From contig NZ_LMOU01000002.1 of NCBI RefSeq assembly GCF_001423615.1, positions 191,573 to 255,572 of the forward strand: 64,000 nt of DNA. Reading direction: 5' to 3'. Source of the stretch: Microbacterium sp. Leaf159 (GTDB taxonomy: Bacteria > Actinomycetota > Actinomycetes > Actinomycetales > Microbacteriaceae). The number at the start of each line of letters is the position of its first letter. Within the stretch, counting starts at the first letter, position 1. Of the stretch, positions 1-64,000 are shown in pieces. Position numbers and translations under genes: made by a program. The notes under the pieces were generated by a model, which worked only from the letters and a program-made list of their open reading frames with translations, made no database searches and was not told the origin of the DNA.

Positions 1-1
1 C

Positions 2-643
2 GGCACGATCGCCCTCGTCACCGGACGCGGCGAGCGCGCAGGCGTGTACGAGCGCTTCGGCCGCCGTCTGAGCTCGGACGGCTACCTCGTCGCCGTCTTC
101 GAAGAGGATGCCGATGCCGCGAGCGCCTGGCTCTCCGAGGCCACCGACACCCCGCGAGTGCTCGTCGGGTCCGATGCCGGAGCATCCGCCGTGCTCCGTC
201 TCGTCGCGCAGGGCGTCTCCGTCGAGGCGGCGGTCGTCGCCGGCACCCTGGTGGATGCCGAGCTCGATCTGCCGTCCGCCGAGGAGCGCACGGCGTGCCC
301 GCTGCACCTGGGTGTGCTGGCCACCGAGGCCACCTCGGTCGACGTCACTCCGGCCGAGCCGCTCCCGGCTCCCGCAGACCTCGCGGCGATCGAAGTCCCC
401 GTGCTCGCCGTGCACGGCGGAGCCGACACCGTGTCGCCGCTGCCCCAGGTGATCGACGCGCTGCGCGCCGTTCCCGACCTCGAGATCGTCGAGACCGTCG
501 CTGGACTGCACGACGCGCTCAACGACCAGTCGCACCGCAGCGTCGCGGCGGCGCTCGTGCAGTGGCTCGAACGTCTGCGCGGCGGTGACGTGCACGCGGC
601 GATCGTCCGCACCCACGAGACGGCGGCGGTGGCGACCGCATGA
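2..643 (+). CDS. Alpha/beta hydrolase, C-terminal part (gene cut by window start)
   Basis: The frame is open from base 2, so the gene begins upstream and only about 213 C-terminal residues are visible. A nucleophile-elbow-like motif GSDAG follows a hydrophobic strand. The acid loop (VHGGADTVSP) and a late His (AGLHDALND) complete an alpha/beta hydrolase fold. The residue at the nucleophile position is Asp, not Ser, which in this superfamily occurs in haloalkane dehalogenases and epoxide hydrolases; here it could also mean a changed or lost activity. Its stop overlaps the next start (ATGA at 640), so it is translationally coupled to the sulfhydrylase gene. The substrate is unknown; a role with sulfur amino acid metabolism is inferred from coupling only. 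Confidence 0.75.
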   Translation, partial: GTIALVTGRGERAGVYERFGRRLSSDGYLVAVFEEDADAASAWLSEATDTPRVLVGSDAGASAVLRLVAQGVSVEAAVVAGTLVDAELDLPSAEERTACPLHLGVLATEATSVDVTPAEPLPAPADLAAIEVPVLAVHGGADTVSPLPQVIDALRAVPDLEIVETVAGLHDALNDQSHRSVAAALVQWLERLRGGDVHAAIVRTHETAAVATA

Positions 644-1932
644 CCGAGTTCTCCACGCGTCAGATCCAGGCGGGCTACATCCCGGGTACTCCGCAGAACA
701 GCGCCGTCCCGCCGATCTATCAGACGGCCGCATACGAATTCGCCTCGCTCGCCGACGCCGCAGACCTGTTCGCGCTGCGCACCGCCGGCAACCTGTACAG
801 CCGCAACGCGAGTCCGACCCAGCAGATCCTCGAAGAGCGCATCGCCGCACTCGAGGGCGGGGTGTCGGCGGTGGCCGTGGCGTCAGGGCAGGCGGCGGTC
901 GCCGTGACCCTGCTCGCGCTCGTGGGCCGCGGTGGTCACATCGTCGCCGCCACCCAGCTGTACGGCGGCACGGTCGATCTGCTGCAGGAGACCTTCGACG
1001 ACTTCGGCATCCCGGTGACCTTCGTCGATCAGGACGACCCCGATTCCTGGCGCGCGGCGATCCGGCCCGAGACGCGCGTGCTGTTCGCCGAGTCCATCGC
1101 GAACCCGATCGCCCAGGTCCTCGACATCCGCGCCGTCGCAGACATCGCGCACGAGGCCGGTGTTCCCCTCGTGATCGACAACACGGTCGGCACCCCGTAT
1201 CTGGTGCGACCGGGTGAGCACGGGGCGGACTTCGTGGTGCACTCCGCGACCAAGTTCCTCAGCGGTCACGGCACGTCCCTCGGCGGTGTGGTCGTCGACC
1301 AGGGCACCTTCGACTTCGGCCGCGAGCCCGCACGCTGGCCGCACTTCACCGAGCCCTACGCACGCGTCGGGGACTTCACCCTGTGGGAGCGCTTCGGCAG
1401 CGGTCAGGCGTTCGCGGCGCTCGTGAAGTCGAAGTACGTGCACGACCTCGGCCCCTCGCTCTCGCCGTTCAACGCCTGGCAGATCCTGCAGGGCGTCGAG
1501 ACCCTCGATCTGCGGGTGGCGCGGCAGACCGCCACGGCGCTCGCGCTCGCTGAGCACCTGCAGCGGCATCCGGCGGTCGCGACCGTGCACCATCCCGGGC
1601 TCGAGGGCAACCGCTGGCATCCGCTCGCCCAGCGCTACCTGCCGCGAGGGGGCCCCTCGGTCTTCTCGTTCGACCTCGCCGTCCCCCTGGATGCCGAGAC
1701 CCAGGGCAGCGTCGCGCGTGTGATCGACTCCCTGCGGGTCATCCGTCTGGTGGCGAACATCGGCGACGCGCGCAGCCTCGTGAACCACCCGGCGTCCATG
1801 ACCCATTCGCACCTCACCGCCGAGCAGCGGGCCGCCGCCGGCATCTCGTTCACGACGATCCGGCTGTCTGCGGGGCTCGAAGATCCGGCCGATCTCATCG
1901 CCGACCTCGACCACGCGCTCGCGCTGGTCTGA
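640..1932 (+). CDS. metY: O-acetylhomoserine sulfhydrylase (Cys/Met metabolism PLP enzyme)
   Basis: This 430-residue fold-type I PLP enzyme would catalyse O-acetyl-L-homoserine + sulfide to homocysteine + acetate in the cytoplasm. Visible signs are the Cys/Met-metabolism signature around the PLP lysine ([16 protein letters not shown], about residues 203-218), the upstream cofactor region ([12 protein letters not shown]) and the C-terminal NHPASMTHS motif typical of the gamma family. Its length matches MetY (about 430) better than cystathionine gamma-synthase (about 380-400). The ATG overlaps the previous stop (ATGA), and a monooxygenase gene follows after 14 bases, so the three probably form one operon linked to sulfur acquisition. 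A cystathionine gamma-synthase-like activity cannot be excluded from sequence. Confidence 0.88.
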
Positions 1933-1946
1933 CAGAAGGGGCCATC

Positions 1947-3002
1947 ATGGCAATCGATCTCGGCTACTGGACCCCCGTCTACGGCGGATTCCTCCGCAAC
2001 GTCACCGACGAAGGCCGCATGGCAGCCACCTGGGAGTACATCCGCGAGGTGTCGGTGAAGGCCGACCGGCTCGGCTTCCACACCACGCTCGTGCCGGAGC
2101 TGTACCTCAACGACCGCAAGGGCACCGACGCACCGAGCCTCGAGGCCTGGTCGCTGTCGGCCGCCATCCTCGCCGTCACCGAGCGCCTGCGTGTCATGAC
2201 CGCCGTGCGCCCCGGCTTCCACCTCCCAGCCGTGCTCGCGAAGACCGTAGGGACGCTGGATCAGATCGCCCCTGGTCGCGTCTCCCTCAATGTCGTCGCC
2301 GCGTGGTGGGCCGAGGAGGCCCGACAGTTCGGCGGGCAGTTCACGACCCATGACGAACGCTACGTGCAGGCCGAGGAGTTCGTGACGGTGCTGAACGGCC
2401 TGTGGGAGCAGACGCCGTACTCGTTCCAGGGCTCTCACTACGCCCTCGACGGGACGATCGTCGAACCGAAGCCGTCGAGTCACCCCGTGATCTTCGCCGG
2501 CGGCGAGAGCGAGGCGGGACGCGAGTCGATCGCCGGATTCGCCGATGCCTACGTCATGCACGGCGGCACCCTCGACGAGGTCCGCGCCAACGTGACCGAC
2601 ATGAACGCGCGCTCCGAGCGGCTGCACGGCCGCCCGATCGCCGAGTTCGGCATGCCGGCGTACGTGATCGTCCGAGACACCGAGGCCGAGGCGCGGCGCG
2701 AGCTCGACCGCATCACGACCGTCGACCCCGACTCCCCCGGCTACGCGTCGTTCGAGGAGTTCCAGCGCAACTCGAAACTGTCTCTCGAGCTCACCCGTCG
2801 TGAGTACTCGGTCGGCACCAGGGGTCTCCGCCCGAACCTCGTCGGCACGGCCGAGCAGGTCGCGGAGCGCATCCAGGAGTACGCGGATGCCGGGATCACG
2901 CTGCTGCTGATCCAGGCGTCGCCGCTCGATGAGGAGCTCGAGCGGATCGCCGAGCAGGTCTTCCCTCTCGTGCCGCAGCGCACGCTCGCGGCTCTCGCCT
3001 GA
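1947..3002 (+). CDS. LLM-class FMN-dependent monooxygenase (SsuD/SfnG type)
   Basis: This 351-residue TIM-barrel flavin monooxygenase belongs to the bacterial luciferase-like family. The layout resembles alkanesulfonate (SsuD) and dimethylsulfone (SfnG) monooxygenases: N-terminal YWTPVYGGFL, the flavin-binding stretch RVSLNVVAAWW, HDERYVQAEEF, and the C-terminal NLVGTAEQVAERI. Such enzymes use FMNH2 and O2 to cleave C-S bonds and release sulfite. It sits 14 bases after the homocysteine-forming sulfhydrylase gene, which fits organosulfur scavenging (inference). No dedicated flavin reductase lies next to it; an FMN-reductase-like protein occurs near 22.5 kb but is not adjacent. The exact substrate is not determinable. 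Confidence 0.82.
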   Translation: MAIDLGYWTPVYGGFLRNVTDEGRMAATWEYIREVSVKADRLGFHTTLVPELYLNDRKGTDAPSLEAWSLSAAILAVTERLRVMTAVRPGFHLPAVLAKTVGTLDQIAPGRVSLNVVAAWWAEEARQFGGQFTTHDERYVQAEEFVTVLNGLWEQTPYSFQGSHYALDGTIVEPKPSSHPVIFAGGESEAGRESIAGFADAYVMHGGTLDEVRANVTDMNARSERLHGRPIAEFGMPAYVIVRDTEAEARRELDRITTVDPDSPGYASFEEFQRNSKLSLELTRREYSVGTRGLRPNLVGTAEQVAERIQEYADAGITLLLIQASPLDEELERIAEQVFPLVPQRTLAALA

Positions 3003-3040
3003 TCGTCCCGGCTGTCGGCCGCACCCTCTACGCTGAGACC

Positions 3041-4036
3041 ATGACTGGTCTTCGTTGGGGAATCCTCGCGACCGGCGGCATCGCCGGCGCGTTCGCATCC
3101 GATCTGCGCACCGCCGGGCTCGATCTCGTCGCCGTCGGCTCTCGCTCGCAGGACTCGGCCGACGCCTTCGCGGCCCGCTTCGACATCGCGCACGCGCACC
3201 CCTCGTACGACGCTCTCGTCGCCGACCCCGACGTCGACATCATCTACGTCTCCACGCCGCACCCGATGCACCACGAGGGTGCGCGCCTGGCGCTCGAGGC
3301 CGGCAAGCACGTGCTCGTCGAGAAGGCCTTCACCCTCAACAGGGGCGAGGCGGAAGACCTGCAGCGTCTGGCCGCCGAGCGAGGACTCCTCGCGATGGAG
3401 GCGATGTGGACGCGGTATCTGCCGCACATGGTCCGCATCCGCGAGATCATCGCCGCCGGCACGCTCGGCGAGATCCGTGCCGTGAGCGCCGACCACACGC
3501 AGCTCCTGCCCACCGACCCCGCGCATCGGCTGAACGCGCTCGAGCTCGGCGGCGGCGCGCTGCTCGACCTGGGGATCTACCCGATCTCGTTCGTATGGGA
3601 CATCCTCGGCGCCCCGACCGGCATCCAGTCGGTCGCCCGCCTGATCGAGACCGGCGCTGATGCCGAGGTCGCGACGATCATGACTCACGAGGGAGGCGCC
3701 ATCTCGACCACTCTGTCGTCGTCGCGGGCGGCCGGACCGAACGCCGCGAGCATCATCGGCACGAAGGCGCGCATCGACATCGATCAGGTCTGGTACGCCC
3801 CGACGACGTTCCGCGTGGTCCTTCCCGACGGAACCGTCGCCGAGGAGTACTCCTCCGACGTCGCGGGCCGAGGCATGGAGTACCAGGCGCATGCCGCCGA
3901 GCGACTCGTGAGCGAGGGGCTGCTCGAGGGCGACATCCTGCCGATCGCCGAGAGCGTCGCCATCATGGGCACCCTCGACGAGATCCGCGCCCAGATCGGT
4001 GTGCGGTACCCGGGCGAAGGAGCACACAATGGCTGA
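3041..4036 (+). CDS. Gfo/Idh/MocA family NAD(P)-dependent oxidoreductase
   Basis: A 331-residue protein with an N-terminal Rossmann fold (GILATGGIAGAFASDL, residues 5-20). It has the family's cofactor-side motif STPHPMHHEGA and a variant of the EKP motif (LVEKAFTLN, about residues 95-103). The C-terminal domain has the GGGALLDLGIYPISF stretch found in trans-dihydrodiol/glucose-fructose oxidoreductase relatives. It probably oxidises or reduces a sugar, polyol or related alcohol with NAD(P). It follows the monooxygenase gene after 38 bases, and its last 8 bases overlap the start of the NYN gene, suggesting co-transcription. Substrate unknown. Confidence 0.82.
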   Translation: MTGLRWGILATGGIAGAFASDLRTAGLDLVAVGSRSQDSADAFAARFDIAHAHPSYDALVADPDVDIIYVSTPHPMHHEGARLALEAGKHVLVEKAFTLNRGEAEDLQRLAAERGLLAMEAMWTRYLPHMVRIREIIAAGTLGEIRAVSADHTQLLPTDPAHRLNALELGGGALLDLGIYPISFVWDILGAPTGIQSVARLIETGADAEVATIMTHEGGAISTTLSSSRAAGPNAASIIGTKARIDIDQVWYAPTTFRVVLPDGTVAEEYSSDVAGRGMEYQAHAAERLVSEGLLEGDILPIAESVAIMGTLDEIRAQIGVRYPGEGAHNG

Positions 4037-5006
4037 GGCACACGACGCGCGCGTCGCCGTCTATCTCGACTTCGACAACATCGTCATCTCCTGGTACGAC
4101 CGGGTGCACGGGCGCAACGCCTACGGCAAGGACCGCCAGCGCATCACCGAGAATCCGTCCGACCCCGAGGTCACCGAGCGGCTCTCCCGCGCGATGATCG
4201 AGGTCGGCGCGATCATCGACTATGCCGCCTCGTTCGGCACGCTCGTGCTCACCCGCGCCTACGCCGACTGGTCGTCACCGGTGAACGCGGTGTACCGCTC
4301 GCAGCTCGTCGCGCGTGCGGTCGACCTCGTGCAGCTGTTCCCCGCTGCGGCCTATGCGAAGAACGGCGCAGACATCCGTCTGGCCGTCGATGCCGTCGAG
4401 GACATGTTCCGTCTGCCCGACCTCACGCACGTCGTGATCGTCGCCGGAGACAGCGACTACGTGCCGCTCGCGCAGCGCTGCAAGCGTCTGGGTCGCTACG
4501 TCATCGGCGTCGGCGTCGCCGGTTCCACCGCCAAGTCGCTGGCCGCCGCGTGCGACGAGTTCGAGGCCTACGACTCGCTTCCGGGCGTCGTGCGACCGAC
4601 CAAGGCCACAGCCCCCGCCCCCGCGGCCGTGGAGGTCCCCGAGCCGGTCGCCGAGCCCGAGCCCGCCGTGAAGGCCAAGTCCAGGCAGCCGGCCAAGACC
4701 GCCAAGGCGAAGGCCGCTGCCGCGGCGCCGTCGAAGGTCGACGAGCAGGGCGACGGCACCGAGCAGGGCGAGGCGACCGAACTGCTGCAGCGCGCCCTGC
4801 GACTGGGCCACGACAAGACCGACGCCGACGAGTGGCTGCACAGCTCGGCCGTGAAGACCCACATGCGACGTATGGATCCGTCGTTCAGCGAGAAGGCCCT
4901 CGGCTACCGTTCGTTCTCGGACTTCCTGAAGTCGCGTGAGAACATCGCCGAGCTCGAGGAGACCGGGCACGAACGCCTGGTGAAGCTGCGCGACTCGGCC
5001 TCCTGA
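4029..5006 (+). CDS. NYN-domain RNase-like protein with C-terminal OST-HTH/LOTUS domain
   Basis: The ATG at 4029 follows GAAGGAGCACACA and gives 325 residues beginning MAEAHDARVAVYLDFDNIV. An upstream in-frame start at 3999 would lie deep in the previous gene and is less likely. Residues about 8-180 form a NYN (PIN-like) domain with acidic positions DFDN, DIRLAVDAVEDM and VIVAGDSDYVPLA, as in metal-dependent ribonucleases. An Ala/Pro/Lys-rich linker follows (about 190-235). The tail (ELLQRALRLGHDK to FSDFLKSRENI) matches the OST-HTH/LOTUS winged-helix RNA-binding domain. The domain pair suggests an RNA-binding endoribonuclease in RNA surveillance; that role is inference. Confidence 0.85.
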   Translation: MAEAHDARVAVYLDFDNIVISWYDRVHGRNAYGKDRQRITENPSDPEVTERLSRAMIEVGAIIDYAASFGTLVLTRAYADWSSPVNAVYRSQLVARAVDLVQLFPAAAYAKNGADIRLAVDAVEDMFRLPDLTHVVIVAGDSDYVPLAQRCKRLGRYVIGVGVAGSTAKSLAAACDEFEAYDSLPGVVRPTKATAPAPAAVEVPEPVAEPEPAVKAKSRQPAKTAKAKAAAAAPSKVDEQGDGTEQGEATELLQRALRLGHDKTDADEWLHSSAVKTHMRRMDPSFSEKALGYRSFSDFLKSRENIAELEETGHERLVKLRDSAS

Positions 5007-5028
5007 CCGAGGTCACGGCTCGCACCGC

Positions 5029-5322
5029 TCACTCCTCGAAGTCGTACTCCTGGAATGCCGCGACTTCCGGCACCCACCGCTCCGACACGAACGCGGAGTG
5101 CGCGGGGTGCTCGTTGTACGCCCGGTAGGCACCGACGTCCTGGAACACCATCGAGAACTGGTGCTCCAGGTCGCTCTTCGGACTCACCTGCCTGCGGATC
5201 GCGAAGTCCTCGACCCCGGGGATCGAGGTGAGCACCGCGCGGCCGGTGGCCAGGAACTCGCGTTCCTCTGCCGAACCGGCCTCGTGGACCAGGCGGAAGA
5301 CGACGGTGTGCTGGATGGTCAT
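5029..5322 (-). CDS. Stress-responsive A/B-barrel (Dabb) domain protein
   Basis: A 97-residue protein with the dimeric alpha-beta barrel pattern: N-terminal [15 protein letters not shown], a central [16 protein letters not shown] and a final strand near EYDFEE. Dabb proteins are small cytoplasmic dimers; some are enzymes or binding partners in sugar and aromatic catabolic clusters. The ATG overlaps the stop of the sugar isomerase gene (ATGA at 5319-5322), so it is the last gene of the sugar operon transcribed from about 13.3 kb down. Function in this pathway is unknown. Confidence 0.82.
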
Positions 5323-6344
5323 GGGGTGGCTCCGGTCTCCTGGTTGCTGAAGGCGGCATCGAAGGATGCCGTGGGCGCGGGCCACAGCAGCGACCGCACG
5401 TAGTGGAGGGCTTCGGGTGCGCCGTGCAGCCGATCCATACCGGCATCCTCCCACTCGATCGAGATGGGTCCGGCGTAGCCGATCGCCTCGAGCGCGCGGA
5501 ACGCGTCCTCCCACGGCACATCGCCGTGACCCGTCGAGACGAAGTCCCAGCCGCGGCGCGGGTCGCCCCACGGCAGATGCGAGCCGAGCACCCCGGCGCG
5601 ACCGTTGTGCGGGCGCATCCGGGTGTCCTTGCAGTCCACGTGGTAGATGCGGTCGGCGAAGTCGACGATGAACCCGACCGGATCGATGTTCTGCCACATC
5701 ATGTGCGACGGGTCCCAGTTGAAGCCGAACGCCCCACGGTGTTCGATCGCCTCGAGCGCGCGCACCGACGACCAGTAGTCGTAGGCGATCTCGCCAGGGT
5801 GCACCTCGTGGGCGAAGCGCACGCCCTCGCCGTCGAACACGTCGAGGATCGGGTTCCAGCGCGCGGCGAAGTCCTCGAATCCGCCCTCGATCACCGATGC
5901 GGGCACCGGCGGGAACATCGCCAGATACGGCCAGATCGACGAACCGGTGAACCCGACGACCGTGTCGACGCCGAGCTTGCGCGCCACCCGCGCCGCCCGT
6001 TTCATGTCGTCCGCTGCACGCGTGCGCACACCCTCGGCATCGCCGTCTCCCCACACGTACTCGCGCAGGATCGCCTGATGACGGAAGTCGATCGGCGCAT
6101 CGCAGACGGCTTGACCGGCGAGGTGGTTCGAGATCGCGAAGATCTTCAGCCCGTGTCGATCGAGGATCTCGAGTCGTGACGCGACGTAGGCGTCGTCCTC
6201 GTCGGCCCGCCGCAGATCGAGGTGATCGCCCGAGGCCGCCACCTCGAGGCCGTCGTACCCCCAGTCGGCCGCGAGCCGAGCCACCTCCTCGAACGGCAGG
6301 TCGGCCCACTGCCCGGTGAACAGCGTGACGGGATGGGTGGTCAT
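5319..6344 (-). CDS. Sugar phosphate isomerase/epimerase family TIM-barrel protein
   Basis: The ATG at 6344 has a GGAGTG ribosome site and gives 341 residues ([20 protein letters not shown]). The sequence is a xylose-isomerase-like TIM barrel: [16 protein letters not shown] near the N-terminus, metal-binding acids in [35 protein letters not shown] and [11 protein letters not shown]. Such enzymes isomerise or epimerise free or modified sugars, inositols or keto-sugars using a divalent metal. It lies between another epimerase and the Dabb gene in the same operon. It resembles relatives found beside Gfo/Idh/MocA dehydrogenases that act on 3-keto or inositol-type substrates; the actual substrate is not known. 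Confidence 0.83.
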
Positions 6345-6372
6345 GGACACTCCTTCGTATCGCGTGACGGTG

Positions 6373-7224
6373 TCAGGCGCCGAGCGTCCTGAGCGCATGG
6401 ATGCTGCGGCGGGCGAGCTCGTCCTGACTCGGTGCGAGAGGACGCCAGACGGATGCGGCGACCGCGATCGTCGCGTTCTCGCCGGTGAAGCTCTCGAGGC
6501 CGAGCGGTCCGCGGTAGCCGGCATGGTCGAGAGCCCTCAGCATCTCCGGCCAGTCGGTGTGGTCATCGCCGACCGCTCCCCGATCGCTGCCGCACACCTG
6601 CACGTGAGCGATCGACGAGCCCGCGGCCCGGACGGCGTCGGCGGGCCTCTTCTCCTCGATGTTGAGGTGGTAGGTGTCGAGCGCGAGCCCGACGCCGGCG
6701 CCGAGCAGCGGTTCGAGCGCATCCAGGCTCTGCTCGACCGTGTTCAGCACGCTGGTCTCGTACCGATTGAGCGGCTCGATCGCCAGCGCGATGCCCCTGG
6801 ATGCGGCCTCCTCGGCCACGGGGTGGAGATTCTCGCGCAACTCGCGCACGACCTCCGTGCGCTCGTCGGGCGTCATCCGCCAGGTCACTCCGGTCGGTGC
6901 GTAGAAGGGGCCGGCGACGACATCCGACCCGAGCGTGACAGCCGCGTCGATGCACGATCGCAGGTAGTCCTGCGTCCCGGCCACGTCTCCCGCTCTCGCG
7001 AGCAGAGACCTGCCGGGGCCCATGGCCCCGACGACGATCGCTCCGAGGCCGAGTCCGTCCAGCACCTCGCGGGTGCGCCCAGGATTCCAGTCGCCGACGT
7101 TCTCGAGCGGCAGCTCCAGCGCCTGGTAGCCCATCCCGGCGGCCTTCCGCGCGAGGGGCTCGAGCGTCGCATCGGTGAGTGGAGAGGTCCACACCCACGT
7201 GTTGACGGCGATCGTGCGAGGCAT
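6373..7224 (-). CDS. Sugar epimerase of the D-tagatose/D-psicose 3-epimerase type
   Basis: The start at 7224 has a strong upstream GAAGGAGCAGG, giving 283 residues ([16 protein letters not shown]). Family hallmarks of ketose 3-epimerases are visible: [18 protein letters not shown] with the catalytic Glu, [13 protein letters not shown] with the metal-binding Asp and His, and [10 protein letters not shown] near the C-terminus. These enzymes epimerise C3 of free ketoses using Mn2+ or Co2+. Length fits the family (about 280-300). The gene is in the sugar operon between the solute-binding protein gene and a second isomerase. The preferred sugar cannot be read from sequence. Confidence 0.83.
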
Positions 7225-7250
7225 CCTGCTCCTTCGGGGATGACGCGTGT

Positions 7251-7296
7251 GCTCCCACCCTCCCATCCGCGGACGTGCGGAGGGAAGGGCGGGAGC
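7251..7296 (-). terminator. Possible stem-loop after the transporter genes
   Basis: In the gap between the binding-protein gene and the epimerase gene, GCTCCC (7251-7256) can pair with GGGAGC (7291-7296), with further C/G-rich pairing inside. There is no T-run on the minus strand. It could be a processing or partial termination site that lowers expression of the enzymes relative to the transporter, or be chance pairing in GC-rich DNA. Confidence 0.25.
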
Positions 7297-7307
7297 GTCA
7301 CTGCGGG

Positions 7308-8516
7308 TTACGGGATCTGACGTTCCTGCCACACCGTCGGGTAGCCGGGAAGGTTCTCCCCGCCGAACTTGGCGTAGTGCCCGTCGGGCATTCCGTCATT
7401 CGCCTCGAGGTAGTCGTCGAGCTCCGCCTCGGTGATCGGCTTCTGCGGCAGCACCCACTCCTTCGGCACCTCTTCACCTGCGAAGACCATCTGCGCGGCG
7501 AGCAGCGGCGTGCGCCACTGGAAGTTCGAGTACACCGGCGCGAGACCCGTGAGACCCGTCTCCTTCCACTTGCGCAGGAAGCTCATCTCGTCCTCGCCGG
7601 TCATGACCGGGTAGTCGGCACCGGCATCCTCGAATGCCTCGATCGCCGCGACCGCGCCGTCACCGGCATCCATCCAGATGCCCTGCACGTCGCCCTTGGC
7701 GAGCTCGTCGCTGATGATGCTCTTGATCTCGGCGGGGTCGGCACCCGTGAAGTAGTCCACGGCCTCGATGCCCGCCTCGTCGAAGAGCTTCTCGGCGGCG
7801 GCCCACCGGTGCTCGAGCACGTCGACACCCGGAAGGATGCGCAGGGCCACGACCTTGTCACCCTCTTCGAGGTTGTCGATGAGGAACTCGGCGGTGTCGA
7901 TGCCCCACGCGAATCCGCCGATGGGGTGGATGAACGTGACGGGGCAGTCGGTGTTCACGCCGCGGTCGAACACGATGACCGGCTTGCCGGTCTCGCACGC
8001 GCGCTCGACCGCCGGAGTCATCGCCGCCGTGCTGTTCGGCGAGATGAGGAAGACGTCGCAGCCGCCCTCGGCGATGAAGTAGTCGATGTCGGCGATCTGC
8101 GTGTCATCGGAGTCCTGCGCGTCACGCGTCTCCATCTCGCTGATCGCTCCGGCCTCCTGCAGCGACTTGAGCTGCTCGTTCATCGTGATCCAGCCGGTCT
8201 GGCGCCACGGGTTCGAGATCGACGCGTTCGCGAAGCAGGCCTTCTTGGCTCCCTCGCTCGTGAACGCGGACGTGTCGACCATCTCGGCGTTGATGTGCTG
8301 GAGGTACGGCTCGTCTGCCGGGCCCTGCGGCTCGACGCCACGTTCTTCCATCTGCTTGTCGAAGAGCTCCTGGTCGAACCACTCGGTGGTCTCGGCGGAT
8401 TCGTCGGGACTGTCGGATTCGGCCGGCGCCACGGACGGGTCTGTCGTACACCCGGCGAGCGCGATGAGGCCGAAGAGAGCCACCCCTGCGGTGGCGATCC
8501 TCATTGATCGTCGCAT
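7308..8516 (-). CDS. ABC sugar importer, solute-binding lipoprotein
   Basis: A 402-residue periplasmic-binding-protein type 1 (ribose-like) protein. The N-terminus is a lipoprotein signal: MRRSMRIA, then a hydrophobic stretch ending LIALAGC with the lipobox Cys at about residue 23, followed by an acidic linker. Later segments (GKPVIVFDRGVNTD, VQGIWMDAGDGAVAAIEAFEDAG) match sugar-binding proteins of the RbsB/XylF group. The start is supported by AGAGGAG seven bases upstream. It should capture the sugar outside the membrane and hand it to the two permeases encoded just upstream. It is longer than RbsB because of the linker and C-terminal extension. Confidence 0.87.
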   Translation of the reverse strand: MRRSMRIATAGVALFGLIALAGCTTDPSVAPAESDSPDESAETTEWFDQELFDKQMEERGVEPQGPADEPYLQHINAEMVDTSAFTSEGAKKACFANASISNPWRQTGWITMNEQLKSLQEAGAISEMETRDAQDSDDTQIADIDYFIAEGGCDVFLISPNSTAAMTPAVERACETGKPVIVFDRGVNTDCPVTFIHPIGGFAWGIDTAEFLIDNLEEGDKVVALRILPGVDVLEHRWAAAEKLFDEAGIEAVDYFTGADPAEIKSIISDELAKGDVQGIWMDAGDGAVAAIEAFEDAGADYPVMTGEDEMSFLRKWKETGLTGLAPVYSNFQWRTPLLAAQMVFAGEEVPKEWVLPQKPITEAELDDYLEANDGMPDGHYAKFGGENLPGYPTVWQERQIP

Positions 8517-8518
8517 TG

Positions 8519-9586
8519 CTAATCTCCTCTGGTTTCTGTGTGGATGGTGCGGGTTGTTGCGGTGGATACGGGTTCTGCGGGTCCTGCGGTCTCCGAGGCG
8601 CTGAGGTCGGGAGAGGTCTGCGGCCCTCGCCTGCGCCGGGCGCGGAACGCGACGGCGGAGTAGGCGACGGCGGCGATGATGATGACTCCCTGCACGGCGT
8701 CGCGCAGCGTCGAGGGGACCCCGGCGATGTTCAGCAGCATGAACAGGGCTTCGAGCGCGAAGGCTCCCGCAGCGGCGGCGACGATCCAGCCCCGGCCACC
8801 GCCGAGCACGACGCCTCCGAGGACGACGGCCGTGATGGCGACGAACTCGTAGCCGCGACCGACCGACGGGTGCACCCCGGCATAGCCGACCAGCAGCACC
8901 GCCGAGAGCGTGGCGGACAGCGACGAGATCATGAACGCGCGGGTCGTGACCCAGGCGCTGCGGGCGCCGGCGAAGTCGACCGCCGTGGCGTTGTCACCGA
9001 CCGCGATGAGCAGCTTGCCGAGCGGCCGCTTCGTGATCCAGATGCCGAGGGCGAGCCAGCCGATCAGGATGAACACCGCCCAGGGGATGAACTCGAGCAG
9101 GGGCACGTCGCGGATGCCGCCGCGGCCGATCTCGCGGAAGCTGTCGGCGGGGTTGCCGGTGGCAGCTCCCCCCGTCCACCACATGACGCCGCCGAGGAGG
9201 GCGAGCATCATGCCGAGCGTGACGATGAAGGACGGCACCTTGAGCACCGTCGTGATCACGCCGTTGACGAGTCCGACGATCGCACCGAAGACGACCATGA
9301 GCAGCAGCACGGGGATGGTGCGCGAGTCGTCCTGCCCGACGAGGTTGCCCGCGATGATCACCTGCGCGGTGATCAGCGATCCCTGCGAGAGGTCGAACTC
9401 TCCGGCGATGATGACGAAGTACTGACCGATCGCGACGATCGCGATCGGAGCCACCCGCTGGATGAACCGCATGAACTGCCCGGGCTCCGCGAAGCTCGGG
9501 TTGAGGATCGTCACGGCGACGAGCAGGATCACGAGCAGCAGGAACACCGCGCCCCGGGGGCTCACGAGTGTGCGCAGCGCGTTCAT
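8519..9586 (-). CDS. ABC sugar importer permease (RbsC-like)
   Basis: A 355-residue integral membrane protein with about 8-10 hydrophobic segments starting FLLLVILLVAVTIL. It has the family hallmarks QYFVIIAGEFDLSQGSL and the coupling-loop/TM pattern AVVLGGVVLGGGRG of the BPD_transp_2 (ribose/xylose) permease family. The charged C-terminal tail is cytoplasmic. The gene overlaps the preceding permease by 4 bases (ATGA), and the binding-protein gene follows after 2 bases. Two different permeases imply a heterodimeric channel. Confidence 0.88.
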   Translation of the reverse strand: MNALRTLVSPRGAVFLLLVILLVAVTILNPSFAEPGQFMRFIQRVAPIAIVAIGQYFVIIAGEFDLSQGSLITAQVIIAGNLVGQDDSRTIPVLLLMVVFGAIVGLVNGVITTVLKVPSFIVTLGMMLALLGGVMWWTGGAATGNPADSFREIGRGGIRDVPLLEFIPWAVFILIGWLALGIWITKRPLGKLLIAVGDNATAVDFAGARSAWVTTRAFMISSLSATLSAVLLVGYAGVHPSVGRGYEFVAITAVVLGGVVLGGGRGWIVAAAAGAFALEALFMLLNIAGVPSTLRDAVQGVIIIAAVAYSAVAFRARRRRGPQTSPDLSASETAGPAEPVSTATTRTIHTETRGD

Positions 9587-10665
9587 GAGCGTCCTCCTTC
9601 CGCAGCGGAGCTCGTATCGGCGAGTTCTGAGGCGGCGGCCGCCATCTCGGGCTCGGCCGCCTTGGCGGCATCATCTCCCCCGGTCCGCGTGCCCCCTGGG
9701 CCGAAGCGCGGGCGGCGACGGACGATCGCTCGCCGGCTGTAGACCGCCACGGCTGCGACGATCACGACGCCGCGCACCACGTCCTTCAGGAACGGGTTCA
9801 CCTGCATGACGCTCATCACGCTGTCGACCACCGCGAGGATCGCGACGCCGCCGATCGCACCCCAGATCGACCCTCTGCCGCCCAGCAGCAGTGTGCCGCC
9901 GAGCACGACGGCCGCGATCGACAGGAGCGCGTAGCCGCCCTGCTGGCCGACGGTCGGGCTGCCGACACCGAGCCTGCTGGCGAGCAGCAATCCTGCGAGT
10001 CCCGCGAAGACGGAGCACAGCACATGAGCCGCGATCAGCGGCGGGCGGGTGCGCACCCCCGACAGTCGGGCGATCTCGGGATCCCCGCCCACCGCGTACA
10101 GGTGGGCGCCGGTGCGGGTGCGGTTCAGCAGGAACCACACGACAGCGGCGAGCGCGATCATGATGATGGTCGAGACGGGGATCGGACCGACGCCCGTGGC
10201 GCCGATCAACTGGAACTCCCACGGCACGTTGCCTGACGAGCCCTCGAAGTTGGTGTTGAGGATGCCCTGCAGGATCAGCCCGACGCCGAGGGTGGCGATG
10301 AAGCCGTTCACCTTCAACACCGTGACGATCAGTCCGTTGACGAGGCCGATCCCGGCGCAGACGAGCAGGGTGACCGCGACAGCGGCGGGGATGTTGCCAG
10401 GGCTCCCGTTCATGATCGTGGCGGCCAACAGGCTCGAGAGGCTGATCACGTACGTGACCGAGAGATCGAGCGAGGCGCCGAGCACCACGAGCGTCTGACC
10501 GATCGCGACGAGTCCGAGCACGCTCATCCCGGTGAGGATGTCGCGGACGTTGCCCGCGCTGAAGAAGTTGCGCCCGACGGTCGCGACGAGGATCGCGCCG
10601 ATGATCAGGGCGAGGATGAGGATGCCGAGGACGATGACCGTCGAGTCGATCCGTATCCGCTTCAT
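9583..10665 (-). CDS. ABC sugar importer permease (RbsC-like)
   Basis: A 360-residue membrane protein of the same BPD_transp_2 family as its neighbour: N-terminal hydrophobic VIVLGILILALIIGAILV, the QTLVVLGASLDLSVTYVI signature, GLVNGLIVTVLKVNGFIATLG and AVVLGGTLLLGGRGSIWG. Together with the second permease it would form the membrane channel. Its start overlaps the ATPase stop (ATGA at 10662-10665). The C-terminal tail is Ala/Glu-rich and cytoplasmic. Confidence 0.88.
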   Translation of the reverse strand: MKRIRIDSTVIVLGILILALIIGAILVATVGRNFFSAGNVRDILTGMSVLGLVAIGQTLVVLGASLDLSVTYVISLSSLLAATIMNGSPGNIPAAVAVTLLVCAGIGLVNGLIVTVLKVNGFIATLGVGLILQGILNTNFEGSSGNVPWEFQLIGATGVGPIPVSTIIMIALAAVVWFLLNRTRTGAHLYAVGGDPEIARLSGVRTRPPLIAAHVLCSVFAGLAGLLLASRLGVGSPTVGQQGGYALLSIAAVVLGGTLLLGGRGSIWGAIGGVAILAVVDSVMSVMQVNPFLKDVVRGVVIVAAVAVYSRRAIVRRRPRFGPGGTRTGGDDAAKAAEPEMAAAASELADTSSAAEGGRS

Positions 10666-12191
10666 CGTGCACCTCCGTCTGTGGCCTCATCGTGCGGGTG
10701 GATCGCTCCGGTCGCGGCCCCGAGTATCTCGTGCTCGGCGGAGCCCGCCGGCAGCTCTGCGACGAGCTCGCCGTCGTGCATGACCAGGATCCGGTCGCTC
10801 ATGCCGATCACCTCGGGGAGTTCGCTCGAGACCATCAGCACCGCCTTGCCCTGCGCCGCGAGATCTCGCATGAGCTGGTAGACGGCGTACTTCGCGCCGA
10901 CGTCGATGCCGCGGGTCGGTTCGTCGAAGAGCACGATCTGCGGCTGAGTGAGCAGCCACTTCGCGAGCACGACCTTCTGCTGGTTGCCGCCCGAGAGGAA
11001 GCGCACCTCCTGGTCGAGCCCGCGCGAGCTGATCTCGAGCGAGCTGAGCACTCCCGGCACCTCTCGGCGGGATGACGAGGTGCGGGCGGAGAACACGCTC
11101 CGGATGACGAGCAGCGAGTTGTCGAGCACCGACTGGCCCAGCGCCAGACCCTGTGCCTTGCGGTCTTCCGAGACGAGTGCGAGTCCTGCCCGCACCGCTG
11201 CTCGCGCACTCGTGATGCGCGTGGATGCGCCGTCGACGCGCATGCTCCCCCGGACGAACGGGTCGATCCCGAAGATGCCCTCGACGAGCTCGGTGCGTCC
11301 GGATCCCTGCAGACCGGCGATCCCGACGATCTCCCCCGCGCGGAGCGAGAGCGAGACCTCGTCGACGAAGGCATTGCCGCAGCCCTCGAGTTCGAGCCGC
11401 GGCTCGCCGACGACCGTGCCGTCGACGGCATCCGGGAAGTACGACTGGATCGAGCGCCCCACCATGCGGCGCACGAGCTCGTCGGTGGTGAGGTCCGCCG
11501 TCGCATCGGTCGACACGAGTGCACCGTCCTTGAGGATCGTGATGCGGTCGCACAGGTCGAAGATCTCCTTCAACCGGTGCGAGACGTAGATCACCGCGAC
11601 ACCGCGAGAGGTGAGCCGACGGATGATCGCGTACAGCAGCTCGACCTCGCGGTCGCTGAGCGCCGCTGTCGGCTCGTCCATCGAGATGACCTGCGCATCG
11701 AACGACAGCGCCTTCACGATCTCGACGATCTGCTGCTCGGCGACCGTCAGCGAGCCGACGCGCGCCTGCGGATCGATGAAGGAGACGCCGAGGTCCGCGA
11801 GGAGCTCCGCCGTCCGGGTGACCATGGCCCTGCGGTCGACGAAACCGCCACGGCGGGGCTCGCGTCCGAGGTACACGTTCTGCGCGACCGTGCGCTCGGG
11901 AAGCAGCGTGAACTCCTGGAAGACGGTCACGATCCCGTCGTCCATCGCCTGCCGAGGGTGCGTGTGATGCACCTCGTCGCCGCGATACCGCACGGCGCCC
12001 TCGTCAGCGGGCTGCACTCCCGCGATGATCTTCATGAGCGTGGACTTCCCCGCTCCGTTCTCACCGACCAGACCATGCACCTCACCGGGACGCACATCGA
12101 AGTCGATGCCCTTCAGCACCTCCACTCCGAAGAACGACTTGCGGATGCCCGAGACCTCGAGCACCGCCTGTGTGTCGACTGCTGCGGTCAT
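10662..12191 (-). CDS. ABC sugar importer, duplicated ATP-binding subunit (RbsA-like)
   Basis: The chosen ATG at 12191 gives 509 residues (MTAAVDTQAVLEVSGIRKSF), the usual length of RbsA/MglA/XylG ATPases. The open frame continues upstream but would bury most of the dehydrogenase gene. The first nucleotide-binding domain has Walker A GENGAGKST, signature LTVAEQQIVEIVKAL and Walker B QVISMDEPTA. The second has Walker A-like GLQGSGRTEL, signature FLSGGNQQKVVLAKWL and QIVLFDEPTRG. The altered second Walker A (no Lys) is normal in this subfamily. The start overlaps the dehydrogenase stop by four bases. Confidence 0.9.
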   Translation of the reverse strand: MTAAVDTQAVLEVSGIRKSFFGVEVLKGIDFDVRPGEVHGLVGENGAGKSTLMKIIAGVQPADEGAVRYRGDEVHHTHPRQAMDDGIVTVFQEFTLLPERTVAQNVYLGREPRRGGFVDRRAMVTRTAELLADLGVSFIDPQARVGSLTVAEQQIVEIVKALSFDAQVISMDEPTAALSDREVELLYAIIRRLTSRGVAVIYVSHRLKEIFDLCDRITILKDGALVSTDATADLTTDELVRRMVGRSIQSYFPDAVDGTVVGEPRLELEGCGNAFVDEVSLSLRAGEIVGIAGLQGSGRTELVEGIFGIDPFVRGSMRVDGASTRITSARAAVRAGLALVSEDRKAQGLALGQSVLDNSLLVIRSVFSARTSSSRREVPGVLSSLEISSRGLDQEVRFLSGGNQQKVVLAKWLLTQPQIVLFDEPTRGIDVGAKYAVYQLMRDLAAQGKAVLMVSSELPEVIGMSDRILVMHDGELVAELPAGSAEHEILGAATGAIHPHDEATDGGAR

Positions 12192-13297
12192 GCCGCCACC
12201 TCCGTCCAGCGACCGTCCGTGGCTGCGGAGGCGAGGACGGCCTCGGTCAGCACGGCGGACCGATATCCGTCTTCGAACGTCGGCAGACCCGTCGGGTGCA
12301 CGCCGCCGATCGCCGCGTACACGTCGGCGATGAATCCGTTGAACGCGTCCTGATAGCCCATCGCGTGCCCGGAGGGGACCCGTTGCAGACGGGCCGAATC
12401 GGGCGCCGCCGTGGCGGGATCGCGCAGCAGCACGCGCGATTCCTGTCGCATGCCGATCCACAGTTCTTCCGGGCGCTCCTGCTCGAAACGCAGGCTCTGC
12501 AGCGATCCGTGCAGCTCGAGCGTCAACGCGTTCTTGCGCCCTGCGGCCATCTGCGAGATCAGCAGCGTGCCGAGCGCACCCGATTCCGTCTCGACGAGGA
12601 TCGCGACGATGTCCTCGGTGTCGACCGTCCGCCCTGCGCGCTCGTCGAACACGCGGCGGGTCCGGGCGCTCAGTGAGCGGATGCGCTCGCCGATCACGAA
12701 CTCGATCAGGTCGCACAGGTGCGAACCGATGTCGGCGAACGCCCTGGAGGCACCGCCCGTCGCCGAGCGCACCCGCCAGTCGTCGTCGGTCGGGAGCAGC
12801 ATCCAGTCCTGCAGGTACGAGCAGTCCAGCGTGAGGAGTTCTCCGATGTCGCCCCGGGCGACGCGGGCCCGCGCCTCGCGCACCATCGGGTGATACCGGT
12901 AGACGAACGGCACGGCGGCGACCCGACCGCGCTCCGCCGCGAGGTCGACGAGCCGCTTCGCGTCGTCGGCGCTCGTCGCCAGCGGCTTCTCGCAGATGAC
13001 GTGCTTGCCGGCGTCGAGCGCACGGAGGGCGAGGTCGGCGTGGGTGGCGTTGGGGGTGCAGATGTGCACGACATCGATGTCATCGGCATCCAGAAGCGCG
13101 GCCACATCGGTCTCGGCGCGACCGGCTCCGAGCTCGTCGGCCGCCTGTCTGCTTCCCGATGCGGAGCGTGTGGCGACGGCGCGGAGCTCGCCTCCCGCGT
13201 CGCGAGCCGCGGTGCGATGCACGCGTGCCATGAATCCTCCGCCGAGGATGCCGGCTCGGATCGTTCCGAGACCGGTGTCTGTGACATCCGTTGTCAT
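12188..13297 (-). CDS. Gfo/Idh/MocA family dehydrogenase, first gene of the sugar operon
   Basis: A 369-residue dehydrogenase with an N-terminal Rossmann motif GILGGGFMARVHRTA, the family's CTPNATHADLAL and the EKP motif (VICEKPLATSADDAKRL, about residues 100-116). The second domain follows with GGASRAFADIGSHLCDLIEF. It likely oxidises the imported sugar or a keto derivative with NAD(P)+. It is the promoter-proximal gene of the eight-gene minus-strand run 13297 to 5029. It is transcribed divergently from the ROK regulator, across a region with palindromes. Confidence 0.85.
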   Translation of the reverse strand: MTTDVTDTGLGTIRAGILGGGFMARVHRTAARDAGGELRAVATRSASGSRQAADELGAGRAETDVAALLDADDIDVVHICTPNATHADLALRALDAGKHVICEKPLATSADDAKRLVDLAAERGRVAAVPFVYRYHPMVREARARVARGDIGELLTLDCSYLQDWMLLPTDDDWRVRSATGGASRAFADIGSHLCDLIEFVIGERIRSLSARTRRVFDERAGRTVDTEDIVAILVETESGALGTLLISQMAAGRKNALTLELHGSLQSLRFEQERPEELWIGMRQESRVLLRDPATAAPDSARLQRVPSGHAMGYQDAFNGFIADVYAAIGGVHPTGLPTFEDGYRSAVLTEAVLASAATDGRWTEVAA

Positions 13298-13324
13298 GCC
13301 GGTGAGTCTGACACAGCGTCGAGG

Positions 13325-13363
13325 ACTTTTGCTAGACCTCTGTCAAAAGTTCTTCGTAACGAA
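13325..13363. promoter_or_regulatory. Candidate ROK operators between the divergent sugar genes
   Basis: The 114-base divergent gap holds two inverted repeats. ACTTTTG (13325-13331) is repeated inverted as CAAAAGT (13344-13350) with a 12-base spacer. Immediately after it lies the 11-base palindrome TTCGT-A-ACGAA (13353-13363). ROK-family repressors bind A/T-rich palindromes of this sort near their own promoter, so autoregulation together with control of the sugar operon is a reasonable inference. Confidence 0.55.
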
Positions 13364-13411
13364 TCGGAAGTCAATCGAGGGCGCACGTAAGTGCTGTGGT
13401 TTACTGACGCA

Positions 13412-14608
13412 ATGGTTGACGCACTTCGCCCCGCCGCGGCGGCGAATCCCGGGGCCGGAGAGATCTTCCAGATCCTCCGCGACGGCACCGCCCGCACCAA
13501 GGCCGAGCTCGCAGCCCTCACCGGCCTCGCACGCTCGACGGTGGCGCTGCGAGTGGACGCACTGCTGGCCGCCGGCCTGCTGCGTCCGGCAGGAGAGGCG
13601 GTCTCGACCGGCGGACGCCCGCCCGCCCGCCTGGCCTTCAACTCCCGCGCCGGCGTGGTGCTGGCCGTCGACCTCGGCGCCACGCACGCGACGATCGCGG
13701 TCGCCGATCTCGCCGGGGTGATCCTCGATTCGCGCACACGCACGATCGACATCGGCGACGGACCCGAGAGCCTCCTCGATGTGATCCTCGCCGACGGCGC
13801 GGCCCTTCTCGACACCCCCGCTTCCGCCGGGATCTCGCTGCTCGGCATCGGGATCGGGGTTCCGGGCCCGGTCGAGCACTCGACGGGGCGGCCGACCAAT
13901 CCGCCGATCATGCCCGGGTGGGACCGCTTCGACGTCCCCGGCTACGTACAGCGCACCTTCGACGTACCGGTCCTCGTCGACAACGACGTCAACATCCTCG
14001 CGCTCGGCGAGCACGCCACGACCTGGCCGCACGTCGACGACCTGATCTTCGTCAAGGTGTCGACCGGCATCGGCGCGGGGATCATCGCGGGCGGCCAGTT
14101 GCAGCGCGGCGCCCAGGGCTCGGCGGGAGACATGGGGCACGTACAGGTTCCGAGCGGATCCGGCTCGGCCAGGGAACCCGGCGACGAGCGTGACCTCGAG
14201 GCCCTCGCCAGCGGCGCCGCGCTGGCGACGGCTCTGCGTACGGGTGGGCACGAGGCGAGCAGTCCTGCCGACGTCGTCGACCTCGTCCGCGCCGGCAATG
14301 CCGCGGCCATCGAGGCGACGCGACAGGCGGGTCGCGATGTGGGCGAGGTCCTCGCCACGGTCGTCAACCTGCTCAACCCGTCGATCATCGTGCTGGGCGG
14401 CAGCATCGCCCGGGCCGGTGAGCACCTTCTCGCCGGGGTGCGAGAGGTCGTCTACCGACGCTCGATCCCCCTCGCCACGCAGCATCTCGCGATCGTGCAG
14501 TCGCAGGCCGGTGATCGCGCAGCCGTTCTCGGTGCAGCGATCATGGTCGCCCGCGAGGTTCTCTCGCCCGCGAATGTCGACCGTCATGTGGCGGCGAGGA
14601 CGCGCTGA
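13412..14608 (+). CDS. ROK-family transcriptional regulator
   Basis: The ATG at 13412 (MVDALRPAAAANPGAGEIFQ) gives 398 residues; no ribosome site is evident, so it may be leaderless. A possible start seven codons earlier (13391) is less usual. Residues about 15-70 form a winged helix (TKAELAALTGLARSTVALRVDALLAAG). The rest is a ROK sugar-kinase-like domain: VVLAVDLGATHATIAV, IGIGVPGPVEHSTG, VLVDNDVNILALGEH, VKVSTGIGAGIIAGG. The ROK zinc-site cysteines (CxCGxxGC) are not seen in the region after MGHVQVPSGSG. It probably represses the divergent sugar operon until an inducer sugar binds. Confidence 0.88.
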   Translation: MVDALRPAAAANPGAGEIFQILRDGTARTKAELAALTGLARSTVALRVDALLAAGLLRPAGEAVSTGGRPPARLAFNSRAGVVLAVDLGATHATIAVADLAGVILDSRTRTIDIGDGPESLLDVILADGAALLDTPASAGISLLGIGIGVPGPVEHSTGRPTNPPIMPGWDRFDVPGYVQRTFDVPVLVDNDVNILALGEHATTWPHVDDLIFVKVSTGIGAGIIAGGQLQRGAQGSAGDMGHVQVPSGSGSAREPGDERDLEALASGAALATALRTGGHEASSPADVVDLVRAGNAAAIEATRQAGRDVGEVLATVVNLLNPSIIVLGGSIARAGEHLLAGVREVVYRRSIPLATQHLAIVQSQAGDRAAVLGAAIMVAREVLSPANVDRHVAARTR

Positions 14609-14636
14609 CCGCGCTCCTCACCGCCACCGACGTATC

Positions 14637-15776
14637 TCAGAGAGTCGACTCGAACGGGTCGAAGCCGGCGTCGATCGCACCGACCTCGTCGAGAGTGCTC
14701 TCGACCTTCACGAAGCTGCGGGACTCCGCCGCCTCCTCGATCGACAGCAGGGTGTCGAGCACGTGGTACCCGAACTCCCCGGTGGCGACGTGCGGGCGGC
14801 CCGCAGCGATCGAACGCGCCATGTCGAGCAGTCCGACGCCGCGACCCGAGAGCACACCCTCCTGCTCGACGTCGACGACGTCCTGCACGGTCGGCTCCGG
14901 CGGCACGAAGACCCGCGACAGCGGACGCGTGATCGTGATGGGCCCGCCGAACGTGTTCGGGTCGGGGATCACGATCGTGCCCTCGGTGCCGGTGATCTCG
15001 ACGATGCCCTGGCGCAGCAGGGGCGAATCGGTGCTGTACAGGCTCTGCGCCTGTCCGCCCTGCTCGAAGTCCATGAGCACGCTCAGCGTCGACGGGATCT
15101 CGACGGGGAACTCCTGACCTGCGAGCTCGCCGACCTGCACCGTACGCGTCGGCGTGCCCTGCAGCCCGAGGGCGGCGACGGCCGCGACGGGACCGAACAC
15201 GTGCACGAGCGCCGACACGTAGTACGGCCCCATATCGAGCAGCGGCCCTGCGCCCTTGGCGTAGAGGAACGCGGGGTTCGGGTGGAAGATCTCCGGCCCC
15301 TGCCACTGGAAGGTGGTCTGGGCGAAGAGCGGCCGACCGATGTCGCCGCGCGCGATCGCACGCTTCGCGGTCTGCACGCCGGGTCCGAGGACCGTGTCGG
15401 GCGCGACGCCGACGCGGAGCCCCGCGGCATCCGCCGTCTGCAGCAGACGCAGCGACTCGTCACGGCTCACACCGATCGGCTTCTCAGTCCAGACGTTCTT
15501 GCCCGCGGCGATGATCGCCTCGGACACCTCGACGTGGACGGCCGGGATCGTCAGGTTCACGACGATGTCGATCTCGGGGTCGTTCAGCACCGCATCGACG
15601 CCACCCGCACGCGGGACGCCGTACTTCTCGGCCTGCGCCTTCGCACGATCCACGAGCAGGTCGCCGATGGCGAGCACCCGCACATCGGGGAACGTCGTGA
15701 GGTTCGACAGGTACTGGTCGCTGATGTTGCCCGCGCCGATGATGCCGACGCCGACGGGTCCGTTGCCGATGGACAT
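14637..15776 (-). CDS. Gfo/Idh/MocA family dehydrogenase
   Basis: The ATG at 15776 gives 379 residues (MSIGNGPVGVGIIGAGNISD). Rossmann motif GIIGAGNISDQYLSN, then NLTIPAVHVEVSEAIIAAGK and the EKP motif WTEKPIGVSRDESL are clear. The C-terminal domain contains GAGPLLDMGPYYVSALVHVFGP, as in inositol 2-dehydrogenase and glucose-fructose oxidoreductase relatives. The start overlaps the isomerase stop by one base (TGATG), so the two form an operon. It faces the ROK gene tail to tail with a 28-base gap. Confidence 0.85.
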   Translation of the reverse strand: MSIGNGPVGVGIIGAGNISDQYLSNLTTFPDVRVLAIGDLLVDRAKAQAEKYGVPRAGGVDAVLNDPEIDIVVNLTIPAVHVEVSEAIIAAGKNVWTEKPIGVSRDESLRLLQTADAAGLRVGVAPDTVLGPGVQTAKRAIARGDIGRPLFAQTTFQWQGPEIFHPNPAFLYAKGAGPLLDMGPYYVSALVHVFGPVAAVAALGLQGTPTRTVQVGELAGQEFPVEIPSTLSVLMDFEQGGQAQSLYSTDSPLLRQGIVEITGTEGTIVIPDPNTFGGPITITRPLSRVFVPPEPTVQDVVDVEQEGVLSGRGVGLLDMARSIAAGRPHVATGEFGYHVLDTLLSIEEAAESRSFVKVESTLDEVGAIDAGFDPFESTL

Positions 15777-16582
15777 CAGCCGGCCACCTTCTCGTCGAGG
15801 TAGACGCGGCTGCGCTCGACGGCGGCCCACAGGTCGCCCTCGAAGTGGTCGAACTCGACGATCGCGAGCTCGAGGGCCGGAGCCGCGGCGATGGCCTCGA
15901 CGAGCGGGACAGTGCCCTCCCCCGCAGGCACCTGGTCGGCCGGCGGGTAGGCGGCGAGAAGAGCCGGGTCGAGTGTTCCGTCCTTGGCGTGCACCGCGAT
16001 CACGCGGTCGCCGAGACGCTGCAGCAGTGCGACAGGGTCGACGCCTCCGCGGGCGACCCAGTACAGGTCGACCTCGAGCACGACGCGCTCGTCGAGCAGG
16101 CCGGCGAGCACTTCGAGTCCGGTCACGCCGTCGAACACGGCCTCGAGCTCGTGCGCGTGGTTGTGGTAGCCGACGCGCACGCCGACGCTGGCGCCGACGG
16201 CGGCAGCCTCGTTGAGCAGGCGGGCCGTCTCTTCGATCTGCTCGATCGACTCCCAGCGGGCGGGCTCGGTGTACGGATCGATGACCGTGCCCATGCCGAG
16301 CACCTTCGCCGCGGCGAACACCTCGGCCGGAGACGGGACCGGAAGTGTGGTGCCACTGCCGTCGGGGTTCACGAACGACTGCGAGGCGAGAAATGCGTGG
16401 CCCGAGGGCGCGGTGAGACCGGCTGCCGTGAGCGCATCGGCCATCGGCTTCGCCCGGCGCACGAAGTCATAGGGCTCGACGGCGGTGAATCCGCGGGCGG
16501 CGACCTCTTTCAGGGAGCCTTCGAGGTCGGCCTCCAGCTGGTCCTTGATCGTGAACAGCTGGATGGAAGTCTGGATCGTCAC
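15776..16582 (-). CDS. Sugar phosphate isomerase/epimerase (TIM barrel)
   Basis: The GTG at 16582 has a strong AAGGAGAGACCA upstream and starts MTIQTSIQLFTIKDQLEADL (268 residues). The TIM-barrel metal-site pattern is visible: GFTAVEPYDFV, VGVRVGYHNHAHELEAV, VVLEVDLYWVARGGVD, VIAVHAKDG and LAIVEFDHFEGD. Relatives occur with Gfo/Idh/MocA enzymes in inositol-like and 3-keto-sugar catabolism. It is the first gene of a two-gene operon with the dehydrogenase and is divergent from a TetR gene. Confidence 0.83.
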   Translation of the reverse strand: MTIQTSIQLFTIKDQLEADLEGSLKEVAARGFTAVEPYDFVRRAKPMADALTAAGLTAPSGHAFLASQSFVNPDGSGTTLPVPSPAEVFAAAKVLGMGTVIDPYTEPARWESIEQIEETARLLNEAAAVGASVGVRVGYHNHAHELEAVFDGVTGLEVLAGLLDERVVLEVDLYWVARGGVDPVALLQRLGDRVIAVHAKDGTLDPALLAAYPPADQVPAGEGTVPLVEAIAAAPALELAIVEFDHFEGDLWAAVERSRVYLDEKVAG

Positions 16583-16653
16583 TGGTCTCTCCTTCAGTCT
16601 TCGGCGACGCGCGGGCTCGACGGCCCGTCTGTCCGAGCACGTTATCACCAAAT

Positions 16654-16669
16654 ACCTCCGCGCGGAAGT
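16654..16669. promoter_or_regulatory. Palindromic operator candidate for the TetR regulator
   Basis: Between the divergent isomerase and TetR genes lies ACCTCCGCGCGGAAGT. It contains the perfect 10-base palindrome TCCGCGCGGA (16657-16666), and outer matches extend it to 16 bases with one mismatched pair. It is 24 bases before the TetR ATG, a common TetR operator position. Confidence 0.5.
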
Positions 16670-16692
16670 TTTCATTTCGCTACACTCGTCCC

Positions 16693-17334
16693 ATGACCGA
16701 CGACCTCCCCGCCGCAGCCGACGCCGCCGCCGACGAGGACCGCCCCCGTCCGCGCGGCGCGTACGCGAAGGGGATCGCGCGCCGTCAGGAGATCCTGGAC
16801 CGGGCGATCGAGGTCTTCGCCGCACGCGGTGCCGACCGCACGAGCCTGCGCGCGATCGCGAGCGCCGTCGGCGTCACGCACTCCGCCCTCACCCACTACT
16901 TCGGCTCCCTCGAGGAGCTGCTGGTGGCGGTCTACCAAGAGAGCACGGCCCCCGAGCGACAGCAGCCGGACACGCTCCCCGATGACGCCACCCCCACCTC
17001 GCGCATGCTCGAGTCCGCTCGTACCAACCGCGAGATCCCGGGCCTCGTGCAGCTCTACTCGACGCTGGTCGCCGCCGCACTCGAAGAGGGGCACCCCGCC
17101 GCGCGAGAATTCGCCACGACCCGCTTCGCCCGTCTGCGCACGGACATGGCCGACGTCATCCGCCGTCAGCAGGAGGGCGGGCTCATGCGTGACGACATGG
17201 ATGCCGATGCCGTCGCCGCACTCATCGTCGCGGCGTCCGACGGCCTGCAGACGCAGTGGCTGCTCGACGATTCGGCGCCCCAGCAGGAGGCGCTGGCGCT
17301 GCTCGACCGGCTGCTGCGCCCCGCCGCTCGGTAG
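16693..17334 (+). CDS. TetR-family transcriptional regulator
   Basis: A 213-residue regulator with an N-terminal TetR helix-turn-helix at about residues 22-70 (RRQEILDRAIEVFAARG, LRAIASAVGVTHSALTHYFG). The C-terminal ligand-binding domain is helical with the BetI-like ending (VAALIVAASDGLQTQWLL, ALLDRLLRPA). An Asp/Ala-rich N-terminal tail precedes the DNA-binding domain. A palindrome lies just upstream. The next gene starts 9 bases after its stop, so it may control both the DUF4166-epimerase pair and the divergent isomerase operon. Confidence 0.88.
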   Translation: MTDDLPAAADAAADEDRPRPRGAYAKGIARRQEILDRAIEVFAARGADRTSLRAIASAVGVTHSALTHYFGSLEELLVAVYQESTAPERQQPDTLPDDATPTSRMLESARTNREIPGLVQLYSTLVAAALEEGHPAAREFATTRFARLRTDMADVIRRQQEGGLMRDDMDADAVAALIVAASDGLQTQWLLDDSAPQQEALALLDRLLRPAAR

Positions 17335-17343
17335 GGTGAAGGG

Positions 17344-17973
17344 GTGACAGCAGCGGACACCGCACAGGGGTCGCCCTACGAGCGGGCTCTCGGCGAGCGC
17401 ATCTCCGAACTCCATCCGAAGACGGCCTGGTACTTCCGCACCATCCCCGACGGCCACGTCGGGGTCGGCACCGGCGTGTTCACGACTGCGGGTTCGCGGC
17501 ATCGATGGCTGTGGCCCGTGTTCCGCATCGCGGAGGCGCTCGGCGTGGCGTTCGCCGGGTGGGAGCAGGACGTCCCGTTCCGCATCGAGAACCGCACGAT
17601 CGACGGGACGGCCGTGGCCGTCCGGCACTTCGAGCTCCCCGGACGCACGTGGGTGATGCCCGACATCGTCTCCCTCGGTGCGAACCGGATCCTGCGCAAC
17701 GAGATAGGCCCCCACCGCACGGTCGTGACGACCTTCGACATCGACGTCCGCGACGGAGCGGTCGTGCTCGCCATCCGTCGGGTCGGGATGCGGTTCGGAC
17801 GTCTGCGCATCGCCGCCCCGGGGTTCCTGCGTCCTCGCATCGGGCTCGTCGAGCGCTGGGACGAAGGCCGCGAGCGGCACCACGTGAACATGACGATCGA
17901 TGCTCCCCTGCTCGGTCGCGTGTACGAGTACACCGGATTCTTCGAGTACGCGATCGAGAGCGAGACCCCGTGA
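17344..17973 (+). CDS. DUF4166 domain protein
   Basis: The GTG at 17344 opens a 209-residue protein. The whole chain matches the DUF4166 pattern: SPYERALGERISELHPKTAW, GVGTGVFTTAG, then a beta-rich body ending RVYEYTGFFEY. The family has no established reaction but is often encoded beside NAD-dependent epimerase-like proteins, as here: its stop overlaps the next GTG (GTGA at 17970). No signal peptide or membrane segment is visible. Confidence 0.8.
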   Translation: MTAADTAQGSPYERALGERISELHPKTAWYFRTIPDGHVGVGTGVFTTAGSRHRWLWPVFRIAEALGVAFAGWEQDVPFRIENRTIDGTAVAVRHFELPGRTWVMPDIVSLGANRILRNEIGPHRTVVTTFDIDVRDGAVVLAIRRVGMRFGRLRIAAPGFLRPRIGLVERWDEGRERHHVNMTIDAPLLGRVYEYTGFFEYAIESETP

Positions 17974-18956
17974 CGGATGCCACCCCCTCCCCCGACGGCC
18001 CCGTCGTGATCGGCGGATCCACCGGGTTCATGGGCCAGTACCTCATCCCTCGCCTACGCGCGGCAGGGCGCGAGGTGATCACGATCTCGCGATCGGGCGC
18101 TGACATCGCGTGGGGCGACCAGCATGCGATCGACCGCGCCGTGGACGGCTCTTCACTCGTGATCGGCCTCGCCGGCAAGAGCGTGAACTGCCGGTACACG
18201 CCCGACAATCGCGCGGCCATCTTCCGCTCGCGACTCGACACCACGTCGTCGCTGAGCTCCGCGATCGCGAAGGCGCACACCCCGCCGCCCCTGTGGGTGA
18301 ACTCGTCGACCGCGACGATCTACCGCCATGCAGAGGACCGTCCGATGACCGAGTCGTCGGGCGACCTCGGCACCGGTTTCTCCGTCGAGGTGGCGAAGGC
18401 CTGGGAACGCGCGCTGTTCGCCGACGACCTGCCTCGAACCCGACGGGTCGCACTGCGCAGCGCCATCGTGCTCGGACACGGAGGCGTGCTCGGCCCCCTG
18501 AAGAACCTGGCCCGCCTCGGCCTCGGCGGCGCCCAGCACGACGGCCCGTGGCCTGTGAGTCGTGCGCGTCGGGCCGCCGGCACGGGGCACCTCCCCGGAG
18601 CACGGCGGGGAGCGCAGCGGTTCAGCTGGGTGCACGTCGAGGACGTGGCTCGAATCATCGACTTCCTCGAGGCGACCCCGTCCCTCGAGGGGCCGGTCAA
18701 TGCCGCCTCTCCGAACCCGTCCGACAACGCGGAGTTCATGGCCACCGTGCGCCGAGTGCTCGGCGTCGGCTTCGGACCGCCGATGCCCCGCTGGATGCTC
18801 GAACTCGGCGCCATCGGCATCCGCACCGAGACCGAGCTGATTCTGAAGAGCCGGTGGGTGATCCCCGAGAAGCTCACACTCGCCGGCTTCGAGTTCGCCT
18901 ACCCGAAGCTCGAGGATGCCATCCGGGAGTCCTTCGACGTCGCGGCGGCCGCCTAG
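17970..18956 (+). CDS. TIGR01777-type NAD(P)-dependent epimerase (SDR39U1-like)
   Basis: The GTG at 17970 overlaps the DUF4166 stop and gives 328 residues. The Rossmann motif is GGSTGFMGQYLIPRL. Family marks are GLAGKSVNCRYTPDNR, VNSSTATIYRH, RFSWVHVEDVARIIDFL and the C-terminal DUF1731-like tail (GFGPPMPRWMLELGAIGIRTETELILKS, read in two halves). This is an extended SDR of unknown substrate. A stretch of about 15 extra residues (HDGPWPVSRARRAAG) sits where relatives have a short GGxxGxG loop. It converges with the next gene, overlapping it by 4 bases. Confidence 0.85.
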   Translation: MTDATPSPDGPVVIGGSTGFMGQYLIPRLRAAGREVITISRSGADIAWGDQHAIDRAVDGSSLVIGLAGKSVNCRYTPDNRAAIFRSRLDTTSSLSSAIAKAHTPPPLWVNSSTATIYRHAEDRPMTESSGDLGTGFSVEVAKAWERALFADDLPRTRRVALRSAIVLGHGGVLGPLKNLARLGLGGAQHDGPWPVSRARRAAGTGHLPGARRGAQRFSWVHVEDVARIIDFLEATPSLEGPVNAASPNPSDNAEFMATVRRVLGVGFGPPMPRWMLELGAIGIRTETELILKSRWVIPEKLTLAGFEFAYPKLEDAIRESFDVAAAA

Positions 18957-19351
18957 CCCGCAGCAGGCTCCGACCCCGCGGGCGACTCTCCGCCCTCGCG
19001 ACGGCGCTTCTCGATCTCCTGCCGCAGACGCCATTCCTCGATCTCGCGGTCGAGGTCGGCGATCTGCTGCTCGGTGCTCCGAGTGTCGACCGGCGCCGCA
19101 GCGGGCCGCGGGTCAGGCTGACGCCTCGCGGGTCGGGCGGCAGGACGCATGCGCGGGATGCGCAGGCCCGCCTCGGAGTACTCCCGGCCGATCGCGAACC
19201 ACAGCAGGCTGCCGATCAGCGGCAGCAGGATGACGATGATGATCCACACCATCTTCGGCAGGAACCTCACCTGCGCGTCGTCGCGCTTGATGATGTCCAC
19301 GAGCGCGCCGACCATCAGCGCGATGACGAGGATCGAGAACAGGAACGGCAT
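18953..19351 (-). CDS. PLDc_N-domain membrane protein with coiled tail
   Basis: A 132-residue protein with two transmembrane helices: MPFLFSILVIALMVGALVDI and, after a short charged loop, MVWIIIVILLPLIGSLLWFA. The pattern matches the PLDc_N (phospholipase D-nuclease N-terminal) family seen at the start of cardiolipin synthases, but here without a catalytic domain. A Pro/Arg/Ala-rich linker and a charged helix (QQIADLDREIEEWRLRQEIE) follow. Small PLDc_N proteins like this are common in actinobacteria; function unknown. Confidence 0.75.
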   Translation of the reverse strand: MPFLFSILVIALMVGALVDIIKRDDAQVRFLPKMVWIIIVILLPLIGSLLWFAIGREYSEAGLRIPRMRPAARPARRQPDPRPAAAPVDTRSTEQQIADLDREIEEWRLRQEIEKRRREGGESPAGSEPAAG

Positions 19352-19389
19352 GAGTTCAGGGTAGACGACGAGCGCTCATCGCGCCCGGA

Positions 19390-20319
19390 CTACGGGAGCA
19401 GGTGCCCTGCCGCCCGGAACAGCTCGTACCACTCGGCCCGCGTGAGTTCGATCTCGGCTCCCGCCGCGGCATCCCGCACCCGCTCGGGCGTCGTCGTTCC
19501 GAGCACGACCTGCATCTTGGCGGGGTGCCGCGTGATCCAGGCCGTCGCGATCGCGATCGGCGTGACCCCGTACGACGCGGCGAGACGGTCGAGCACCGCG
19601 TTGAGCTCGGCATACTCGGGGTTGCCGAGGAAGACGCCGGTGAAGAATCCGCCCTGGAACGGCGACCAGGCCTGGATCGTGATGCCGTTGATGCGGCAGT
19701 ACTCGACGATGCCGCCGCCGTCGCGGACGATGCTCTGATCCTCACCCACCATGTTCGCGGCGACGGGCTGGGCGATGATCGGCGCGTGGGTGATCGACAG
19801 CTGCAGCTGATTGGCGATCAGCGGCTGCGTCACGGCCGTGCGGAGCAGATCGATCTGGCGAGGGGTGTGGTTCGAGACGCCGAACGCGCGCACCTTGCCC
19901 GCGGCTTCGAGCTCGTCGAAGGCCCTCGCGACCTCCTCCGGCTCGACGAGGGCATCAGGACGGTGCAGCAGCAGGACGTCGATGTGATCGGTGCGCAGCG
20001 CCTTCAGGGAGCCCTCGACCTGGCGGACGATGTGCTCGTACGAGAAATCGAACGAGCCCTCCGCGGGGTTGATGCCGCACTTGGTCTGCAGCACGATCTC
20101 GTCGCGCTCGGCCGCACTCAGCTCGAGCGCGTCGGCGAAGCGCGCCTCGCAGAAGTGCATGCTCCCGCCGTAGATGTCGGCGTGGTCGAAGAAGTCGATG
20201 CCCGCGGTGCGGGCTGTGTCGTAGAGCTCGCGGATCTGCGCGGCATCCTTGTCGTCGATGCGCATCATTCCGGCGACGACGGCGGGGGCGGTGGCGGATC
20301 CGAACGGGACGGTCTTCAT
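19390..20319 (-). CDS. Aldo/keto reductase
   Basis: A 309-residue NADPH-dependent reductase with the AKR tetrad in view: FFDHADIYGG (Asp and Tyr), a Lys in EIVLQTKCGI, and the His in DVLLLHRPDAL. GVSNHTPRQIDLL and the C-terminal QVVLGTTTPERVRDA stretch bind cofactor. The sequence resembles the YdhF-like subgroup of E. coli. It reduces aldehydes or ketones of unknown identity in the cytoplasm. It is monocistronic or followed distantly by the PLDc_N gene. Confidence 0.85.
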   Translation of the reverse strand: MKTVPFGSATAPAVVAGMMRIDDKDAAQIRELYDTARTAGIDFFDHADIYGGSMHFCEARFADALELSAAERDEIVLQTKCGINPAEGSFDFSYEHIVRQVEGSLKALRTDHIDVLLLHRPDALVEPEEVARAFDELEAAGKVRAFGVSNHTPRQIDLLRTAVTQPLIANQLQLSITHAPIIAQPVAANMVGEDQSIVRDGGGIVEYCRINGITIQAWSPFQGGFFTGVFLGNPEYAELNAVLDRLAASYGVTPIAIATAWITRHPAKMQVVLGTTTPERVRDAAAGAEIELTRAEWYELFRAAGHLLP

Positions 20320-20369
20320 ACCCCCACGCTAGTGCGACCGCCCTCGAGGTGCGAGGTGCGCGCGGCCGG

Positions 20370-20594
20370 TCACCGATCCGCAGAGCGAGGCACGAGCCGC
20401 GCGACGTCGATCGACAGGGCACCCGCGATCTCGGCCAGGTCCGTGACCGTGAAGTCGAGCTGCATCGCCAGCTGCTTCTGCAGCACGTGCGGGGCGATCC
20501 CCGTCTGTTCGGCGAGCCACGAGACGGTTCGGCCCGCACCCACGAGTTCGGATCTCACCGTCAGTGCCACCGCTCGTCGCAGATCTGTCGTCAC
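20370..20594 (-). CDS. Small helix-turn-helix (XRE-like) protein
   Basis: The GTG at 20594 (VTTDLRRAVALTVRSELVGA) gives 74 residues, most of which form a Cro/CI-type helix-turn-helix (SWLAEQTGIAPHVLQKQL, FTVTDLAEIAGALSIDVARL). A start at 20645 would add a leader that crosses the palindrome and is less likely. It is divergent from a second XRE gene; the palindrome at 20609-20627 lies between them and could serve both. Confidence 0.65.
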   Translation of the reverse strand: MTTDLRRAVALTVRSELVGAGRTVSWLAEQTGIAPHVLQKQLAMQLDFTVTDLAEIAGALSIDVARLVPRSADR

Positions 20595-20608
20595 CCGTAG
20601 ACAGTATC

Positions 20609-20627
20609 GCCACACATGATGTGCGGC
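20609..20627. promoter_or_regulatory. 19-base palindrome between two divergent XRE genes
   Basis: GCCACACAT-G-ATGTGCGGC is an inverted repeat with 9-base arms and one mismatched pair, centred on 20618. It lies 15 bases upstream of the minus-strand GTG and about 60-80 bases upstream of the plus-strand gene. Cro/CI-type repressors bind such sites, so autoregulation is inferred. Confidence 0.55.
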
Positions 20628-20688
20628 AAGGTGCTCACGCTCCAATATGACGGCATCCTGGCTTCATCCCGGTGCTATCGTGACTCAC

Positions 20689-21066
20689 GTGAAGACACCT
20701 GGCGAGCAGTTCAACGCGGCCGTCGGGCGCCAGCTCCGCGGCGAGATCGGCGCCGCAGGCAGCAGCATCGCGGCGATGGCGCGCGAGATCGGCGTCGCGC
20801 GCAGCGCCCTCGACAACTACGTCACCGGCAAACGCGCCATCCCGATCCCGGTCCTCTACGCCGTCAGCGCGTCGCTCGATCTCGAGCCGCACCTCGTTCT
20901 CGGCCGCGCCGAGGAACGACTGCGCGCCGAGGGCGGTCTGCACACCGCGACGGTCACTCCTCTGCGCCCCCGCACCGATGTCCGCGGCCGACGCGAAGAT
21001 GAAGCCGAGGTGGCGTTCGAGTCGCCCCTCGCGCACGACGACGACACCGACGATCTCTACGACTGA
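20689..21066 (+). CDS. XRE-family regulator paired with an ImmA/IrrE protease
   Basis: A GTG at 20689 (VKTPGEQFNAAVGRQLRGEI) gives 125 residues. GTG 20680 or ATG 20647 are possible, and no strong ribosome site decides between them. The helix-turn-helix is SSIAAMAREIGVARSALDNY followed by VTGKRAIPIPVLYAVSASL. The C-terminal third is charged and ends in an acidic DDDTDDLYD tail. The next gene, 23 bases later, encodes an ImmA/IrrE-type protease. Regulator-protease pairs of this kind are known from ImmR/ImmA (ICEBs1) and IrrE/DdrO, where the protease cleaves the repressor. Confidence 0.75.
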   Translation: MKTPGEQFNAAVGRQLRGEIGAAGSSIAAMAREIGVARSALDNYVTGKRAIPIPVLYAVSASLDLEPHLVLGRAEERLRAEGGLHTATVTPLRPRTDVRGRREDEAEVAFESPLAHDDDTDDLYD

Positions 21067-21089
21067 CGCCCACGCGACGAGGAGGCCCC

Positions 21090-21530
21090 ATGGAGCGCCT
21101 CCTCCGCCTGCTCGAAGACAACGGTCTGCACCTCGTCGAGCGCTCCGGACGCACGTTCGGCGGCTACGAGCCTCGCACCGCCACGATCCGAGTGGCTCCC
21201 GGACTGAGCGCGCGGACGACCTGCAGCGTGCTGGCGCATGAGATCGCGCACGCGATGCTCGGACATACCCCGACGGCGGATGCCGCCGCACGCGAACGCC
21301 AGGAGCGCCGCGCCGACGAATGGGCCGCGCGGCTGCTGATCACCCCCGCAGCCTATGCCGCGGCAGAGCAGGCCAGAGGGCCGCACCCCGCGAGCCTCGC
21401 CTTCGACCTGGGCGTGACGATCGAGATCGTGCTCGCCTATCAGCGGCTGCTCCGACGGGTGGGAGAGACCACCTACGTCGGGGCGAGGATGGGCGCAGGC
21501 CAGTGGGAGCATCGTCTGCCGAGCCCCTGA
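21090..21530 (+). CDS. ImmA/IrrE-family metallopeptidase
   Basis: A 146-residue protein with a clear zinc metallopeptidase motif HEIAHAMLGH (about residues 51-60) and a downstream Glu in ERRADEWAARLL, the classic ImmA/IrrE (DUF955) arrangement. No extra sensor domain is present, so it is a minimal form. The GAGGAGGCCCC upstream supports the ATG at 21090. It probably cleaves the regulator encoded immediately upstream. No integrase or phage genes are nearby, so a stand-alone stress switch is more likely than a mobile element (inference). Confidence 0.82.
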   Translation: MERLLRLLEDNGLHLVERSGRTFGGYEPRTATIRVAPGLSARTTCSVLAHEIAHAMLGHTPTADAAARERQERRADEWAARLLITPAAYAAAEQARGPHPASLAFDLGVTIEIVLAYQRLLRRVGETTYVGARMGAGQWEHRLPSP

Positions 21531-21565
21531 CACTCCCCCGGTCTCGCCGCTGGTTGAATGGCAGC

Positions 21566-22168
21566 ATGACGTTCCGCACCGCTCCGGCCCCGATCACCCT
21601 CACCGGACGCCTCGTCGAGCTCCGCCCGCTCGAGGTCTCCCACCACGACGGGCTCCTCGACGCCCTTCTCGAAGGCGACCTGTGGAGGAACGCCTGGTAC
21701 ACGTCCGTCCCCTCGCCCGAGGGACTCGCCGCCGAGATCGATCGCCGGATCGGCCTCGTCGACAGCGGAGGGATGATCCCCTTCACCGCGTTCGACTCGT
21801 CCGGCCGCATCCTCGGCCTGACCTCGTACTACGACATCGACGAGGACTCTCCGCGGCTGCACATCGGGTACACCTGGAATCGCCCCTCCGCGCACGGCAC
21901 CGGGACGAATGCGGAGTCGAAGCTGCTGCTGCTCCGCCACGCGTTCGAGGACCTCGGGGTGTTCCGAGTGGGGCTGACCACGCAGTGGGTGAACTTCCAG
22001 TCGCGCGCCGCGATCGAACGACTGGGCGCGAAGCAGGACGGCGTCATGCGCGCGATGAGCCGCTACCGCAACGGCGCGCTGCGCGACAGCGTCGAGTTCT
22101 CGATCATCGAGCCCGAATGGCCCGCGGTGAAGGCGAATCTCGAGATGAGACTCGCCAAACGGGTCTGA
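21566..22168 (+). CDS. GNAT-family N-acetyltransferase (RimJ/RimL-like)
   Basis: The ATG at 21566 gives 200 residues (MTFRTAPAPITLTGRLVELR). The acetyl-CoA-binding region is seen as LHIGYTWNRPSAHGTGTNAESKL, with the typical RVGLTTQWVNFQSRAAIERLGAKQDG motif of RimJ/RimL-type enzymes. Length is normal. Acceptor substrate unknown; it may acetylate protein N-termini or small amines. It stands alone between the protease gene and a convergent small membrane protein gene. Confidence 0.85.
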   Translation: MTFRTAPAPITLTGRLVELRPLEVSHHDGLLDALLEGDLWRNAWYTSVPSPEGLAAEIDRRIGLVDSGGMIPFTAFDSSGRILGLTSYYDIDEDSPRLHIGYTWNRPSAHGTGTNAESKLLLLRHAFEDLGVFRVGLTTQWVNFQSRAAIERLGAKQDGVMRAMSRYRNGALRDSVEFSIIEPEWPAVKANLEMRLAKRV

Positions 22169-22190
22169 ATGCCCTGGCGGGCGATGCCGA

Positions 22191-22394
22191 CTACTCGGTG
22201 GGGTTGCCCGACCAGTTGTCCTTGCGGCGGGTGGCCGATCCGCGCTGACGCATCATGAAAGCCAGCGACAGGCTGGTGATGAGGAGCCCTGCGACGAAGA
22301 CGATCGCCTGGAAGTCCTCCAGCGACTGAGCGAACCCCATGAGCCAGATGCCTCCGAGGAAGAGGATCATGAAGAAGATGAAGCTGAGGATCAC
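22191..22394 (-). CDS. Small two-helix membrane protein
   Basis: The GTG at 22394 follows CAGGAGACACC and gives 67 residues. An ATG at 22421 would add nine residues without a ribosome site. Two hydrophobic helices are visible: ILSFIFFMILFLGGIWLMGF and AIVFVAGLLITSLSLAFMM, with a charged cytoplasmic C-terminus (RQRGSATRRKDNW). No family recognised. Confidence 0.6.
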   Translation of the reverse strand: MILSFIFFMILFLGGIWLMGFAQSLEDFQAIVFVAGLLITSLSLAFMMRQRGSATRRKDNWSGNPTE

Positions 22395-22499
22395 GGTGTC
22401 TCCTGTCGTAACGGCCGTCATCCAGGATACCGTCTAGCGCAGTCGCCCCGGTGACGGAACCCCCTGGGGTATCCGCGTCGATGGTGGTTTCGTGCAGAC

Positions 22500-23111
22500 A
22501 TGACCGCACAGCTGACCGCCCTTGCCATCTCCTGCACCCTGAAGCCCTCCCCCTCGGACTCGAGCACCGACCTGCTCGGGTCGCAGATCCTCGCAGCCCT
22601 CGGCGAGCACGGAATCTCGGGAGAGACCGTACGAGCCGTCGATCACGTGATCAGCCCCGGCGTCGAGGCCGACATGGGCGGCGACGACCAGTGGCCGACG
22701 CTGCGCGAGAAGGTGCATGCCGCCGACATCCTCGTGTTCCTCACCCCGACCTGGATGGGGCAGCACTCGAGCGTCGCTCAGCGCGTGCTCGAACGGCTCG
22801 ACGCCGAGCTGAGCGAGACCGATGACGCGGGCAGGCCGATCCTGTTCGACAAGGTCGCGATCGCCGGGATCGTCGGCAACGAGGACGGCGCGCACCACAT
22901 CGCCGCGATCCTGTTCCAGTCGCTGAACGACATCGGCTACTCGGTGCCCGCGCAGGGGTCGGTGTACTGGAACGGCGAGGCGATGCAGACCGTGGACTAC
23001 AAGGATCTCGACGAGACACCCGAGAAGGTCGCACAGGCCACGGCCACGGCCGCCCGCAACGCGGCGCAGCTCGCCCGTCTGCTCAAGGCCGAGGGGTATC
23101 CGGCCGAGTAG
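22500..23111 (+). CDS. NADPH-dependent FMN reductase / flavodoxin-like protein
   Basis: A 203-residue flavodoxin-fold protein: N-terminal LTALAISCTLKPSPSDSSTD matches the phosphate-binding loop, ILVFLTPTWMGQHSS the second FMN loop, and IVGNEDGAHHIAAILFQSLNDIG the C-terminal half of the NAD(P)H:FMN oxidoreductase family. It likely reduces FMN or a quinone with NAD(P)H. It is monocistronic and convergent with the following gene, with a 1-base gap. Confidence 0.83.
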   Translation: MTAQLTALAISCTLKPSPSDSSTDLLGSQILAALGEHGISGETVRAVDHVISPGVEADMGGDDQWPTLREKVHAADILVFLTPTWMGQHSSVAQRVLERLDAELSETDDAGRPILFDKVAIAGIVGNEDGAHHIAAILFQSLNDIGYSVPAQGSVYWNGEAMQTVDYKDLDETPEKVAQATATAARNAAQLARLLKAEGYPAE

Positions 23112-23112
23112 G

Positions 23113-23445
23113 TCAGGCGCGCGGCTTGTCTCCGTCTGCAGCGGTCGGTTCGACGTAGTCGTCGATCACGAGCTCACCGGTCGCGTTGAGGGAGCGCATC
23201 ATGTCCTCGATGCGCTGCTTCTCGACGGGCAGCGACTCCGCCGACGTGAAGAGGAACTGCAGCGGGATCGCCGGGTGGATCCACACGGTCAGCCGACCGG
23301 TGTCGCCGCCCTCCCGCGGGTGCCAGGTCATCATGAAGCTCTCCTGGCGGCGCAGCTTCGTTCCCACGATGACCTTGAGGTGTGCGAGCGTCCCGTCGTC
23401 GATCAGTATCGGCTCCGATGTGCCGTCATACCGCAGTCTTCCCAT
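23113..23445 (-). CDS. DUF7882-like small protein of Microbacteriaceae
   Basis: The ATG at 23445 gives 110 residues (MGRLRYDGTSEPILIDDGTL). The motif order (LRYDG, LAHLKVIVGTKLRRQESFMM, VWIHPAIPLQFLF) is that of a small family widespread in Microbacteriaceae. Those proteins are often labelled ATP-dependent DNA ligase in databases, but nothing here resembles a ligase nucleotidyltransferase domain. Function unknown. An upstream start at 23484 lacks support. Confidence 0.65.
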   Translation of the reverse strand: MGRLRYDGTSEPILIDDGTLAHLKVIVGTKLRRQESFMMTWHPREGGDTGRLTVWIHPAIPLQFLFTSAESLPVEKQRIEDMMRSLNATGELVIDDYVEPTAADGDKPRA

Positions 23446-23494
23446 GAAGGAAACCGTACCTCGTGCGCGCGCTCCCGCGTGCACGCGCCTGCGA

Positions 23495-24520
23495 TCACAC
23501 GGCGCGGCGGAACGTCACGACCTCGTCACGACGAGAGCGCTCCACGGTGAGTCCCGCGAGCTCGAGGCGGCGGAACACGCGTCGGGGCAGCGGGGGGAGC
23601 TCTGCCATACGGCCTGCCGGAGGCTTCGCGAGGCCGACGATGAGCGAGAGGTCGACACCGGCACCTCGCACCTCCACCCGGGCGTAGTCGCTGCGCATCC
23701 GCCAGACGAGGGTCTGCAGTTCCGAGAACGGGATGCGATGACTCGACGAGCCGGCGCGGATCCGCAGCTCGTCGTCACCGAACGCGAGCGAGCACCGGAG
23801 CGTCCGGCGACGCAGGCCCGCCCTGAGCAGGAGGTACACCGGAAGCCCGACGACCACGCCCATCACGAGGATCACGACTCGGGGGCCCATATTCATCACC
23901 GCATCGTCGAATGCGATGAGCAGCGCGGTTCCCGCAAGGCCGACGACCAGGACGATTCCGATGATCCCGACGGTGAGCGAGCGCATCCGCAGGTCGAGGG
24001 CCGGGAACTCGACCCGTGATCCGTCGCCGCCGTCCTCCCGCTGCCATTCGGGTGGTGCGGGCGTCGGCCGCATCGCCCTCTCCCGACGACGGAACAGATC
24101 GGTGATCCGTGAGAGCAGCCCGAGCCATATCCATCCGGTGGCCGGAGCCGCCGCGATCTGCAGCACCACGATCACCGCTCGCGCGCCCTCGGGAAGGCCG
24201 TCGAGCAGGTCCTCGCCGCCGAACTCGATCATGAAGAGCATGAGCGCGGTCAGCACCACCGCCACGCCGAGTTCCAGCACGACGCCGTTGCGCACGGGGC
24301 GCATCTCCATCGTGGCGTTCACGAAGGAGAAGGCGAGGCTCCACCCCCCGATCAGCATCAGGAGGAACGAGAAGAAGCCCAGGTCATCGCCCGCAAGCGT
24401 CCAGACGATCGCGGCGGCCAGCAGGACGAGCCCGACGATCAGCGGATCCCGCACGAATCGGCGGGTGACGGACGCCCTGATCCGCCGGTCTGCGGTGGTC
24501 TCGGGGGCCGTGTCGGTCAT
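23495..24520 (-). CDS. Multi-spanning membrane protein of unknown function
   Basis: A 341-residue protein with about six to seven hydrophobic segments: [62 protein letters not shown], then a charged loop, [19 protein letters not shown] and [19 protein letters not shown] soluble domain of about 90 residues follows ([27 protein letters not shown]) resembling the PH-like tail of small actinobacterial membrane proteins. No family name can be assigned. It is divergent from pgi, with 72 bases between starts. Confidence 0.6.
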
Positions 24521-24592
24521 CGCAGCAATCCTAGAGCGGCCCCGCGCGTCATCGCGGGCTCATCGGGTCGCCCACCGCAGTACCGTGGATCC

Positions 24593-26272
24593 ATGACCGC
24601 TCCTGTTGATCCGACACACACTCCCGCCTGGTCTGAGCTCGCCGCGCTGCGCGAGTCGATCGGCGCCGACCTGCGCGGGTGGTTCGCCGCCGACGCCGAC
24701 CGCGCAGAGCGATTCTCGTTCCCGCTCGCCGATCTCCATGTCGACCTGTCGAAGAACCTCGTCACCGACGACGTGCTCGCAGCACTGCTGCACCTCGCGG
24801 AGCAGACCGGCGTGGCCGAGCGCTACACGGCGATGGTCGAGGGCGCCCACCTCAACACGTCCGAGGACCGCGCCGTGCTGCACACGGCGCTCCGTCGCCC
24901 GGCAGGGGCCTCCCCCGCGCTGGTCGTCGACGGCCAGAACGTGGATGCCGACGTGCAGTCGGTGCTCGACGCACTGAGCGCGTTCGCGACGAGGGTCCGC
25001 GCGGGCGAGTGGCTCGGGATCACCGGCAAGAAGGTCACGCACGTCGTCAACATCGGGATCGGCGGCTCCGACCTCGGTCCTGTGATGGTCTACGAGGCGC
25101 TGAAGCCCTATGCGGACGCCGGCATCGAGGCACGGTTCGTGTCGAACATCGACCCCACCGACCTCGCCCAGAAGACCGCGGACCTCGACCCCGAGACCAC
25201 ACTCTTCATCGTCGCGTCGAAGACCTTCACCACTCTCGAGACGCTCACCAACGCCCGTCTGGCGCGCGACTGGCTGTGGGCTGGCCTCGCAGCATCCGGT
25301 GCCATCTCCGACGATGACGACGCCCGCACGGACGCCGTCGCGCACCACTTCGTGGCCGTGTCGACCGCGCTCGACAAGGTCGCCGCGTTCGGCATCGACC
25401 CCGCCAATGCGTTCGGGTTCTGGGACTGGGTGGGCGGTCGATATTCGGTCGACTCCGCGATCGGACTGTCGCTCGCGATCGCTCTCGGCCCCGACACCTT
25501 CCGCGACCTCCTGGCCGGGTTCCACGCCGTAGACGAGCATGTGCGCACCACGCCGCTCGAGCGCAACGTGCCCGTGCTGATGGGCCTGCTCAACGTCTGG
25601 TACGTGAACTTCCACGGTGCACAGTCGCACGCCGTGCTGCCCTACGCGCAGCAGCTGAGCCGGTTCCCCGCGTACCTGCAGCAGCTCACGATGGAGTCGA
25701 ACGGCAAGTCCGTCCGCTGGGACGGCACGCCCGTCACGACAGACACGGGCGAGGTCTTCTGGGGCGAGCCCGGCACCAACGGCCAGCACGCTTTCTACCA
25801 GCTCATCCACCAGGGCACCCGGCTCATCCCCGCTGACTTCATCGCCTTCGTGAACCCGGCGTATCCGCTCAGCGACGGCGGCCAGGACGTGCACGAGCTC
25901 TTCCTCGCGAACTTCCTCGCCCAGACGAAGGCGCTCGCGTTCGGCAAGACCGCCGAGGAGGTCGAGGCCGAGGGCACCACGGGTGCTCTCGTCGCGGCCC
26001 GCACGTTCGCCGGCAACCGCCCGACGACCTCGATCTTCGCGCCCGCCCTGACGCCGCAGGTGCTCGGTCAGCTCATCGCCCTCTACGAGCACATCACGTT
26101 CACCCAGGGCACGATCTGGGGCATCAACTCGTTCGACCAGTGGGGTGTCGAGCTCGGCAAGCAGCTCGCGATGCAGATCGCCCCCGCGATCGGCGGCGAC
26201 GAGTCGGCCGTCGACGCGCAGGACGCCTCGACCAAGGCCCTCCTCGCGTACTACCGGGCGAACCGCAAGTAG
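24593..26272 (+). CDS. pgi: Glucose-6-phosphate isomerase
   Basis: A 559-residue cytoplasmic enzyme that interconverts glucose 6-phosphate and fructose 6-phosphate in glycolysis and gluconeogenesis. The two family signatures are present: a variant of the phosphoglucose isomerase motif 1 ([20 protein letters not shown], about residues 279-298) and motif 2 near [15 protein letters not shown]-like sequence ([14 protein letters not shown], about 513-526). Active-site Glu and His lie in [10 protein letters not shown] and [10 protein letters not shown]. Length is typical (about 550). It is single, followed directly by a terminator hairpin. Confidence 0.97.
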
Positions 26273-26291
26273 GCGAGCCGCAGACAGAGAA

Positions 26292-26321
26292 AGCCCCTCC
26301 GTGCTTGCGCTCGGAGGGGCT
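26292..26321 (+). terminator. Terminator hairpin after pgi (repeat copy 1)
   Basis: AGCCCCTCCG (26292-26301) pairs perfectly with CGGAGGGGCT (26312-26321) around a 10-base loop, 19 bases after the pgi stop. There is only a short pyrimidine tail (CCTTCGTCT). Confidence 0.75.
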
Positions 26322-26400
26322 CCTTCGTCTGTGGACCTCAGGGGACTCCGCCATCCTCGCTTCGCTGCGGTGGCTCCCCGAATCACTCAGCCGTTCAGAC

Positions 26401-26441
26401 GAAGAAAGCCCCTCCGTGCTTGCGCTCGGAGGGGCTTCTTC
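26401..26441 (-). terminator. Terminator hairpin after tRNA-Ala (repeat copy 2)
   Basis: GAAGAAAGCCCCTCCG pairs with CGGAGGGGCTTCTTC with one bulged A, 5 bases beyond the tRNA 3' end. On the minus strand the stem is followed by GTCTGAACGG, so the T-run is weak. The stem itself is strong. Confidence 0.75.
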
Positions 26442-26446
26442 GTCTG

Positions 26447-26519
26447 TGGACCTAAGGGGATTCGAACCCCTGACCTCCTCGATGCGAACGAGGCGCGCTA
26501 CCAACTGCGCCATAGGCCC
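26447..26519 (-). tRNA. tRNA-Ala (anticodon CGC)
   Basis: Read on the minus strand, the 73-base gene starts GGGCCTATGGCGCAG. The anticodon stem-loop is CCTCG-TTCGCAT-CGAGG with anticodon CGC at the loop centre (reads GCG, Ala). The T-arm is AGGGG-TTCGAAT-CCCCT and the acceptor ends TAGGTCC plus discriminator A. There is one G-T wobble in the acceptor. CCA is not encoded. Confidence 0.95.
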
Positions 26520-26568
26520 TGACGTCTTCTACGCTATCACGCCGGAAGAGGTGCCCGTGCCGCGGAGA

Positions 26569-27414
26569 TCAGCCGGCCGCGCGCTTCGCGAGCAGGTCGC
26601 GGACGTGCGCCTCGATCTCGGCGTCGTCGACATAACCCATCTTCGAGAAGGGCGATGCGGCTGCCGGGATCTGCACGGGCGTCGCCGGTGCCATCCGCTC
26701 GGCGCGTTCGCGCAACGCCGCGAGGCGAGCGGCGGTACGACGCTCCTCCTGCGCATCCATCTCGGCCCGAGCGACCTGCGCGCGCGAACCCGCGACCGAG
26801 ACCAACGGCTCAGGAAGCGGACGCGGCGTCCAGGTGGCACGGCCCTGATCGTGCAGCTTCGGTTCGACGCGCGCGACCGGCTGCTCGATGGGAGCGACCA
26901 GTCTGCGAGCGGCACGCGCAGCGACCGAAGCCATGCGCTGAAGAGCGAATCCGGCAGCCACCACAGTTGCGCCACCGATCCAGAGCAGAAGCTGGGCCTG
27001 GGTCGCGATGACCTGCCACACGCCGAGTCCCGTGAGAGCGAGCCCGAGGAGAAGCGCAGAGGTCGCGACGATGCGCACCCGACGGCGCGCACGCGCCTGG
27101 CGGACGACCGGATCGGCCCTGGCGGCCGCGAGTTCTTCGCGGAGAAGCGTGAGCTCGGCGGCCTCTTTCTCGGACTGCACCCGCTTCGCGAGCTTCTGCT
27201 GGGCCAGAGCCGTTCGAGCGTTCAGTTCGAGGCGCACCTCGCCGGGCGTCTCGCTGGTCTCAGCCAGCACACGCAGAGCCTGGTTCAGACGGACGGCGTT
27301 GCGCTCGGCGGCGTCGTACTGAAAACGACCGCGCCACGAGGGCAGCAGATAGAGCATCCACAGGAGCACGGCGACGAGGACTATCACTCCTCCGCTCAGC
27401 ACCGGCCCGTCCAT
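26569..27414 (-). CDS. Actinobacterial membrane protein with helical charged regions
   Basis: The ATG at 27414 (MDGPVLSGGVIVLVAVLLWM) gives 281 residues. An N-terminal membrane helix is followed by RGRFQYDAAERNAVRLNQALRVL and a charged coiled-coil-prone stretch (about residues 60-110). Two more helices come next (IVATSALLLGLALTGLGVWQV, LLLWIGGATVVAAGFAL), then a Pro-rich cytoplasmic tail. Similar proteins are conserved near galU/rimJ loci in actinobacteria, but no function is established. Confidence 0.65.
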   Translation of the reverse strand: MDGPVLSGGVIVLVAVLLWMLYLLPSWRGRFQYDAAERNAVRLNQALRVLAETSETPGEVRLELNARTALAQQKLAKRVQSEKEAAELTLLREELAAARADPVVRQARARRRVRIVATSALLLGLALTGLGVWQVIATQAQLLLWIGGATVVAAGFALQRMASVAARAARRLVAPIEQPVARVEPKLHDQGRATWTPRPLPEPLVSVAGSRAQVARAEMDAQEERRTAARLAALRERAERMAPATPVQIPAAASPFSKMGYVDDAEIEAHVRDLLAKRAAG

Positions 27415-27494
27415 GTCGACAACGGTACGGGAACATCGCTGTTCACGCGGCTCAGTCCGGGCGTGTGTCGCGACGAGTTCGGCGTGTCGCGCCC

Positions 27495-28124
27495 TCAGAT
27501 CGCGAGTCGGTCCGACGGAGGGATCGTCGCGGCATCCGGGGGGACCTGACCGTTGAGCCATCGCGCAAGCACGCCCTGGGGAACGTCCTCCCGCGTGAGC
27601 GCGAACGCATAGTGGTCGCGCCAGTCCCCGTCGATGTGGATGTAGCGCCGACGAAGGCCCTCGTACCGGAAGCCGAGCTTCTGCACCACGCGCAGACTCG
27701 CCGCATTCTCCGGGCGGATACAGATCTCCATCCGATGCAGCGCGTACTCGGTGAAGCACGCGTCCGTCGCGAGTGCGACCGCCGTCGGCGTGATGCCCTT
27801 GCCGGCGAATCGCTCGCTCACCCAGTAGCCGATCGTCGCCGAGCAGAGCGATCCTCTGGCCACTCCCCACACGTTGAGTTGGCCGGCGACCTCTCCGTCG
27901 TACTCCATGACGAACGGATAGCCCTGGCCGTCGCGGTATTGCTGGAGCAGACGGCGGATGCTGAGCCGCATGTCGAACGAGACCGATCCGTACGGGACGG
28001 TGGCCTCCCACGGCTGCAGCCATGAGCGGTTGCTCAGCAGCTCGTGCTGCAGCGGCCTGGCATCACGAGACCGCACGAGACGCAGCTCGATCGGACCATG
28101 CCTCATCCCCGTCGCCTGATCCAT
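27495..28124 (-). CDS. GNAT acetyltransferase (RimJ-like)
   Basis: A 209-residue N-acetyltransferase; an alternative start at the internal Met (28106) would give MRHGPIELRLVRSRDA. The acetyl-CoA-binding segment is IGYWVSERFAGKGITPTAVAL, and the RimJ/RimL hallmark is LHRMEICIRPENAASLRVVQKLGFRYEG. RimJ in E. coli acetylates the N-terminus of ribosomal protein S5; here the substrate is inferred only from family. It follows galU on the same strand with a 24-base gap and likely shares its transcript. Confidence 0.85.
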   Translation of the reverse strand: MDQATGMRHGPIELRLVRSRDARPLQHELLSNRSWLQPWEATVPYGSVSFDMRLSIRRLLQQYRDGQGYPFVMEYDGEVAGQLNVWGVARGSLCSATIGYWVSERFAGKGITPTAVALATDACFTEYALHRMEICIRPENAASLRVVQKLGFRYEGLRRRYIHIDGDWRDHYAFALTREDVPQGVLARWLNGQVPPDAATIPPSDRLAI

Positions 28125-28148
28125 CCGAGCGCTCCCACGCGAAGACGC

Positions 28149-29036
28149 CTAGAGGCGTTCCGCGAACTCCTTGAGCCACGGCCGCAGCTCGGGGCCGAGG
28201 TCGTCACGGTCGGAGGCGAGCTGGACGATCGCCTTGATGTAGTCGACGCGGTCGCCGGTGTCGTACCGTCGACCGCGGAAGATCACGCCGACGACGCCAG
28301 GACCCTCGGGTCGGGTCGCCAGCTCCTGCAGGGCATCCGTGAGCTGGATCTCGCCGCCCTTGCCGGGCTGGGTGTGCTCGAGCACATCGAAGATCGACGC
28401 GGGCAGGACATAGCGCCCGATGATCGCGAGGTTCGAGGGTGCGTCCTCCTGCGCGGGCTTCTCGACGAGGCCCGTCACGCGCACGGAGTCGGAACCGTCG
28501 ATCTCCTCGACGGCGGCGGCGCCGTACATGTGGATGTTCGCCGGGTCGACCTCCATGAGGGCGATCACCGCGGCGCCGCTGCGCTCGTGCTCTGCGATCA
28601 TCTCGGTGAGCAGCGGGTCGCGCTCGTCGATGAGGTCGTCGCCGAGGAGCACGGCGAACGAGCTGTCGCCGACGTGAGTGCGTGCCCGCAGTACGGCGTG
28701 GCCGAGACCCTTGGGCTCGCCCTGGCGGACGAAGTGGATGTCGGCGAGATCGCTCGAATGGATGACGCGCTCGAGACGGCCGGTGTCACCCTTCTCCATG
28801 AGCTTGACCTCGAGCTCGGGCACCGAATCGAAGTGGTTCGAGATCGCGTTCTTGTTGCGGCCGATGATGACGAGGATGTCCTCGATCCCGGCGCTCGCGG
28901 CCTCTTCGACCACATACTGGATGGCCGGCTTGTCGACGACCGGCAGCATCTCCTTCGGCATCGCCTTCGTCGCGGGCAGGAATCGCGTCCCCAGTCCTGC
29001 GGCGGGAATGACGGCCTTCATCTTCTTGGAACCCAT
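28149..29036 (-). CDS. galU: UTP-glucose-1-phosphate uridylyltransferase
   Basis: The ATG at 29036 gives 295 residues (MGSKKMKAVIPAAGLGTRFL); a GTG two codons earlier is also possible. The nucleotidyltransferase motif AVIPAAGLGTRFLPATKAMPKEMLP (split here as AVIPAAGLGTRF and LPATKAMPKEMLP) binds UTP. Further marks are FVRQGEPKGLGHAVL and VTGLVEKPAQEDAPSNLAI. It makes UDP-glucose for cell-wall and exopolysaccharide precursors. It is divergent from the formyl-THF cyclo-ligase gene across 40 bases; a TAGGCT box close to the start suggests a leaderless transcript. Confidence 0.95.
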   Translation of the reverse strand: MGSKKMKAVIPAAGLGTRFLPATKAMPKEMLPVVDKPAIQYVVEEAASAGIEDILVIIGRNKNAISNHFDSVPELEVKLMEKGDTGRLERVIHSSDLADIHFVRQGEPKGLGHAVLRARTHVGDSSFAVLLGDDLIDERDPLLTEMIAEHERSGAAVIALMEVDPANIHMYGAAAVEEIDGSDSVRVTGLVEKPAQEDAPSNLAIIGRYVLPASIFDVLEHTQPGKGGEIQLTDALQELATRPEGPGVVGVIFRGRRYDTGDRVDYIKAIVQLASDRDDLGPELRPWLKEFAERL

Positions 29037-29076
29037 CCTCACAGCCTAGCCGGGATGCCGCCGTAGACTCGGAGGC

Positions 29077-29673
29077 ATGTCCCACGACATCGAGCACGAG
29101 AAGCGCGCGCTGCGCGCAGAGCTCCGCGAACGCCGCCAGCTGCTCAGCGACTCGCAGCGCGAGAACGCCGCAGCCGCCATCACGCAGCGTCTGGACGACC
29201 TCGTCGAGTCGCTCGGAGCACAGTCGATCTCGTGCTTCCTCTCCACGACGACAGAACCGGGCACCCGCGAGTTCGTGACCGCCGCGGTGCGCCGCGGCAT
29301 CCGTGTCCTGCTCCCCGTCACGCGCGCTGACGGCCTGCTCGACTGGGCCGTCGCGACCGACGGTGACGACGTCGCCGAGGGTCTGTTCGGACTGCCCGAG
29401 CCGACCGGCGAGGTGCTGGGTCCGATCGCCGTCAACGACGTCGACCTGATGGTGATCCCCGCCGCGGCCGTCGACCGCACCGGGATGCGCATGGGCTGGG
29501 GCCGCGGCTATTTCGACAAGACCATCGGATCGATGGAGAAGTGCCCGCCCGTCTACGCGGTCATCTATGATTCCGAGGTACTCGACTTCCTTCCGCGGGA
29601 GGTCCACGACCAGCCGGTCACCGGCGTCGTGACCCCCACGCAGACCCTTCTCCTGTCGCAGTCGCGACGCTGA
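29077..29673 (+). CDS. 5-formyltetrahydrofolate cyclo-ligase
   Basis: A 198-residue enzyme that converts 5-formyl-THF to 5,10-methenyl-THF using ATP. It has the family signature MRMGWGRGYFDKT (about residues 142-154), the N-terminal helix KRALRAELRERRQLLS, and PAAAVDRTG before the signature. Length is usual for the family. It is followed 17 bases later by a zinc-ribbon gene and then mscL, a gene order often seen in actinobacteria. Confidence 0.93.
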   Translation: MSHDIEHEKRALRAELRERRQLLSDSQRENAAAAITQRLDDLVESLGAQSISCFLSTTTEPGTREFVTAAVRRGIRVLLPVTRADGLLDWAVATDGDDVAEGLFGLPEPTGEVLGPIAVNDVDLMVIPAAAVDRTGMRMGWGRGYFDKTIGSMEKCPPVYAVIYDSEVLDFLPREVHDQPVTGVVTPTQTLLLSQSRR

Positions 29674-29690
29674 CCCCCGCGAGGACCGCA

Positions 29691-29963
29691 ATGCCCACCT
29701 ATGCCTATGCCTGCCGTTCCTGCGGCCACTCCTTCGACGCCGTGCAGAGCTTCTCCGACGACGCCCTGACCGTCTGCCCCGAGTGCGGCGGCGAGCTGCG
29801 TAAGCAGTACGGATCCATCGGCGTGACGTTCAACGGATCCGGCTTCTATCGCACCGACTCGCGGTCGGGTGCTGGCTCTTCGGCATCCACCCCGGCATCA
29901 TCGAAGTCGGAGCCGACGAAGAGCGCCACCCCGGCACCCGCGTCGAGCACCACCACTTCCTGA
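29691..29963 (+). CDS. FmdB-family zinc-ribbon protein
   Basis: A 90-residue protein whose first 55 residues are a zinc ribbon: MPTYAYACRSCGHSFD with CxxC, and TVCPECGGELRKQYG with the second CxxC, as in the FmdB regulatory-protein family. The tail (GSGAGSSASTPASSKSE) is a Ser/Thr/Pro/Ala-rich disordered extension. It lies between the cyclo-ligase and mscL genes; function unknown. Confidence 0.87.
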   Translation: MPTYAYACRSCGHSFDAVQSFSDDALTVCPECGGELRKQYGSIGVTFNGSGFYRTDSRSGAGSSASTPASSKSEPTKSATPAPASSTTTS

Positions 29964-29989
29964 CACACTACGGACCTCCGGAGGTTCCC

Positions 29990-30412
29990 ATGCTCAAAGG
30001 TTTCAAGGACTTCATCCTCCGCGGCAATGTCATCGACCTGGCTGTCGCGGTCGTCATCGGCACCGCGTTCACGGCCATCGTCACCGCCGTGGTCAACAGC
30101 ATCATCACCCCGCTCGTCTCCCTGTTCTTCAAGGCCGACGCGGCCGGCAACTTCGGACCGCAGCTGACGAGCCTCTACGGGGATCAGGTCACGTTCCCGA
30201 TCGGCGACCTGATCTCGGCGATCATCAGCTTCCTCTCGGTCGCTCTGGTCGTGTACTTCGTCTTCGTCCTGCCGATGAACACGTTCAAGGCCCATGTCGA
30301 GGCTCGCAAGGGCACCGCCGCAGAAGAGCCCGCCGAAGAGCCGGCCGCCGCGACCGAGGCCGAGCTGCTCGTCGAGATCCGCGACCTGCTCGCACAAAAC
30401 GCCCGCAGCTGA
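29990..30412 (+). CDS. mscL: Large-conductance mechanosensitive channel
   Basis: A 140-residue inner membrane protein forming a pentameric channel that opens under hypo-osmotic stress. N-terminal LKGFKDFILRGNVIDLAVAVVIGTAF matches the MscL S1 helix and TM1 signature (shown as GFKDFILRGNVIDLAVAVV), and the second helix is ISAIISFLSVALVVYFVFVL. The C-terminal helical bundle is acidic (AEEPAEEPAAATEAELLVEI). A GGAGGTTCCC ribosome site precedes the ATG. A strong terminator follows. Confidence 0.96.
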   Translation: MLKGFKDFILRGNVIDLAVAVVIGTAFTAIVTAVVNSIITPLVSLFFKADAAGNFGPQLTSLYGDQVTFPIGDLISAIISFLSVALVVYFVFVLPMNTFKAHVEARKGTAAEEPAEEPAAATEAELLVEIRDLLAQNARS

Positions 30413-30429
30413 CGCTCCTCGCACTCCAC

Positions 30430-30466
30430 ACGAAGCGCACGGTCCCGTCGGGGCCGTGCGCTTCGT
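30430..30466. terminator. Bidirectional terminator between mscL and the small coupled gene
   Basis: ACGAAGCGCACGG (30430-30442) pairs perfectly with CCGTGCGCTTCGT (30454-30466) around an 11-base loop. It lies 17 bases after the mscL stop and 10 bases beyond the end of the convergent small gene. Confidence 0.85.
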
Positions 30467-30476
30467 CGTATCCGCC

Positions 30477-30689
30477 TCAGTAGTGGGGCGGGACGTCCTG
30501 CATCAGCCGGTCGTCGTTGGGCCCCTTCGGTCCCTTCGGCGCGCGAGGGGGCGCAGTGATCGGCTTCTGAGTCGCTGCCGTCTCCGGGTCGGTGTCCGTG
30601 CCGGGGACGGGGGTCAGCCGCGCGCGGCGAGATCCCGGAACCCGCACGACCTTCTGCCGCGGGCCACTCGGGTCGGGCTGATCAGTCAT
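30477..30689 (-). CDS. Small Pro/Lys-rich protein coupled to the helicase-like gene
   Basis: A 70-residue protein (MTDQPDPSGPRQKVVRVPGS) with a basic, Pro-rich body and a distinctive end KGPKGPNDDRLMQDVPPHY. No signal, membrane segment or known domain. Its ATG overlaps the last 8 bases of the helicase-like gene, so it is translationally coupled to it. Functional linkage to that protein is likely but unproven. Confidence 0.65.
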   Translation of the reverse strand: MTDQPDPSGPRQKVVRVPGSRRARLTPVPGTDTDPETAATQKPITAPPRAPKGPKGPNDDRLMQDVPPHY

Positions 30690-33600
30690 TCTGCGGATCG
30701 ATGAGATCGATCGGCTGCGTGTCGTTCTCGGCGCGGACGGCGGACGCCGAGATGCCGAGGACCTCGGCGATGCGGGCAGCCGCAGTCACGGGATCGCTGT
30801 AGAGGTCGAAGGCGTGCACGCGGACGTAGTGCCAGCCGAGTCGGCGCAGCACGTGCGGGCGCAGGCGCAGCGTCTCGCGCAGAGACTCACCTCGCGACTC
30901 GGGGTCGGACTCGATCACGACGGCCTTGCCCTTGTGCTGGGCGACGAGCGGCAGGAGACCGCGGTAGTCGACGTCCACGGCCGCGCCCAGGCGGCGCAGC
31001 TCGCGCGCGAGCGCGAGGGTGAGCGGATCGGCGAGATCCTCGAGGCGTGCCTCGCGCCCCCGGGAGGCCAGGCCGCCGAGGATCGACATCAGCGTGGCTG
31101 CACCGAACTCGAGGCGGCCGTCGTCGAACGAGGACGGCCTGATCGACGAGACGATGACCATCGAGCGGCGCGCCCTGGTCATGCCGACCGTGAGCAGCCG
31201 CTCGCCGTCAGGCGTCGACAGATCGCCGAAGTCGCTGAGGACGCGGCCGTGCTTGGTGAGACCGAATCCGAGAGAGAAGATCACGCGGTCACGACTCTCG
31301 GCGACGGACTCTTCGAGCGTCAGCACCGCGAAGGGCTCGGCGGTGTCGCGTCCGACGAAGTCTGCGACGTCGGAACGTCCGGCGAACGCCGATGTGACGG
31401 CGGCGCGCACACGCTCGGCGTGGCGCCTGCTGGCGGTGACGACCATGAGCGACTCGTCCGGGCGGTGCACGGCGTGCTCGACGACCAGGGTGACGACACG
31501 GGCGACCTCCGCATCCGGACTCTCCACCGCTCCTGAGACGGGGTCCGGGGCTCCGGTACCGCCTTCGACGTAGTCGACGGTGAGGCTGCCGCGGCCCAGA
31601 TACGATCCTGCCCACGGCAGGGAGACGATCTCGCCGCCGTAGAACGCGTCGTTGATGAGCTCGGCGAGATCCTCGCCGCCGGCCCTGTAGCTGCGCGTGA
31701 GCGTCATCACCGGGAGCAGCTCCGACAGCCGCTCGAACACCGAGACCGTGTCGAAAGGAACCTCGTGCTCCCACTCGGCGCCGGGGTCGACGGCGACGTG
31801 GAACGGGGTGGGGAGCTGCGTGACCGGGTCGCCGAACGCCACGATCTGGCGCGCACGGCGGATGGCCGGCGCGGCCTCCGCGAGGTTGATCGCGGCCGCG
31901 TCGACGAGGAGCACCGCATCGAATTCGACAGAATCGGGGATGTGCGGAACGAGGTAGGGCGACGAGATCCACACGGGCGCCAGCACGTCGACGAGGGTGG
32001 GCGCTGCACTCACGATCTCGGCGGTCGTCGTGGCAGGCTGCTTCAGCGCGCGGCGCAGGTTCTGCGACTCCTGCGGCTCGTCGACGATCGCGATCCCCCA
32101 CTGGTTCGCGAGCTGCCAAGCGAGCAGCGGGCCCGCCATCGCCGCGTGCGCCTCGTCGACGAGACGGAAGTCGCGCTCGAGTCGGTCGACCACCGCGGTG
32201 TTCGCTCCCAGAAGGGCGCGGTCGTCCTGCAGTGCCCGCTCGAGCAGCGTCTGCCACCACGCGAACTCCAGCTCGTCGCCCACGCGGGCCTCGGAGACAT
32301 GGCGCACGGAGAGCTCCGCGAGCAGAGGTTCGAGCCCCAGATCGGCGAGGCGGTCGCGCAGCTGAGCGCGCTCGACGAGGTTGTCGAAGACGTCGGACTT
32401 GGCCGCGAGGCCCGCCAGGGTGCGCACGAGTCGCTCGACGGGCAGGGTCGAGAGCGGCTCCCTGCGACCGAGAGCGACATCGAGCTCGGCGAGCTCCGCC
32501 GTCACCCGCTGCCAGGAGGAGTAGACGTCGGCGAGACCGAGCGGGACCTCGGGAGCCACACCCGCCTCCACGCAGCGCTGCCACTGGGTGCGCTGCGCCT
32601 GGATGCGGAGCAGCGACTCGTGCATCTCGGTGACGTGCACGCCCGGGCGTACGTACTCCTTGGCGAGACGACGAAGACGTCGCCGGTTCGCACCCGACAT
32701 GTTGGGTGCATCGCGTCGGGAGCCGTGCGCCTGGATCAGCTCGCCCAGGGGACGCTCGAACACGGTCGGGCTGAATCGATCGAGGGAGTCGCGGATGCCC
32801 TGCAGCAGTCGCAGGTACTCGCCGAGCTCGTCGATGGTCGAGAACGGACGCATGTGCGTCTGCGCGATGAGGGCGTAGCCGCGCTCGAGCAGTGCCGGGA
32901 CGCTGTCGGAGTGCAGTCGTCCCGCGAGCTGATGAGCGGACTTGGCGGCCTCGGTGCTCGAGAACGTGACCCCGTACCAGGGCGAGTCGTTCGGCCCGAA
33001 GCGGAACTCGCCCAGACGAGCCGCGTACGCGAGGGCAGCCGCTGCCGAGGACCGGTCGTCGGCCAGGCGGCGCAGGGTCTCGATGCTCAGCCGTGCGGTG
33101 GTCGACGGGGGCGTGGGCAGCGACGCGAGCCGGGTGAGGTGACGCGTGGCGTCGAGGACCGACGAGGCGGTTCCCGCGACGGGAGTGGTGAGCGCCTGAC
33201 GATAGTCGCGCAGCACGGTGCGCAGCCGCACGAGGGCGTCATCGACGTCGCCCACCTTGGGTGCCGTGGCTTTCTCGTTGCGTCCGATCGCTCGCACGAG
33301 ATCGCGACGGACGCTCGCGGGAGAGACAGCCAGGCTGTCGAGTCCGATGCCGGCCAGACGATGCCGCACGCCGTCGAGCGTCGAGCGCCGCGCAGACACG
33401 ACAAGCACGCGCTTGCCGTTGCGCACCAGCTCGCCGAGCGCGTTGATCACGGTCTGCGTGCCACCGGTGCCGGGGAGCGTCGCGACCGTGAGGGAATGTC
33501 CCGCGGCGATCTTGGCGAGCAGCGCCTCCTGCTCGCCATCCGCGTCCAGCAGGAGGTTGTCGGATGCCGGCGCGCGGTCGTCCGGGCCGGTGTGGTGCGG

Positions 33601-34401
33601 TTCGGGCCTGCGCGCCGAGACCTGCTCGCGGTCGCCGACATGCCCGGCGAGCGCATTGAGCACGATGTGGTCGAGGCTGCCGCCGTCGCGCGCCATCGCA
33701 CCGCCCACGTCCGCGAACGTCGAGACCACGAGCCTCGGCAGCACAGTGAAGGTGTCGATCGATCGCGTGGTCGCTCGGAGGCTGTCGATCACGGGCTGCG
33801 GCTTGAAGATCCCGCCGTCGTAGGCGAGCGAGGCGAGCGCTGCGGCATCGATCGTGATGCCGAAGTGCTCACGCGCGATGCGCACCAGCTCGGGGTTGAC
33901 CTCGAAGGCCCCCTGCAGCTTGAGCTCGAAGTCGGTGTGGTGGCGACGGATCGCGAGCGGGCGGAGCAGGACGGGCGCCGCGAAGTCAGCGCCGCCGATG
34001 CGCCATCCCGCGACGCCTACGGCGAGATGCACCGCCTCGATGCCGCGAACCGTGCGCAGCTCCGTGTTCTTCGCCGTGATCCGCTCCGCCGCGAGCCGAG
34101 CCGTCCGAAGGCCGACCTCATCGCGGAAGAGGTTCGACAGGAGAGTGGATTTTCCGGTGATGAACTGGGGGAGGCTGCCCGGGTGCGCCTTGGAGATGTC
34201 GATGCCCGATTCGACCGTGTCGCGGAATGTCACGAGGGGCGAGGATCCGCCGAGGTCGGCGGCTTCGGCGCGCAGACGTGTGCGCTCGGCCTCTGCGGCG
34301 TGGGCGATCCCGAAGCCGACGACGGGCTCGGGCGACGCACTCAGGGTCGCTGAGGCATCGGTCGCTGCATCATCCGCAGCCTTGCCTTCACGTCGCCACA
34401 C
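30682..34401 (-). CDS. Large SF1 helicase-like protein with degenerate ATPase motifs and REase-like C-terminus
   Basis: A 1239-residue protein from a GTG at 34401. The region from about residue 300 to 1090 follows the superfamily-1 (Upf1/DUF4011-type) order. Walker A is LPGTGGTQT (near 310), where GPPGTGKT is expected, so the Lys is replaced. Walker B is VLLVDAAAIN (near 830) instead of a DE box. Motif III FGDPVTQLP, a later TRSYRAGGEDLAELI, TLEESVAESRDRVIFS and LLTVGMTRARRSMVIVSS are still recognisable. The last 110 residues (VVIESDPESRGESLRETLRL, VLRRLGWHYVRVHAFDLYSD) resemble the REase_MTES_1575/Vsr-like nuclease fold, with some catalytic positions changed. The motifs suggest lost ATP hydrolysis but a retained scaffold. 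A small coupled gene follows, and a Cys-less MGMT homologue is divergent. Confidence 0.8.
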   Translation of the reverse strand: MWRREGKAADDAATDASATLSASPEPVVGFGIAHAAEAERTRLRAEAADLGGSSPLVTFRDTVESGIDISKAHPGSLPQFITGKSTLLSNLFRDEVGLRTARLAAERITAKNTELRTVRGIEAVHLAVGVAGWRIGGADFAAPVLLRPLAIRRHHTDFELKLQGAFEVNPELVRIAREHFGITIDAAALASLAYDGGIFKPQPVIDSLRATTRSIDTFTVLPRLVVSTFADVGGAMARDGGSLDHIVLNALAGHVGDREQVSARRPEPHHTGPDDRAPASDNLLLDADGEQEALLAKIAAGHSLTVATLPGTGGTQTVINALGELVRNGKRVLVVSARRSTLDGVRHRLAGIGLDSLAVSPASVRRDLVRAIGRNEKATAPKVGDVDDALVRLRTVLRDYRQALTTPVAGTASSVLDATRHLTRLASLPTPPSTTARLSIETLRRLADDRSSAAAALAYAARLGEFRFGPNDSPWYGVTFSSTEAAKSAHQLAGRLHSDSVPALLERGYALIAQTHMRPFSTIDELGEYLRLLQGIRDSLDRFSPTVFERPLGELIQAHGSRRDAPNMSGANRRRLRRLAKEYVRPGVHVTEMHESLLRIQAQRTQWQRCVEAGVAPEVPLGLADVYSSWQRVTAELAELDVALGRREPLSTLPVERLVRTLAGLAAKSDVFDNLVERAQLRDRLADLGLEPLLAELSVRHVSEARVGDELEFAWWQTLLERALQDDRALLGANTAVVDRLERDFRLVDEAHAAMAGPLLAWQLANQWGIAIVDEPQESQNLRRALKQPATTTAEIVSAAPTLVDVLAPVWISSPYLVPHIPDSVEFDAVLLVDAAAINLAEAAPAIRRARQIVAFGDPVTQLPTPFHVAVDPGAEWEHEVPFDTVSVFERLSELLPVMTLTRSYRAGGEDLAELINDAFYGGEIVSLPWAGSYLGRGSLTVDYVEGGTGAPDPVSGAVESPDAEVARVVTLVVEHAVHRPDESLMVVTASRRHAERVRAAVTSAFAGRSDVADFVGRDTAEPFAVLTLEESVAESRDRVIFSLGFGLTKHGRVLSDFGDLSTPDGERLLTVGMTRARRSMVIVSSIRPSSFDDGRLEFGAATLMSILGGLASRGREARLEDLADPLTLALARELRRLGAAVDVDYRGLLPLVAQHKGKAVVIESDPESRGESLRETLRLRPHVLRRLGWHYVRVHAFDLYSDPVTAAARIAEVLGISASAVRAENDTQPIDLIDPQND

Positions 34402-34600
34402 ACCTCACACACTAAGCGCGCCTCGCCGTGACAGCGGTATCCCGGGCGGGTTTCACCGTATTTCCGGCCGCCAGAGGGGTGTCCGAGGCCCGCGGATGCT
34501 CGGCGGACTGCTCCTGCACGGTCGAGACGTGGCGACGGACTCTCCCCCGGCTCCGCGATCGCGCGCGTGGAGTGCCGGCCACGGAGGTCAATATGGAGGC

Positions 34601-35116
34601 ATGACCTTCCGCTACGACTTCGCACCGACCCCCTTCGGAGACGCCCTCGCCGTATTCTCCGACGAGGGGATCGTCCGATTCGACCTCTCGGAATCCGACG
34701 ACCCGTCCGTCCCTTGGCTCCTCGAGAACGTCTCGGGCCAGCTGCACTCCGTCCCCGAGCCCGACCCCGGCGCCGCCGACGAGCTCGCACACCTCCTCGA
34801 CGACTACTTCGACGGCACTCCGGTGCGCTTCGACGAGCACCTGCGGTTCGACTGGCGCCTCAGCACCGGCTTCGCCCGCGCCGCTCTGCAGACGATCAGC
34901 ACGATCGAATGGGGGCAGACGCTCAGCTACGGAGAGGTCGCGGTGCTCGCCGGTCGCCCCGGCGCCGCCCGCGCAGTCGGCACGGCCTGCAGACTCACGC
35001 CTTTCTCCGTCATCGTCCCGGTGCACCGCGTGGTGAGGTCTGACGGAAGCCCCGGGCAGTACGGCGCGCATCCCGAGCGGAAGACGTTCCTGCTCGACCT
35101 CGAGTCCCACGGCTGA
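34601..35116 (+). CDS. MGMT-family alkyltransferase-like protein lacking the catalytic Cys
   Basis: The ATG at 34601 gives 171 residues (MTFRYDFAPTPFGDALAVFS). N-terminal and C-terminal domains of O6-methylguanine-DNA methyltransferase are present: FARAALQTISTIEWGQTLSYGEVA, GRPGAARAVGTACRLTP and FLLDLE at the end. The active-site motif PCHRV is PVHRV (codons CCG GTG CAC CGC GTG), so the methyl-accepting Cys is Val; the preceding Asn is also Thr. It therefore cannot transfer alkyl groups in the usual way. It may bind DNA lesions like ATL proteins (which have Trp there) or have another role. It is monocistronic with a bidirectional terminator after it. Confidence 0.85.
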   Translation: MTFRYDFAPTPFGDALAVFSDEGIVRFDLSESDDPSVPWLLENVSGQLHSVPEPDPGAADELAHLLDDYFDGTPVRFDEHLRFDWRLSTGFARAALQTISTIEWGQTLSYGEVAVLAGRPGAARAVGTACRLTPFSVIVPVHRVVRSDGSPGQYGAHPERKTFLLDLESHG

Positions 35117-35129
35117 GCGCCGGCAGACG

Positions 35130-35166
35130 ACGTGGACCCCGACGAGTAGGCCGTCGGGGTCCACGT
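35130..35166. terminator. Bidirectional terminator between the MGMT-like gene and actP
   Basis: ACGTGGACCCCGACG (35130-35144) and CGTCGGGGTCCACGT (35152-35166) form a perfect 15-bp stem with a 7-base loop. It lies between two convergent genes and can serve both. Confidence 0.88.
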
Positions 35167-35206
35167 GCTGTTCACCGCCGATCGCGGCCAGGGCGCTCGG
35201 CGCCGA

Positions 35207-36844
35207 TCAGTGATCCGTCGCCTTCTCGGCACCGAACCCGGTGAGGGAGCGCACCTCCATCTCCGCCGCGAGCGTCGGCGACTCCTTCTGCCGACTCGTC
35301 ATCGTGCCGAGCCAACCGAGGAAGAATCCGAGAGGTATCGAGACGATGCCGGGGTTGTTCATCGGCCAGAGCACGATGTCGATCCCGGGGATCATCGACG
35401 TGGGCGACCCCGAGAACACCGGCGACAGCACGATCAGGATGATCGCCGCAGCGAGCCCGCCGTACATGCTCCACACCGCACCCCGGGTGTTGAAGCGACG
35501 CCAGAACAACGAGTAGAGAATGGTCGGCAGATTCGCCGACGCGGCGACGGCGAACGCCAGTGCGACGAGGAAGGCGATGTTCTGCCCCTGCGCGCCGATG
35601 CCGCCGACGATCGCCAGGATGCCGATCACGACCACCGTGCGTCGCGCGACCCGCACCTCGCCGTTCGGGTCGGGCTCGACGGCGTTGCCCGCCGCATCCT
35701 TCCGGCCCTTCTGGATCACGTTCGCGTAGATGTCATGCGCGAACGACGCCGCTGCCGTGATCGTGAGCCCCGCCACGACGGCGAGGATCGTCGCGAAGGC
35801 GACGGCCGAGATGAACCCCAGCAGCACGGGGCCGCCGAGGTACAGCGCGAGGAGCGGAGCTGCCGAGTTCGGCCCACCGGGAGCCGCCGCGATGACATCG
35901 GCCCCGACGAGTGCGCCGGCACCGTAGCCGAGCACGAGCGTCAGCAGGTAGAAGCCGCCGATGAGCCAGATGGCCCAGACCACCGAGCGGCGGGCCTCCT
36001 TGGCGGTGGGCACCGTGTAGAAGCGCATCAGCACGTGCGGGAGTCCGGCCGTTCCGAGCACGAGAGCCATGCCCAGCGACAGGAAGTCCCAGGGGTTCGC
36101 ACCGTACTGCAGGCCCGGTCCGAGGATCGCGTCACCCTTGTCGGAGTTGGCGACAGCAGCTTCGAGCAGCGTGTTCAGGCTGAAACCGTTGATCGCGAGC
36201 ACCCAGATCGTCATCGCGATGGCGCCGCCGATGAGCAGGAACGCCTTCACGATCTGCACCCACGTGGTTCCCTTCATGCCGCCGATGAGCACGTAGACGA
36301 TCATCAGCACACCGACCACCGCGATCACGATCGACTGGCCGATCCGGCCGTCGATGCCGAGCAGCAGCGACACCAGTCCTCCGGCGCCCGCCATCTGCGC
36401 GAGCAGATAGAAGAAGCAGACGGCGAGCGTGGTGATGGCCGCGGCCATGCGCACGGGCCGTTGCTTGAGGCGGAACGACAGCACGTCGGCCATGGTGAAC
36501 TTGCCGGTGTTGCGCATGAGTTCGGCGACGAGGAGCAGAGCGACCAACCAGGCCACGAGGAACCCGATCGAGTACAGGAAGCCGTCGTACCCGTTGATCG
36601 CGATCGCCCCGCAGATGCCGAGGAACGACGCTGCGGACAGGTAGTCGCCGGCGATGGCGAAGCCGTTCTGCGGGCCGGTGAACGATCGCCCTGCCGCGTA
36701 GTAGTCGGCCGCCGTCTTGTTGTTGCGGCTCGCGCGGATCACGATGAAGAGCGTCACCGCGACGAATGCGACGAAGATCGAGATGTTGAGCACCGGATTG
36801 CTCTCGACCGCGAGTTCCTCTGCGGCGAAATGGACGACGTTCAT
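35207..36844 (-). CDS. actP: Cation/acetate symporter (SSS family)
   Basis: A 545-residue sodium:solute symporter with about 13 membrane helices. Motifs include ADYYAAGRSFTGPQNGFAIAGDYLSAASFLGICG near the N-terminus (core: GFAIAGDYLSAASFLG), WVQIVKAFLLIGGA, FYTVPTAKEARRSV and AVVAGLTITAAASFAHDIY. These are typical of ActP/MctC acetate permeases driven by Na+ or H+. It overlaps the DUF485 gene by 4 bases; that partner is typical for ActP. A GAF-LuxR regulator is divergent and may control it. Confidence 0.92.
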   Translation of the reverse strand: MNVVHFAAEELAVESNPVLNISIFVAFVAVTLFIVIRASRNNKTAADYYAAGRSFTGPQNGFAIAGDYLSAASFLGICGAIAINGYDGFLYSIGFLVAWLVALLLVAELMRNTGKFTMADVLSFRLKQRPVRMAAAITTLAVCFFYLLAQMAGAGGLVSLLLGIDGRIGQSIVIAVVGVLMIVYVLIGGMKGTTWVQIVKAFLLIGGAIAMTIWVLAINGFSLNTLLEAAVANSDKGDAILGPGLQYGANPWDFLSLGMALVLGTAGLPHVLMRFYTVPTAKEARRSVVWAIWLIGGFYLLTLVLGYGAGALVGADVIAAAPGGPNSAAPLLALYLGGPVLLGFISAVAFATILAVVAGLTITAAASFAHDIYANVIQKGRKDAAGNAVEPDPNGEVRVARRTVVVIGILAIVGGIGAQGQNIAFLVALAFAVAASANLPTILYSLFWRRFNTRGAVWSMYGGLAAAIILIVLSPVFSGSPTSMIPGIDIVLWPMNNPGIVSIPLGFFLGWLGTMTSRQKESPTLAAEMEVRSLTGFGAEKATDH

Positions 36845-37188
36845 GCGTCGGCCTGCGCCTTCTCGAGTTCTTCACGGATCTCGGTGGCGATCGGATCGAG
36901 CTTCCGATTGGCGAAAGCGACGTATCCCATCGTGATCGCGAACGTCGTGACGAATTGTCCGAGCCCCATCAGGAGCCCGACCGTGATATCGCCCCATACC
37001 CGCTGCGACATGAAATCCGTCGCGAATGCCGCGAGCAGGACATAGACGAAATACCAGATGAGGAAGAATGCCGCGAGCGGGAAGATGAACGAACGCTGGG
37101 TCTTCTTCAGCTCTCGGAATCGTGGCGATTCCTCGACGGCGATGTAGTCGATCGCTCCTGCCCGATCGGCAGGTGAATGGTCGGTCAT
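36841..37188 (-). CDS. DUF485 membrane protein, partner of the acetate symporter
   Basis: The ATG at 37188 has AAGGAGGCCCC upstream and gives 115 residues. It has the DUF485 pattern with two helices (SFIFPLAAFFLIWYFVYVLL and VGLLMGLGQFVTTFAITMGY), preceded by FRELKKTQR and followed by an acidic helix. In E. coli (YjcH) and actinobacteria this family is encoded just before actP. It probably assists assembly or stability of the symporter (inference from context). Confidence 0.9.
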   Translation of the reverse strand: MTDHSPADRAGAIDYIAVEESPRFRELKKTQRSFIFPLAAFFLIWYFVYVLLAAFATDFMSQRVWGDITVGLLMGLGQFVTTFAITMGYVAFANRKLDPIATEIREELEKAQADA

Positions 37189-37297
37189 GGGGCCTCCTTG
37201 CCTCATGGTCTACGGCTCGCCCTCGTGTGCCGGGCGAATGGTAGGGTCGACGCTACGAAACGGGGAACAGGGCCGTCACCCCCGAAAGTAGGTAGTC

Positions 37298-38155
37298 GTG
37301 AGCACGACGACAGGGATGGAATCCGAGACCGAGCTCGTCGCCAGAGCGGTGCGCGAGCTCGCTCAGCGCACCCGATTCCCCGTCGCGTTCGGAGGCCTGA
37401 TCGACGAGGGCGTGGTCAGCGTCACGAGCATCGTCGGCAATCGCACCCACAGTCTCGACGGCCTCAGGGTGCGGCCGGAGCGCGGGCTCGGCGGGCGGGC
37501 GATGATCGAGCTCCGTCCTCGCATGACCAACGACTACGGCTCCTCGCAGCAGATCACCCACGACTACGACGTCTTCGTGCTCGGCGAGGGACTCCGGACC
37601 CTCCTGGCGCTGCCCATCGTGGTGAGCGGGCGCCCCCGCGGCGTGCTCTACGCCGGCGCCTGGGAGAAGACGCCCGTCGGCGGTGTCACGACCGCCCCCG
37701 CGATGCAGGTCGCGCAGTCCGTCGCGGAGGAGCTCCGCATCCGTGACGAGGTGGACCGGCGTCTGCGCTCCGTCTCCCCGGGCCCCGAATCCGTCGCCCC
37801 GCGCCAGCGCGAGGAGCTGCGCGAGAGCTTCGCCGAGCTCCGCAGCATCGCGGCATCGGTGGGTGACGCCGAGCTGCGGGCGCGCATCGCCCAGGTCGAG
37901 CGCCGACTCGTGCTGCTCGCGGAGGACGCCGTCGCACCTTCGACCGGCCCTGTCCCCACCGTCCACCTCTCCCGCCGGGAGACCGATGTGCTCGCGTGCG
38001 CCGCCCTGGGAGCGACCAACGCCGAGATCGCCGGCCAGCTCGGACTGCGCGAGGGAACGGTCAAGGCGTACCTCGGCACCGCGATGTCGAAGCTCGATGC
38101 GTCGACCCGTCATGCCGCCGTGACGAAGGCACGCCGCGCCGGCCTCCTTCCCTGA
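37298..38155 (+). CDS. LuxR-type regulator with N-terminal GAF domain
   Basis: The GTG at 37298 (an ATG at 37316 is possible) gives 285 residues. The N-terminal 145 residues resemble a GAF domain (FPVAFGGLIDEGVVSV, GLGGRAMIELRPRMTNDYG, LRTLLALPIVVSGRPRGVLY). A helical linker is followed by a LuxR helix-turn-helix (LSRRETDVLACAALGATNAEIAGQLGLREGTVKAYL, read as two halves; key part TNAEIAGQLGLREGTVKAYL). It is divergent from the DUF485-actP operon, a common arrangement suggesting control of acetate uptake. Confidence 0.85.
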   Translation: MSTTTGMESETELVARAVRELAQRTRFPVAFGGLIDEGVVSVTSIVGNRTHSLDGLRVRPERGLGGRAMIELRPRMTNDYGSSQQITHDYDVFVLGEGLRTLLALPIVVSGRPRGVLYAGAWEKTPVGGVTTAPAMQVAQSVAEELRIRDEVDRRLRSVSPGPESVAPRQREELRESFAELRSIAASVGDAELRARIAQVERRLVLLAEDAVAPSTGPVPTVHLSRRETDVLACAALGATNAEIAGQLGLREGTVKAYLGTAMSKLDASTRHAAVTKARRAGLLP

Positions 38156-38246
38156 GCGGCCGCCCGAACACGACGAGCAGCCGGCACTGCACAGTCACTG
38201 CCCAGAACGGGTGGCTAGCATGGATACTGGTCGGTGAACCCCGGCC

Positions 38247-38299
38247 CCGGACGAGGCAGACCAGTACCCGGTGAGCGAAAAGACTGGTCCGAAAGGACC
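38247..38299 (+). promoter_or_regulatory. Guanidine-III (ykkC-III) riboswitch with RBS-sequestering platform
   Basis: CCGGACGAGG (38247-38256) and CCCGG (38267-38271) match the conserved pseudoknot parts of guanidine-III. The P1 stem is GACCAGT (38259-38265) with ACTGGTC (38283-38289). The 3' strand of P1 can instead join GGTCC (38286-38290) to GGACC (38295-38299), forming a 5-bp hairpin that hides the GAAAGGA ribosome site just before the gdx ATG (38303). Ligand binding would favour P1 and free the ribosome site. The downstream gene encodes a guanidinium exporter, which fits. Confidence 0.88.
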
Positions 38300-38302
38300 G
38301 TC

Positions 38303-38629
38303 ATGTCGTGGATCGTGCTGATCGCATCCGGAGTCCTCGAGGCCGTCTGGGCCACCGCCCTGGGCAAATCCGAGGGACTCACCAAGCTCTGGCCGAGCGT
38401 CGTCTTCGTCGGCGGGCTGATCCTCTCGATGATCGGGCTCGCTTTCGCGATGCGCGAGATCTCGACCGGGACCGCGTATGCCGTCTGGGTCGGCATCGGC
38501 GCCACGCTCACGGTCGTGTGGGCGATGGTCACCGGCGACAGCGATATCTCCTGGCCGCGGATTCTGCTGCTGCTCGGACTGGTCGGATGCATCGTCGGAC
38601 TGAAACTGATCGACCCCGGACACGAATAA
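38303..38629 (+). CDS. Guanidinium exporter of the SMR family (SugE/Gdx)
   Basis: The ATG at 38303 follows GAAAGGACCGTC and gives 108 residues with four membrane helices, the SMR length. The conserved Glu in TM1 (SGVLEAVWATALGKSEGLTK, about residue 13) is present, and GTAYAVWVGIGATLTVVWAM is the Gdx-type TM3/loop. The sequence fits the SugE/Gdx subtype rather than EmrE. It likely exports guanidinium in exchange for protons. The upstream guanidine-III riboswitch supports this assignment directly. Confidence 0.92.
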   Translation: MSWIVLIASGVLEAVWATALGKSEGLTKLWPSVVFVGGLILSMIGLAFAMREISTGTAYAVWVGIGATLTVVWAMVTGDSDISWPRILLLLGLVGCIVGLKLIDPGHE

Positions 38630-38659
38630 ACACGCGACCCGGTCTCGAATAGCGTGTCG

Positions 38660-38706
38660 CAATTCTTCTCGCCACGGTAATGTCATTTCCATGGCGAGAA
38701 GAATTG
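38660..38706. repeat. 15-bp perfect inverted repeat over the lsr2 start
   Basis: CAATTCTTCTCGCCA (38660-38674) is repeated inverted as TGGCGAGAAGAATTG (38692-38706) with a 17-base spacer. The right arm begins inside the lsr2 ATG (38691-38693). A -10-like TAATGT (38678-38683) lies in the spacer, so the left arm falls between -35 and -10. It may be an operator, a cruciform, or an mRNA hairpin if transcription starts further upstream. Confidence 0.8.
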
Positions 38707-39035
38707 TGCACCAGCTGGTCGATGACATCGACGGATCCGTACTCGAGGTCGGCGAGGGCGAGACCGTTCATTTCTCGCTCAACGGCGCATCGTATGAGAT
38801 CGATCTGAATACCGCTCACGCAGAGGAATTGCGCAAGGCATTCGAGCCCTACATCTCGGCCGGGCGCCGGGCGGGCTCGTCGAGTGCGGTGCGCTCTGCG
38901 GCTCCGAGAAAGCGTCCAGGACGCAATCCCGAGGTCGCCGCCATCCGCGCCTGGGCGAACGACAACGGCTACACGCTGTCGGAGCGGGGCCGCATTCCGG
39001 CACCCGTCGTCGAGGCGTACAACGCCGCGCACTGA
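38691..39035 (+). CDS. lsr2: Lsr2-family nucleoid-associated protein
   Basis: A 114-residue xenogeneic silencer of actinobacteria. The N-terminal dimerisation domain is ARRIVHQLVDDIDGSVLEVG with VHFSLNGASYEIDL. A basic linker (APRKRPGRNPEV) leads to the C-terminal DNA-binding domain AIRAWANDNGYTLSERGRIP with the RGR AT-hook-like motif that inserts in AT-rich minor grooves. The ATG lies within a 15-bp inverted repeat and may be leaderless (TAATGT 8 bases upstream). Autoregulation is plausible. Confidence 0.93.
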   Translation: MARRIVHQLVDDIDGSVLEVGEGETVHFSLNGASYEIDLNTAHAEELRKAFEPYISAGRRAGSSSAVRSAAPRKRPGRNPEVAAIRAWANDNGYTLSERGRIPAPVVEAYNAAH

Positions 39036-39036
39036 C

Positions 39037-39681
39037 TCACTCGGAGGACACGACTCCGGCCTGGGCCCACGGCTCATCCCGGAGCGTGATCTCCTGCGCC
39101 ATGTCCGACAGGAATCGGATGACGACATCGCGCTCTTCCGGCGTGAGTCGTGCCGCCGAATAGAAGCGCTTGGCCTGCTGACGACCGACGGTCTCCATCG
39201 CCGCCTGGCGCGTCTCGGGCGTGATCGTGATGGCGAGCGCGCGTCGATCGGTCGGATGCGGTGCACGACGGATGTGCCCGCCCTTCTCGAGACGGTCGAG
39301 GAGCTTGGTGGTCGACGCTGTCGAGATGCCGAGGTGGGTGGCGATGCCGCCCGGTGTCGCCGTCGCTCCCTTGTTGGCGCACACGATCAGATAGTGCAGC
39401 GCTCGCATGTCGGTCTCATTGAGCTGCATGTAGCGCCTCGACGCGAGGGACAGCTTCTGCTCGGCATCCCTCAGATCACCGAGCGCGCCCATCACCAGAG
39501 CGATCTGACGCAGGTCTTCTTCCGCCACACCTGATCGATCGATCAGCACACTGCGAGGGTCGCTCGATTCGACGTCGTAGATCGCCGCATGAGCGAGCCC
39601 GTCGGGCGAGCGCGAGCCTCGGTCCGCGAGCACGTCCGACGCCCCGATCCCCCGGGGACTGGCGCCAGATCCGTTGTCCAT
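39037..39681 (-). CDS. MarR-family regulator, probable repressor of the carotenoid operon (CrtR-like)
   Basis: A 214-residue regulator; a long N-terminal extension of about 45 residues precedes the MarR winged helix. Domain signs are LNETDMRALHYLIVCANKG, GIATHLGISTASTTKLLDRLEKGGHI and RRAPHPTDRRALAITITPET. It is divergent from idi-crtE, as in Corynebacterium glutamicum, where the MarR-type CrtR represses crtE and responds to geranylgeranyl diphosphate. The same control here is inference from gene order and family. Confidence 0.85.
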   Translation of the reverse strand: MDNGSGASPRGIGASDVLADRGSRSPDGLAHAAIYDVESSDPRSVLIDRSGVAEEDLRQIALVMGALGDLRDAEQKLSLASRRYMQLNETDMRALHYLIVCANKGATATPGGIATHLGISTASTTKLLDRLEKGGHIRRAPHPTDRRALAITITPETRQAAMETVGRQQAKRFYSAARLTPEERDVVIRFLSDMAQEITLRDEPWAQAGVVSSE

Positions 39682-39724
39682 GCCATCATGCTACACACCA
39701 TTGGATTCATGTTATGTTGATTAT

Positions 39725-39735
39725 TAGCTAAGCTA
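39725..39735. promoter_or_regulatory. Palindrome in the MarR/idi divergent promoter
   Basis: TAGCT-A-AGCTA (39725-39735) is a perfect 11-base palindrome, 23 bases before the idi start codon. The surrounding 60 bases are unusually AT-rich for this genome, typical of a promoter. It is a candidate MarR operator; the exact boundaries are uncertain. Confidence 0.45.
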
Positions 39736-39757
39736 GCGAAATCGAGGAGGTTCCCCG

Positions 39758-40279
39758 TTGGATGAGGTCACCCTCCTTTCCTCGGATGGCGTCGCGATCG
39801 GCGTGATCGCGAAAGACGCGGTGCACACGACGGACACCCCCCTGCATCTGGCGTTCTCCTGCCACGTGCTCAACAGAGACGGCCTCCTCCTGGTGACGCG
39901 TCGGGCACTGGCGAAGCGCACGTGGCCCGGCGTCTGGACCAACAGCTTCTGCGGTCACCCTCGCCCTGGCGAGGACATGACGGAGGCCGTGCGACGCCGA
40001 GCCCTCGATGAGCTCGGCCTCCGCATCACGGACCTCTCCCTCGTGCTTCCCGACTACCGATACCGCGCCGTGGACGCGAGCGGGATCGTCGAGAACGAGA
40101 TCTGCCCGGTGCACGTCGCCGTCGCCGACGGACCGCTCTCCCCCGACCCCGACGAGGTCGCCGAATGGGCGTGGGTCGACCCGGCCGAGTTCGCGGCTGC
40201 CGTCACCGCCGCCCCCTTCGCATTCAGCCCCTGGCTGGTGGAGCAGCTCCCCCGGCTGCGCGAGCTCGGGGCGGTATGA
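39758..40279 (+). CDS. idi: Isopentenyl-diphosphate delta-isomerase (type 1)
   Basis: The start is a TTG at 39758, seven bases after GAGGAGG; it gives 173 residues. The Nudix-type enzyme has NSFCGHPRPGED with the catalytic Cys (about residue 67), the Nudix-like helix AVRRRALDELGLRI, and the acidic VENEICPVHV with the second catalytic residue. It interconverts IPP and DMAPP, supplying precursors for carotenoids. It opens the operon and overlaps crtE by 4 bases (ATGA). Confidence 0.93.
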   Translation: MDEVTLLSSDGVAIGVIAKDAVHTTDTPLHLAFSCHVLNRDGLLLVTRRALAKRTWPGVWTNSFCGHPRPGEDMTEAVRRRALDELGLRITDLSLVLPDYRYRAVDASGIVENEICPVHVAVADGPLSPDPDEVAEWAWVDPAEFAAAVTAAPFAFSPWLVEQLPRLRELGAV

Positions 40280-41361
40280 CCGTGGCACCCACGGCGATCC
40301 GAGAAGAGATGAGCACGCGGGTCGAAGAGGTTCTGCGGCAGCGCTTCGCCCTCCACTGCGAGAATGCGGAGACCTACGGCGCGGAGTTCGCCGCCCTCTG
40401 GCGGGCGACGGCAGACCATGCGCTCGGCGGCAAGCTCGTGCGGCCGCGGCTGCTCCTCGACATCCACCGGGCACTCGCCCCCGATATGGGCGCCGAGCCG
40501 AGCATCGCCGCTGTGGACATCGCCACGCACCTCGAGCTTCTGCACTATGCCTTCCTCCTGCACGACGACGTGATCGACGGAGACCTGACCCGACGCAAGC
40601 GGCCCAACCTGATCGGCGAGCTCGCGGCGGCAAGCCCGGGGTCGACGGAGGAGGATTCGCTGCACTGGGCGAGATCGAGCGCGATCCTCATGGGCGACCT
40701 GCTGCTCTCGGCGGCGATCATGGGGTTCGCCCGTGCGGATGTGCCCGCGCATGCGCGGGGACGCCTTCTCGATCTGGTCGAGCGGACGATCCTCGAAACC
40801 GTCGCCGGCGAGCACACCGATGTCGCCCTGAGCCACGGCATCATCGCCTCAGACGTCGACACCGTGCTCACGATGAGCGTGTACAAGACCGCGACCTACT
40901 CGTTCTCCCTCCCGCTTCGGGCTGCCGCGTTGCTCGCAGGAAGCTCGGTGTCGGCGGAGGAGACGCTGCATGCCGTCGGACGCCACCTCGGCCTGGCGTA
41001 TCAGCTGCAGGACGACCTCCTCTGCGTGTTCGGCGACCATCGCACGCACGGCAAGGATGCTTTCTCCGACCTGCGCGAGGGCAAGGAGACCGCGATCATC
41101 GCGTTCGCCCGGTCGACGAGTGCCTGGCCCCGCATCGAACGGCGCTTCGGGTCGGCAGACCTGAGCCTGAACGATGCCACCGAGATCCGCGACCTTCTCC
41201 GCGAGTGCGGCGCGGAGCGATTCGTGGTCGGCCTGATCGGCGACCAGCTGGATGCCGTCTACGCACTGCTCTCCGAAGCGGAGCTCGCCGGGGAGATCAG
41301 CGCGGACGCCGCGCGGTCGATCCTGGTCTCCGCATCCCGTCTCGAAGGCCGACAGTCGTGA
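40276..41361 (+). CDS. crtE: Geranylgeranyl diphosphate synthase
   Basis: The ATG at 40276 overlaps the idi stop and gives 361 residues. Polyprenyl synthase marks are GGKLVRPRLLLDIH, the first Asp-rich motif in LLHDDVIDGDLTRRKRPN, and the second in YQLQDDLLCVFGDHRTHGKD. It condenses IPP with allylic diphosphates to GGPP, the substrate of phytoene synthase. The chain-length determinants are not judged here. Its stop overlaps the next GTG. Confidence 0.9.
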   Translation: MTVAPTAIREEMSTRVEEVLRQRFALHCENAETYGAEFAALWRATADHALGGKLVRPRLLLDIHRALAPDMGAEPSIAAVDIATHLELLHYAFLLHDDVIDGDLTRRKRPNLIGELAAASPGSTEEDSLHWARSSAILMGDLLLSAAIMGFARADVPAHARGRLLDLVERTILETVAGEHTDVALSHGIIASDVDTVLTMSVYKTATYSFSLPLRAAALLAGSSVSAEETLHAVGRHLGLAYQLQDDLLCVFGDHRTHGKDAFSDLREGKETAIIAFARSTSAWPRIERRFGSADLSLNDATEIRDLLRECGAERFVVGLIGDQLDAVYALLSEAELAGEISADAARSILVSASRLEGRQS

Positions 41362-42263
41362 CCCCGCCGTCCAACGACGATCCGGGCGAGAGTCTGGGGC
41401 GCTTCAGTCGGGCCGCCGATACGGCATCCACCGAGGTGATCCGCACCTATTCCACGTCGTTCGGGCTCGCGACGCGCCTGCTCGGGCAGCGGCACCGGCA
41501 GCACGTGCGGAACATCTATGCCATGGTCCGCATCGCCGACGAGATCGTCGACGGCGTGGCCGCGCAGGCCGGTCTCGACGCCTCGGCACAGACCGAGGCG
41601 CTCGCCTCGTACGTCGCCGAGACCCACCGTTCGATGCGCGTCGGCTACAGCACCGACCTCGTGCTGCACGCGTTCGCGCGGACCGCGCGGGAGTGCGGTA
41701 TCGGCGAGGACCTGACCCAGCCGTTCTTCGACTCGATGGGCGCCGACATCGCGGATGCCACGGACTTCACCGCCTACGACGCCGAGGCGCACGAGCGCTA
41801 CGTCTACGGATCAGCCGAAGTGGTGGGACTGATGTGCCTCCGGGTGTTCCTGCGAGATGAGACCCGCACCGACAAGGAGCACGAGATCCTCGAGCACGGA
41901 GCCCGCCAGCTCGGCGCGGCCTTTCAGAACGTCAACTTCCTCCGCGATCTCGCCGACGACACCGAGCGTCTGCAGCGCGGATACCTCGGAGAATCGGGCC
42001 TCCTCAGCGATGCCGACCGAGATGCCTGGGTGCGCACGATCTCGACGCAGCTCGACGACGCCCGGCGCTCCATCCCGCTTCTGCCCAAGGATGCGCGCGC
42101 GGCCGTGCGCAGCGCTCAGGCTCTCTTCGAGTCGTTGACGCGACGCGTGGCCAAGACGCCCTCGGCCACCCTGTACGAGCGGAGGGTTCGCGTGCCCGAT
42201 CCCATCAAGGCCCTGCTCGCCGCACGATCGGTGCTCGTGACGGCCGTGGAGCGGGACCGATGA
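41358..42263 (+). CDS. crtB: Phytoene synthase
   Basis: The GTG at 41358 overlaps crtE (GTGA) and gives 301 residues. Squalene/phytoene synthase signatures are [12 protein letters not shown], the first Asp-rich motif [27 protein letters not shown] and the second motif [26 protein letters not shown] (core: [11 protein letters not shown]). It joins two GGPP molecules head to head to make phytoene. It overlaps crtI by 4 bases. Confidence 0.93.
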
Positions 42264-43861
42264 GCCGGGTCGCCGTGATCGGCGCCGGAGTCGCGGGCCT
42301 CGCTGTCGCAGGTCTTCTCGCCAGGGACGGCCACGACGTGACCGTGTATGAGAAGAACAGCAGAGTCGGCGGGCGCGCGGGCACCATCGAGCGCGACGGC
42401 TTCCGATTCGACTCCGGGCCGTCGTGGTACCTCATGCCCGAGGTCTTCGGCCACTTCTTCGCGATGATGGGAACGTCGACCGAGGAGCAGCTCGATCTGA
42501 CGCTCCTCGACCCCGGATACCGCGTCTTCCAGGCACCGACCGCCGACGGCCGCCCGGCGCCGTCGGTCACCGTGCCCTCGGGGCGTGCGGAGGTGTCGCG
42601 CCTGTTCGAGTCGCGCGAGCCCGGCGCCGCGAAGGCTCTGGACGCGTACCTCGACTCGGCGCACGACGCACGCGTCATGGCGGAGCGGTACTTCCTCTAC
42701 AACCCGTTCACCCGGCTGCGCGGACTGATGACACCCGAGGTGCTGCGAGCGCTACCACGCCTGTTCACGCTGCTCGGCACACGCCTGCAGTCGTTCGCCG
42801 CCCGGCGTTTCCGCGATCCTGTGATCCGGCAGCTGCTGGGATACCCGGCCGTCTTCCTCGGCACGGACCCGCGCACGGCGCCCGCGATGTACCACCTCAT
42901 GAGCGCGCTCGATCTCGACGAGGGCGTCAGCTACCCGCAGGGCGGCTTCTGGCGGGTCGTCGAGCGCATCGCCGAACTCGCGGAGGGCGCGGGCGCACGG
43001 ATCCTGCTGGATGCCGACGTCACCGCGATCAGCACCGGCATCCGCTCCGGCACGCCGACCGTGACGGGCGTGGAATGGCGTGATGCCGACGGAGCCGCGC
43101 ACCGCGCGGACGCCGACATCGTGGTCTCCGGCGCCGACCTGCACCACACCGAGACGGCGCTGCTCCCGCCGCACCTGCGCACCTACCCAGACTCCTGGTG
43201 GCAGCGTCGCACGAGCGGGCCCGGTGCCGTGCTCGTGATGCTCGGCGTCCGCGGCTCCCTCCCCGAGCTCCCGCACCACTCCCTGTTCTTCACCGAGGAC
43301 TGGGATGCCAACTTCGACGCCATCTTCGGCGAGCGGCCCGTCATCCCCTCGCCCGCGTCGACCTACGTCTGCCGTCCGAGCGCGACCGACGACACTGTCG
43401 CGCCTGAGGGGCATGAGAACCTCTTCGTGCTGGTCCCCATCCCCGCCGACACCGAGCTCGGCGGCGGCGGATCCGACGGCGCAGGCTCGGACCGGATCGA
43501 AGAGGCGGCGGATGACGCGATCGACCAGATCTCGCAGTGGGCCGGCATCCCCGACCTTCGCGAACGCATCGTCGTCCGCGAGACGAAGGGCCCTGCGGAC
43601 TTCCGCGACGACTACAACTCCTGGCGGGGCGGCATGCTGGGACCCGCGCACATCCTGTCGCAGAGCGCGATGTTCCGCGCGCAGAACGCCTCGCGCCGGG
43701 TCTCGGGTCTCTACTACGCGGGCGCCACCACCGCGCCGGGGGTCGGCGTGCCGATGTGCCTCATCAGCGCCGAGATCGTGCTCAAGCGGATCCGCGGCGA
43801 TCATTCGTCAGGGCCCCTCGACGTCTCGGCCGTCGCCCCCGCCAAGAGCGGAACCGCGTGA
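42260..43861 (+). CDS. crtI: Phytoene desaturase
   Basis: A 533-residue FAD-dependent desaturase. The dinucleotide-binding motif is [20 protein letters not shown] at the N-terminus, followed by [20 protein letters not shown]. The C-terminal CrtI signature is [20 protein letters not shown]. It converts phytoene to lycopene in four desaturation steps at the membrane. An internal linker ([15 protein letters not shown]) is Gly-rich and may be a local insertion. Its stop shares a base with the next start (TGATG). Confidence 0.93.
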
Positions 43862-44205
43862 TGGGGTTCGTGTACCTGGCGCTCCTCCTCGTGACCCTCG
43901 GCTGCATGCTGCTGCTCGACCGGCGCTTCCGGCTGTTCTTCTGGCGCGACGCCGTCTCTGCATCCGTCGTGACGGTGACGGGACTCGCCTTCTTCCTGCT
44001 CTGGGATGTCGCCGGCATCGCCGGGGGGATCTTCTTCCGCGGTGAGGCCGCCGTGGCGACGGGTATCGTGCTGGCGCCCGAGCTGCCGATCGAGGAACCG
44101 GTGTTCCTGCTCTTCCTCGTCGTGTGCACCATGGTCGTCTACACGGGCGCAGTGCGCATCCTGTCGAGCACCCGCCGCCGCTCCGCCGTGGAGGAACCCT
44201 CATGA
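43861..44205 (+). CDS. crtYe: C50 carotenoid cyclase subunit (CrtYe type)
   Basis: A 114-residue membrane protein with three helices (LALLLVTLGCMLLLD, VVTVTGLAFFLLWD, VFLLFLVVCTMVVYTGAV) and the lycopene-cyclase-domain motif PIEEPVF. It forms a heterodimeric cyclase with the next gene product, acting on flavuxanthin-type C50 precursors. Overlaps: TGATG with crtI and ATGA with crtYf. The subscript (e/f, g/h or c/d) follows gene order in Corynebacterium and does not prove epsilon- versus gamma-cyclisation. Confidence 0.85.
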   Translation: MGFVYLALLLVTLGCMLLLDRRFRLFFWRDAVSASVVTVTGLAFFLLWDVAGIAGGIFFRGEAAVATGIVLAPELPIEEPVFLLFLVVCTMVVYTGAVRILSSTRRRSAVEEPS

Positions 44206-44546
44206 CGTACCTGCAGCTCTCGGCGTGGTTCGTCGGCGCGGCGATCGTGGCGGCGATCGCGCTCTCGGTCCTCGCCGGTCGCCATCGCGCCCATGCGGGC
44301 GGCATCGCGGTGACCGTCGTGGTGCTCGTCGTCCTCACCGCCGTCTTCGACACCGTGATGATCGCGACAGGCCTCTTCCACTACTCCCCCGAGCACCTGC
44401 TCGGCGTGCACATCGGTCTCGCCCCGCTCGAGGACTTCGCCTACCCGATCGCCGGAGCCGTCCTGCTGCCCGCCCTGTGGGCCGCGCTCCGGGCCCGCCG
44501 CCGCGCGCAGGTCGGCCGTCGATCAGACACGGAGGATGCCTCGTGA
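44202..44546 (+). CDS. crtYf: C50 carotenoid cyclase subunit (CrtYf type)
   Basis: A 114-residue membrane protein with three hydrophobic helices (LSAWFVGAAIVAAIALSVL, GIAVTVVVLVVLTAVFD, FAYPIAGAVLLPALWAAL) and the conserved PLEDFAYPI motif of lycopene cyclase domain proteins. It pairs with the previous subunit. It overlaps both neighbours by four bases (ATGA, GTGA), consistent with strict co-translation. Confidence 0.85.
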   Translation: MTYLQLSAWFVGAAIVAAIALSVLAGRHRAHAGGIAVTVVVLVVLTAVFDTVMIATGLFHYSPEHLLGVHIGLAPLEDFAYPIAGAVLLPALWAALRARRRAQVGRRSDTEDAS

Positions 44547-45430
44547 CTGCGCCCGCCCGGGCATCCGTCGGCCGCGACGTCGCTCAGATCGTCCTGTCGT
44601 CGCGCCCCATCAGCTGGATCAACACGGCCTTCCCTTTCGCCGCCGCCTACCTGCTCAGCACACGTGAGATCGACCTCACGCTGATCATCGGGACCCTCTA
44701 CTTCCTCGTTCCGTACAACCTCGCGATGTACGGCATCAACGACGTCTTCGACTACGCCTCCGATCTCGCCAACCCGCGCAAGGGCGGCATCGAGGGCGCA
44801 CTCCTCTCGCCCCGCATCCATCGAGCCACCCTGTGGGCAGCCGCGGCGACGAACCTCCCGTTCCTCGTCTACCTCGTCGTCGTCGGCAACCCGGCGTCGT
44901 GGGTCTGGCTGGCGATCAGCGTGTTCGCCGTGATCGCGTACTCGGCGCCCGGGCTTCGGTTCAAGGAGCGTCCGTTCCTGGACTCGACGACTTCGAGCCT
45001 GCACTTCGTGACGCCGGCGATCGTCGGCCTCACCCTCGCCACCGGGATCGTCACCCCCACCGCGGTCATCGTCCTCGTCGCATTCTTCCTGTGGGGTATG
45101 GCCGCACACGCGTTCGGCGCGGTGCAGGACATCGGCCCCGACCGCGAGGGCGGCATCGGCTCGATCGCCACGGTGATCGGCGCACGATCCACGGTGCGAC
45201 TGGCAATCGCGCTCTGGACCCTCGCCGGGGCGGCCATGCTGTTCACCACCTGGCCGGGGCCCCTGGGCGCCCTGCTCGCTGTGCCCTACATCGTGAACGC
45301 CGCCCCCTGGTGGAACGTCACCGATGAGACGTCCGGCGGCACGAACCGCGCATGGCGACGTTTCATCGCCCTGAACTACTTCGCCGGCTTCCTCGCGACG
45401 ATGATCCTCATCCTCGCCTGGATCTCCTGA
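44543..45430 (+). CDS. crtEb: Lycopene elongase (UbiA prenyltransferase)
   Basis: The GTG at 44543 gives 295 residues. It is a multi-spanning UbiA-type prenyltransferase with the first Asp-rich motif GINDVFDYASDLANPRK and the second DIGPDREGG. It adds C5 units to lycopene to form C50 precursors such as flavuxanthin, using DMAPP. It is the last core carotenoid gene; the MMPL gene follows after 45 bases with its own ribosome site. Confidence 0.9.
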   Translation: MTAPARASVGRDVAQIVLSSRPISWINTAFPFAAAYLLSTREIDLTLIIGTLYFLVPYNLAMYGINDVFDYASDLANPRKGGIEGALLSPRIHRATLWAAAATNLPFLVYLVVVGNPASWVWLAISVFAVIAYSAPGLRFKERPFLDSTTSSLHFVTPAIVGLTLATGIVTPTAVIVLVAFFLWGMAAHAFGAVQDIGPDREGGIGSIATVIGARSTVRLAIALWTLAGAAMLFTTWPGPLGALLAVPYIVNAAPWWNVTDETSGGTNRAWRRFIALNYFAGFLATMILILAWIS

Positions 45431-45475
45431 TCGCCCCGCGTGAAACCCCCATCTGCACACCCCGAGAGGAACCTG

Positions 45476-47662
45476 ATGTCCAGCCCTGAGCACGCGCCCA
45501 TTCCGCCGACCCGCGAACGTACGCGTCGACACTCCTGGGTCCGCGTCCTCATCCCCGTGGTCCTGATCCTCGTGTGGTTGGTGGGCGCAGGCCTCGGCGG
45601 ACCTCTGTTCGGCAAGGTCGACGAGGTGTCGTCGAACGACCAGACCAGCTACCTGCCCGAGTCGGCCGACGCGACGCAGGTGCAGAAGCTCCTCGGGGAG
45701 TTCAACGACAGCGACGCGATCCCTGCCATCGCCGTCTTCGTCGCCGATGACGAGCTCTCGGAGTCCGACATCGAGACGATCTCGGATGCCGTGGCCGACG
45801 CTCCCTCGGTCGAGGGCGTGAGCGAGGACGTCTCGCCTGCTCTCACCTCGGACGACGGCAAGGCCGTCCAGGCGTTCATCCCGATCGAGGGCGACGCCGA
45901 ACTCGCGGACGCCATCACCGCGCTGGGCGACCAGCTCCGAGGCGCCGCCCCCGATGGCGTCACCGTCTACATCACGGGACCCGCAGGCTTCAGCGCCGAC
46001 CTGGTCGCCGGGTTCTCCGGCATCGACGGCCTCCTGCTCGGCGTCGCCCTGCTGGCGGTGCTCGTCATCCTCGTGCTGGTGTACCGCTCGTTCCTGCTGC
46101 CGATCGTCGTGCTGTCGACCAGCCTGTTCGCGCTGTGCGTGGCGCTCCTGGTCGTGTGGTGGCTCGCGAAGTTCGAGGTCCTGCTGCTGAGCGGTCAGAC
46201 TCAGGGCATCCTGTTCATCCTCGTGATCGGCGCGGCCACCGACTACGCCCTGCTGTTCGTCGCGAGGTTCCGCGAAGAGCTGCGGGTCGCCCAGGACAAG
46301 GGCACCGCGGTGCTGGCGGCATGGAAGGGCTCGTTCGAGCCGATCGTGGCCTCCGGCGGAACCGTGATCGCCGGGCTCCTGTGTCTGCTGCTCAGCGACC
46401 TCAAGTCCAACAGCACGCTCGGCCCGGTGGCCGCGATCGGCATCGTGTTCGCGATGCTCGCCGCGCTCACCCTGCTGCCGGCGCTGCTGCTGCTGTTCGG
46501 TCGCGCGGTCTTCTGGCCCCGGCGCCCGAAGTTCGAGCCGGAGGTCGTGGCCGAGGAGCACGGCATGCGCAAGACCGGCCTGTGGGCGCGCCTCGCGCAC
46601 CTGATCACGAAGCGCCCTCGCGCCATCTGGATCGTCACGACGCTCGTGCTGCTCGCGGGTGCCGCGGGTGTGCTGCAGCTCAACGCCGTCGGCGTTCCGC
46701 AGTCCGATCTCGTGCTCGGCGCATCCGAGGCCCGTGACGGTCAGGTCGCGCTCGGCGAGCACTTCCCCGGCGGCTCCGGCAGCCCGGTGTACGTGGTGGT
46801 CGCGGAAGACAGGCTGCAGGATGCTGCCGATGTGCTGCTCGCCGACGATGGCATCGACGGGGTGTCGGTCACCGCAGCAGATTCTCCGAGCGGTTCGGCG
46901 ACGGTCACCGCCGACGGACTGGAAGCGGTCGGCCCTCCCGGAACAGCTGCCCCCGAGCCCACCGTCGTCGACGGCGAGGTGCTGCTGCAGGGAACGCTGA
47001 CGGATGCCGCAGACTCCGATGCCGCGGCCTCCACCGTGCGCGACCTGCGCACCCAGCTCGACGACCTCGACGCTCTGGTCGGAGGCGTCACGGCGACCGC
47101 GATCGACACGAACGACGCTTCCATCCATGACCGCAACCTGATCATCCCGGTGATCCTCGTCGTGATCATGCTCATCCTGATGCTGCTGCTGCGCTCGATC
47201 CTCGCGCCGGTGCTGCTGATCCTCACGACCGTGCTGTCGTTCGGCACGGCGATGGGCGTCTCGGCGCTGGTCTTCAACGGCGTGTTCGACTTCCCTGGCG
47301 CCGACCCCGCGGTTCCGCTCTACGGGTTCGTGTTCCTCGTGGCACTGGGCATCGACTACAACATCTTCCTGATGACCAGGGTGCGGGAGGAATCGCTCGA
47401 GCACGGCACCCGCGAGGGCGTGCTGCGCGGACTGTCGATCACGGGAGGTGTCATCACCTCGGCCGGACTGGTGCTCGCGGCGACCTTCGCGGCGCTCTCG
47501 GTGATCCCGATCCTGTTCCTGGTGCAGCTCGCGTTCATCGTCGCGTTCGGCGTGCTGCTCGACACGTTCGTGGTGCGCTCGCTGCTGGTGCCTGCTCTCG
47601 CCTACGACCTGGGTCGAGTCATCTGGTGGCCATCGAAGCTGTGGCGTCGCGGTCGCGACTGA
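45476..47662 (+). CDS. MMPL/RND-family membrane transporter in the carotenoid cluster
   Basis: The ATG at 45476 follows GAGAGGAACCTG and gives 728 residues; an in-frame start at 45440 lacks support. Two repeats each carry a membrane helix, a large outer loop (about residues 40-185 and 405-545) and five further helices. Marks include LFILVIGAATDYALLFVARFREEL and LVALGIDYNIFLMTRVREESL (cores GAATDYALL and GIDYNIFL). In C. glutamicum an MMPL gene (cmpL1) also lies in the crt locus. A role in moving carotenoid-linked lipids is speculative. Confidence 0.85.
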   Translation: MSSPEHAPIPPTRERTRRHSWVRVLIPVVLILVWLVGAGLGGPLFGKVDEVSSNDQTSYLPESADATQVQKLLGEFNDSDAIPAIAVFVADDELSESDIETISDAVADAPSVEGVSEDVSPALTSDDGKAVQAFIPIEGDAELADAITALGDQLRGAAPDGVTVYITGPAGFSADLVAGFSGIDGLLLGVALLAVLVILVLVYRSFLLPIVVLSTSLFALCVALLVVWWLAKFEVLLLSGQTQGILFILVIGAATDYALLFVARFREELRVAQDKGTAVLAAWKGSFEPIVASGGTVIAGLLCLLLSDLKSNSTLGPVAAIGIVFAMLAALTLLPALLLLFGRAVFWPRRPKFEPEVVAEEHGMRKTGLWARLAHLITKRPRAIWIVTTLVLLAGAAGVLQLNAVGVPQSDLVLGASEARDGQVALGEHFPGGSGSPVYVVVAEDRLQDAADVLLADDGIDGVSVTAADSPSGSATVTADGLEAVGPPGTAAPEPTVVDGEVLLQGTLTDAADSDAAASTVRDLRTQLDDLDALVGGVTATAIDTNDASIHDRNLIIPVILVVIMLILMLLLRSILAPVLLILTTVLSFGTAMGVSALVFNGVFDFPGADPAVPLYGFVFLVALGIDYNIFLMTRVREESLEHGTREGVLRGLSITGGVITSAGLVLAATFAALSVIPILFLVQLAFIVAFGVLLDTFVVRSLLVPALAYDLGRVIWWPSKLWRRGRD

Positions 47663-47678
47663 CCGTCGACGGCGAGCG

Positions 47679-48347
47679 TCAGCCGAGCGTCTTCGCGAGG
47701 TCGGCGAGGTGGCTGCGGCTCTCGGCGGCCGCCCGTGCTGGATCACGCGCCGCGACGGCGTCGGCGAGCAGCGCGTGGCGGTCGTCGTCTGCCTGGCCGC
47801 CGTCGTCGCGACGGAGGCGAAGCATCTCGACCATCGCCTGACGCAGGCGCGGCGTGAACCCGTCGAACAGCTCGAGCAGGATCGGGTTGTGGGCTGCGAT
47901 GACGATGCTGCGGTGGAAGGCGGTGTCCGCATCGACATGCGCCTCGATGCCTGACGCGTGGGCTCTGCGACCGTCGAGCGCGCGGCGGATCGCACGGAGA
48001 TCCGTCGCCGTACGACGAGTCGCGGCGAGCGCGGCGGCCTCCGTCTCGATCGCTGTGCGCGCCTCGATGACGGCGATGATGTCGGCTCGCCGGAGCACAG
48101 CATCCCAACCCTCCGGCGCCTCGAGCGCCGTCACGAACACCCCCGACCCCTGCCGGGTCGCGAGGACCCCTCGGCCCGCCAGCTGGCGGATGGCTTCACG
48201 GACAGTCGACCGGCCGACCCCCAGCTGCGCGGCCAGCGTGGTCTCTCCCGGGAGCTTGTGCCCGAGCTGCCACTCGCCCGCGCCGATGCGCGCCAAGAGG
48301 ATGTCCGCCGCCTGATCGGCGAGGGGCGTGCGCTGGATCTGACCCAT
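47679..48347 (-). CDS. GntR-family regulator with FCD domain
   Basis: A 222-residue regulator: winged helix at residues 5-70 (LADQAADILLARIGAGEW, TLAAQLGVGRSTVREAIRQLAGRG) and an all-helical FCD effector domain with metal-binding-type positions (DADTAFHRSIVIAAHN, and RSHLADL near the end). It is divergent from leuA. Two tandem AACTTGTC boxes lie 12 bases upstream of its start and overlap the leuA -35, so it may repress both; the effector is unknown. Confidence 0.87.
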   Translation of the reverse strand: MGQIQRTPLADQAADILLARIGAGEWQLGHKLPGETTLAAQLGVGRSTVREAIRQLAGRGVLATRQGSGVFVTALEAPEGWDAVLRRADIIAVIEARTAIETEAAALAATRRTATDLRAIRRALDGRRAHASGIEAHVDADTAFHRSIVIAAHNPILLELFDGFTPRLRQAMVEMLRLRRDDGGQADDDRHALLADAVAARDPARAAAESRSHLADLAKTLG

Positions 48348-48358
48348 GCGATCATCCT

Positions 48359-48391
48359 AACTTGTCAACTTGTCTGAGGAGTTGCTACGGT
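48359..48391 (+). promoter_or_regulatory. leuA promoter with tandem AACTTGTC repeats
   Basis: AACTTGTC is directly repeated at 48359-48366 and 48367-48374. The first copy includes a -35-like TTGTCA (48362-48367), followed 18 bases later by a -10-like TACGGT (48386-48391). The predicted start of transcription is at or next to the leader-peptide ATG (48398), implying a leaderless leader ORF. The repeats are candidate sites for the divergent GntR regulator. Confidence 0.5.
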
Positions 48392-48397
48392 GTGTCC

Positions 48398-48442
48398 ATG
48401 ACGCTCAGCCTCCTCCTCCTTCTCCGCCACGACGGGACCTAG
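48398..48442 (+). CDS. leuL: Leucine leader peptide for leuA attenuation
   Basis: A 14-codon [17 protein letters not shown], with six Leu codons, five of them consecutive (CTC CTC CTC CTT CTC). It lies 68 bases before leuA, and its last codons sit in the first arm of a strong stem-loop. Ribosome stalling at the Leu run when charged tRNA-Leu is scarce would change folding downstream. This is the classic arrangement described for actinobacterial leuA genes. Confidence 0.85.
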
Positions 48443-48488
48443 CCGACCGGCTCCCCGTCGTGGAGTGGGCAGCGCCGCCGGTCACGAC
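48427..48488 (+). promoter_or_regulatory. leuA attenuator with alternative stems
   Basis: CCACGACGGG (48427-48436) pairs perfectly with CCCGTCGTGG (48454-48463). The second arm can alternatively use GTCGTG (48457-48462) to pair with CACGAC (48483-48488), close to the leuA ribosome site AAGGAG (48499-48504). The stems are mutually exclusive. No T-run follows, so control may act on termination by other means or on translation. Confidence 0.65.
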
Positions 48489-48510
48489 CCGACGCCCCAA
48501 GGAGCCCTCG

Positions 48511-50325
48511 ATGTCCACGCCGTTCCCCACTCTCTCCACGCCTGCCGGCGCTGTCCCGGACACCTCACCGTCATGGAACCGTCAGCGACGGTCTCAGATG
48601 CCGTCACATCGCTACACCTCGGTGTTCGACCGCGTTCCCGTCCCTCTCACCGACCGCGAGTGGCCATCCAGGCAGCTGATCAGCGCGCCACTCTGGGTGC
48701 CTGTCGACCTCCGCGACGGCAACCAGGCGCTCGCCGAGCCCATGGATCCCGCACGCAAGCGCCGCTTCTTCGAGCTCCTCGTCACGATGGGCTACAAGGA
48801 GATCGAGGTCGGATACCCGTCGGCGTCGCAGACGGACTACGACTTCGTCCGCCTTCTCGCTGCGTCCGACCTCGCCCCGGAGGACGTCGCCATCGTCGTC
48901 TTCACGGCCGCGCGCCGCGACCTGATCGAGCGCACGATCGCGTCGGTGCGCGGCATCCGCAACCCCGTCGTCATCCACGTCTACACCGCGACCGCGCCGA
49001 CCTGGCGCGATGTGGTGCTCGGCAGGAGTCGCGAAGATCTGAAGGACCTGATCCTGGCGGCTGGGCAGGACGTGCTCGAGCTCACCGACGATCTTCCCGG
49101 CGTCCGGTTCCAGTTCTCCCCCGAGGTCTTCAACCTCACCGAACCCGACTACGTGCTCGACGTCTGCGACGCCATGACCGCCCTCTGGGACGCGACGCCC
49201 GAGCGCCCCGTGATCCTGAACCTGCCGGCGACCGTCGAGGTCGCGACACCGAACGTGTACGCCGACCAGATCGAGTACATGCACCGCAACCTCGCCAGAC
49301 GTGACGGCGTGATCCTCTCGGTGCATCCCCACAACGACCGCGGCACCGGTGTCGCCTGCGCCGAGCTCGCCGTCCTCGCCGGGGCGCAGCGGGTCGAGGG
49401 GTGCGTCTTCGGCAACGGCGAACGCACGGGCAATGTCGACATCGCGACCCTCGCTCTCAACCTGCATGCCCAGGGCATCGATCCGATGATCGACTTCTCG
49501 GACATCGACGAGATCCGACGGACTGTCGAGCATTGCAACGGGATCGAGGTGCACCCGCGGCATCCCTACGTCGGCGACCTCGTGCACACGGCGTTCAGCG
49601 GCACCCACCAGGACGCGATCCGCAAGGGGCTCGCCGAGCACCATGCCCGCGCGGAGGCGCTGGGTACGGACGCTCGCGAACAGCGGTGGCTCGTGCCGTA
49701 CCTGCCGATCGACCCTGCCGACATCGGACGCGACTACGACGCGGTCATCAGGGTGAACTCGCAGTCGGGCAAAGGCGGCATCGCCTACCTGCTCGAGAGA
49801 GAGTTCGGGGTCGAGCTGCCTCGACGGCTGCAGATCGAGTTCGCGAGGACGGTGCAGGCTCATGCGGACAGCGTCGGCGACGAGCTGACGGCGACCGACC
49901 TGTGGAGTCTGTTCGAGCGCACCTATCTGGATGCGGCCCCGAGCGACGTGCCGGCTCTGGCGCACTACCGGCTGGACGGCTCCGAGATGCTCGTCACCCT
50001 GCGGTCGGGTTCGGACACCCGCACCCACCGTGTCACCGACTCCGGGCCCGTGGAAGGCCTGGTGTCGGTTCTCGCCGAGTCCGGCTTCTCCGTCGAGGTC
50101 CTGTCCCTGCACCAGACGAGCATCGGAGGAGGAAGCACGGCGGATGCTCTCACTCTGCTCGAGTATCGCGACGTCCACGGCGCCGCGTGGGCAGCGGGGC
50201 GAGCGAAGTCGGTGCTGGACTCGACTTTCGATGCCGTGGTGAGGGCCGCATGCCGGAACGGGCGGACGACCCTGAGTGAGGAAAAGTGCCCTCGACTGGA
50301 TTCGAACCAGCGACCTGCCCTTTAG
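48511..50325 (+). CDS. leuA: 2-isopropylmalate synthase
   Basis: The ATG at 48511 follows AAGGAGCCCTCG and gives 604 residues. It condenses 2-ketoisovalerate with acetyl-CoA in leucine synthesis. HMGL-like domain: [26 protein letters not shown] and [15 protein letters not shown]. The C-terminal LeuA regulatory domain (about residues 460-575) binds leucine. The last 13 codons or so run into the antisense tRNA-Arg gene, ending [14 protein letters not shown] stop in the +1 frame lies at 50277-50279, so a natural frame shift or lost stop near the end is possible. Leader peptide and attenuator precede it. Confidence 0.93.
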
Positions 50326-50360
50326 GAGAGGGCTGCTCTATCCTGCTGAGCTACGGGGGC
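50287..50360 (-). tRNA. tRNA-Arg (anticodon CCT)
   Basis: Read on the minus strand, 74 bases begin GCCCCCGTAGCTCAG. The anticodon stem-loop is GCCCT-CTCCTAA-AGGGC, with anticodon CCT (reads AGG). The T-arm is GCTGG-TTCGAAT-CCAGT. The acceptor 3' strand is CGAGGGC plus A, leaving a C5-A68 mismatch against GCCCCCG. CCA is not encoded. Its 3' half is overlapped by the convergent leuA frame. Confidence 0.92.
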
Positions 50361-50395
50361 GAGGCTTCCATTCTAGAGGAACCCTCGCTCCCCGC

Positions 50396-50893
50396 TCATG
50401 CGGCCAGTGCCAGGTACGGCTCCCACCGAGGATCGCTGCGTTCGATGCCGCGGACCGTCCAGGCGGTGCCGTGCGGCGGCCGAGGCGCGAACCGCAGCTC
50501 CCACCGCATCTCCTGCGGTGTGCGGTCGCTCTTGGTGTTGTTGCAGCGCAGGCAGCAGGCGACCAGGTTCTCCCAGGAGTCCGCTCCCCCGCGCGAACGG
50601 GGCATCACGTGGTCGATGGTCGAGGCCGCTTTGCCGCAGTATCCGCAGCGATGGTTGTCGCGACGCAGGACTCCCCGCCGGGTCACAGGCACCCGCCGGC
50701 TGATGGGAATGCGGACATAGCGCGAGAGGACGATGACGGCGGGGCGATCGTAGACTCCGTGGCTGCCCCAGACGGGGTCGTCCTCGATGTGTTCGATCAC
50801 GGTCGCCTTGTCGTTCATGACCAGGACCAGGGCTCTCTTGAACGACACGATCGCGAGCGGTTCGTATCCTGCGTTCAGTACAAGTGTGCGCAT
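50396..50893 (-). CDS. HNH endonuclease-domain protein
   Basis: The second ATG (50893) has GAGAGG six bases upstream and gives 165 residues (MRTLVLNAGYEPLAIVSFKR); an ATG two codons earlier is possible. The HNH motif is RDNHRCGYCGKAASTIDHVMPRSRGG followed by ENLVACCLRCNNTKSDRT, with two CxxC zinc pairs (short forms CGYCG, CLRCN). This is a widespread housekeeping-type HNH protein in actinobacteria, with unproven substrate. A 36-codon ORF and terminator lie upstream on the same strand. Confidence 0.88.
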   Translation of the reverse strand: MRTLVLNAGYEPLAIVSFKRALVLVMNDKATVIEHIEDDPVWGSHGVYDRPAVIVLSRYVRIPISRRVPVTRRGVLRRDNHRCGYCGKAASTIDHVMPRSRGGADSWENLVACCLRCNNTKSDRTPQEMRWELRFAPRPPHGTAWTVRGIERSDPRWEPYLALAA

Positions 50894-50979
50894 CGTCATC
50901 CTCTCGATCCGCCGGGACGGCTTCCCGGCACTCTCGACTCACACGAAGCCGCACAGGACGGAAGCGTTCGCGGGGATGC

Positions 50980-51110
50980 AAAAAAGGCGCTGTCTACAGA
51001 CAGCGCCTCATGCGCACGGCAACACCGTGGCTTCCCTGCGGACGATGCAGAAGGACGTGACGACCGAGGGCATCCATGGTTCGGATGTTCGGTATTCGCT
51101 CCATCAGCTT
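50980..51110 (-). ncRNA. Candidate small RNA or leader with two stem-loops upstream of the HNH gene
   Basis: In the 330-base gap before the HNH gene, the minus strand carries a -10-like CATAGT near 51116-51121. The CACGG/CCGTG stem-loop (51015-51029) and a strong terminator (50986-51007) follow. An ORF of 36 codons (ATG at 51104, stop inside the terminator loop at 50994-50996) has GGGAG six bases upstream. The unit could be a short regulatory RNA, a peptide-coding leader that attenuates the HNH gene, or both. No known RNA family recognised. Confidence 0.4.
50986..51007 (-). terminator. Rho-independent terminator upstream of the HNH gene
   Basis: GGCGCTGTC (50986-50994) pairs with GACAGCGCC (50999-51007), 9 bp perfect with a 4-base loop. 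On the minus strand it is followed by six T's. It can end the M23 transcript or the short RNA. Confidence 0.88.
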
Positions 51111-51223
51111 CTCCCGACTATGCGACAACGGGTTCAGGCTAACCCATCAGGAGCGCGCGAAGGCCAAACAGCGGATGAACGCCCGGAGGCGTGTCCGAAA
51201 AGGAGCAGCGGGCAGAGGAGGTC

Positions 51224-52039
51224 TCAGCCGGCGTTGGCGGCGAGCCAGGCGATCGGCTCCATGAGCCCGCCGTTGACGTGCACCTCGAAGTGGAGGTGGT
51301 TCGCGGTCGAACGTCCGGTGCTGCCGACGAAGCCGATGAGCTGACCTGCGGCGACGGTCTCGCCGGCCTGGACCTGACGCGAGCCGTAGATCATGTGACC
51401 GTACGTGGTCTGCACGCGCTGGCCACCCACGACGCTGTCGAGCATGACGCAGACGCCGTATCCGCCGATGCTCTCGGCGGAGGCGCGGACGACGCCAGCG
51501 GCTGCCGCGTAGATCGGGGTTCCGGCCGGGGCCAGCATGTCGGCGCCCTGGTGCGCTCCGCCGACGGTGCGGCTGACGCTGTAGGAGCCCTGAGGCAGCG
51601 GGTAGCGGACCTCGCCCGAACCGGGCGAGACGAGAGCATAGTTGCCGATGTTGAAGCTGCTGGACGATGCCGTCGTGGCGGAGGCGGCAGCGGCGGCACG
51701 CGCGGCGGCGGCCTCTTCTGCCTTCTTCTTCTCGATCTCGTCGGGGGTGGTGGCGGTGAACGTGCCACGGCTGAGCGAAGCGGCGGTCGCATCGGAGGCG
51801 ACGACGAGCGACTGCGCGTCGACGGCGGCGAGCTGCTGGACGGTCGCGGTCGCCTCTGAGGGCTTCGTCGCGGCGTACGCGGGAAGAGCGACGGCGGCGA
51901 CGAGAGCACCGACGGCCCCGAAGATGGCGACCGAACGCAGGGGCTTCACGACCTTGCGTGCGTCGACCCTGCCGCGGGAGCGGCGGGCGACTGCTCGATC
52001 TTCAGTTGTCTTCGCGGGCGATTCGATGTCTTTTGCCAA
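51224..52039 (-). CDS. Secreted or membrane-anchored M23-family peptidase
   Basis: A TTG start at 52039, eight bases after AGGAGG, gives 271 residues beginning MAKDIESPAKTTEDRAVARR; an upstream ATG at 52090 would lack that support. A basic N-terminus precedes a signal/anchor helix ending at LPAYA. An Ala-rich charged linker follows. The C-terminal LytM/M23 domain has HQGADMLAPAGTPIYAAAAG (zinc His and Asp) and NHLHFEVHVNGG (HxH). It likely cleaves peptidoglycan cross-links during cell-wall growth. Confidence 0.88.
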   Translation of the reverse strand: MAKDIESPAKTTEDRAVARRSRGRVDARKVVKPLRSVAIFGAVGALVAAVALPAYAATKPSEATATVQQLAAVDAQSLVVASDATAASLSRGTFTATTPDEIEKKKAEEAAAARAAAAASATTASSSSFNIGNYALVSPGSGEVRYPLPQGSYSVSRTVGGAHQGADMLAPAGTPIYAAAAGVVRASAESIGGYGVCVMLDSVVGGQRVQTTYGHMIYGSRQVQAGETVAAGQLIGFVGSTGRSTANHLHFEVHVNGGLMEPIAWLAANAG

Positions 52040-52316
52040 AACCTGATCCTCCTGCGCCTGCACGCTCGGGTAGCGCTGGCTCGTCGGCACTCTGCTCTCG
52101 GGGCACCATGTAGCTCGGGTACGTTGTGCGGTCTGACCGGGAGGGCGACGAGCCTGGAAGGCGAATCCTCTCGGGTGTCGTCAGCGGGCTTCTTCGACGA
52201 CCTGTCCGAGGTTACCGGAAGATAACGATCCTGTCACCCCGTGAACCTGGCAATCCTCGGAGAGGCGGAATCACGCGGTTCTCGGGGCCGCTTCGCCCCT
52301 GAATCACGGCTCGAGG

Positions 52317-53018
52317 TCAGGCCGGCTCACCCACGAGGAAGATGTGGGACGCGAGTTCGACGGGAAGCTCGAGCCCGTCTTCCTTGCCCTCCATCTGGAT
52401 CAGCACGTAGCCCTCGTTGAAGCGGTAGTCGCCCTTGGCGCCGGGAACGACTCCTGCATCACGAAGCTGTTCGAGAAGTTCGGGGTCGACCTGAGCGGGC
52501 TCGGCGAGGCGACGGACGGTGCCCTCGATCGGAGCGCCGGCGGCGTTCAGCTTCTGCACGAGGCCGATGACGCCCTCGTCGAACGTGCGGGCGGGGGTGT
52601 CGCCCAGCTGGTCGAGCCCGGGGATCGGGTTGCCGTACGGCGACTCGGTCGGGTGGCCGAGCAGCTCGACGAGGCGACGCTCGACCTGCTCGCTCATGAC
52701 GTGCTCCCAGCGGCAGGCCTCTTCGTGCACGTACGCCCAGTCGAGACCGATGACGTCGGACAGCAGGCGCTCGGCGAGTCGGTGCTTGCGCATGACGTCG
52801 ACGGCCTTGCGCCGACCGGCGTCGGTCAGCTCGAGCGTGCGGTCTTCGGAGACGACGACGAGGCCGTCGCGCTCCATGCGCCCGACGGTCTGCGAGACCG
52901 TGGGACCCGAGTGGCCGAGGCGCTCGGAGATGCGTGCACGCAGCGGCACGATGTTCTCCTCCTCGAGTTCGAGGATGGTGCGGAGGTACATCTCCGTGGT
53001 GTCGATCAAGTCCGTCAT
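52317..53018 (-). CDS. Iron-dependent repressor (DtxR/IdeR family)
   Basis: A 233-residue regulator. N-terminal winged helix: MYLRTILELEEENIVPLRAR and GPTVSQTVGRMERDGLV. The metal-binding dimerisation domain has MRKHRLAERLLSDVIGL and EEACRWEHVMSEQVERRL with Cys and Glu-His at the DtxR site-2 positions. A C-terminal SH3-like domain follows (YRFNEGYVLIQMEGK). The Cys suggests an iron-responsive rather than MntR-type protein. A palindrome resembling an iron box lies upstream, suggesting autoregulation. Confidence 0.92.
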   Translation of the reverse strand: MTDLIDTTEMYLRTILELEEENIVPLRARISERLGHSGPTVSQTVGRMERDGLVVVSEDRTLELTDAGRRKAVDVMRKHRLAERLLSDVIGLDWAYVHEEACRWEHVMSEQVERRLVELLGHPTESPYGNPIPGLDQLGDTPARTFDEGVIGLVQKLNAAGAPIEGTVRRLAEPAQVDPELLEQLRDAGVVPGAKGDYRFNEGYVLIQMEGKEDGLELPVELASHIFLVGEPA

Positions 53019-53036
53019 GTGGCCCTCCGGGTCTTC

Positions 53037-53049
53037 TTAGGCAAGCCTA
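53037..53049. promoter_or_regulatory. DtxR/IdeR-type iron box upstream of the repressor gene
   Basis: TTAGGC-AA-GCCTA contains the perfect palindrome TAGGC/GCCTA (53038-53049). It matches the inner part of the DtxR consensus TTAGGTTAGSCTAACCTAA. It is about 20 bases before the dtxR start, where binding would block transcription. The serC promoter is further right. Confidence 0.6.
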
Positions 53050-53108
53050 CATTCCCGCGCGGACATCAGGGCGTCACGCGGTGAAGCGACCAGAGGGTCA
53101 CGCCGTAG

Positions 53109-54230
<1,122 letters not shown>

Positions 54231-54246
54231 CACCGGGGCGTCAACG

Positions 54247-54282
54247 AGAAGAGGGGCCGCGTTCTCACGCGGCCCCTCTTCT
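54247..54282. terminator. Bidirectional terminator after serC
   Basis: AGAAGAGGGGCCGCG (54247-54261) and CGCGGCCCCTCTTCT (54268-54282) form a perfect 15-bp stem with a 6-base loop. It is shared with the convergent DUF3027 gene. Confidence 0.9.
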
Positions 54283-54307
54283 GTCTCACGTCCCTATCGG
54301 TCGCGAG

Positions 54308-55018
54308 TCATTCCTCGTCGTCGGAGTCGTCGTCGTCGGAGTCGTCGTCCTCGTCGTCCTCACCGGAGTCGGAGTCGTCGTCCTCGTCGGAGTCGTCGTC
54401 CTCGGAATCCTCGTTCTCGGAGTCGCCGTCCACGTCGTCCACGACGGAGTCGTCGAGCTCGTCGATGTCGACGCCGTCGAGGTCGCCCGCATGCAGCACG
54501 CGCGGCTCCGCGGCGAGGTCCTCCTCGTCGAGCTCGTCGTCATCGTCATCGTCATCGTCGTCGTCGTCGTCGTCGTCGAGATCCTCGTCCTCTTCGAGTT
54601 CCTCGTCGAGATCGTCATCCTCGTCGGACTCCGCGTCGTCAGCGTCGCCCACGACCGCATCGTCAGCGGCGGCCGCGGCGGCCTGCTCCGCGAGCTCCAC
54701 CTGGTGCGCGCGGTACTCGGCGAGACGCTCGTCCCACGGCACCCACTCGGGGGCGAGCAGCGCTCCGTCACCGGGAAGCAGTTCGACCTCGAGGACCGTC
54801 GGCTCCTCGTCGTCGACGCGCGCGACCGTGACGGTCCAGAACCACCCCGGATATCCGGGAAGGCGGTTCTCGAAGCGCAGCGACACCGACCCGTCCTCCT
54901 CGGGGAGGTAGTCGGCAGCGGGTCCGACGGTCGACGCCGGCGTGATCTCGTGCAGCGCGGCGAGCGCGAGATCATGGGCGTCGATCAGACGCTGGTCCAC
55001 CTCAGGCTTCGAGGTCAT
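54308..55018 (-). CDS. DUF3027 protein with long acidic tail
   Basis: A 236-residue protein. The first 115 residues are DUF3027: LIDAHDLALAALHEITPAST, GPAADYLPEEDGSV, NRLPGYPGWFWTVTVAR, and EVELLPGDGALLAPEWVPWDERL. The remainder is almost all Asp/Glu, including an uninterrupted 14-residue Asp run, encoded by GTC/ATC/TCC-rich repeats on the plus strand (54310-54640). Length polymorphism by slippage is likely. Function unknown. Its start overlaps the cold-shock gene end by 17 bases. Confidence 0.85.
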   Translation of the reverse strand: MTSKPEVDQRLIDAHDLALAALHEITPASTVGPAADYLPEEDGSVSLRFENRLPGYPGWFWTVTVARVDDEEPTVLEVELLPGDGALLAPEWVPWDERLAEYRAHQVELAEQAAAAAADDAVVGDADDAESDEDDDLDEELEEDEDLDDDDDDDDDDDDDDELDEEDLAAEPRVLHAGDLDGVDIDELDDSVVDDVDGDSENEDSEDDDSDEDDDSDSGEDDEDDDSDDDDSDDEE

Positions 55019-55382
55019 CGGCTACCTTGCGCAGGACTGCCGCGATCTTGCGGCCCTGAGCGGAAGAGGGGTAACGGCCGCGACGAAGGTCGCCGCCCAT
55101 GCCGTCGAGGAGCTTCACGAGGTCCTCGACGATGATCGCCATGTCGTCGGCGGGCTTGCGCTTCGCCTTCGCGAGGCTCGGGGGCGCATCGAGCACGCGC
55201 ACCGACAGGGCCTGCAGGCCACGCTTGCCGTCGGCGACACCGAACTCCACGCGTGCACCCGCCTTCACAGCCGCGCCTGCTGGCATCGCTGAGGCGTGCA
55301 GGAAGACGTCCTGGCCGTCATCTGTGGCGATGAAGCCGAAACCCTTGTCTTCGTCGTAGAACCTGACCTTGCCGGTGGGCAT
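55002..55382 (-). CDS. Cold-shock domain protein with C-terminal extension
   Basis: A 126-residue protein. Residues 1-66 are a cold-shock domain with RNP1 KGFGFI and RNP2 VFLHAS, for single-stranded nucleic acid binding. The extension (PSLAKAKRKPADDMAIIVED to VLRKVADDLEA) is helical and about 55 residues long. This long form is common in actinobacteria next to DUF3027, as here (17-base overlap). Confidence 0.92.
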   Translation of the reverse strand: MPTGKVRFYDEDKGFGFIATDDGQDVFLHASAMPAGAAVKAGARVEFGVADGKRGLQALSVRVLDAPPSLAKAKRKPADDMAIIVEDLVKLLDGMGGDLRRGRYPSSAQGRKIAAVLRKVADDLEA

Positions 55383-55521
55383 GGGAGAAACCTCGCTGAG
55401 TCGGTGTGGAGCTGGATCGGACGCACGTGTGTGCCCACCTCCAGCCTACCGGTCACCAGCCGCGGAATCCGTAGGTCAGAGTGCGGAACCACGGGGCGCC
55501 GCAGCGAGTAGGCTGAGAGCG

Positions 55522-55797
55522 ATGAGTACCAAGAGTCCCGAACCTGAGGTTCCCGTTCGCCGTATCGATCGCATCCTGGCGTTCTCGGCACTCGGACTCG
55601 CTGCGGCATCCATCATCTGCTTCTTCGCGATCATCATCGGCACCGCCGTGGGCATGGAGCAGGAGGATTTCGGTGCGGGGGTCTGGCCTTTCATCGCCGC
55701 GATCCCCTACTGGGGCCTGCCCGTGGCCTTCGCGATGATCATCGCGCTCCTGATCATGAGCTTCATCCGCAAGGGGCGCGCGGCATCGCGGCCCTGA
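55522..55797 (+). CDS. Small two-helix membrane protein
   Basis: The ATG at 55522 gives 91 residues with two hydrophobic helices (ILAFSALGLAAASIICFFAI and WGLPVAFAMIIALLIMSFI) and a basic C-terminus. The linker contains GMEQEDFGAGVWPF. Similar multidrug-like or hypothetical small proteins occur upstream of the XPB locus in relatives; no function assigned. The next gene starts 11 bases after its stop. Confidence 0.75.
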   Translation: MSTKSPEPEVPVRRIDRILAFSALGLAAASIICFFAIIIGTAVGMEQEDFGAGVWPFIAAIPYWGLPVAFAMIIALLIMSFIRKGRAASRP

Positions 55798-55807
55798 GGC
55801 ATCCGGC

Positions 55808-57523
55808 ATGAGCACGCACGCCCGACCGCTGGCCGAATGGCTGTCTGCGGCGAGCGACGAGCAGCTGGCCTCGCTCTTCACCGCTCGGCGGGTGCGCCCG
55901 GATGCCGCGTGGAACGACTTCTTCGACGCTGCCGAAGCGCTGCTCGACCCCGGTTCCCTCGCCCGCGTGCTTCCCTCGCTCACACACGACGAAGCGACGA
56001 CCCTGGCCGCGGCCGCTGCTGGCGGCGAACCCGTTGTCGAGACGACGCCGCAGCGTGACGCTCTCAAGAGCCTTGCGCTTCTCCGGCCCGACGGCGCGCC
56101 TTTCACTCCCGTGATCGCGGCGCTCGCCGACCGTGCTGCGCCGGCCCCGCTCGATGTCTCCCCGCCGCGGGCGGCGAGCGAGGCCGACACGGCTCACGCG
56201 GCTGAGCGTGCGTTCACGACCGTGGCCGCACTCGCCGACCTCCTGCTCCTCGCACGGGAGAGGCCTTTCGCTCTGCTCACCGGGGGCACTGTCAGCGCCG
56301 GCGAGAAGCGCCTGCTGGCTGAATCCGGTGTCGCGGCTGAATCCGTCGATGCCCTCATCGCCATCGCCGACGGCTCCGATCTGGTCGCGCCCGAAGGCCG
56401 GCGTCTGCGCACGACCGCGCGCGCAGAGGAGTGGCTGAGGTCGTCCGTGGCCGATCGATGGAGCACTCTGGTGACCGGGTTCCGCGACGCGCTTCCCCGC
56501 GGAGTACGCACGGACGACGGCGGATGGCTCCCCACCACCGCCTGGTCGCAGGCGCACCCCTGGGATCCGAGCTGGGCCGAACACGGCGAGGCGCTTCTCG
56601 AACGCGCGCGCCTGCTCGGCCTGATCACCGACGACGGCAGCGAACCCGCATGGGCCGCTTCGCTGCGGCAGGGTGGAAGCATCGAGTCCGCCCCACTCAC
56701 GGATCTGCTCCCGAGCGAGGTCGATCGGATTTTCCTGCAGAACGATCTGAGCGCGATCTCCCCCGGCCCGCTCGCGCCTGCCCTCGACGTGCGTCTGCGC
56801 ACGATCGCCGCCCGTGAATCCGCGGCGCAGGCATCGACCTATCGCTTCACTCCCGAGTCGATCGCCCATGCTCTCGTCGCCGGAGAGAGCGAAGAATCGA
56901 TCCTCGAGTTCCTCGAGTCCCTGTCGCTCACCGGCATCCCGCAGCCGCTGCGGTATCTCGTCTCGCAGACGTCGCAGCGACACGGACTGGTTCGGGTCTC
57001 CACCGATTCCGAGACCGGACGCACCCGCATCGAGAGCAGCGATCCGCATCTGATCGAGGCGATGGCGGTCGATCAGGGGCTGCGCCCGCTCGCGCTCGTG
57101 AAGCATGTCGCTGCGCTCTCCACTCGCGTCGGACGCGACACCGTGTACTGGGCGCTGACGGATGCACGCTATCCGGCGACGCTCGTCACCGAGGACGGAA
57201 CCGCGATCACCGGCGAGCGCAACCCCGTCATCGAGGCAGCTCCCGAGAGTGCGGCCGACTATGCGCCGCTCATCGCCGCCCTCCGATCGCATCAGGGCCC
57301 CGATGCGGATGCCGCGTGGCTGGACCGCGAGCTCGAGGCCGCCGTGCGCGCGAAGGCCGTGCTGCGTGTCAGCGTGGGCATGCCGGACGGATCGACGAGG
57401 GAACTGATCCTCGAGGCGACGGGCCTCGGCGGCGGCCGGCTGCGCGGACGGGATCGCGCGGCGGATGTCGAGCGCACGCTTCCGGTGTCGAGCATCCGCG
57501 CCGCCACCGTGATCGCGCAGTAA
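55808..57523 (+). CDS. Helicase-associated protein encoded before XPB
   Basis: A 571-residue protein of the helicase-associated family (HelicaseC_3/PF13625-like). N-terminal ARPLAEWLSAASDEQLASLF is typical. The C-terminal 250 residues include FLQNDLSAISPGPLAPALDV, YRFTPESIAHALVAGESEE and SSDPHLIEAMAVDQGLRPL, the conserved core of this family. No ATPase motifs are visible. It precedes XPB by 11 bases, a conserved actinobacterial arrangement, and probably works with it in DNA repair or transcription-coupled processes (inference). Confidence 0.85.
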   Translation: MSTHARPLAEWLSAASDEQLASLFTARRVRPDAAWNDFFDAAEALLDPGSLARVLPSLTHDEATTLAAAAAGGEPVVETTPQRDALKSLALLRPDGAPFTPVIAALADRAAPAPLDVSPPRAASEADTAHAAERAFTTVAALADLLLLARERPFALLTGGTVSAGEKRLLAESGVAAESVDALIAIADGSDLVAPEGRRLRTTARAEEWLRSSVADRWSTLVTGFRDALPRGVRTDDGGWLPTTAWSQAHPWDPSWAEHGEALLERARLLGLITDDGSEPAWAASLRQGGSIESAPLTDLLPSEVDRIFLQNDLSAISPGPLAPALDVRLRTIAARESAAQASTYRFTPESIAHALVAGESEESILEFLESLSLTGIPQPLRYLVSQTSQRHGLVRVSTDSETGRTRIESSDPHLIEAMAVDQGLRPLALVKHVAALSTRVGRDTVYWALTDARYPATLVTEDGTAITGERNPVIEAAPESAADYAPLIAALRSHQGPDADAAWLDRELEAAVRAKAVLRVSVGMPDGSTRELILEATGLGGGRLRGRDRAADVERTLPVSSIRAATVIAQ

Positions 57524-57534
57524 ACTGGACAGCT

Positions 57535-59175
57535 ATGTCTGATGGACCCCTGATCGTCCAGAGCGATCGCACTGTGCTGCTCGAAGTCGCCCACTCCGAT
57601 GCTGAGAGCGCCCGCCACGAGTTGGCGATCTTCGCCGAGCTCGAGCGCGCGCCCGAGCACATCCACACGTACCGCATCACCCGCCTCGGCCTGTGGAACG
57701 CGCGCGCCGCCGGGCACACCGCCGAGGACATGCTCGAGACGCTCGATCGCTGGTCGCGCTTCCCCGTGCCCCCGTCGGTCGCCGTCGACCTGCGCGAGAC
57801 CGTCAACCGCTACGGGCGCCTCGTGATCGAGCGCGACGACGAGGGCACCCTCATCCTGCGCTCGACCGACCCGGCCGTGCTCGCCCAGGTCGCGAACAAC
57901 AAGCGCATCCAGCCGCTGCTGATCGGTCACCCGGCACCCGACACGTTCGTCGTCGACGCGTGGGCGCGAGGGCAGATCAAGCAGGAGCTCCTGAAGATCG
58001 GCTGGCCCGCCGAAGACCTCGCCGGGTACACGCCAGGCACCCCGCACGAGATCGAGCTGGCCGAGGACGGCTGGGCGATCCGCCCGTATCAGCAGGATGC
58101 CGTCGACGCGTTCTCGAAGGACGGATCGGGCGTCGTGGTGCTGCCCTGTGGCGCCGGGAAGACGATCGTCGGCGCCGGCGCGATGGCGGCGACGAAGACG
58201 ACCACGCTGATCCTCGTGACCAACACCGTCTCTGCACGCCAGTGGCGAGACGAGCTGCTCAAGCGCACGAGCCTCACCGCCGAGGAGATCGGCGAGTACT
58301 CCGGGCAGGCCAAGGAGGTCAAGCCGGTCACGATCGCGACCTACCAGATCCTCACGGCGAAGCGGAAGGGCGAGTACGCCCACCTGGCCCTGCTGGACGC
58401 TCTCGACTGGGGCCTCATCGTCTACGACGAGGTGCACCTGCTCCCTGCTCCCGTCTTCAAGCTGACCGCCGACCTGCAGGCGCGACGACGGATCGGCCTC
58501 ACGGCCACCCTCGTCCGCGAGGACGGCCGCGAGGGCGACGTGTTCAGCCTGATCGGCCCCAAGCGCTTCGATGCGCCCTGGAAGCAGATCGAGGCTCAGG
58601 GGTTCATCTCCCCCGCCGTCTGCTACGAGGTACGGGTCGATCTGCCGCCGGACGACCGGCTCGAATACGCCGCAGCCACCGACGACGAGCGCTACCGCCT
58701 CGCCGCATCCGCCCCGGCGAAGATCGACGCCGTGCGCGAGCTCATCGCGAAGCACAAGGACGAGCGGATCCTCGTGATCGGGCAGTACCTCGACCAGCTC
58801 GACTCGCTGTCGCAGTCGCTGAACGCGCCGCAGATCACGGGTGCCACACCCATCGACGAGCGCGAAGAGCTGTATCGCGCCTTCCGCGAGGGAGAGATCT
58901 CGCTGCTCGTCGTGTCGAAGGTCGCGAACTTCTCGATCGACCTCCCCGAGGCATCCGTCGCGATTCAGGTCTCCGGCTCTTTCGGCTCGCGCCAGGAGGA
59001 GGCACAGCGACTCGGCCGGCTCCTCCGCCCCAAGCAGTCCGGCCGCACCGCGAGCTTCTACACGCTGGTCGCACGCGACACGATCGACCAGGACTACGCG
59101 CAGAACCGCCAGCGGTTCCTTGCCGAGCAGGGCTACAGCTACACGATCATGGATGCCGACGCCATCGCTGCCTGA
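57535..59175 (+). CDS. XPB/Ssl2-type DNA repair helicase
   Basis: The ATG at 57535 gives 546 residues. The N-terminal region (GPLIVQSDRTVLLEV to NNKRIQPLL) matches XPB damage-recognition sequence. Helicase motifs are VVVLPCGAGKTIVGAGAM (Walker A), IVYDEVHLLP (DEVH box), GLTATLVRED and the later VVSKVANFSIDLPEASV and QRLGRLLRPKQSG (motif VI). It is a 3'-5' superfamily-2 helicase related to eukaryotic XPB; its role in bacteria is not settled. It is in an operon with the helicase-associated gene. Confidence 0.93.
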   Translation: MSDGPLIVQSDRTVLLEVAHSDAESARHELAIFAELERAPEHIHTYRITRLGLWNARAAGHTAEDMLETLDRWSRFPVPPSVAVDLRETVNRYGRLVIERDDEGTLILRSTDPAVLAQVANNKRIQPLLIGHPAPDTFVVDAWARGQIKQELLKIGWPAEDLAGYTPGTPHEIELAEDGWAIRPYQQDAVDAFSKDGSGVVVLPCGAGKTIVGAGAMAATKTTTLILVTNTVSARQWRDELLKRTSLTAEEIGEYSGQAKEVKPVTIATYQILTAKRKGEYAHLALLDALDWGLIVYDEVHLLPAPVFKLTADLQARRRIGLTATLVREDGREGDVFSLIGPKRFDAPWKQIEAQGFISPAVCYEVRVDLPPDDRLEYAAATDDERYRLAASAPAKIDAVRELIAKHKDERILVIGQYLDQLDSLSQSLNAPQITGATPIDEREELYRAFREGEISLLVVSKVANFSIDLPEASVAIQVSGSFGSRQEEAQRLGRLLRPKQSGRTASFYTLVARDTIDQDYAQNRQRFLAEQGYSYTIMDADAIAA

Positions 59176-59275
59176 GCGCTCCGCCCGGGCTTGGGAGCCC
59201 GGGTACGCGGTGGGCGAAACCGCCGCTCCGAAGGATAATCAGCATCCCCATGGCCGAAGTCACCATAATGGGGTC

Positions 59276-59962
59276 ATGACTGATGCGCGCATCCTGGTCG
59301 TCGACGACGAGCCCAACATCCGCGACCTGCTCTCCACAGGTCTCAGCTTCGCCGGGTTCCAGGTGAAGACCGTCGCCAACGGCGCCGCCACGATCTCGGC
59401 GGTGCTGGAGGAGGAGCCTGACCTCATCATCCTCGATGTCATGCTCCCCGACATGAACGGCTTCAGCGTGACCAAGCGCCTGCGCGGCGCCGGGTTCACC
59501 GCTCCGATCCTGTTCCTCACGGCGAAGGACGGCACCGACGACAAGATCGAGGGCCTCAACGCGGGCGGCGACGACTACGTCACCAAGCCGTTCAGCCTCG
59601 ACGAGATCGTCGCACGTGCCCAGGCGATCCTGCGGCGCACGATGCAGGCCGATGAGGAGTCGATCATCCGCGCCGGCGAGCTGTCGATGGACCAGGACAC
59701 CCACGACGTGCACGTGGGCAAGGAGTCGATCGAGCTGAGCCCGACCGAGTTCAAGCTGCTGCGCTACCTGATGCTCAACCCGAACCGGGTGCTGTCGAAG
59801 GCGCAGATCCTCGACCACGTCTGGGAGTACGACTTCAACGGCGACGCCGGCATCGTCGAGAGCTACATCTCTTATCTCCGCCGCAAGATCGACCCTCACA
59901 CCGAGGAGTCCGTGATCCAGACGAAGCGCGGCTTCGGCTACATGCTCAAGGTCGGCAAGTAG
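59276..59962 (+). CDS. OmpR/PhoB-type response regulator
   Basis: The ATG at 59276 gives 228 residues. Receiver domain: ILVVDDEPNIRDLLSTGL, phospho-acceptor Asp in LIILDVMLPDMNGFSV (about residue 52), Thr in FLTAKDG and Lys in YVTKPFS. The C-terminal winged helix is LSPTEFKLLRYLMLNPNRVLSKAQILDHVW. It is followed 56 bases later by its sensor kinase gene. It resembles actinobacterial TrcR/MprA-type regulators; the regulon is unknown. Confidence 0.93.
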   Translation: MTDARILVVDDEPNIRDLLSTGLSFAGFQVKTVANGAATISAVLEEEPDLIILDVMLPDMNGFSVTKRLRGAGFTAPILFLTAKDGTDDKIEGLNAGGDDYVTKPFSLDEIVARAQAILRRTMQADEESIIRAGELSMDQDTHDVHVGKESIELSPTEFKLLRYLMLNPNRVLSKAQILDHVWEYDFNGDAGIVESYISYLRRKIDPHTEESVIQTKRGFGYMLKVGK

Positions 59963-60018
59963 TCACGCCCACCGACGTCCGCTGACGCCGCACAGCATCC
60001 GTATCCCGGGAGGTCCGC

Positions 60019-61713
60019 ATGGCGCATAAGCCTGACGCGATCACCCGCTGGTGGCGGTCGATCAGCCTGCGCGCGAAGGTGACGGGCGTCACCGTCGCCG
60101 TGCTCGCTCTCGGTCTGCTGGCCGCCGGGCTCGGCACGGTGCCCATCCTTCGCAATTCGCTGATCGACAACATCGATTCCCAGCTGCCGGCGCTGGTGTC
60201 GGCCGATCTCGCGAACCGCTACTTCGAGGTGACAGTGGAGGACGGCAAGACCGTCTACACTCCCACCGACTCGCCCAGGGACTTCTTCGTCGCGATCTAC
60301 GACGCCGAGGGCGTGCTGCAGACCACGACCGGCAACTCCGCGAACGGGGCTCCACTGTTCCCCTCGACGTACTCGCCGCTCGCGGTGCAGAACAACGAGG
60401 ACACCCCCTTCACGATGGAGGGCACGAAGGGAACGAGCTTCAGAGCGGCCGTGGCGCGCGTGCCAGGTGAGGGCGACGGTTCGTTGCGCATCCAGATCGT
60501 GGCGATGCCGCTGGAGTACGCAGACCGCATCATCGGCCAGTACTTCGGGATCTACATCACGGTCGCGCTCGTCACGATCCTGCTGGCGGCGCTGCTGACC
60601 AGAGGACTCGTCACGCTCACCTTCCGCAGGCTCGGTCAGGTCGAATCCACCGCCATGTCCATCGCCGCTGGCGACTTCACCCAGCGCCTGACGGATCTCG
60701 AGCCCACCACCGAGGTCGGCCGGCTGAACAGCGCGATCAACACCATGTTGGATCGCGTCGACGGGTCGCTCGCGCAGCGAGACCGCACCGTGCAGCACAT
60801 GCGCCGCTTCATCGGCGACGCCAGCCACGAGCTGCGCACACCTCTCGTCAGCGTCCGCGGCTACGCCGAGCTGTATCGGATGGGCGCGATCAAGGGCGAA
60901 GAAGACACCGCTCGCGCCATGGAGCGCATCGAGAAGGAGGCGATCCGGATGGGTGTGCTCGTCGAGGACCTCCTCGCGCTCGCCCGCCTCGACGAGGAGC
61001 GCGAGCCCGAGATCGAAGCCCTCGATCTGCGTCCGATCGCCCGTGATGCCGCCCTCGATCTGCGCGCGGCCGCGCCGGCACGCACCGTGTCCGTGATCGA
61101 CCGCACCGTCGAGGCGCCGCTGATCGATGTGACCACGCGCTCGAATCCCGTCGCTCCGGCGCCGCAGCCCCCGGCACCGAGGGGACTCTCCCGCGGCACG
61201 CTCGCACGTCTGCGCAGGCGCCCTCGCAACCCGTCGGCTGAGGTGCCCGCCATCGACTTCACCGAGGCCGCGGACATCCCGGTGCGCACCCCGCCGATCG
61301 TGCTCGGCGAAGAGAACAAGGTGCGACAGGTCGTCACGAACCTGCTGGGCAACGCTCGCCGGTTCTCTCCCGAGGAGAGCCCGATCGAGCTCGTCGTCGA
61401 TGCCGACAGGGTCCGCGGGACGGGGAGCATCTCGATCGTCGATCACGGCGAGGGAATCCCTCCGCAGATCCGCGAGCAGATCTTCGAGCGGTTCTGGCGA
61501 GCCGACACCTCACGCGCTCGTGAGACGGGCGGCTCCGGCCTCGGACTCGCCATCGTGTCATCGATCGTCAAGGCGCTGCACGGCAGCGTCGCGGTGTCCG
61601 AGACGCCTGGGGGCGGCGCGACCTTCACCGTGACGTTCCCCCTCGCGCCGTCGCGCGCGACCCCGGCGCACCTGCTCGAGGACACCCAGCCCCTCGAGCC
61701 TCTCGACCTCTGA
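60019..61713 (+). CDS. Sensor histidine kinase of the two-component pair
   Basis: The ATG at 60019 follows GGGAGGTCCGC and gives 564 residues. Two membrane helices (VTVAVLALGLLAAGLGTVPI and YFGIYITVALVTILLAALL) flank an extracellular domain of about 130 residues. A HAMP domain is followed by the HisKA box FIGDASHELRTPLVSVRGY (phospho-His about residue 274). The HATPase has NLLGNARRFS, DHGEGIPPQ and SGLGLAIVSSIV. An unusual Pro/Arg-rich insert of about 60 residues (VAPAPQPPAPRGLSRGTLAR and beyond) separates HisKA from HATPase. Confidence 0.92.
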   Translation: MAHKPDAITRWWRSISLRAKVTGVTVAVLALGLLAAGLGTVPILRNSLIDNIDSQLPALVSADLANRYFEVTVEDGKTVYTPTDSPRDFFVAIYDAEGVLQTTTGNSANGAPLFPSTYSPLAVQNNEDTPFTMEGTKGTSFRAAVARVPGEGDGSLRIQIVAMPLEYADRIIGQYFGIYITVALVTILLAALLTRGLVTLTFRRLGQVESTAMSIAAGDFTQRLTDLEPTTEVGRLNSAINTMLDRVDGSLAQRDRTVQHMRRFIGDASHELRTPLVSVRGYAELYRMGAIKGEEDTARAMERIEKEAIRMGVLVEDLLALARLDEEREPEIEALDLRPIARDAALDLRAAAPARTVSVIDRTVEAPLIDVTTRSNPVAPAPQPPAPRGLSRGTLARLRRRPRNPSAEVPAIDFTEAADIPVRTPPIVLGEENKVRQVVTNLLGNARRFSPEESPIELVVDADRVRGTGSISIVDHGEGIPPQIREQIFERFWRADTSRARETGGSGLGLAIVSSIVKALHGSVAVSETPGGGATFTVTFPLAPSRATPAHLLEDTQPLEPLDL

Positions 61714-61834
61714 CCGCCACTGCACGAGAGCGTGCGTCAGCTGGTTCTGCACAGCGAGCGGGCGACGCACGGATGCGCCGGGGTGTCGGCATCCGCACTC
61801 TCCTATGGTCGGAGCACCAATCGAGAGGAGTTCC

Positions 61835-62122
61835 ATGTCCGTCATCACCGTAGACACCGAAGCCGTAGGTGCCGCTCAGGCCGCAGCGCTGGCAACCATG
61901 GGGCGTCTGCAGACCGAGTCCGCGACACTCATGTCGCAGCTCAACCAGCTGCAGGGGTCCTGGGTCGGCACCGCATCGACGGCGTTCCAGTCGTGCGCCG
62001 AAGAGTGGCGCGGAGCGCAGCTGCACGTCGAGCAGGTGCTCGAATCGATCGGGCACTCGCTCGGCAGCGCGGCGACCCAGTATGCAGACGCCGACCAGTA
62101 CTCGGCGAGCCTGTTCCGCTGA
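61835..62122 (+). CDS. WXG100-family (ESX-like) small secreted protein
   Basis: The ATG at 61835 follows GAGAGGAGTTCC and gives 95 residues. The central WxG turn is in LQGSWVGTAST, flanked by two amphipathic helices typical of the WXG100/EsxA fold. The end (ADADQYSASLFR) could hold a secretion signal of the YxxxD/E type, read loosely. No ESX/T7 secretion genes are in this window, so secretion partners lie elsewhere. A terminator follows. Confidence 0.88.
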   Translation: MSVITVDTEAVGAAQAAALATMGRLQTESATLMSQLNQLQGSWVGTASTAFQSCAEEWRGAQLHVEQVLESIGHSLGSAATQYADADQYSASLFR

Positions 62123-62148
62123 ACCGGCCGCTCACGCACCCGTGAACG

Positions 62149-62182
62149 CAGAAACGCCCCGACCGAGGTCGGGGCGTTTCTG
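62149..62182. terminator. Bidirectional terminator between the WXG100 gene and groEL
   Basis: CAGAAACGCCCCGAC (62149-62163) pairs with GTCGGGGCGTTTCTG (62168-62182): a perfect 15-bp stem with a 4-base loop, shared by two convergent genes. The downstream plus strand has only TCAGTGC. Confidence 0.9.
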
Positions 62183-62196
62183 TCAGTGCTGATGGA

Positions 62197-63852
<1,656 letters not shown>

Positions 63853-63879
63853 TTAGCACTCAGAGTGAGAGAGTGCTAA
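63853..63879 (-). promoter_or_regulatory. CIRCE operator for HrcA upstream of groEL
   Basis: TTAGCACTC (63853-63861), nine bases, then GAGTGCTAA (63871-63879): a perfect match to the CIRCE consensus TTAGCACTC-N9-GAGTGCTAA. It lies between the -10 and the groEL start, so HrcA binding would block transcription until heat stress. Confidence 0.97.
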
Positions 63880-63883
63880 CGCC

Positions 63884-63912
63884 ATTCTGGCACTCGACCC
63901 CATCGAGTGCAA
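63884..63912 (-). promoter_or_regulatory. groEL promoter overlapped by a second CIRCE-like repeat
   Basis: On the minus strand, -35 TTGCAC (63907-63912) and -10 CAGAAT (63884-63889) are separated by 17 bases, a good vegetative-sigma promoter. GCACTC (63890-63895), nine bases, GAGTGC (63905-63910) has the same core and spacing as CIRCE but lacks the outer TTA/TAA. It covers part of the -35 and the spacer. Confidence 0.7.
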
Positions 63913-63938
63913 GCTGCGCGGAGGGACTGCGGGGTGGT

Positions 63939-64000
63939 CTACGGGGCGGGCGTCTCTGCCGGAGTCTCCGGCGCAGTCGTCGACCGGTCGACTCCGATGA
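63939..64000 (-). CDS. C-terminal end of a gene continuing beyond the window
   Basis: On the minus strand, a frame open from the window edge ends at TAG (63939-63941) with the tail IGVDRSTTAPETPAETPAP. A Thr/Pro/Ala-rich ending of this sort occurs in secreted or wall-linked proteins, but too little is visible to name it. It would be transcribed toward groEL. Confidence 0.35.
   Translation of the reverse strand, partial: IGVDRSTTAPETPAETPAP

What the first reader, a model, noticed from the sequence alone, without database searches (positions are those of the whole stretch)
30477..34401. SF1 helicase-nuclease scaffold with both Walker motifs altered, coupled to a 70-aa partner
The protein keeps the order of superfamily-1 motifs (FGDPVTQLP, TLEESVAESRDRVIFS, TVGMTRARRSMVIVSS) and a REase_MTES_1575/Vsr-like C-terminus. 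Walker A is LPGTGGTQT with no Lys, and Walker B is VLLVDAAAIN with no DE. The frame is intact over 3.7 kb with normal codon use, so it is maintained, not decaying. It may be a non-hydrolysing clamp or an evolved repair/defence regulator, with the coupled basic 70-aa protein as partner. No such function is described to my knowledge.
Basis: partly seen in the sequence, partly recalled or inferred. Interest (0 to 1): 0.72.

Follow-up and report, generated by a model that had tools for sequence, protein, structure and literature searches.

The report
Conserved dead helicase with tail peptide
A large helicase-like protein that has lost the key residues of its engine was found in every genome examined from its bacterial family, nearly always at the same chromosomal place and usually beside a tiny protein ending in PPHW or PPHY, so a former enzyme seems to have become a core non-enzymatic part of the cell.

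Summary
The 1239-aa protein has a Upf1/Dna2-type SF1 helicase fold with a Vsr-like C-terminus. The P-loop lysine and Walker B DE are gone, and so are motif V QG and the first nuclease Asp. It is not decay of one copy: Lys is absent in 34/34 congeneric rows and 58/58 covered rows from other genera of the family, while the rest of the P-loop ranks among the most conserved stretches. dN/dS is 0.055-0.200. A match occurs in 58/58 genomes of the order sample and 60/60 genera of the family, mostly convergent to mscL-fmdB-5-FCL-galU. Positional orthologues with an intact engine exist, but only in Intrasporangiaceae/Dermatophilaceae/Dermacoccaceae-type genomes. The 70-aa partner is real: a PPH[WYF] terminus follows the gene in 187/196 loci (controls 2/587), fused to it in 63. 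The peptide is wider than the link: 44/60 genomes of the class have it, 7 of them beside the helicase. Best reading: a core pseudo-helicase-nuclease working as a nucleic-acid-binding scaffold, with the peptide as docking tail. The biochemical role is inferred.

The parts
30682..34401 (-). 1239-aa pseudo-helicase-nuclease: DUF4011-like N-terminus, SF1 Upf1/Dna2-type core with large helical insertion, Vsr/MTES_1575-like C-terminus
   Evidence: a match in 58 of 58 genomes of the order sample, own genome included, and in 60 of 60 family genera, own included
33436..33474 (-). altered P-loop, residues 310-322 (LPGTGGTQTVINA): Lys position is Gly315
31873..31911 (-). altered Walker B, residues 831-843 (VLLVDAAAINLAE): DE replaced by VD
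30895..30963 (-). altered nuclease core, residues 1147-1169 (YRGLLPLVAQHKGKAVVIESDPE): first Asp is Pro1152, E-x-D kept
30477..30689 (-). 70-aa micro-protein ending GPNDDRLMQDVPPHY; gene overlaps the large one by 8 nt
30431..30465 (.). 16-bp stem (one G-T pair) with a 3-nt loop between the convergent 3' ends of the micro-protein gene and mscL; probable shared terminator, no T-run
   Evidence: my reading; not reported by the T-run-based scan
29990..30412 (+). mscL, convergent neighbour that marks the locus (with fmdB 29691-29963, 5-formyl-THF cyclo-ligase 29077-29673, galU 28149-29042)
   Evidence: names recalled from the sequences, mscL and the next SAF gene also as annotated in Actinomyces oris

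Best explanation
An SF1 helicase-nuclease of the DUF4011 kind, whose relatives include anti-phage families, became a fixed core gene beside mscL in the window's order (NCBI Micrococcales in the named loci). In most families its ATPase was switched off while the fold was kept. It now works as a non-translocating nucleic-acid-binding scaffold: the two RecA-like domains and the nuclease-like lobe hold a DNA or RNA end or junction; the lysine-less P-loop still fits a nucleotide or a backbone phosphate without hydrolysis; and the conserved PPHW/PPHY tail, supplied in trans by the coupled micro-protein or in cis by fusion, recruits a further factor. The working analogy is RecC (recalled), the helicase/nuclease-fold subunit of RecBCD that no longer catalyses. 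Shown by computation: motif loss, its conservation, selection, near-fixed locus, intact orthologues elsewhere, coupling and fusion. Inferred: descent from an immune enzyme, nucleic-acid binding, nucleotide sensing, recruitment by the tail.
For: P-loop Lys absent in 34/34 congeneric rows and 58/58 covered rows of other genera of the family; DE absent in 34/34 and 59/59 covered rows. 18 of the 20 families in the order sample have an altered P-loop (my count; intact in f5 and f18). P-loop window at the 99.3rd percentile of conservation among 67 family sequences. Motif III Q and the Arg of motifs IV and VI kept in 34/34 congeneric rows. NG86 dN/dS 0.055-0.200 against the 12 nearest of 33 other congeneric rows. 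A match in 58/58 genomes of the order sample and 60/60 family genera including a 0.93-Mb genome. Locus kept in 34/34, 52/56, 17/20 and 75/75 loci by set. Confident SF1 model: mean pLDDT 86.4; IGHMBP2 Z 21.2, Dna2 Z 19.7, Upf1 Z 19.1. Partner terminus in 187/196 loci, 63 of them fused.
Against: No direct evidence of nucleic-acid binding, nucleotide binding or any partner. The tail of a natural fusion was left unstructured by the model (pLDDT under 50). Three family members (L110, L116, L121; the last two in 1.4-1.5 Mb genomes) have Ser for the first motif VI Arg. In several other families the P-loop itself has drifted (for example PPGSDV, PAGAPV), which fits loss of nucleotide binding rather than a sensor. 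The Walker B window is only at the 77.9th and the nuclease core at the 19.1th percentile of conservation. The micro-protein occurs without the helicase in most of the class genomes that have it, so it must have another job there.
Confidence: 0.48

Rival explanations
1. Nucleotide-gated switch: the protein still binds ATP or another nucleotide without hydrolysing it, and the bound state changes what it contacts.
For: In the family the Lys-less P-loop, the Mg-ligand Thr (57 of 58 covered other-genus rows), motif III Gln (52 of 59) and the Arg of motifs IV (59 of 59) and VI (56 and 59 of 59) are largely kept.
Confidence: 0.22
2. Still an immune protein: a phage sensor or effector scaffold related to Hhe/ProA defence, fixed in the order.
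For: Best family matches are anti-phage models: ProA 3.8e-82, Hhe 2.6e-42, PDC-S37 1.6e-85; plasmid-borne relatives with intact motors (two of two read with motif output).
Against: NCBIfam scores lie far below the curated cut-offs (276.6 of 1500; 144.5 of 2000 bits). It is found in every genome of the family and order samples and nearly always at one locus, also in reduced genomes, unlike patchy defence genes.
Confidence: 0.15
3. Residual enzyme: it still hydrolyses NTP or cuts nucleic acid through a non-canonical site.
For: P-loop scaffold strongly conserved; nuclease E-x-D kept, Glu in 32/34 and Asp in 34/34 congeneric rows; 64 of 73 aligned named rows, mostly Arthrobacter-type without the P-loop Lys, keep the first nuclease Asp.
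Against: Lys, Walker B Asp, motif V QG and the first nuclease Asp are all lost in the window protein.
Confidence: 0.1
4. Slowly decaying relic kept for no present function.
For: Long branches and drifting motifs in several families.
Against: dN/dS 0.055-0.200, long open frames in the copies not cut by contig ends, a match in 60 of 60 family genera.
Confidence: 0.02

Closest known systems
Anti-phage ProA (NF058533), Hhe (NF042953), PADLOC PDC-S37
   Same: Best statistical matches, over the helical insertion, second helicase half and C-terminus; sub-threshold DUF4011 match at the N-terminus
   Different: Those models are longer (1550-1911 positions). The four Hhe-like paralogues read here have GKS and DEASQ and lie elsewhere without micro-protein or mscL. 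The window protein is far below the NCBIfam cut-offs, altered in its motifs, and at a near-fixed core locus
Upf1 / IGHMBP2 / Dna2 (SF1B helicases)
   Same: Core fold, Z about 19-21 over about 480-505 residues
   Different: No P-loop Lys, no DE pair, no motif V QG
MTES_1575-type Vsr-fold nuclease (PF18741; PMC3710099, passages seen)
   Same: Weak Pfam match at residues 1153-1214, E-x-D kept
   Different: Below the gathering score; first Asp replaced. MTES_1575 itself reaches at least residue 2161 and has HEPN and transglutaminase parts, so it is not this protein
Core DUF4011 gene flanking a defence hotspot in Pseudomonas aeruginosa (PMC10250203, passages seen)
   Same: A large DUF4011 gene reported in every P. 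aeruginosa isolate, so a core DUF4011 gene is not unheard of
   Different: Its motifs were not examined here; other locus and other phylum
RecC of RecBCD (recalled)
   Same: Works-like analogy: helicase and nuclease folds that no longer catalyse, kept as a structural/recognition subunit
   Different: No sequence or structural membership claimed; no RecB/RecD-like gene noticed beside the operon

Membership tests
Active SF1B helicase (Upf1/Dna2 type) | two-RecA-domain SF1B fold | tested here: met
Active SF1B helicase (Upf1/Dna2 type) | Walker A GxxxxGK[ST] | tested here: not met
   Gly at the Lys position in 34 of 34 congeneric rows
Active SF1B helicase (Upf1/Dna2 type) | Walker B DE | tested here: not met
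   AD in 21 and VD in 13 of 34 congeneric rows
Active SF1B helicase (Upf1/Dna2 type) | motif III Gln, motif IV and VI Arg | tested here: met
   34 of 34 congeneric rows
Active SF1B helicase (Upf1/Dna2 type) | NTP hydrolysis and unwinding | not testable with these tools
   needs biochemistry
MTES_1575/Vsr-like nuclease | Pfam gathering score | tested here: not met
   22.9 of 38.2 bits
MTES_1575/Vsr-like nuclease | catalytic D...ExD set | tested here: not met
   first Asp is Pro in 34 of 34 congeneric rows; E-x-D Glu kept in 32 and Asp in 34 of 34
ProA / Hhe anti-phage proteins | NCBIfam equivalog cut-off | tested here: not met
   276.6 of 1500 and 144.5 of 2000 bits
ProA / Hhe anti-phage proteins | patchy distribution (as expected of defence genes; general knowledge) | tested here: not met
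   a match in 58 of 58 genomes of the order sample and 60 of 60 family genera, near-fixed locus
ProA / Hhe anti-phage proteins | protection against phage | not testable with these tools
   needs phage assays
RecC-like inactive subunit | fold and complex partners of RecBCD | tested here: inconclusive
   RecC is not among the 50 rows shown, which does not exclude it; partners were not looked for

The most novel reading that the evidence does not exclude
A core pseudo-helicase-nuclease of one actinobacterial order, derived from an immune-type enzyme and silenced at its active sites, acts with an unnamed class-wide PPHW micro-protein in a general actinobacterial nucleic-acid pathway; motor loss happened at least once, and twice if the second order's lysine-to-arginine version is a separate event.
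Probability: 0.35. Interest if true: 0.85.

Novelty: new variant of a known kind. Interest (0 to 1): 0.68.

Why it matters
It is a natural series from intact to silent versions of one gene at one locus, so what a helicase does after losing its motor can be tested with intact orthologues as controls. It also points to an unnamed micro-protein family, spread over the class and often next to mscL, whose tail has been fused to the helicase in several families. If the pair proves important for growth, it would be a core actinobacterial machine that I found in no paper I could search.

Tried and rejected
Recent decay: rejected. Copy-specific change: rejected. Partner ORF by chance: rejected. Partner exclusive to the helicase: rejected (no helicase in the 20 stretches, tested). 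Plasmid or phage gene: of 337 plasmid records with a match only one covers 80% of the query, an Actinomyces oris record with the same locus layout; I read 3 of the 337. One weak phage match. Tail docking in cis: not predicted. Compensating basic residue for the lost Lys: only sequence candidates, no coordinates. The nuclease columns were misaligned by two residues outside the family and were redone (rows whose segment was not found are left out there: 2 of 60, 3 of 24, 7 of 80). The WB_D/WB_E columns are shifted by one and were replaced by the pair counts. RecC did not appear among the rows shown. Solved structures by sequence: one match at E 0.63, not relevant. Universality in the second order's family: not tested, one search failed. 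Literature: what searches listed held no paper on this protein or the micro-protein as far as titles and abstract starts show; one search lists 20 of 3,387 papers and one search lists 10 of 104, so those are partial. In PMC3710099 and PMC10250203 I read only passages returned by find; all other papers only as listings. The library lacks most subscription papers.
Full report
OBSERVATION. The window encodes, on the minus strand, a 1239-aa protein (30682-34401) and a 70-aa protein (30477-30689) whose ATG overlaps the large gene's end by 8 nt. Pfam gives only sub-threshold matches to MTES_1575, AAA_12 and DUF4011. NCBIfam and PADLOC place it nearest to anti-phage ProA, Hhe and PDC-S37, far below the curated NCBIfam cut-offs. 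No call names the window's organism; 'family' and 'genus' below are those of the genome search tables (f1, g1).

FOLD. A model of residues 41-1239 built on 43 aligned sequences has mean pLDDT 86.4 and pTM 0.74. Foldseek and VIA-align 2 place it with SF1B helicases: IGHMBP2 Z 21.2 (485 residues, rmsd 5.5), Dna2 Z 19.7 (504, 4.8), Upf1 Z 19.1.

HOW WIDESPREAD AND HOW CONSERVED. The own genome has one match. In the relatives search 58 of 58 genomes have a match (the own genome and 57 others, 20 families), 35 of them in the same genus counting the own. In a draw of 60 genomes, one per genus of the family and the own included, 60 of 60 have it, one of them a 0.93-Mb genome. I extracted 34 congeneric open frames (of 35; G016 is split over contigs and was left out), 60 loci from the 59 other genera (some partial), 24 rows from other families and 80 named loci. 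At the P-loop lysine column: Gly in 34 of 34 congeneric rows; in the 60 other-genus rows G 40, A 7, S 3, L 2, V 2, Y 2, R 1, I 1, uncovered 2, Lys 0; in other families Lys in 3 of 24 (1 uncovered); in the named set Lys in 7 of 80. So 10 of 195 covered rows have Lys. The Walker B pair is DE in the same numbers, 3 of 24 and 7 of 80, and in no family row. The 10 intact rows are L034-L036, L123-L128 and L135. Named ones are Phycicoccus (two), Knoellia, Pedococcus, Leekyejoonella, a Dermatophilaceae MAG and an unclassified Actinomycetes MAG; the unnamed ones group together and with named ones in the trees. Intact copies are thus absent from the family rows but present in other families. By family in the order sample, 18 of 20 have an altered P-loop and f5 and f18 an intact one (my count).

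SAME LOCUS. Downstream lie mscL, fmdB, 5-formyl-THF cyclo-ligase and galU. At least one lies within 4 kb in 34 of 34 congeneric, 52 of 56 other-genus, 17 of 20 other-family and 75 of 75 named loci with enough flank; 9 of 9 intact copies share it (these overlap the last two sets) and 0 of 4 Hhe-like paralogues do. Where mscL was detected it is convergent with the helicase in 34/34, 42/42, 9/10 and 11/11. So the intact and the altered versions are positional orthologues.

SELECTION. NG86 dN/dS between the window gene and 12 of the 33 other congeneric rows, the nearest ones, is 0.055-0.200, and 0.031-0.185 for the P-loop segment 281-400; it rises with distance, and dS of 0.71-1.00 makes the values rough. 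Among 67 family sequences the 12-residue P-loop window is at the 99.3rd percentile of conservation: P, G, G, T, Q and T are at 0.99-1.00 and T313 at 0.91, whereas the lysine position is the most variable of the core (Gly 0.73). The Walker B window is at the 77.9th percentile, the nuclease core at the 19.1th, and the helix after it at the 99.8th. Thus the loop is held while its catalytic lysine stays out. A charged-residue comparison of 21 altered family sequences with 9 intact ones shows, among some fifty differences, loss of K at 315 (P-loop), D at 834 (Walker B), K at 1028 and D at 1152 (nuclease); motif V, QGDERD in intact rows, reads VAESRD. Against a uniform picture: L110, L116 and L121 have Ser for the first motif VI Arg, and in several other families the P-loop is no longer recognisable.

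NUCLEASE LOBE. After local realignment the first Asp is P in 34 of 34 congeneric rows and G, A, P, T or R in 58 of 58 aligned other-genus rows; it is Asp in 10 of 21 other-family rows, 64 of 73 named rows and 9 of 10 intact rows (one Glu). The E-x-D pair is kept in most family rows. In Arthrobacter-type rows the motor residues are lost while these nuclease residues are not.

HISTORY. Two quick trees (SH-aLRT only, unrooted in principle) put the intact clade beside the altered clade of the order when Hhe-like and other intact proteins are taken as outside. In a class-wide draw, three genomes of one family outside the order carry a version with Arg for Lys, with the peptide and with mscL and fmdB beside it. 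This suggests a second, separate loss, but the placing has moderate support (93 and 85), and a check of that family for universality failed. Two plasmid-borne relatives of Pseudomonadota that I read have intact GKS and DEAS motifs, as do the four Hhe-like paralogues.

THE SMALL PROTEIN. Of 203 loci, 7 had under 300 nt downstream. In the other 196, 187 have PPH[WYF] within 13 residues of a stop in the 900 nt after the gene or at its own C-terminus. Windows of 960 nt inside the helicase genes gave 2 of 587 on the same strand and 0 of 587 on the other. In 63 it is in frame at the helicase C-terminus (natural fusion), in 124 separate; fusions occur with both intact and silent helicases. The nine misses are L033, L049, L095, L111, L115, L129, L152, L213 and L214; L033 and L152 have the motif with a longer tail. 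Some loci are near-duplicates (many Arthrobacter), so these are not independent events. The consensus is roughly [DE]D-x-D-x-x-WG[DE] ... [ND][DH]-x-x-[LW]-x-x-[EDQ]-x-PPHW (my reading). A profile of it finds matches at E <= 1e-3 in 44 of 60 genomes of the class (my count), although only 7 of those 60 have the helicase and peptide side by side or fused. Of 20 stretches then fetched, all 20 hold a PPH[WYFH] terminus (they were chosen for it), 13 have mscL and/or fmdB nearby, and none contains the helicase. No Pfam or NCBIfam model matched the window peptide or the few others tried. In Actinomyces oris the pair is annotated 'DNA helicase' and 'hypothetical protein' next to mscL; Walker B there reads LDAST, the P-loop was printed only in part, and the peptide ends RRDVPPHWG.

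MECHANISM. Shown by computation: a conserved SF1 fold without the residues for NTP hydrolysis, a weakened nuclease site, strong purifying selection, a near-fixed core locus, and an evolutionary bond to a tail-bearing micro-protein. Inferred: descent from an immune enzyme, nucleic-acid binding, a P-loop that still senses a nucleotide or phosphate, and an acidic tail whose PPHW tip docks a third protein, in the manner of other acidic C-terminal docking tails (recalled: SSB). The natural-fusion model left the tail at low confidence, which neither supports nor excludes docking on another protein.

VERDICT. Real, broader than described, and not explained in what I could search of the literature (with the limits told above). 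A core DUF4011 gene is on record in Pseudomonas aeruginosa (PMC10250203, passages), so core status alone is not unprecedented. I file it as a new variant of a known kind: a core pseudoenzyme version of the DUF4011 SF1-Vsr proteins, with an unnamed micro-protein partner.

Noticed in passing
30431-30465: A 16-bp stem with a 3-nt loop and no T-run sits between the convergent ends of mscL and the micro-protein gene; probable bidirectional terminator.
   Followed up: partly
L241-L260: The PPH[WYH] micro-protein occurs in stretches without the helicase, in 13 of 20 with mscL and/or fmdB nearby; its upstream neighbours vary (CBS-domain-like proteins in L251 and L256, by eye).
   Followed up: partly
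L180:10132-10269, L182:10273-10410: Fused tails in Sinomonas lie near an RGxRRxTVPGTGP stretch like the N-terminal half of the window's micro-protein (RVPGSRRARLTPVPGT), a possible second short motif.
   Followed up: no
L057 932-7519: A congener carries, besides the silent gene, an intact Hhe-like paralogue (2196-aa open frame, GKS and DEASQ) at another locus without the micro-protein.
   Followed up: no
L115: The 0.93-Mb genome keeps the large gene with a further drifted P-loop (PGAQVTQA) but no PPH[WYF] terminus was found downstream.
   Followed up: no
L261 (NZ_CP116225.1): An Actinomyces oris 'plasmid' record holds the chromosomal-type locus helicase-hypothetical-mscL-SAF, so it may be a chromosomal piece labelled as plasmid.
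   Followed up: no
L176: A contig labelled Acidobacteria MAG carries an Arthrobacter-like version of the locus, probably a misbinned contig.
   Followed up: no
L215-L217: Three genomes of one family outside the order have Arg at the P-loop Lys position and DD/ED at Walker B, with the micro-protein and mscL/fmdB beside it.
   Followed up: partly
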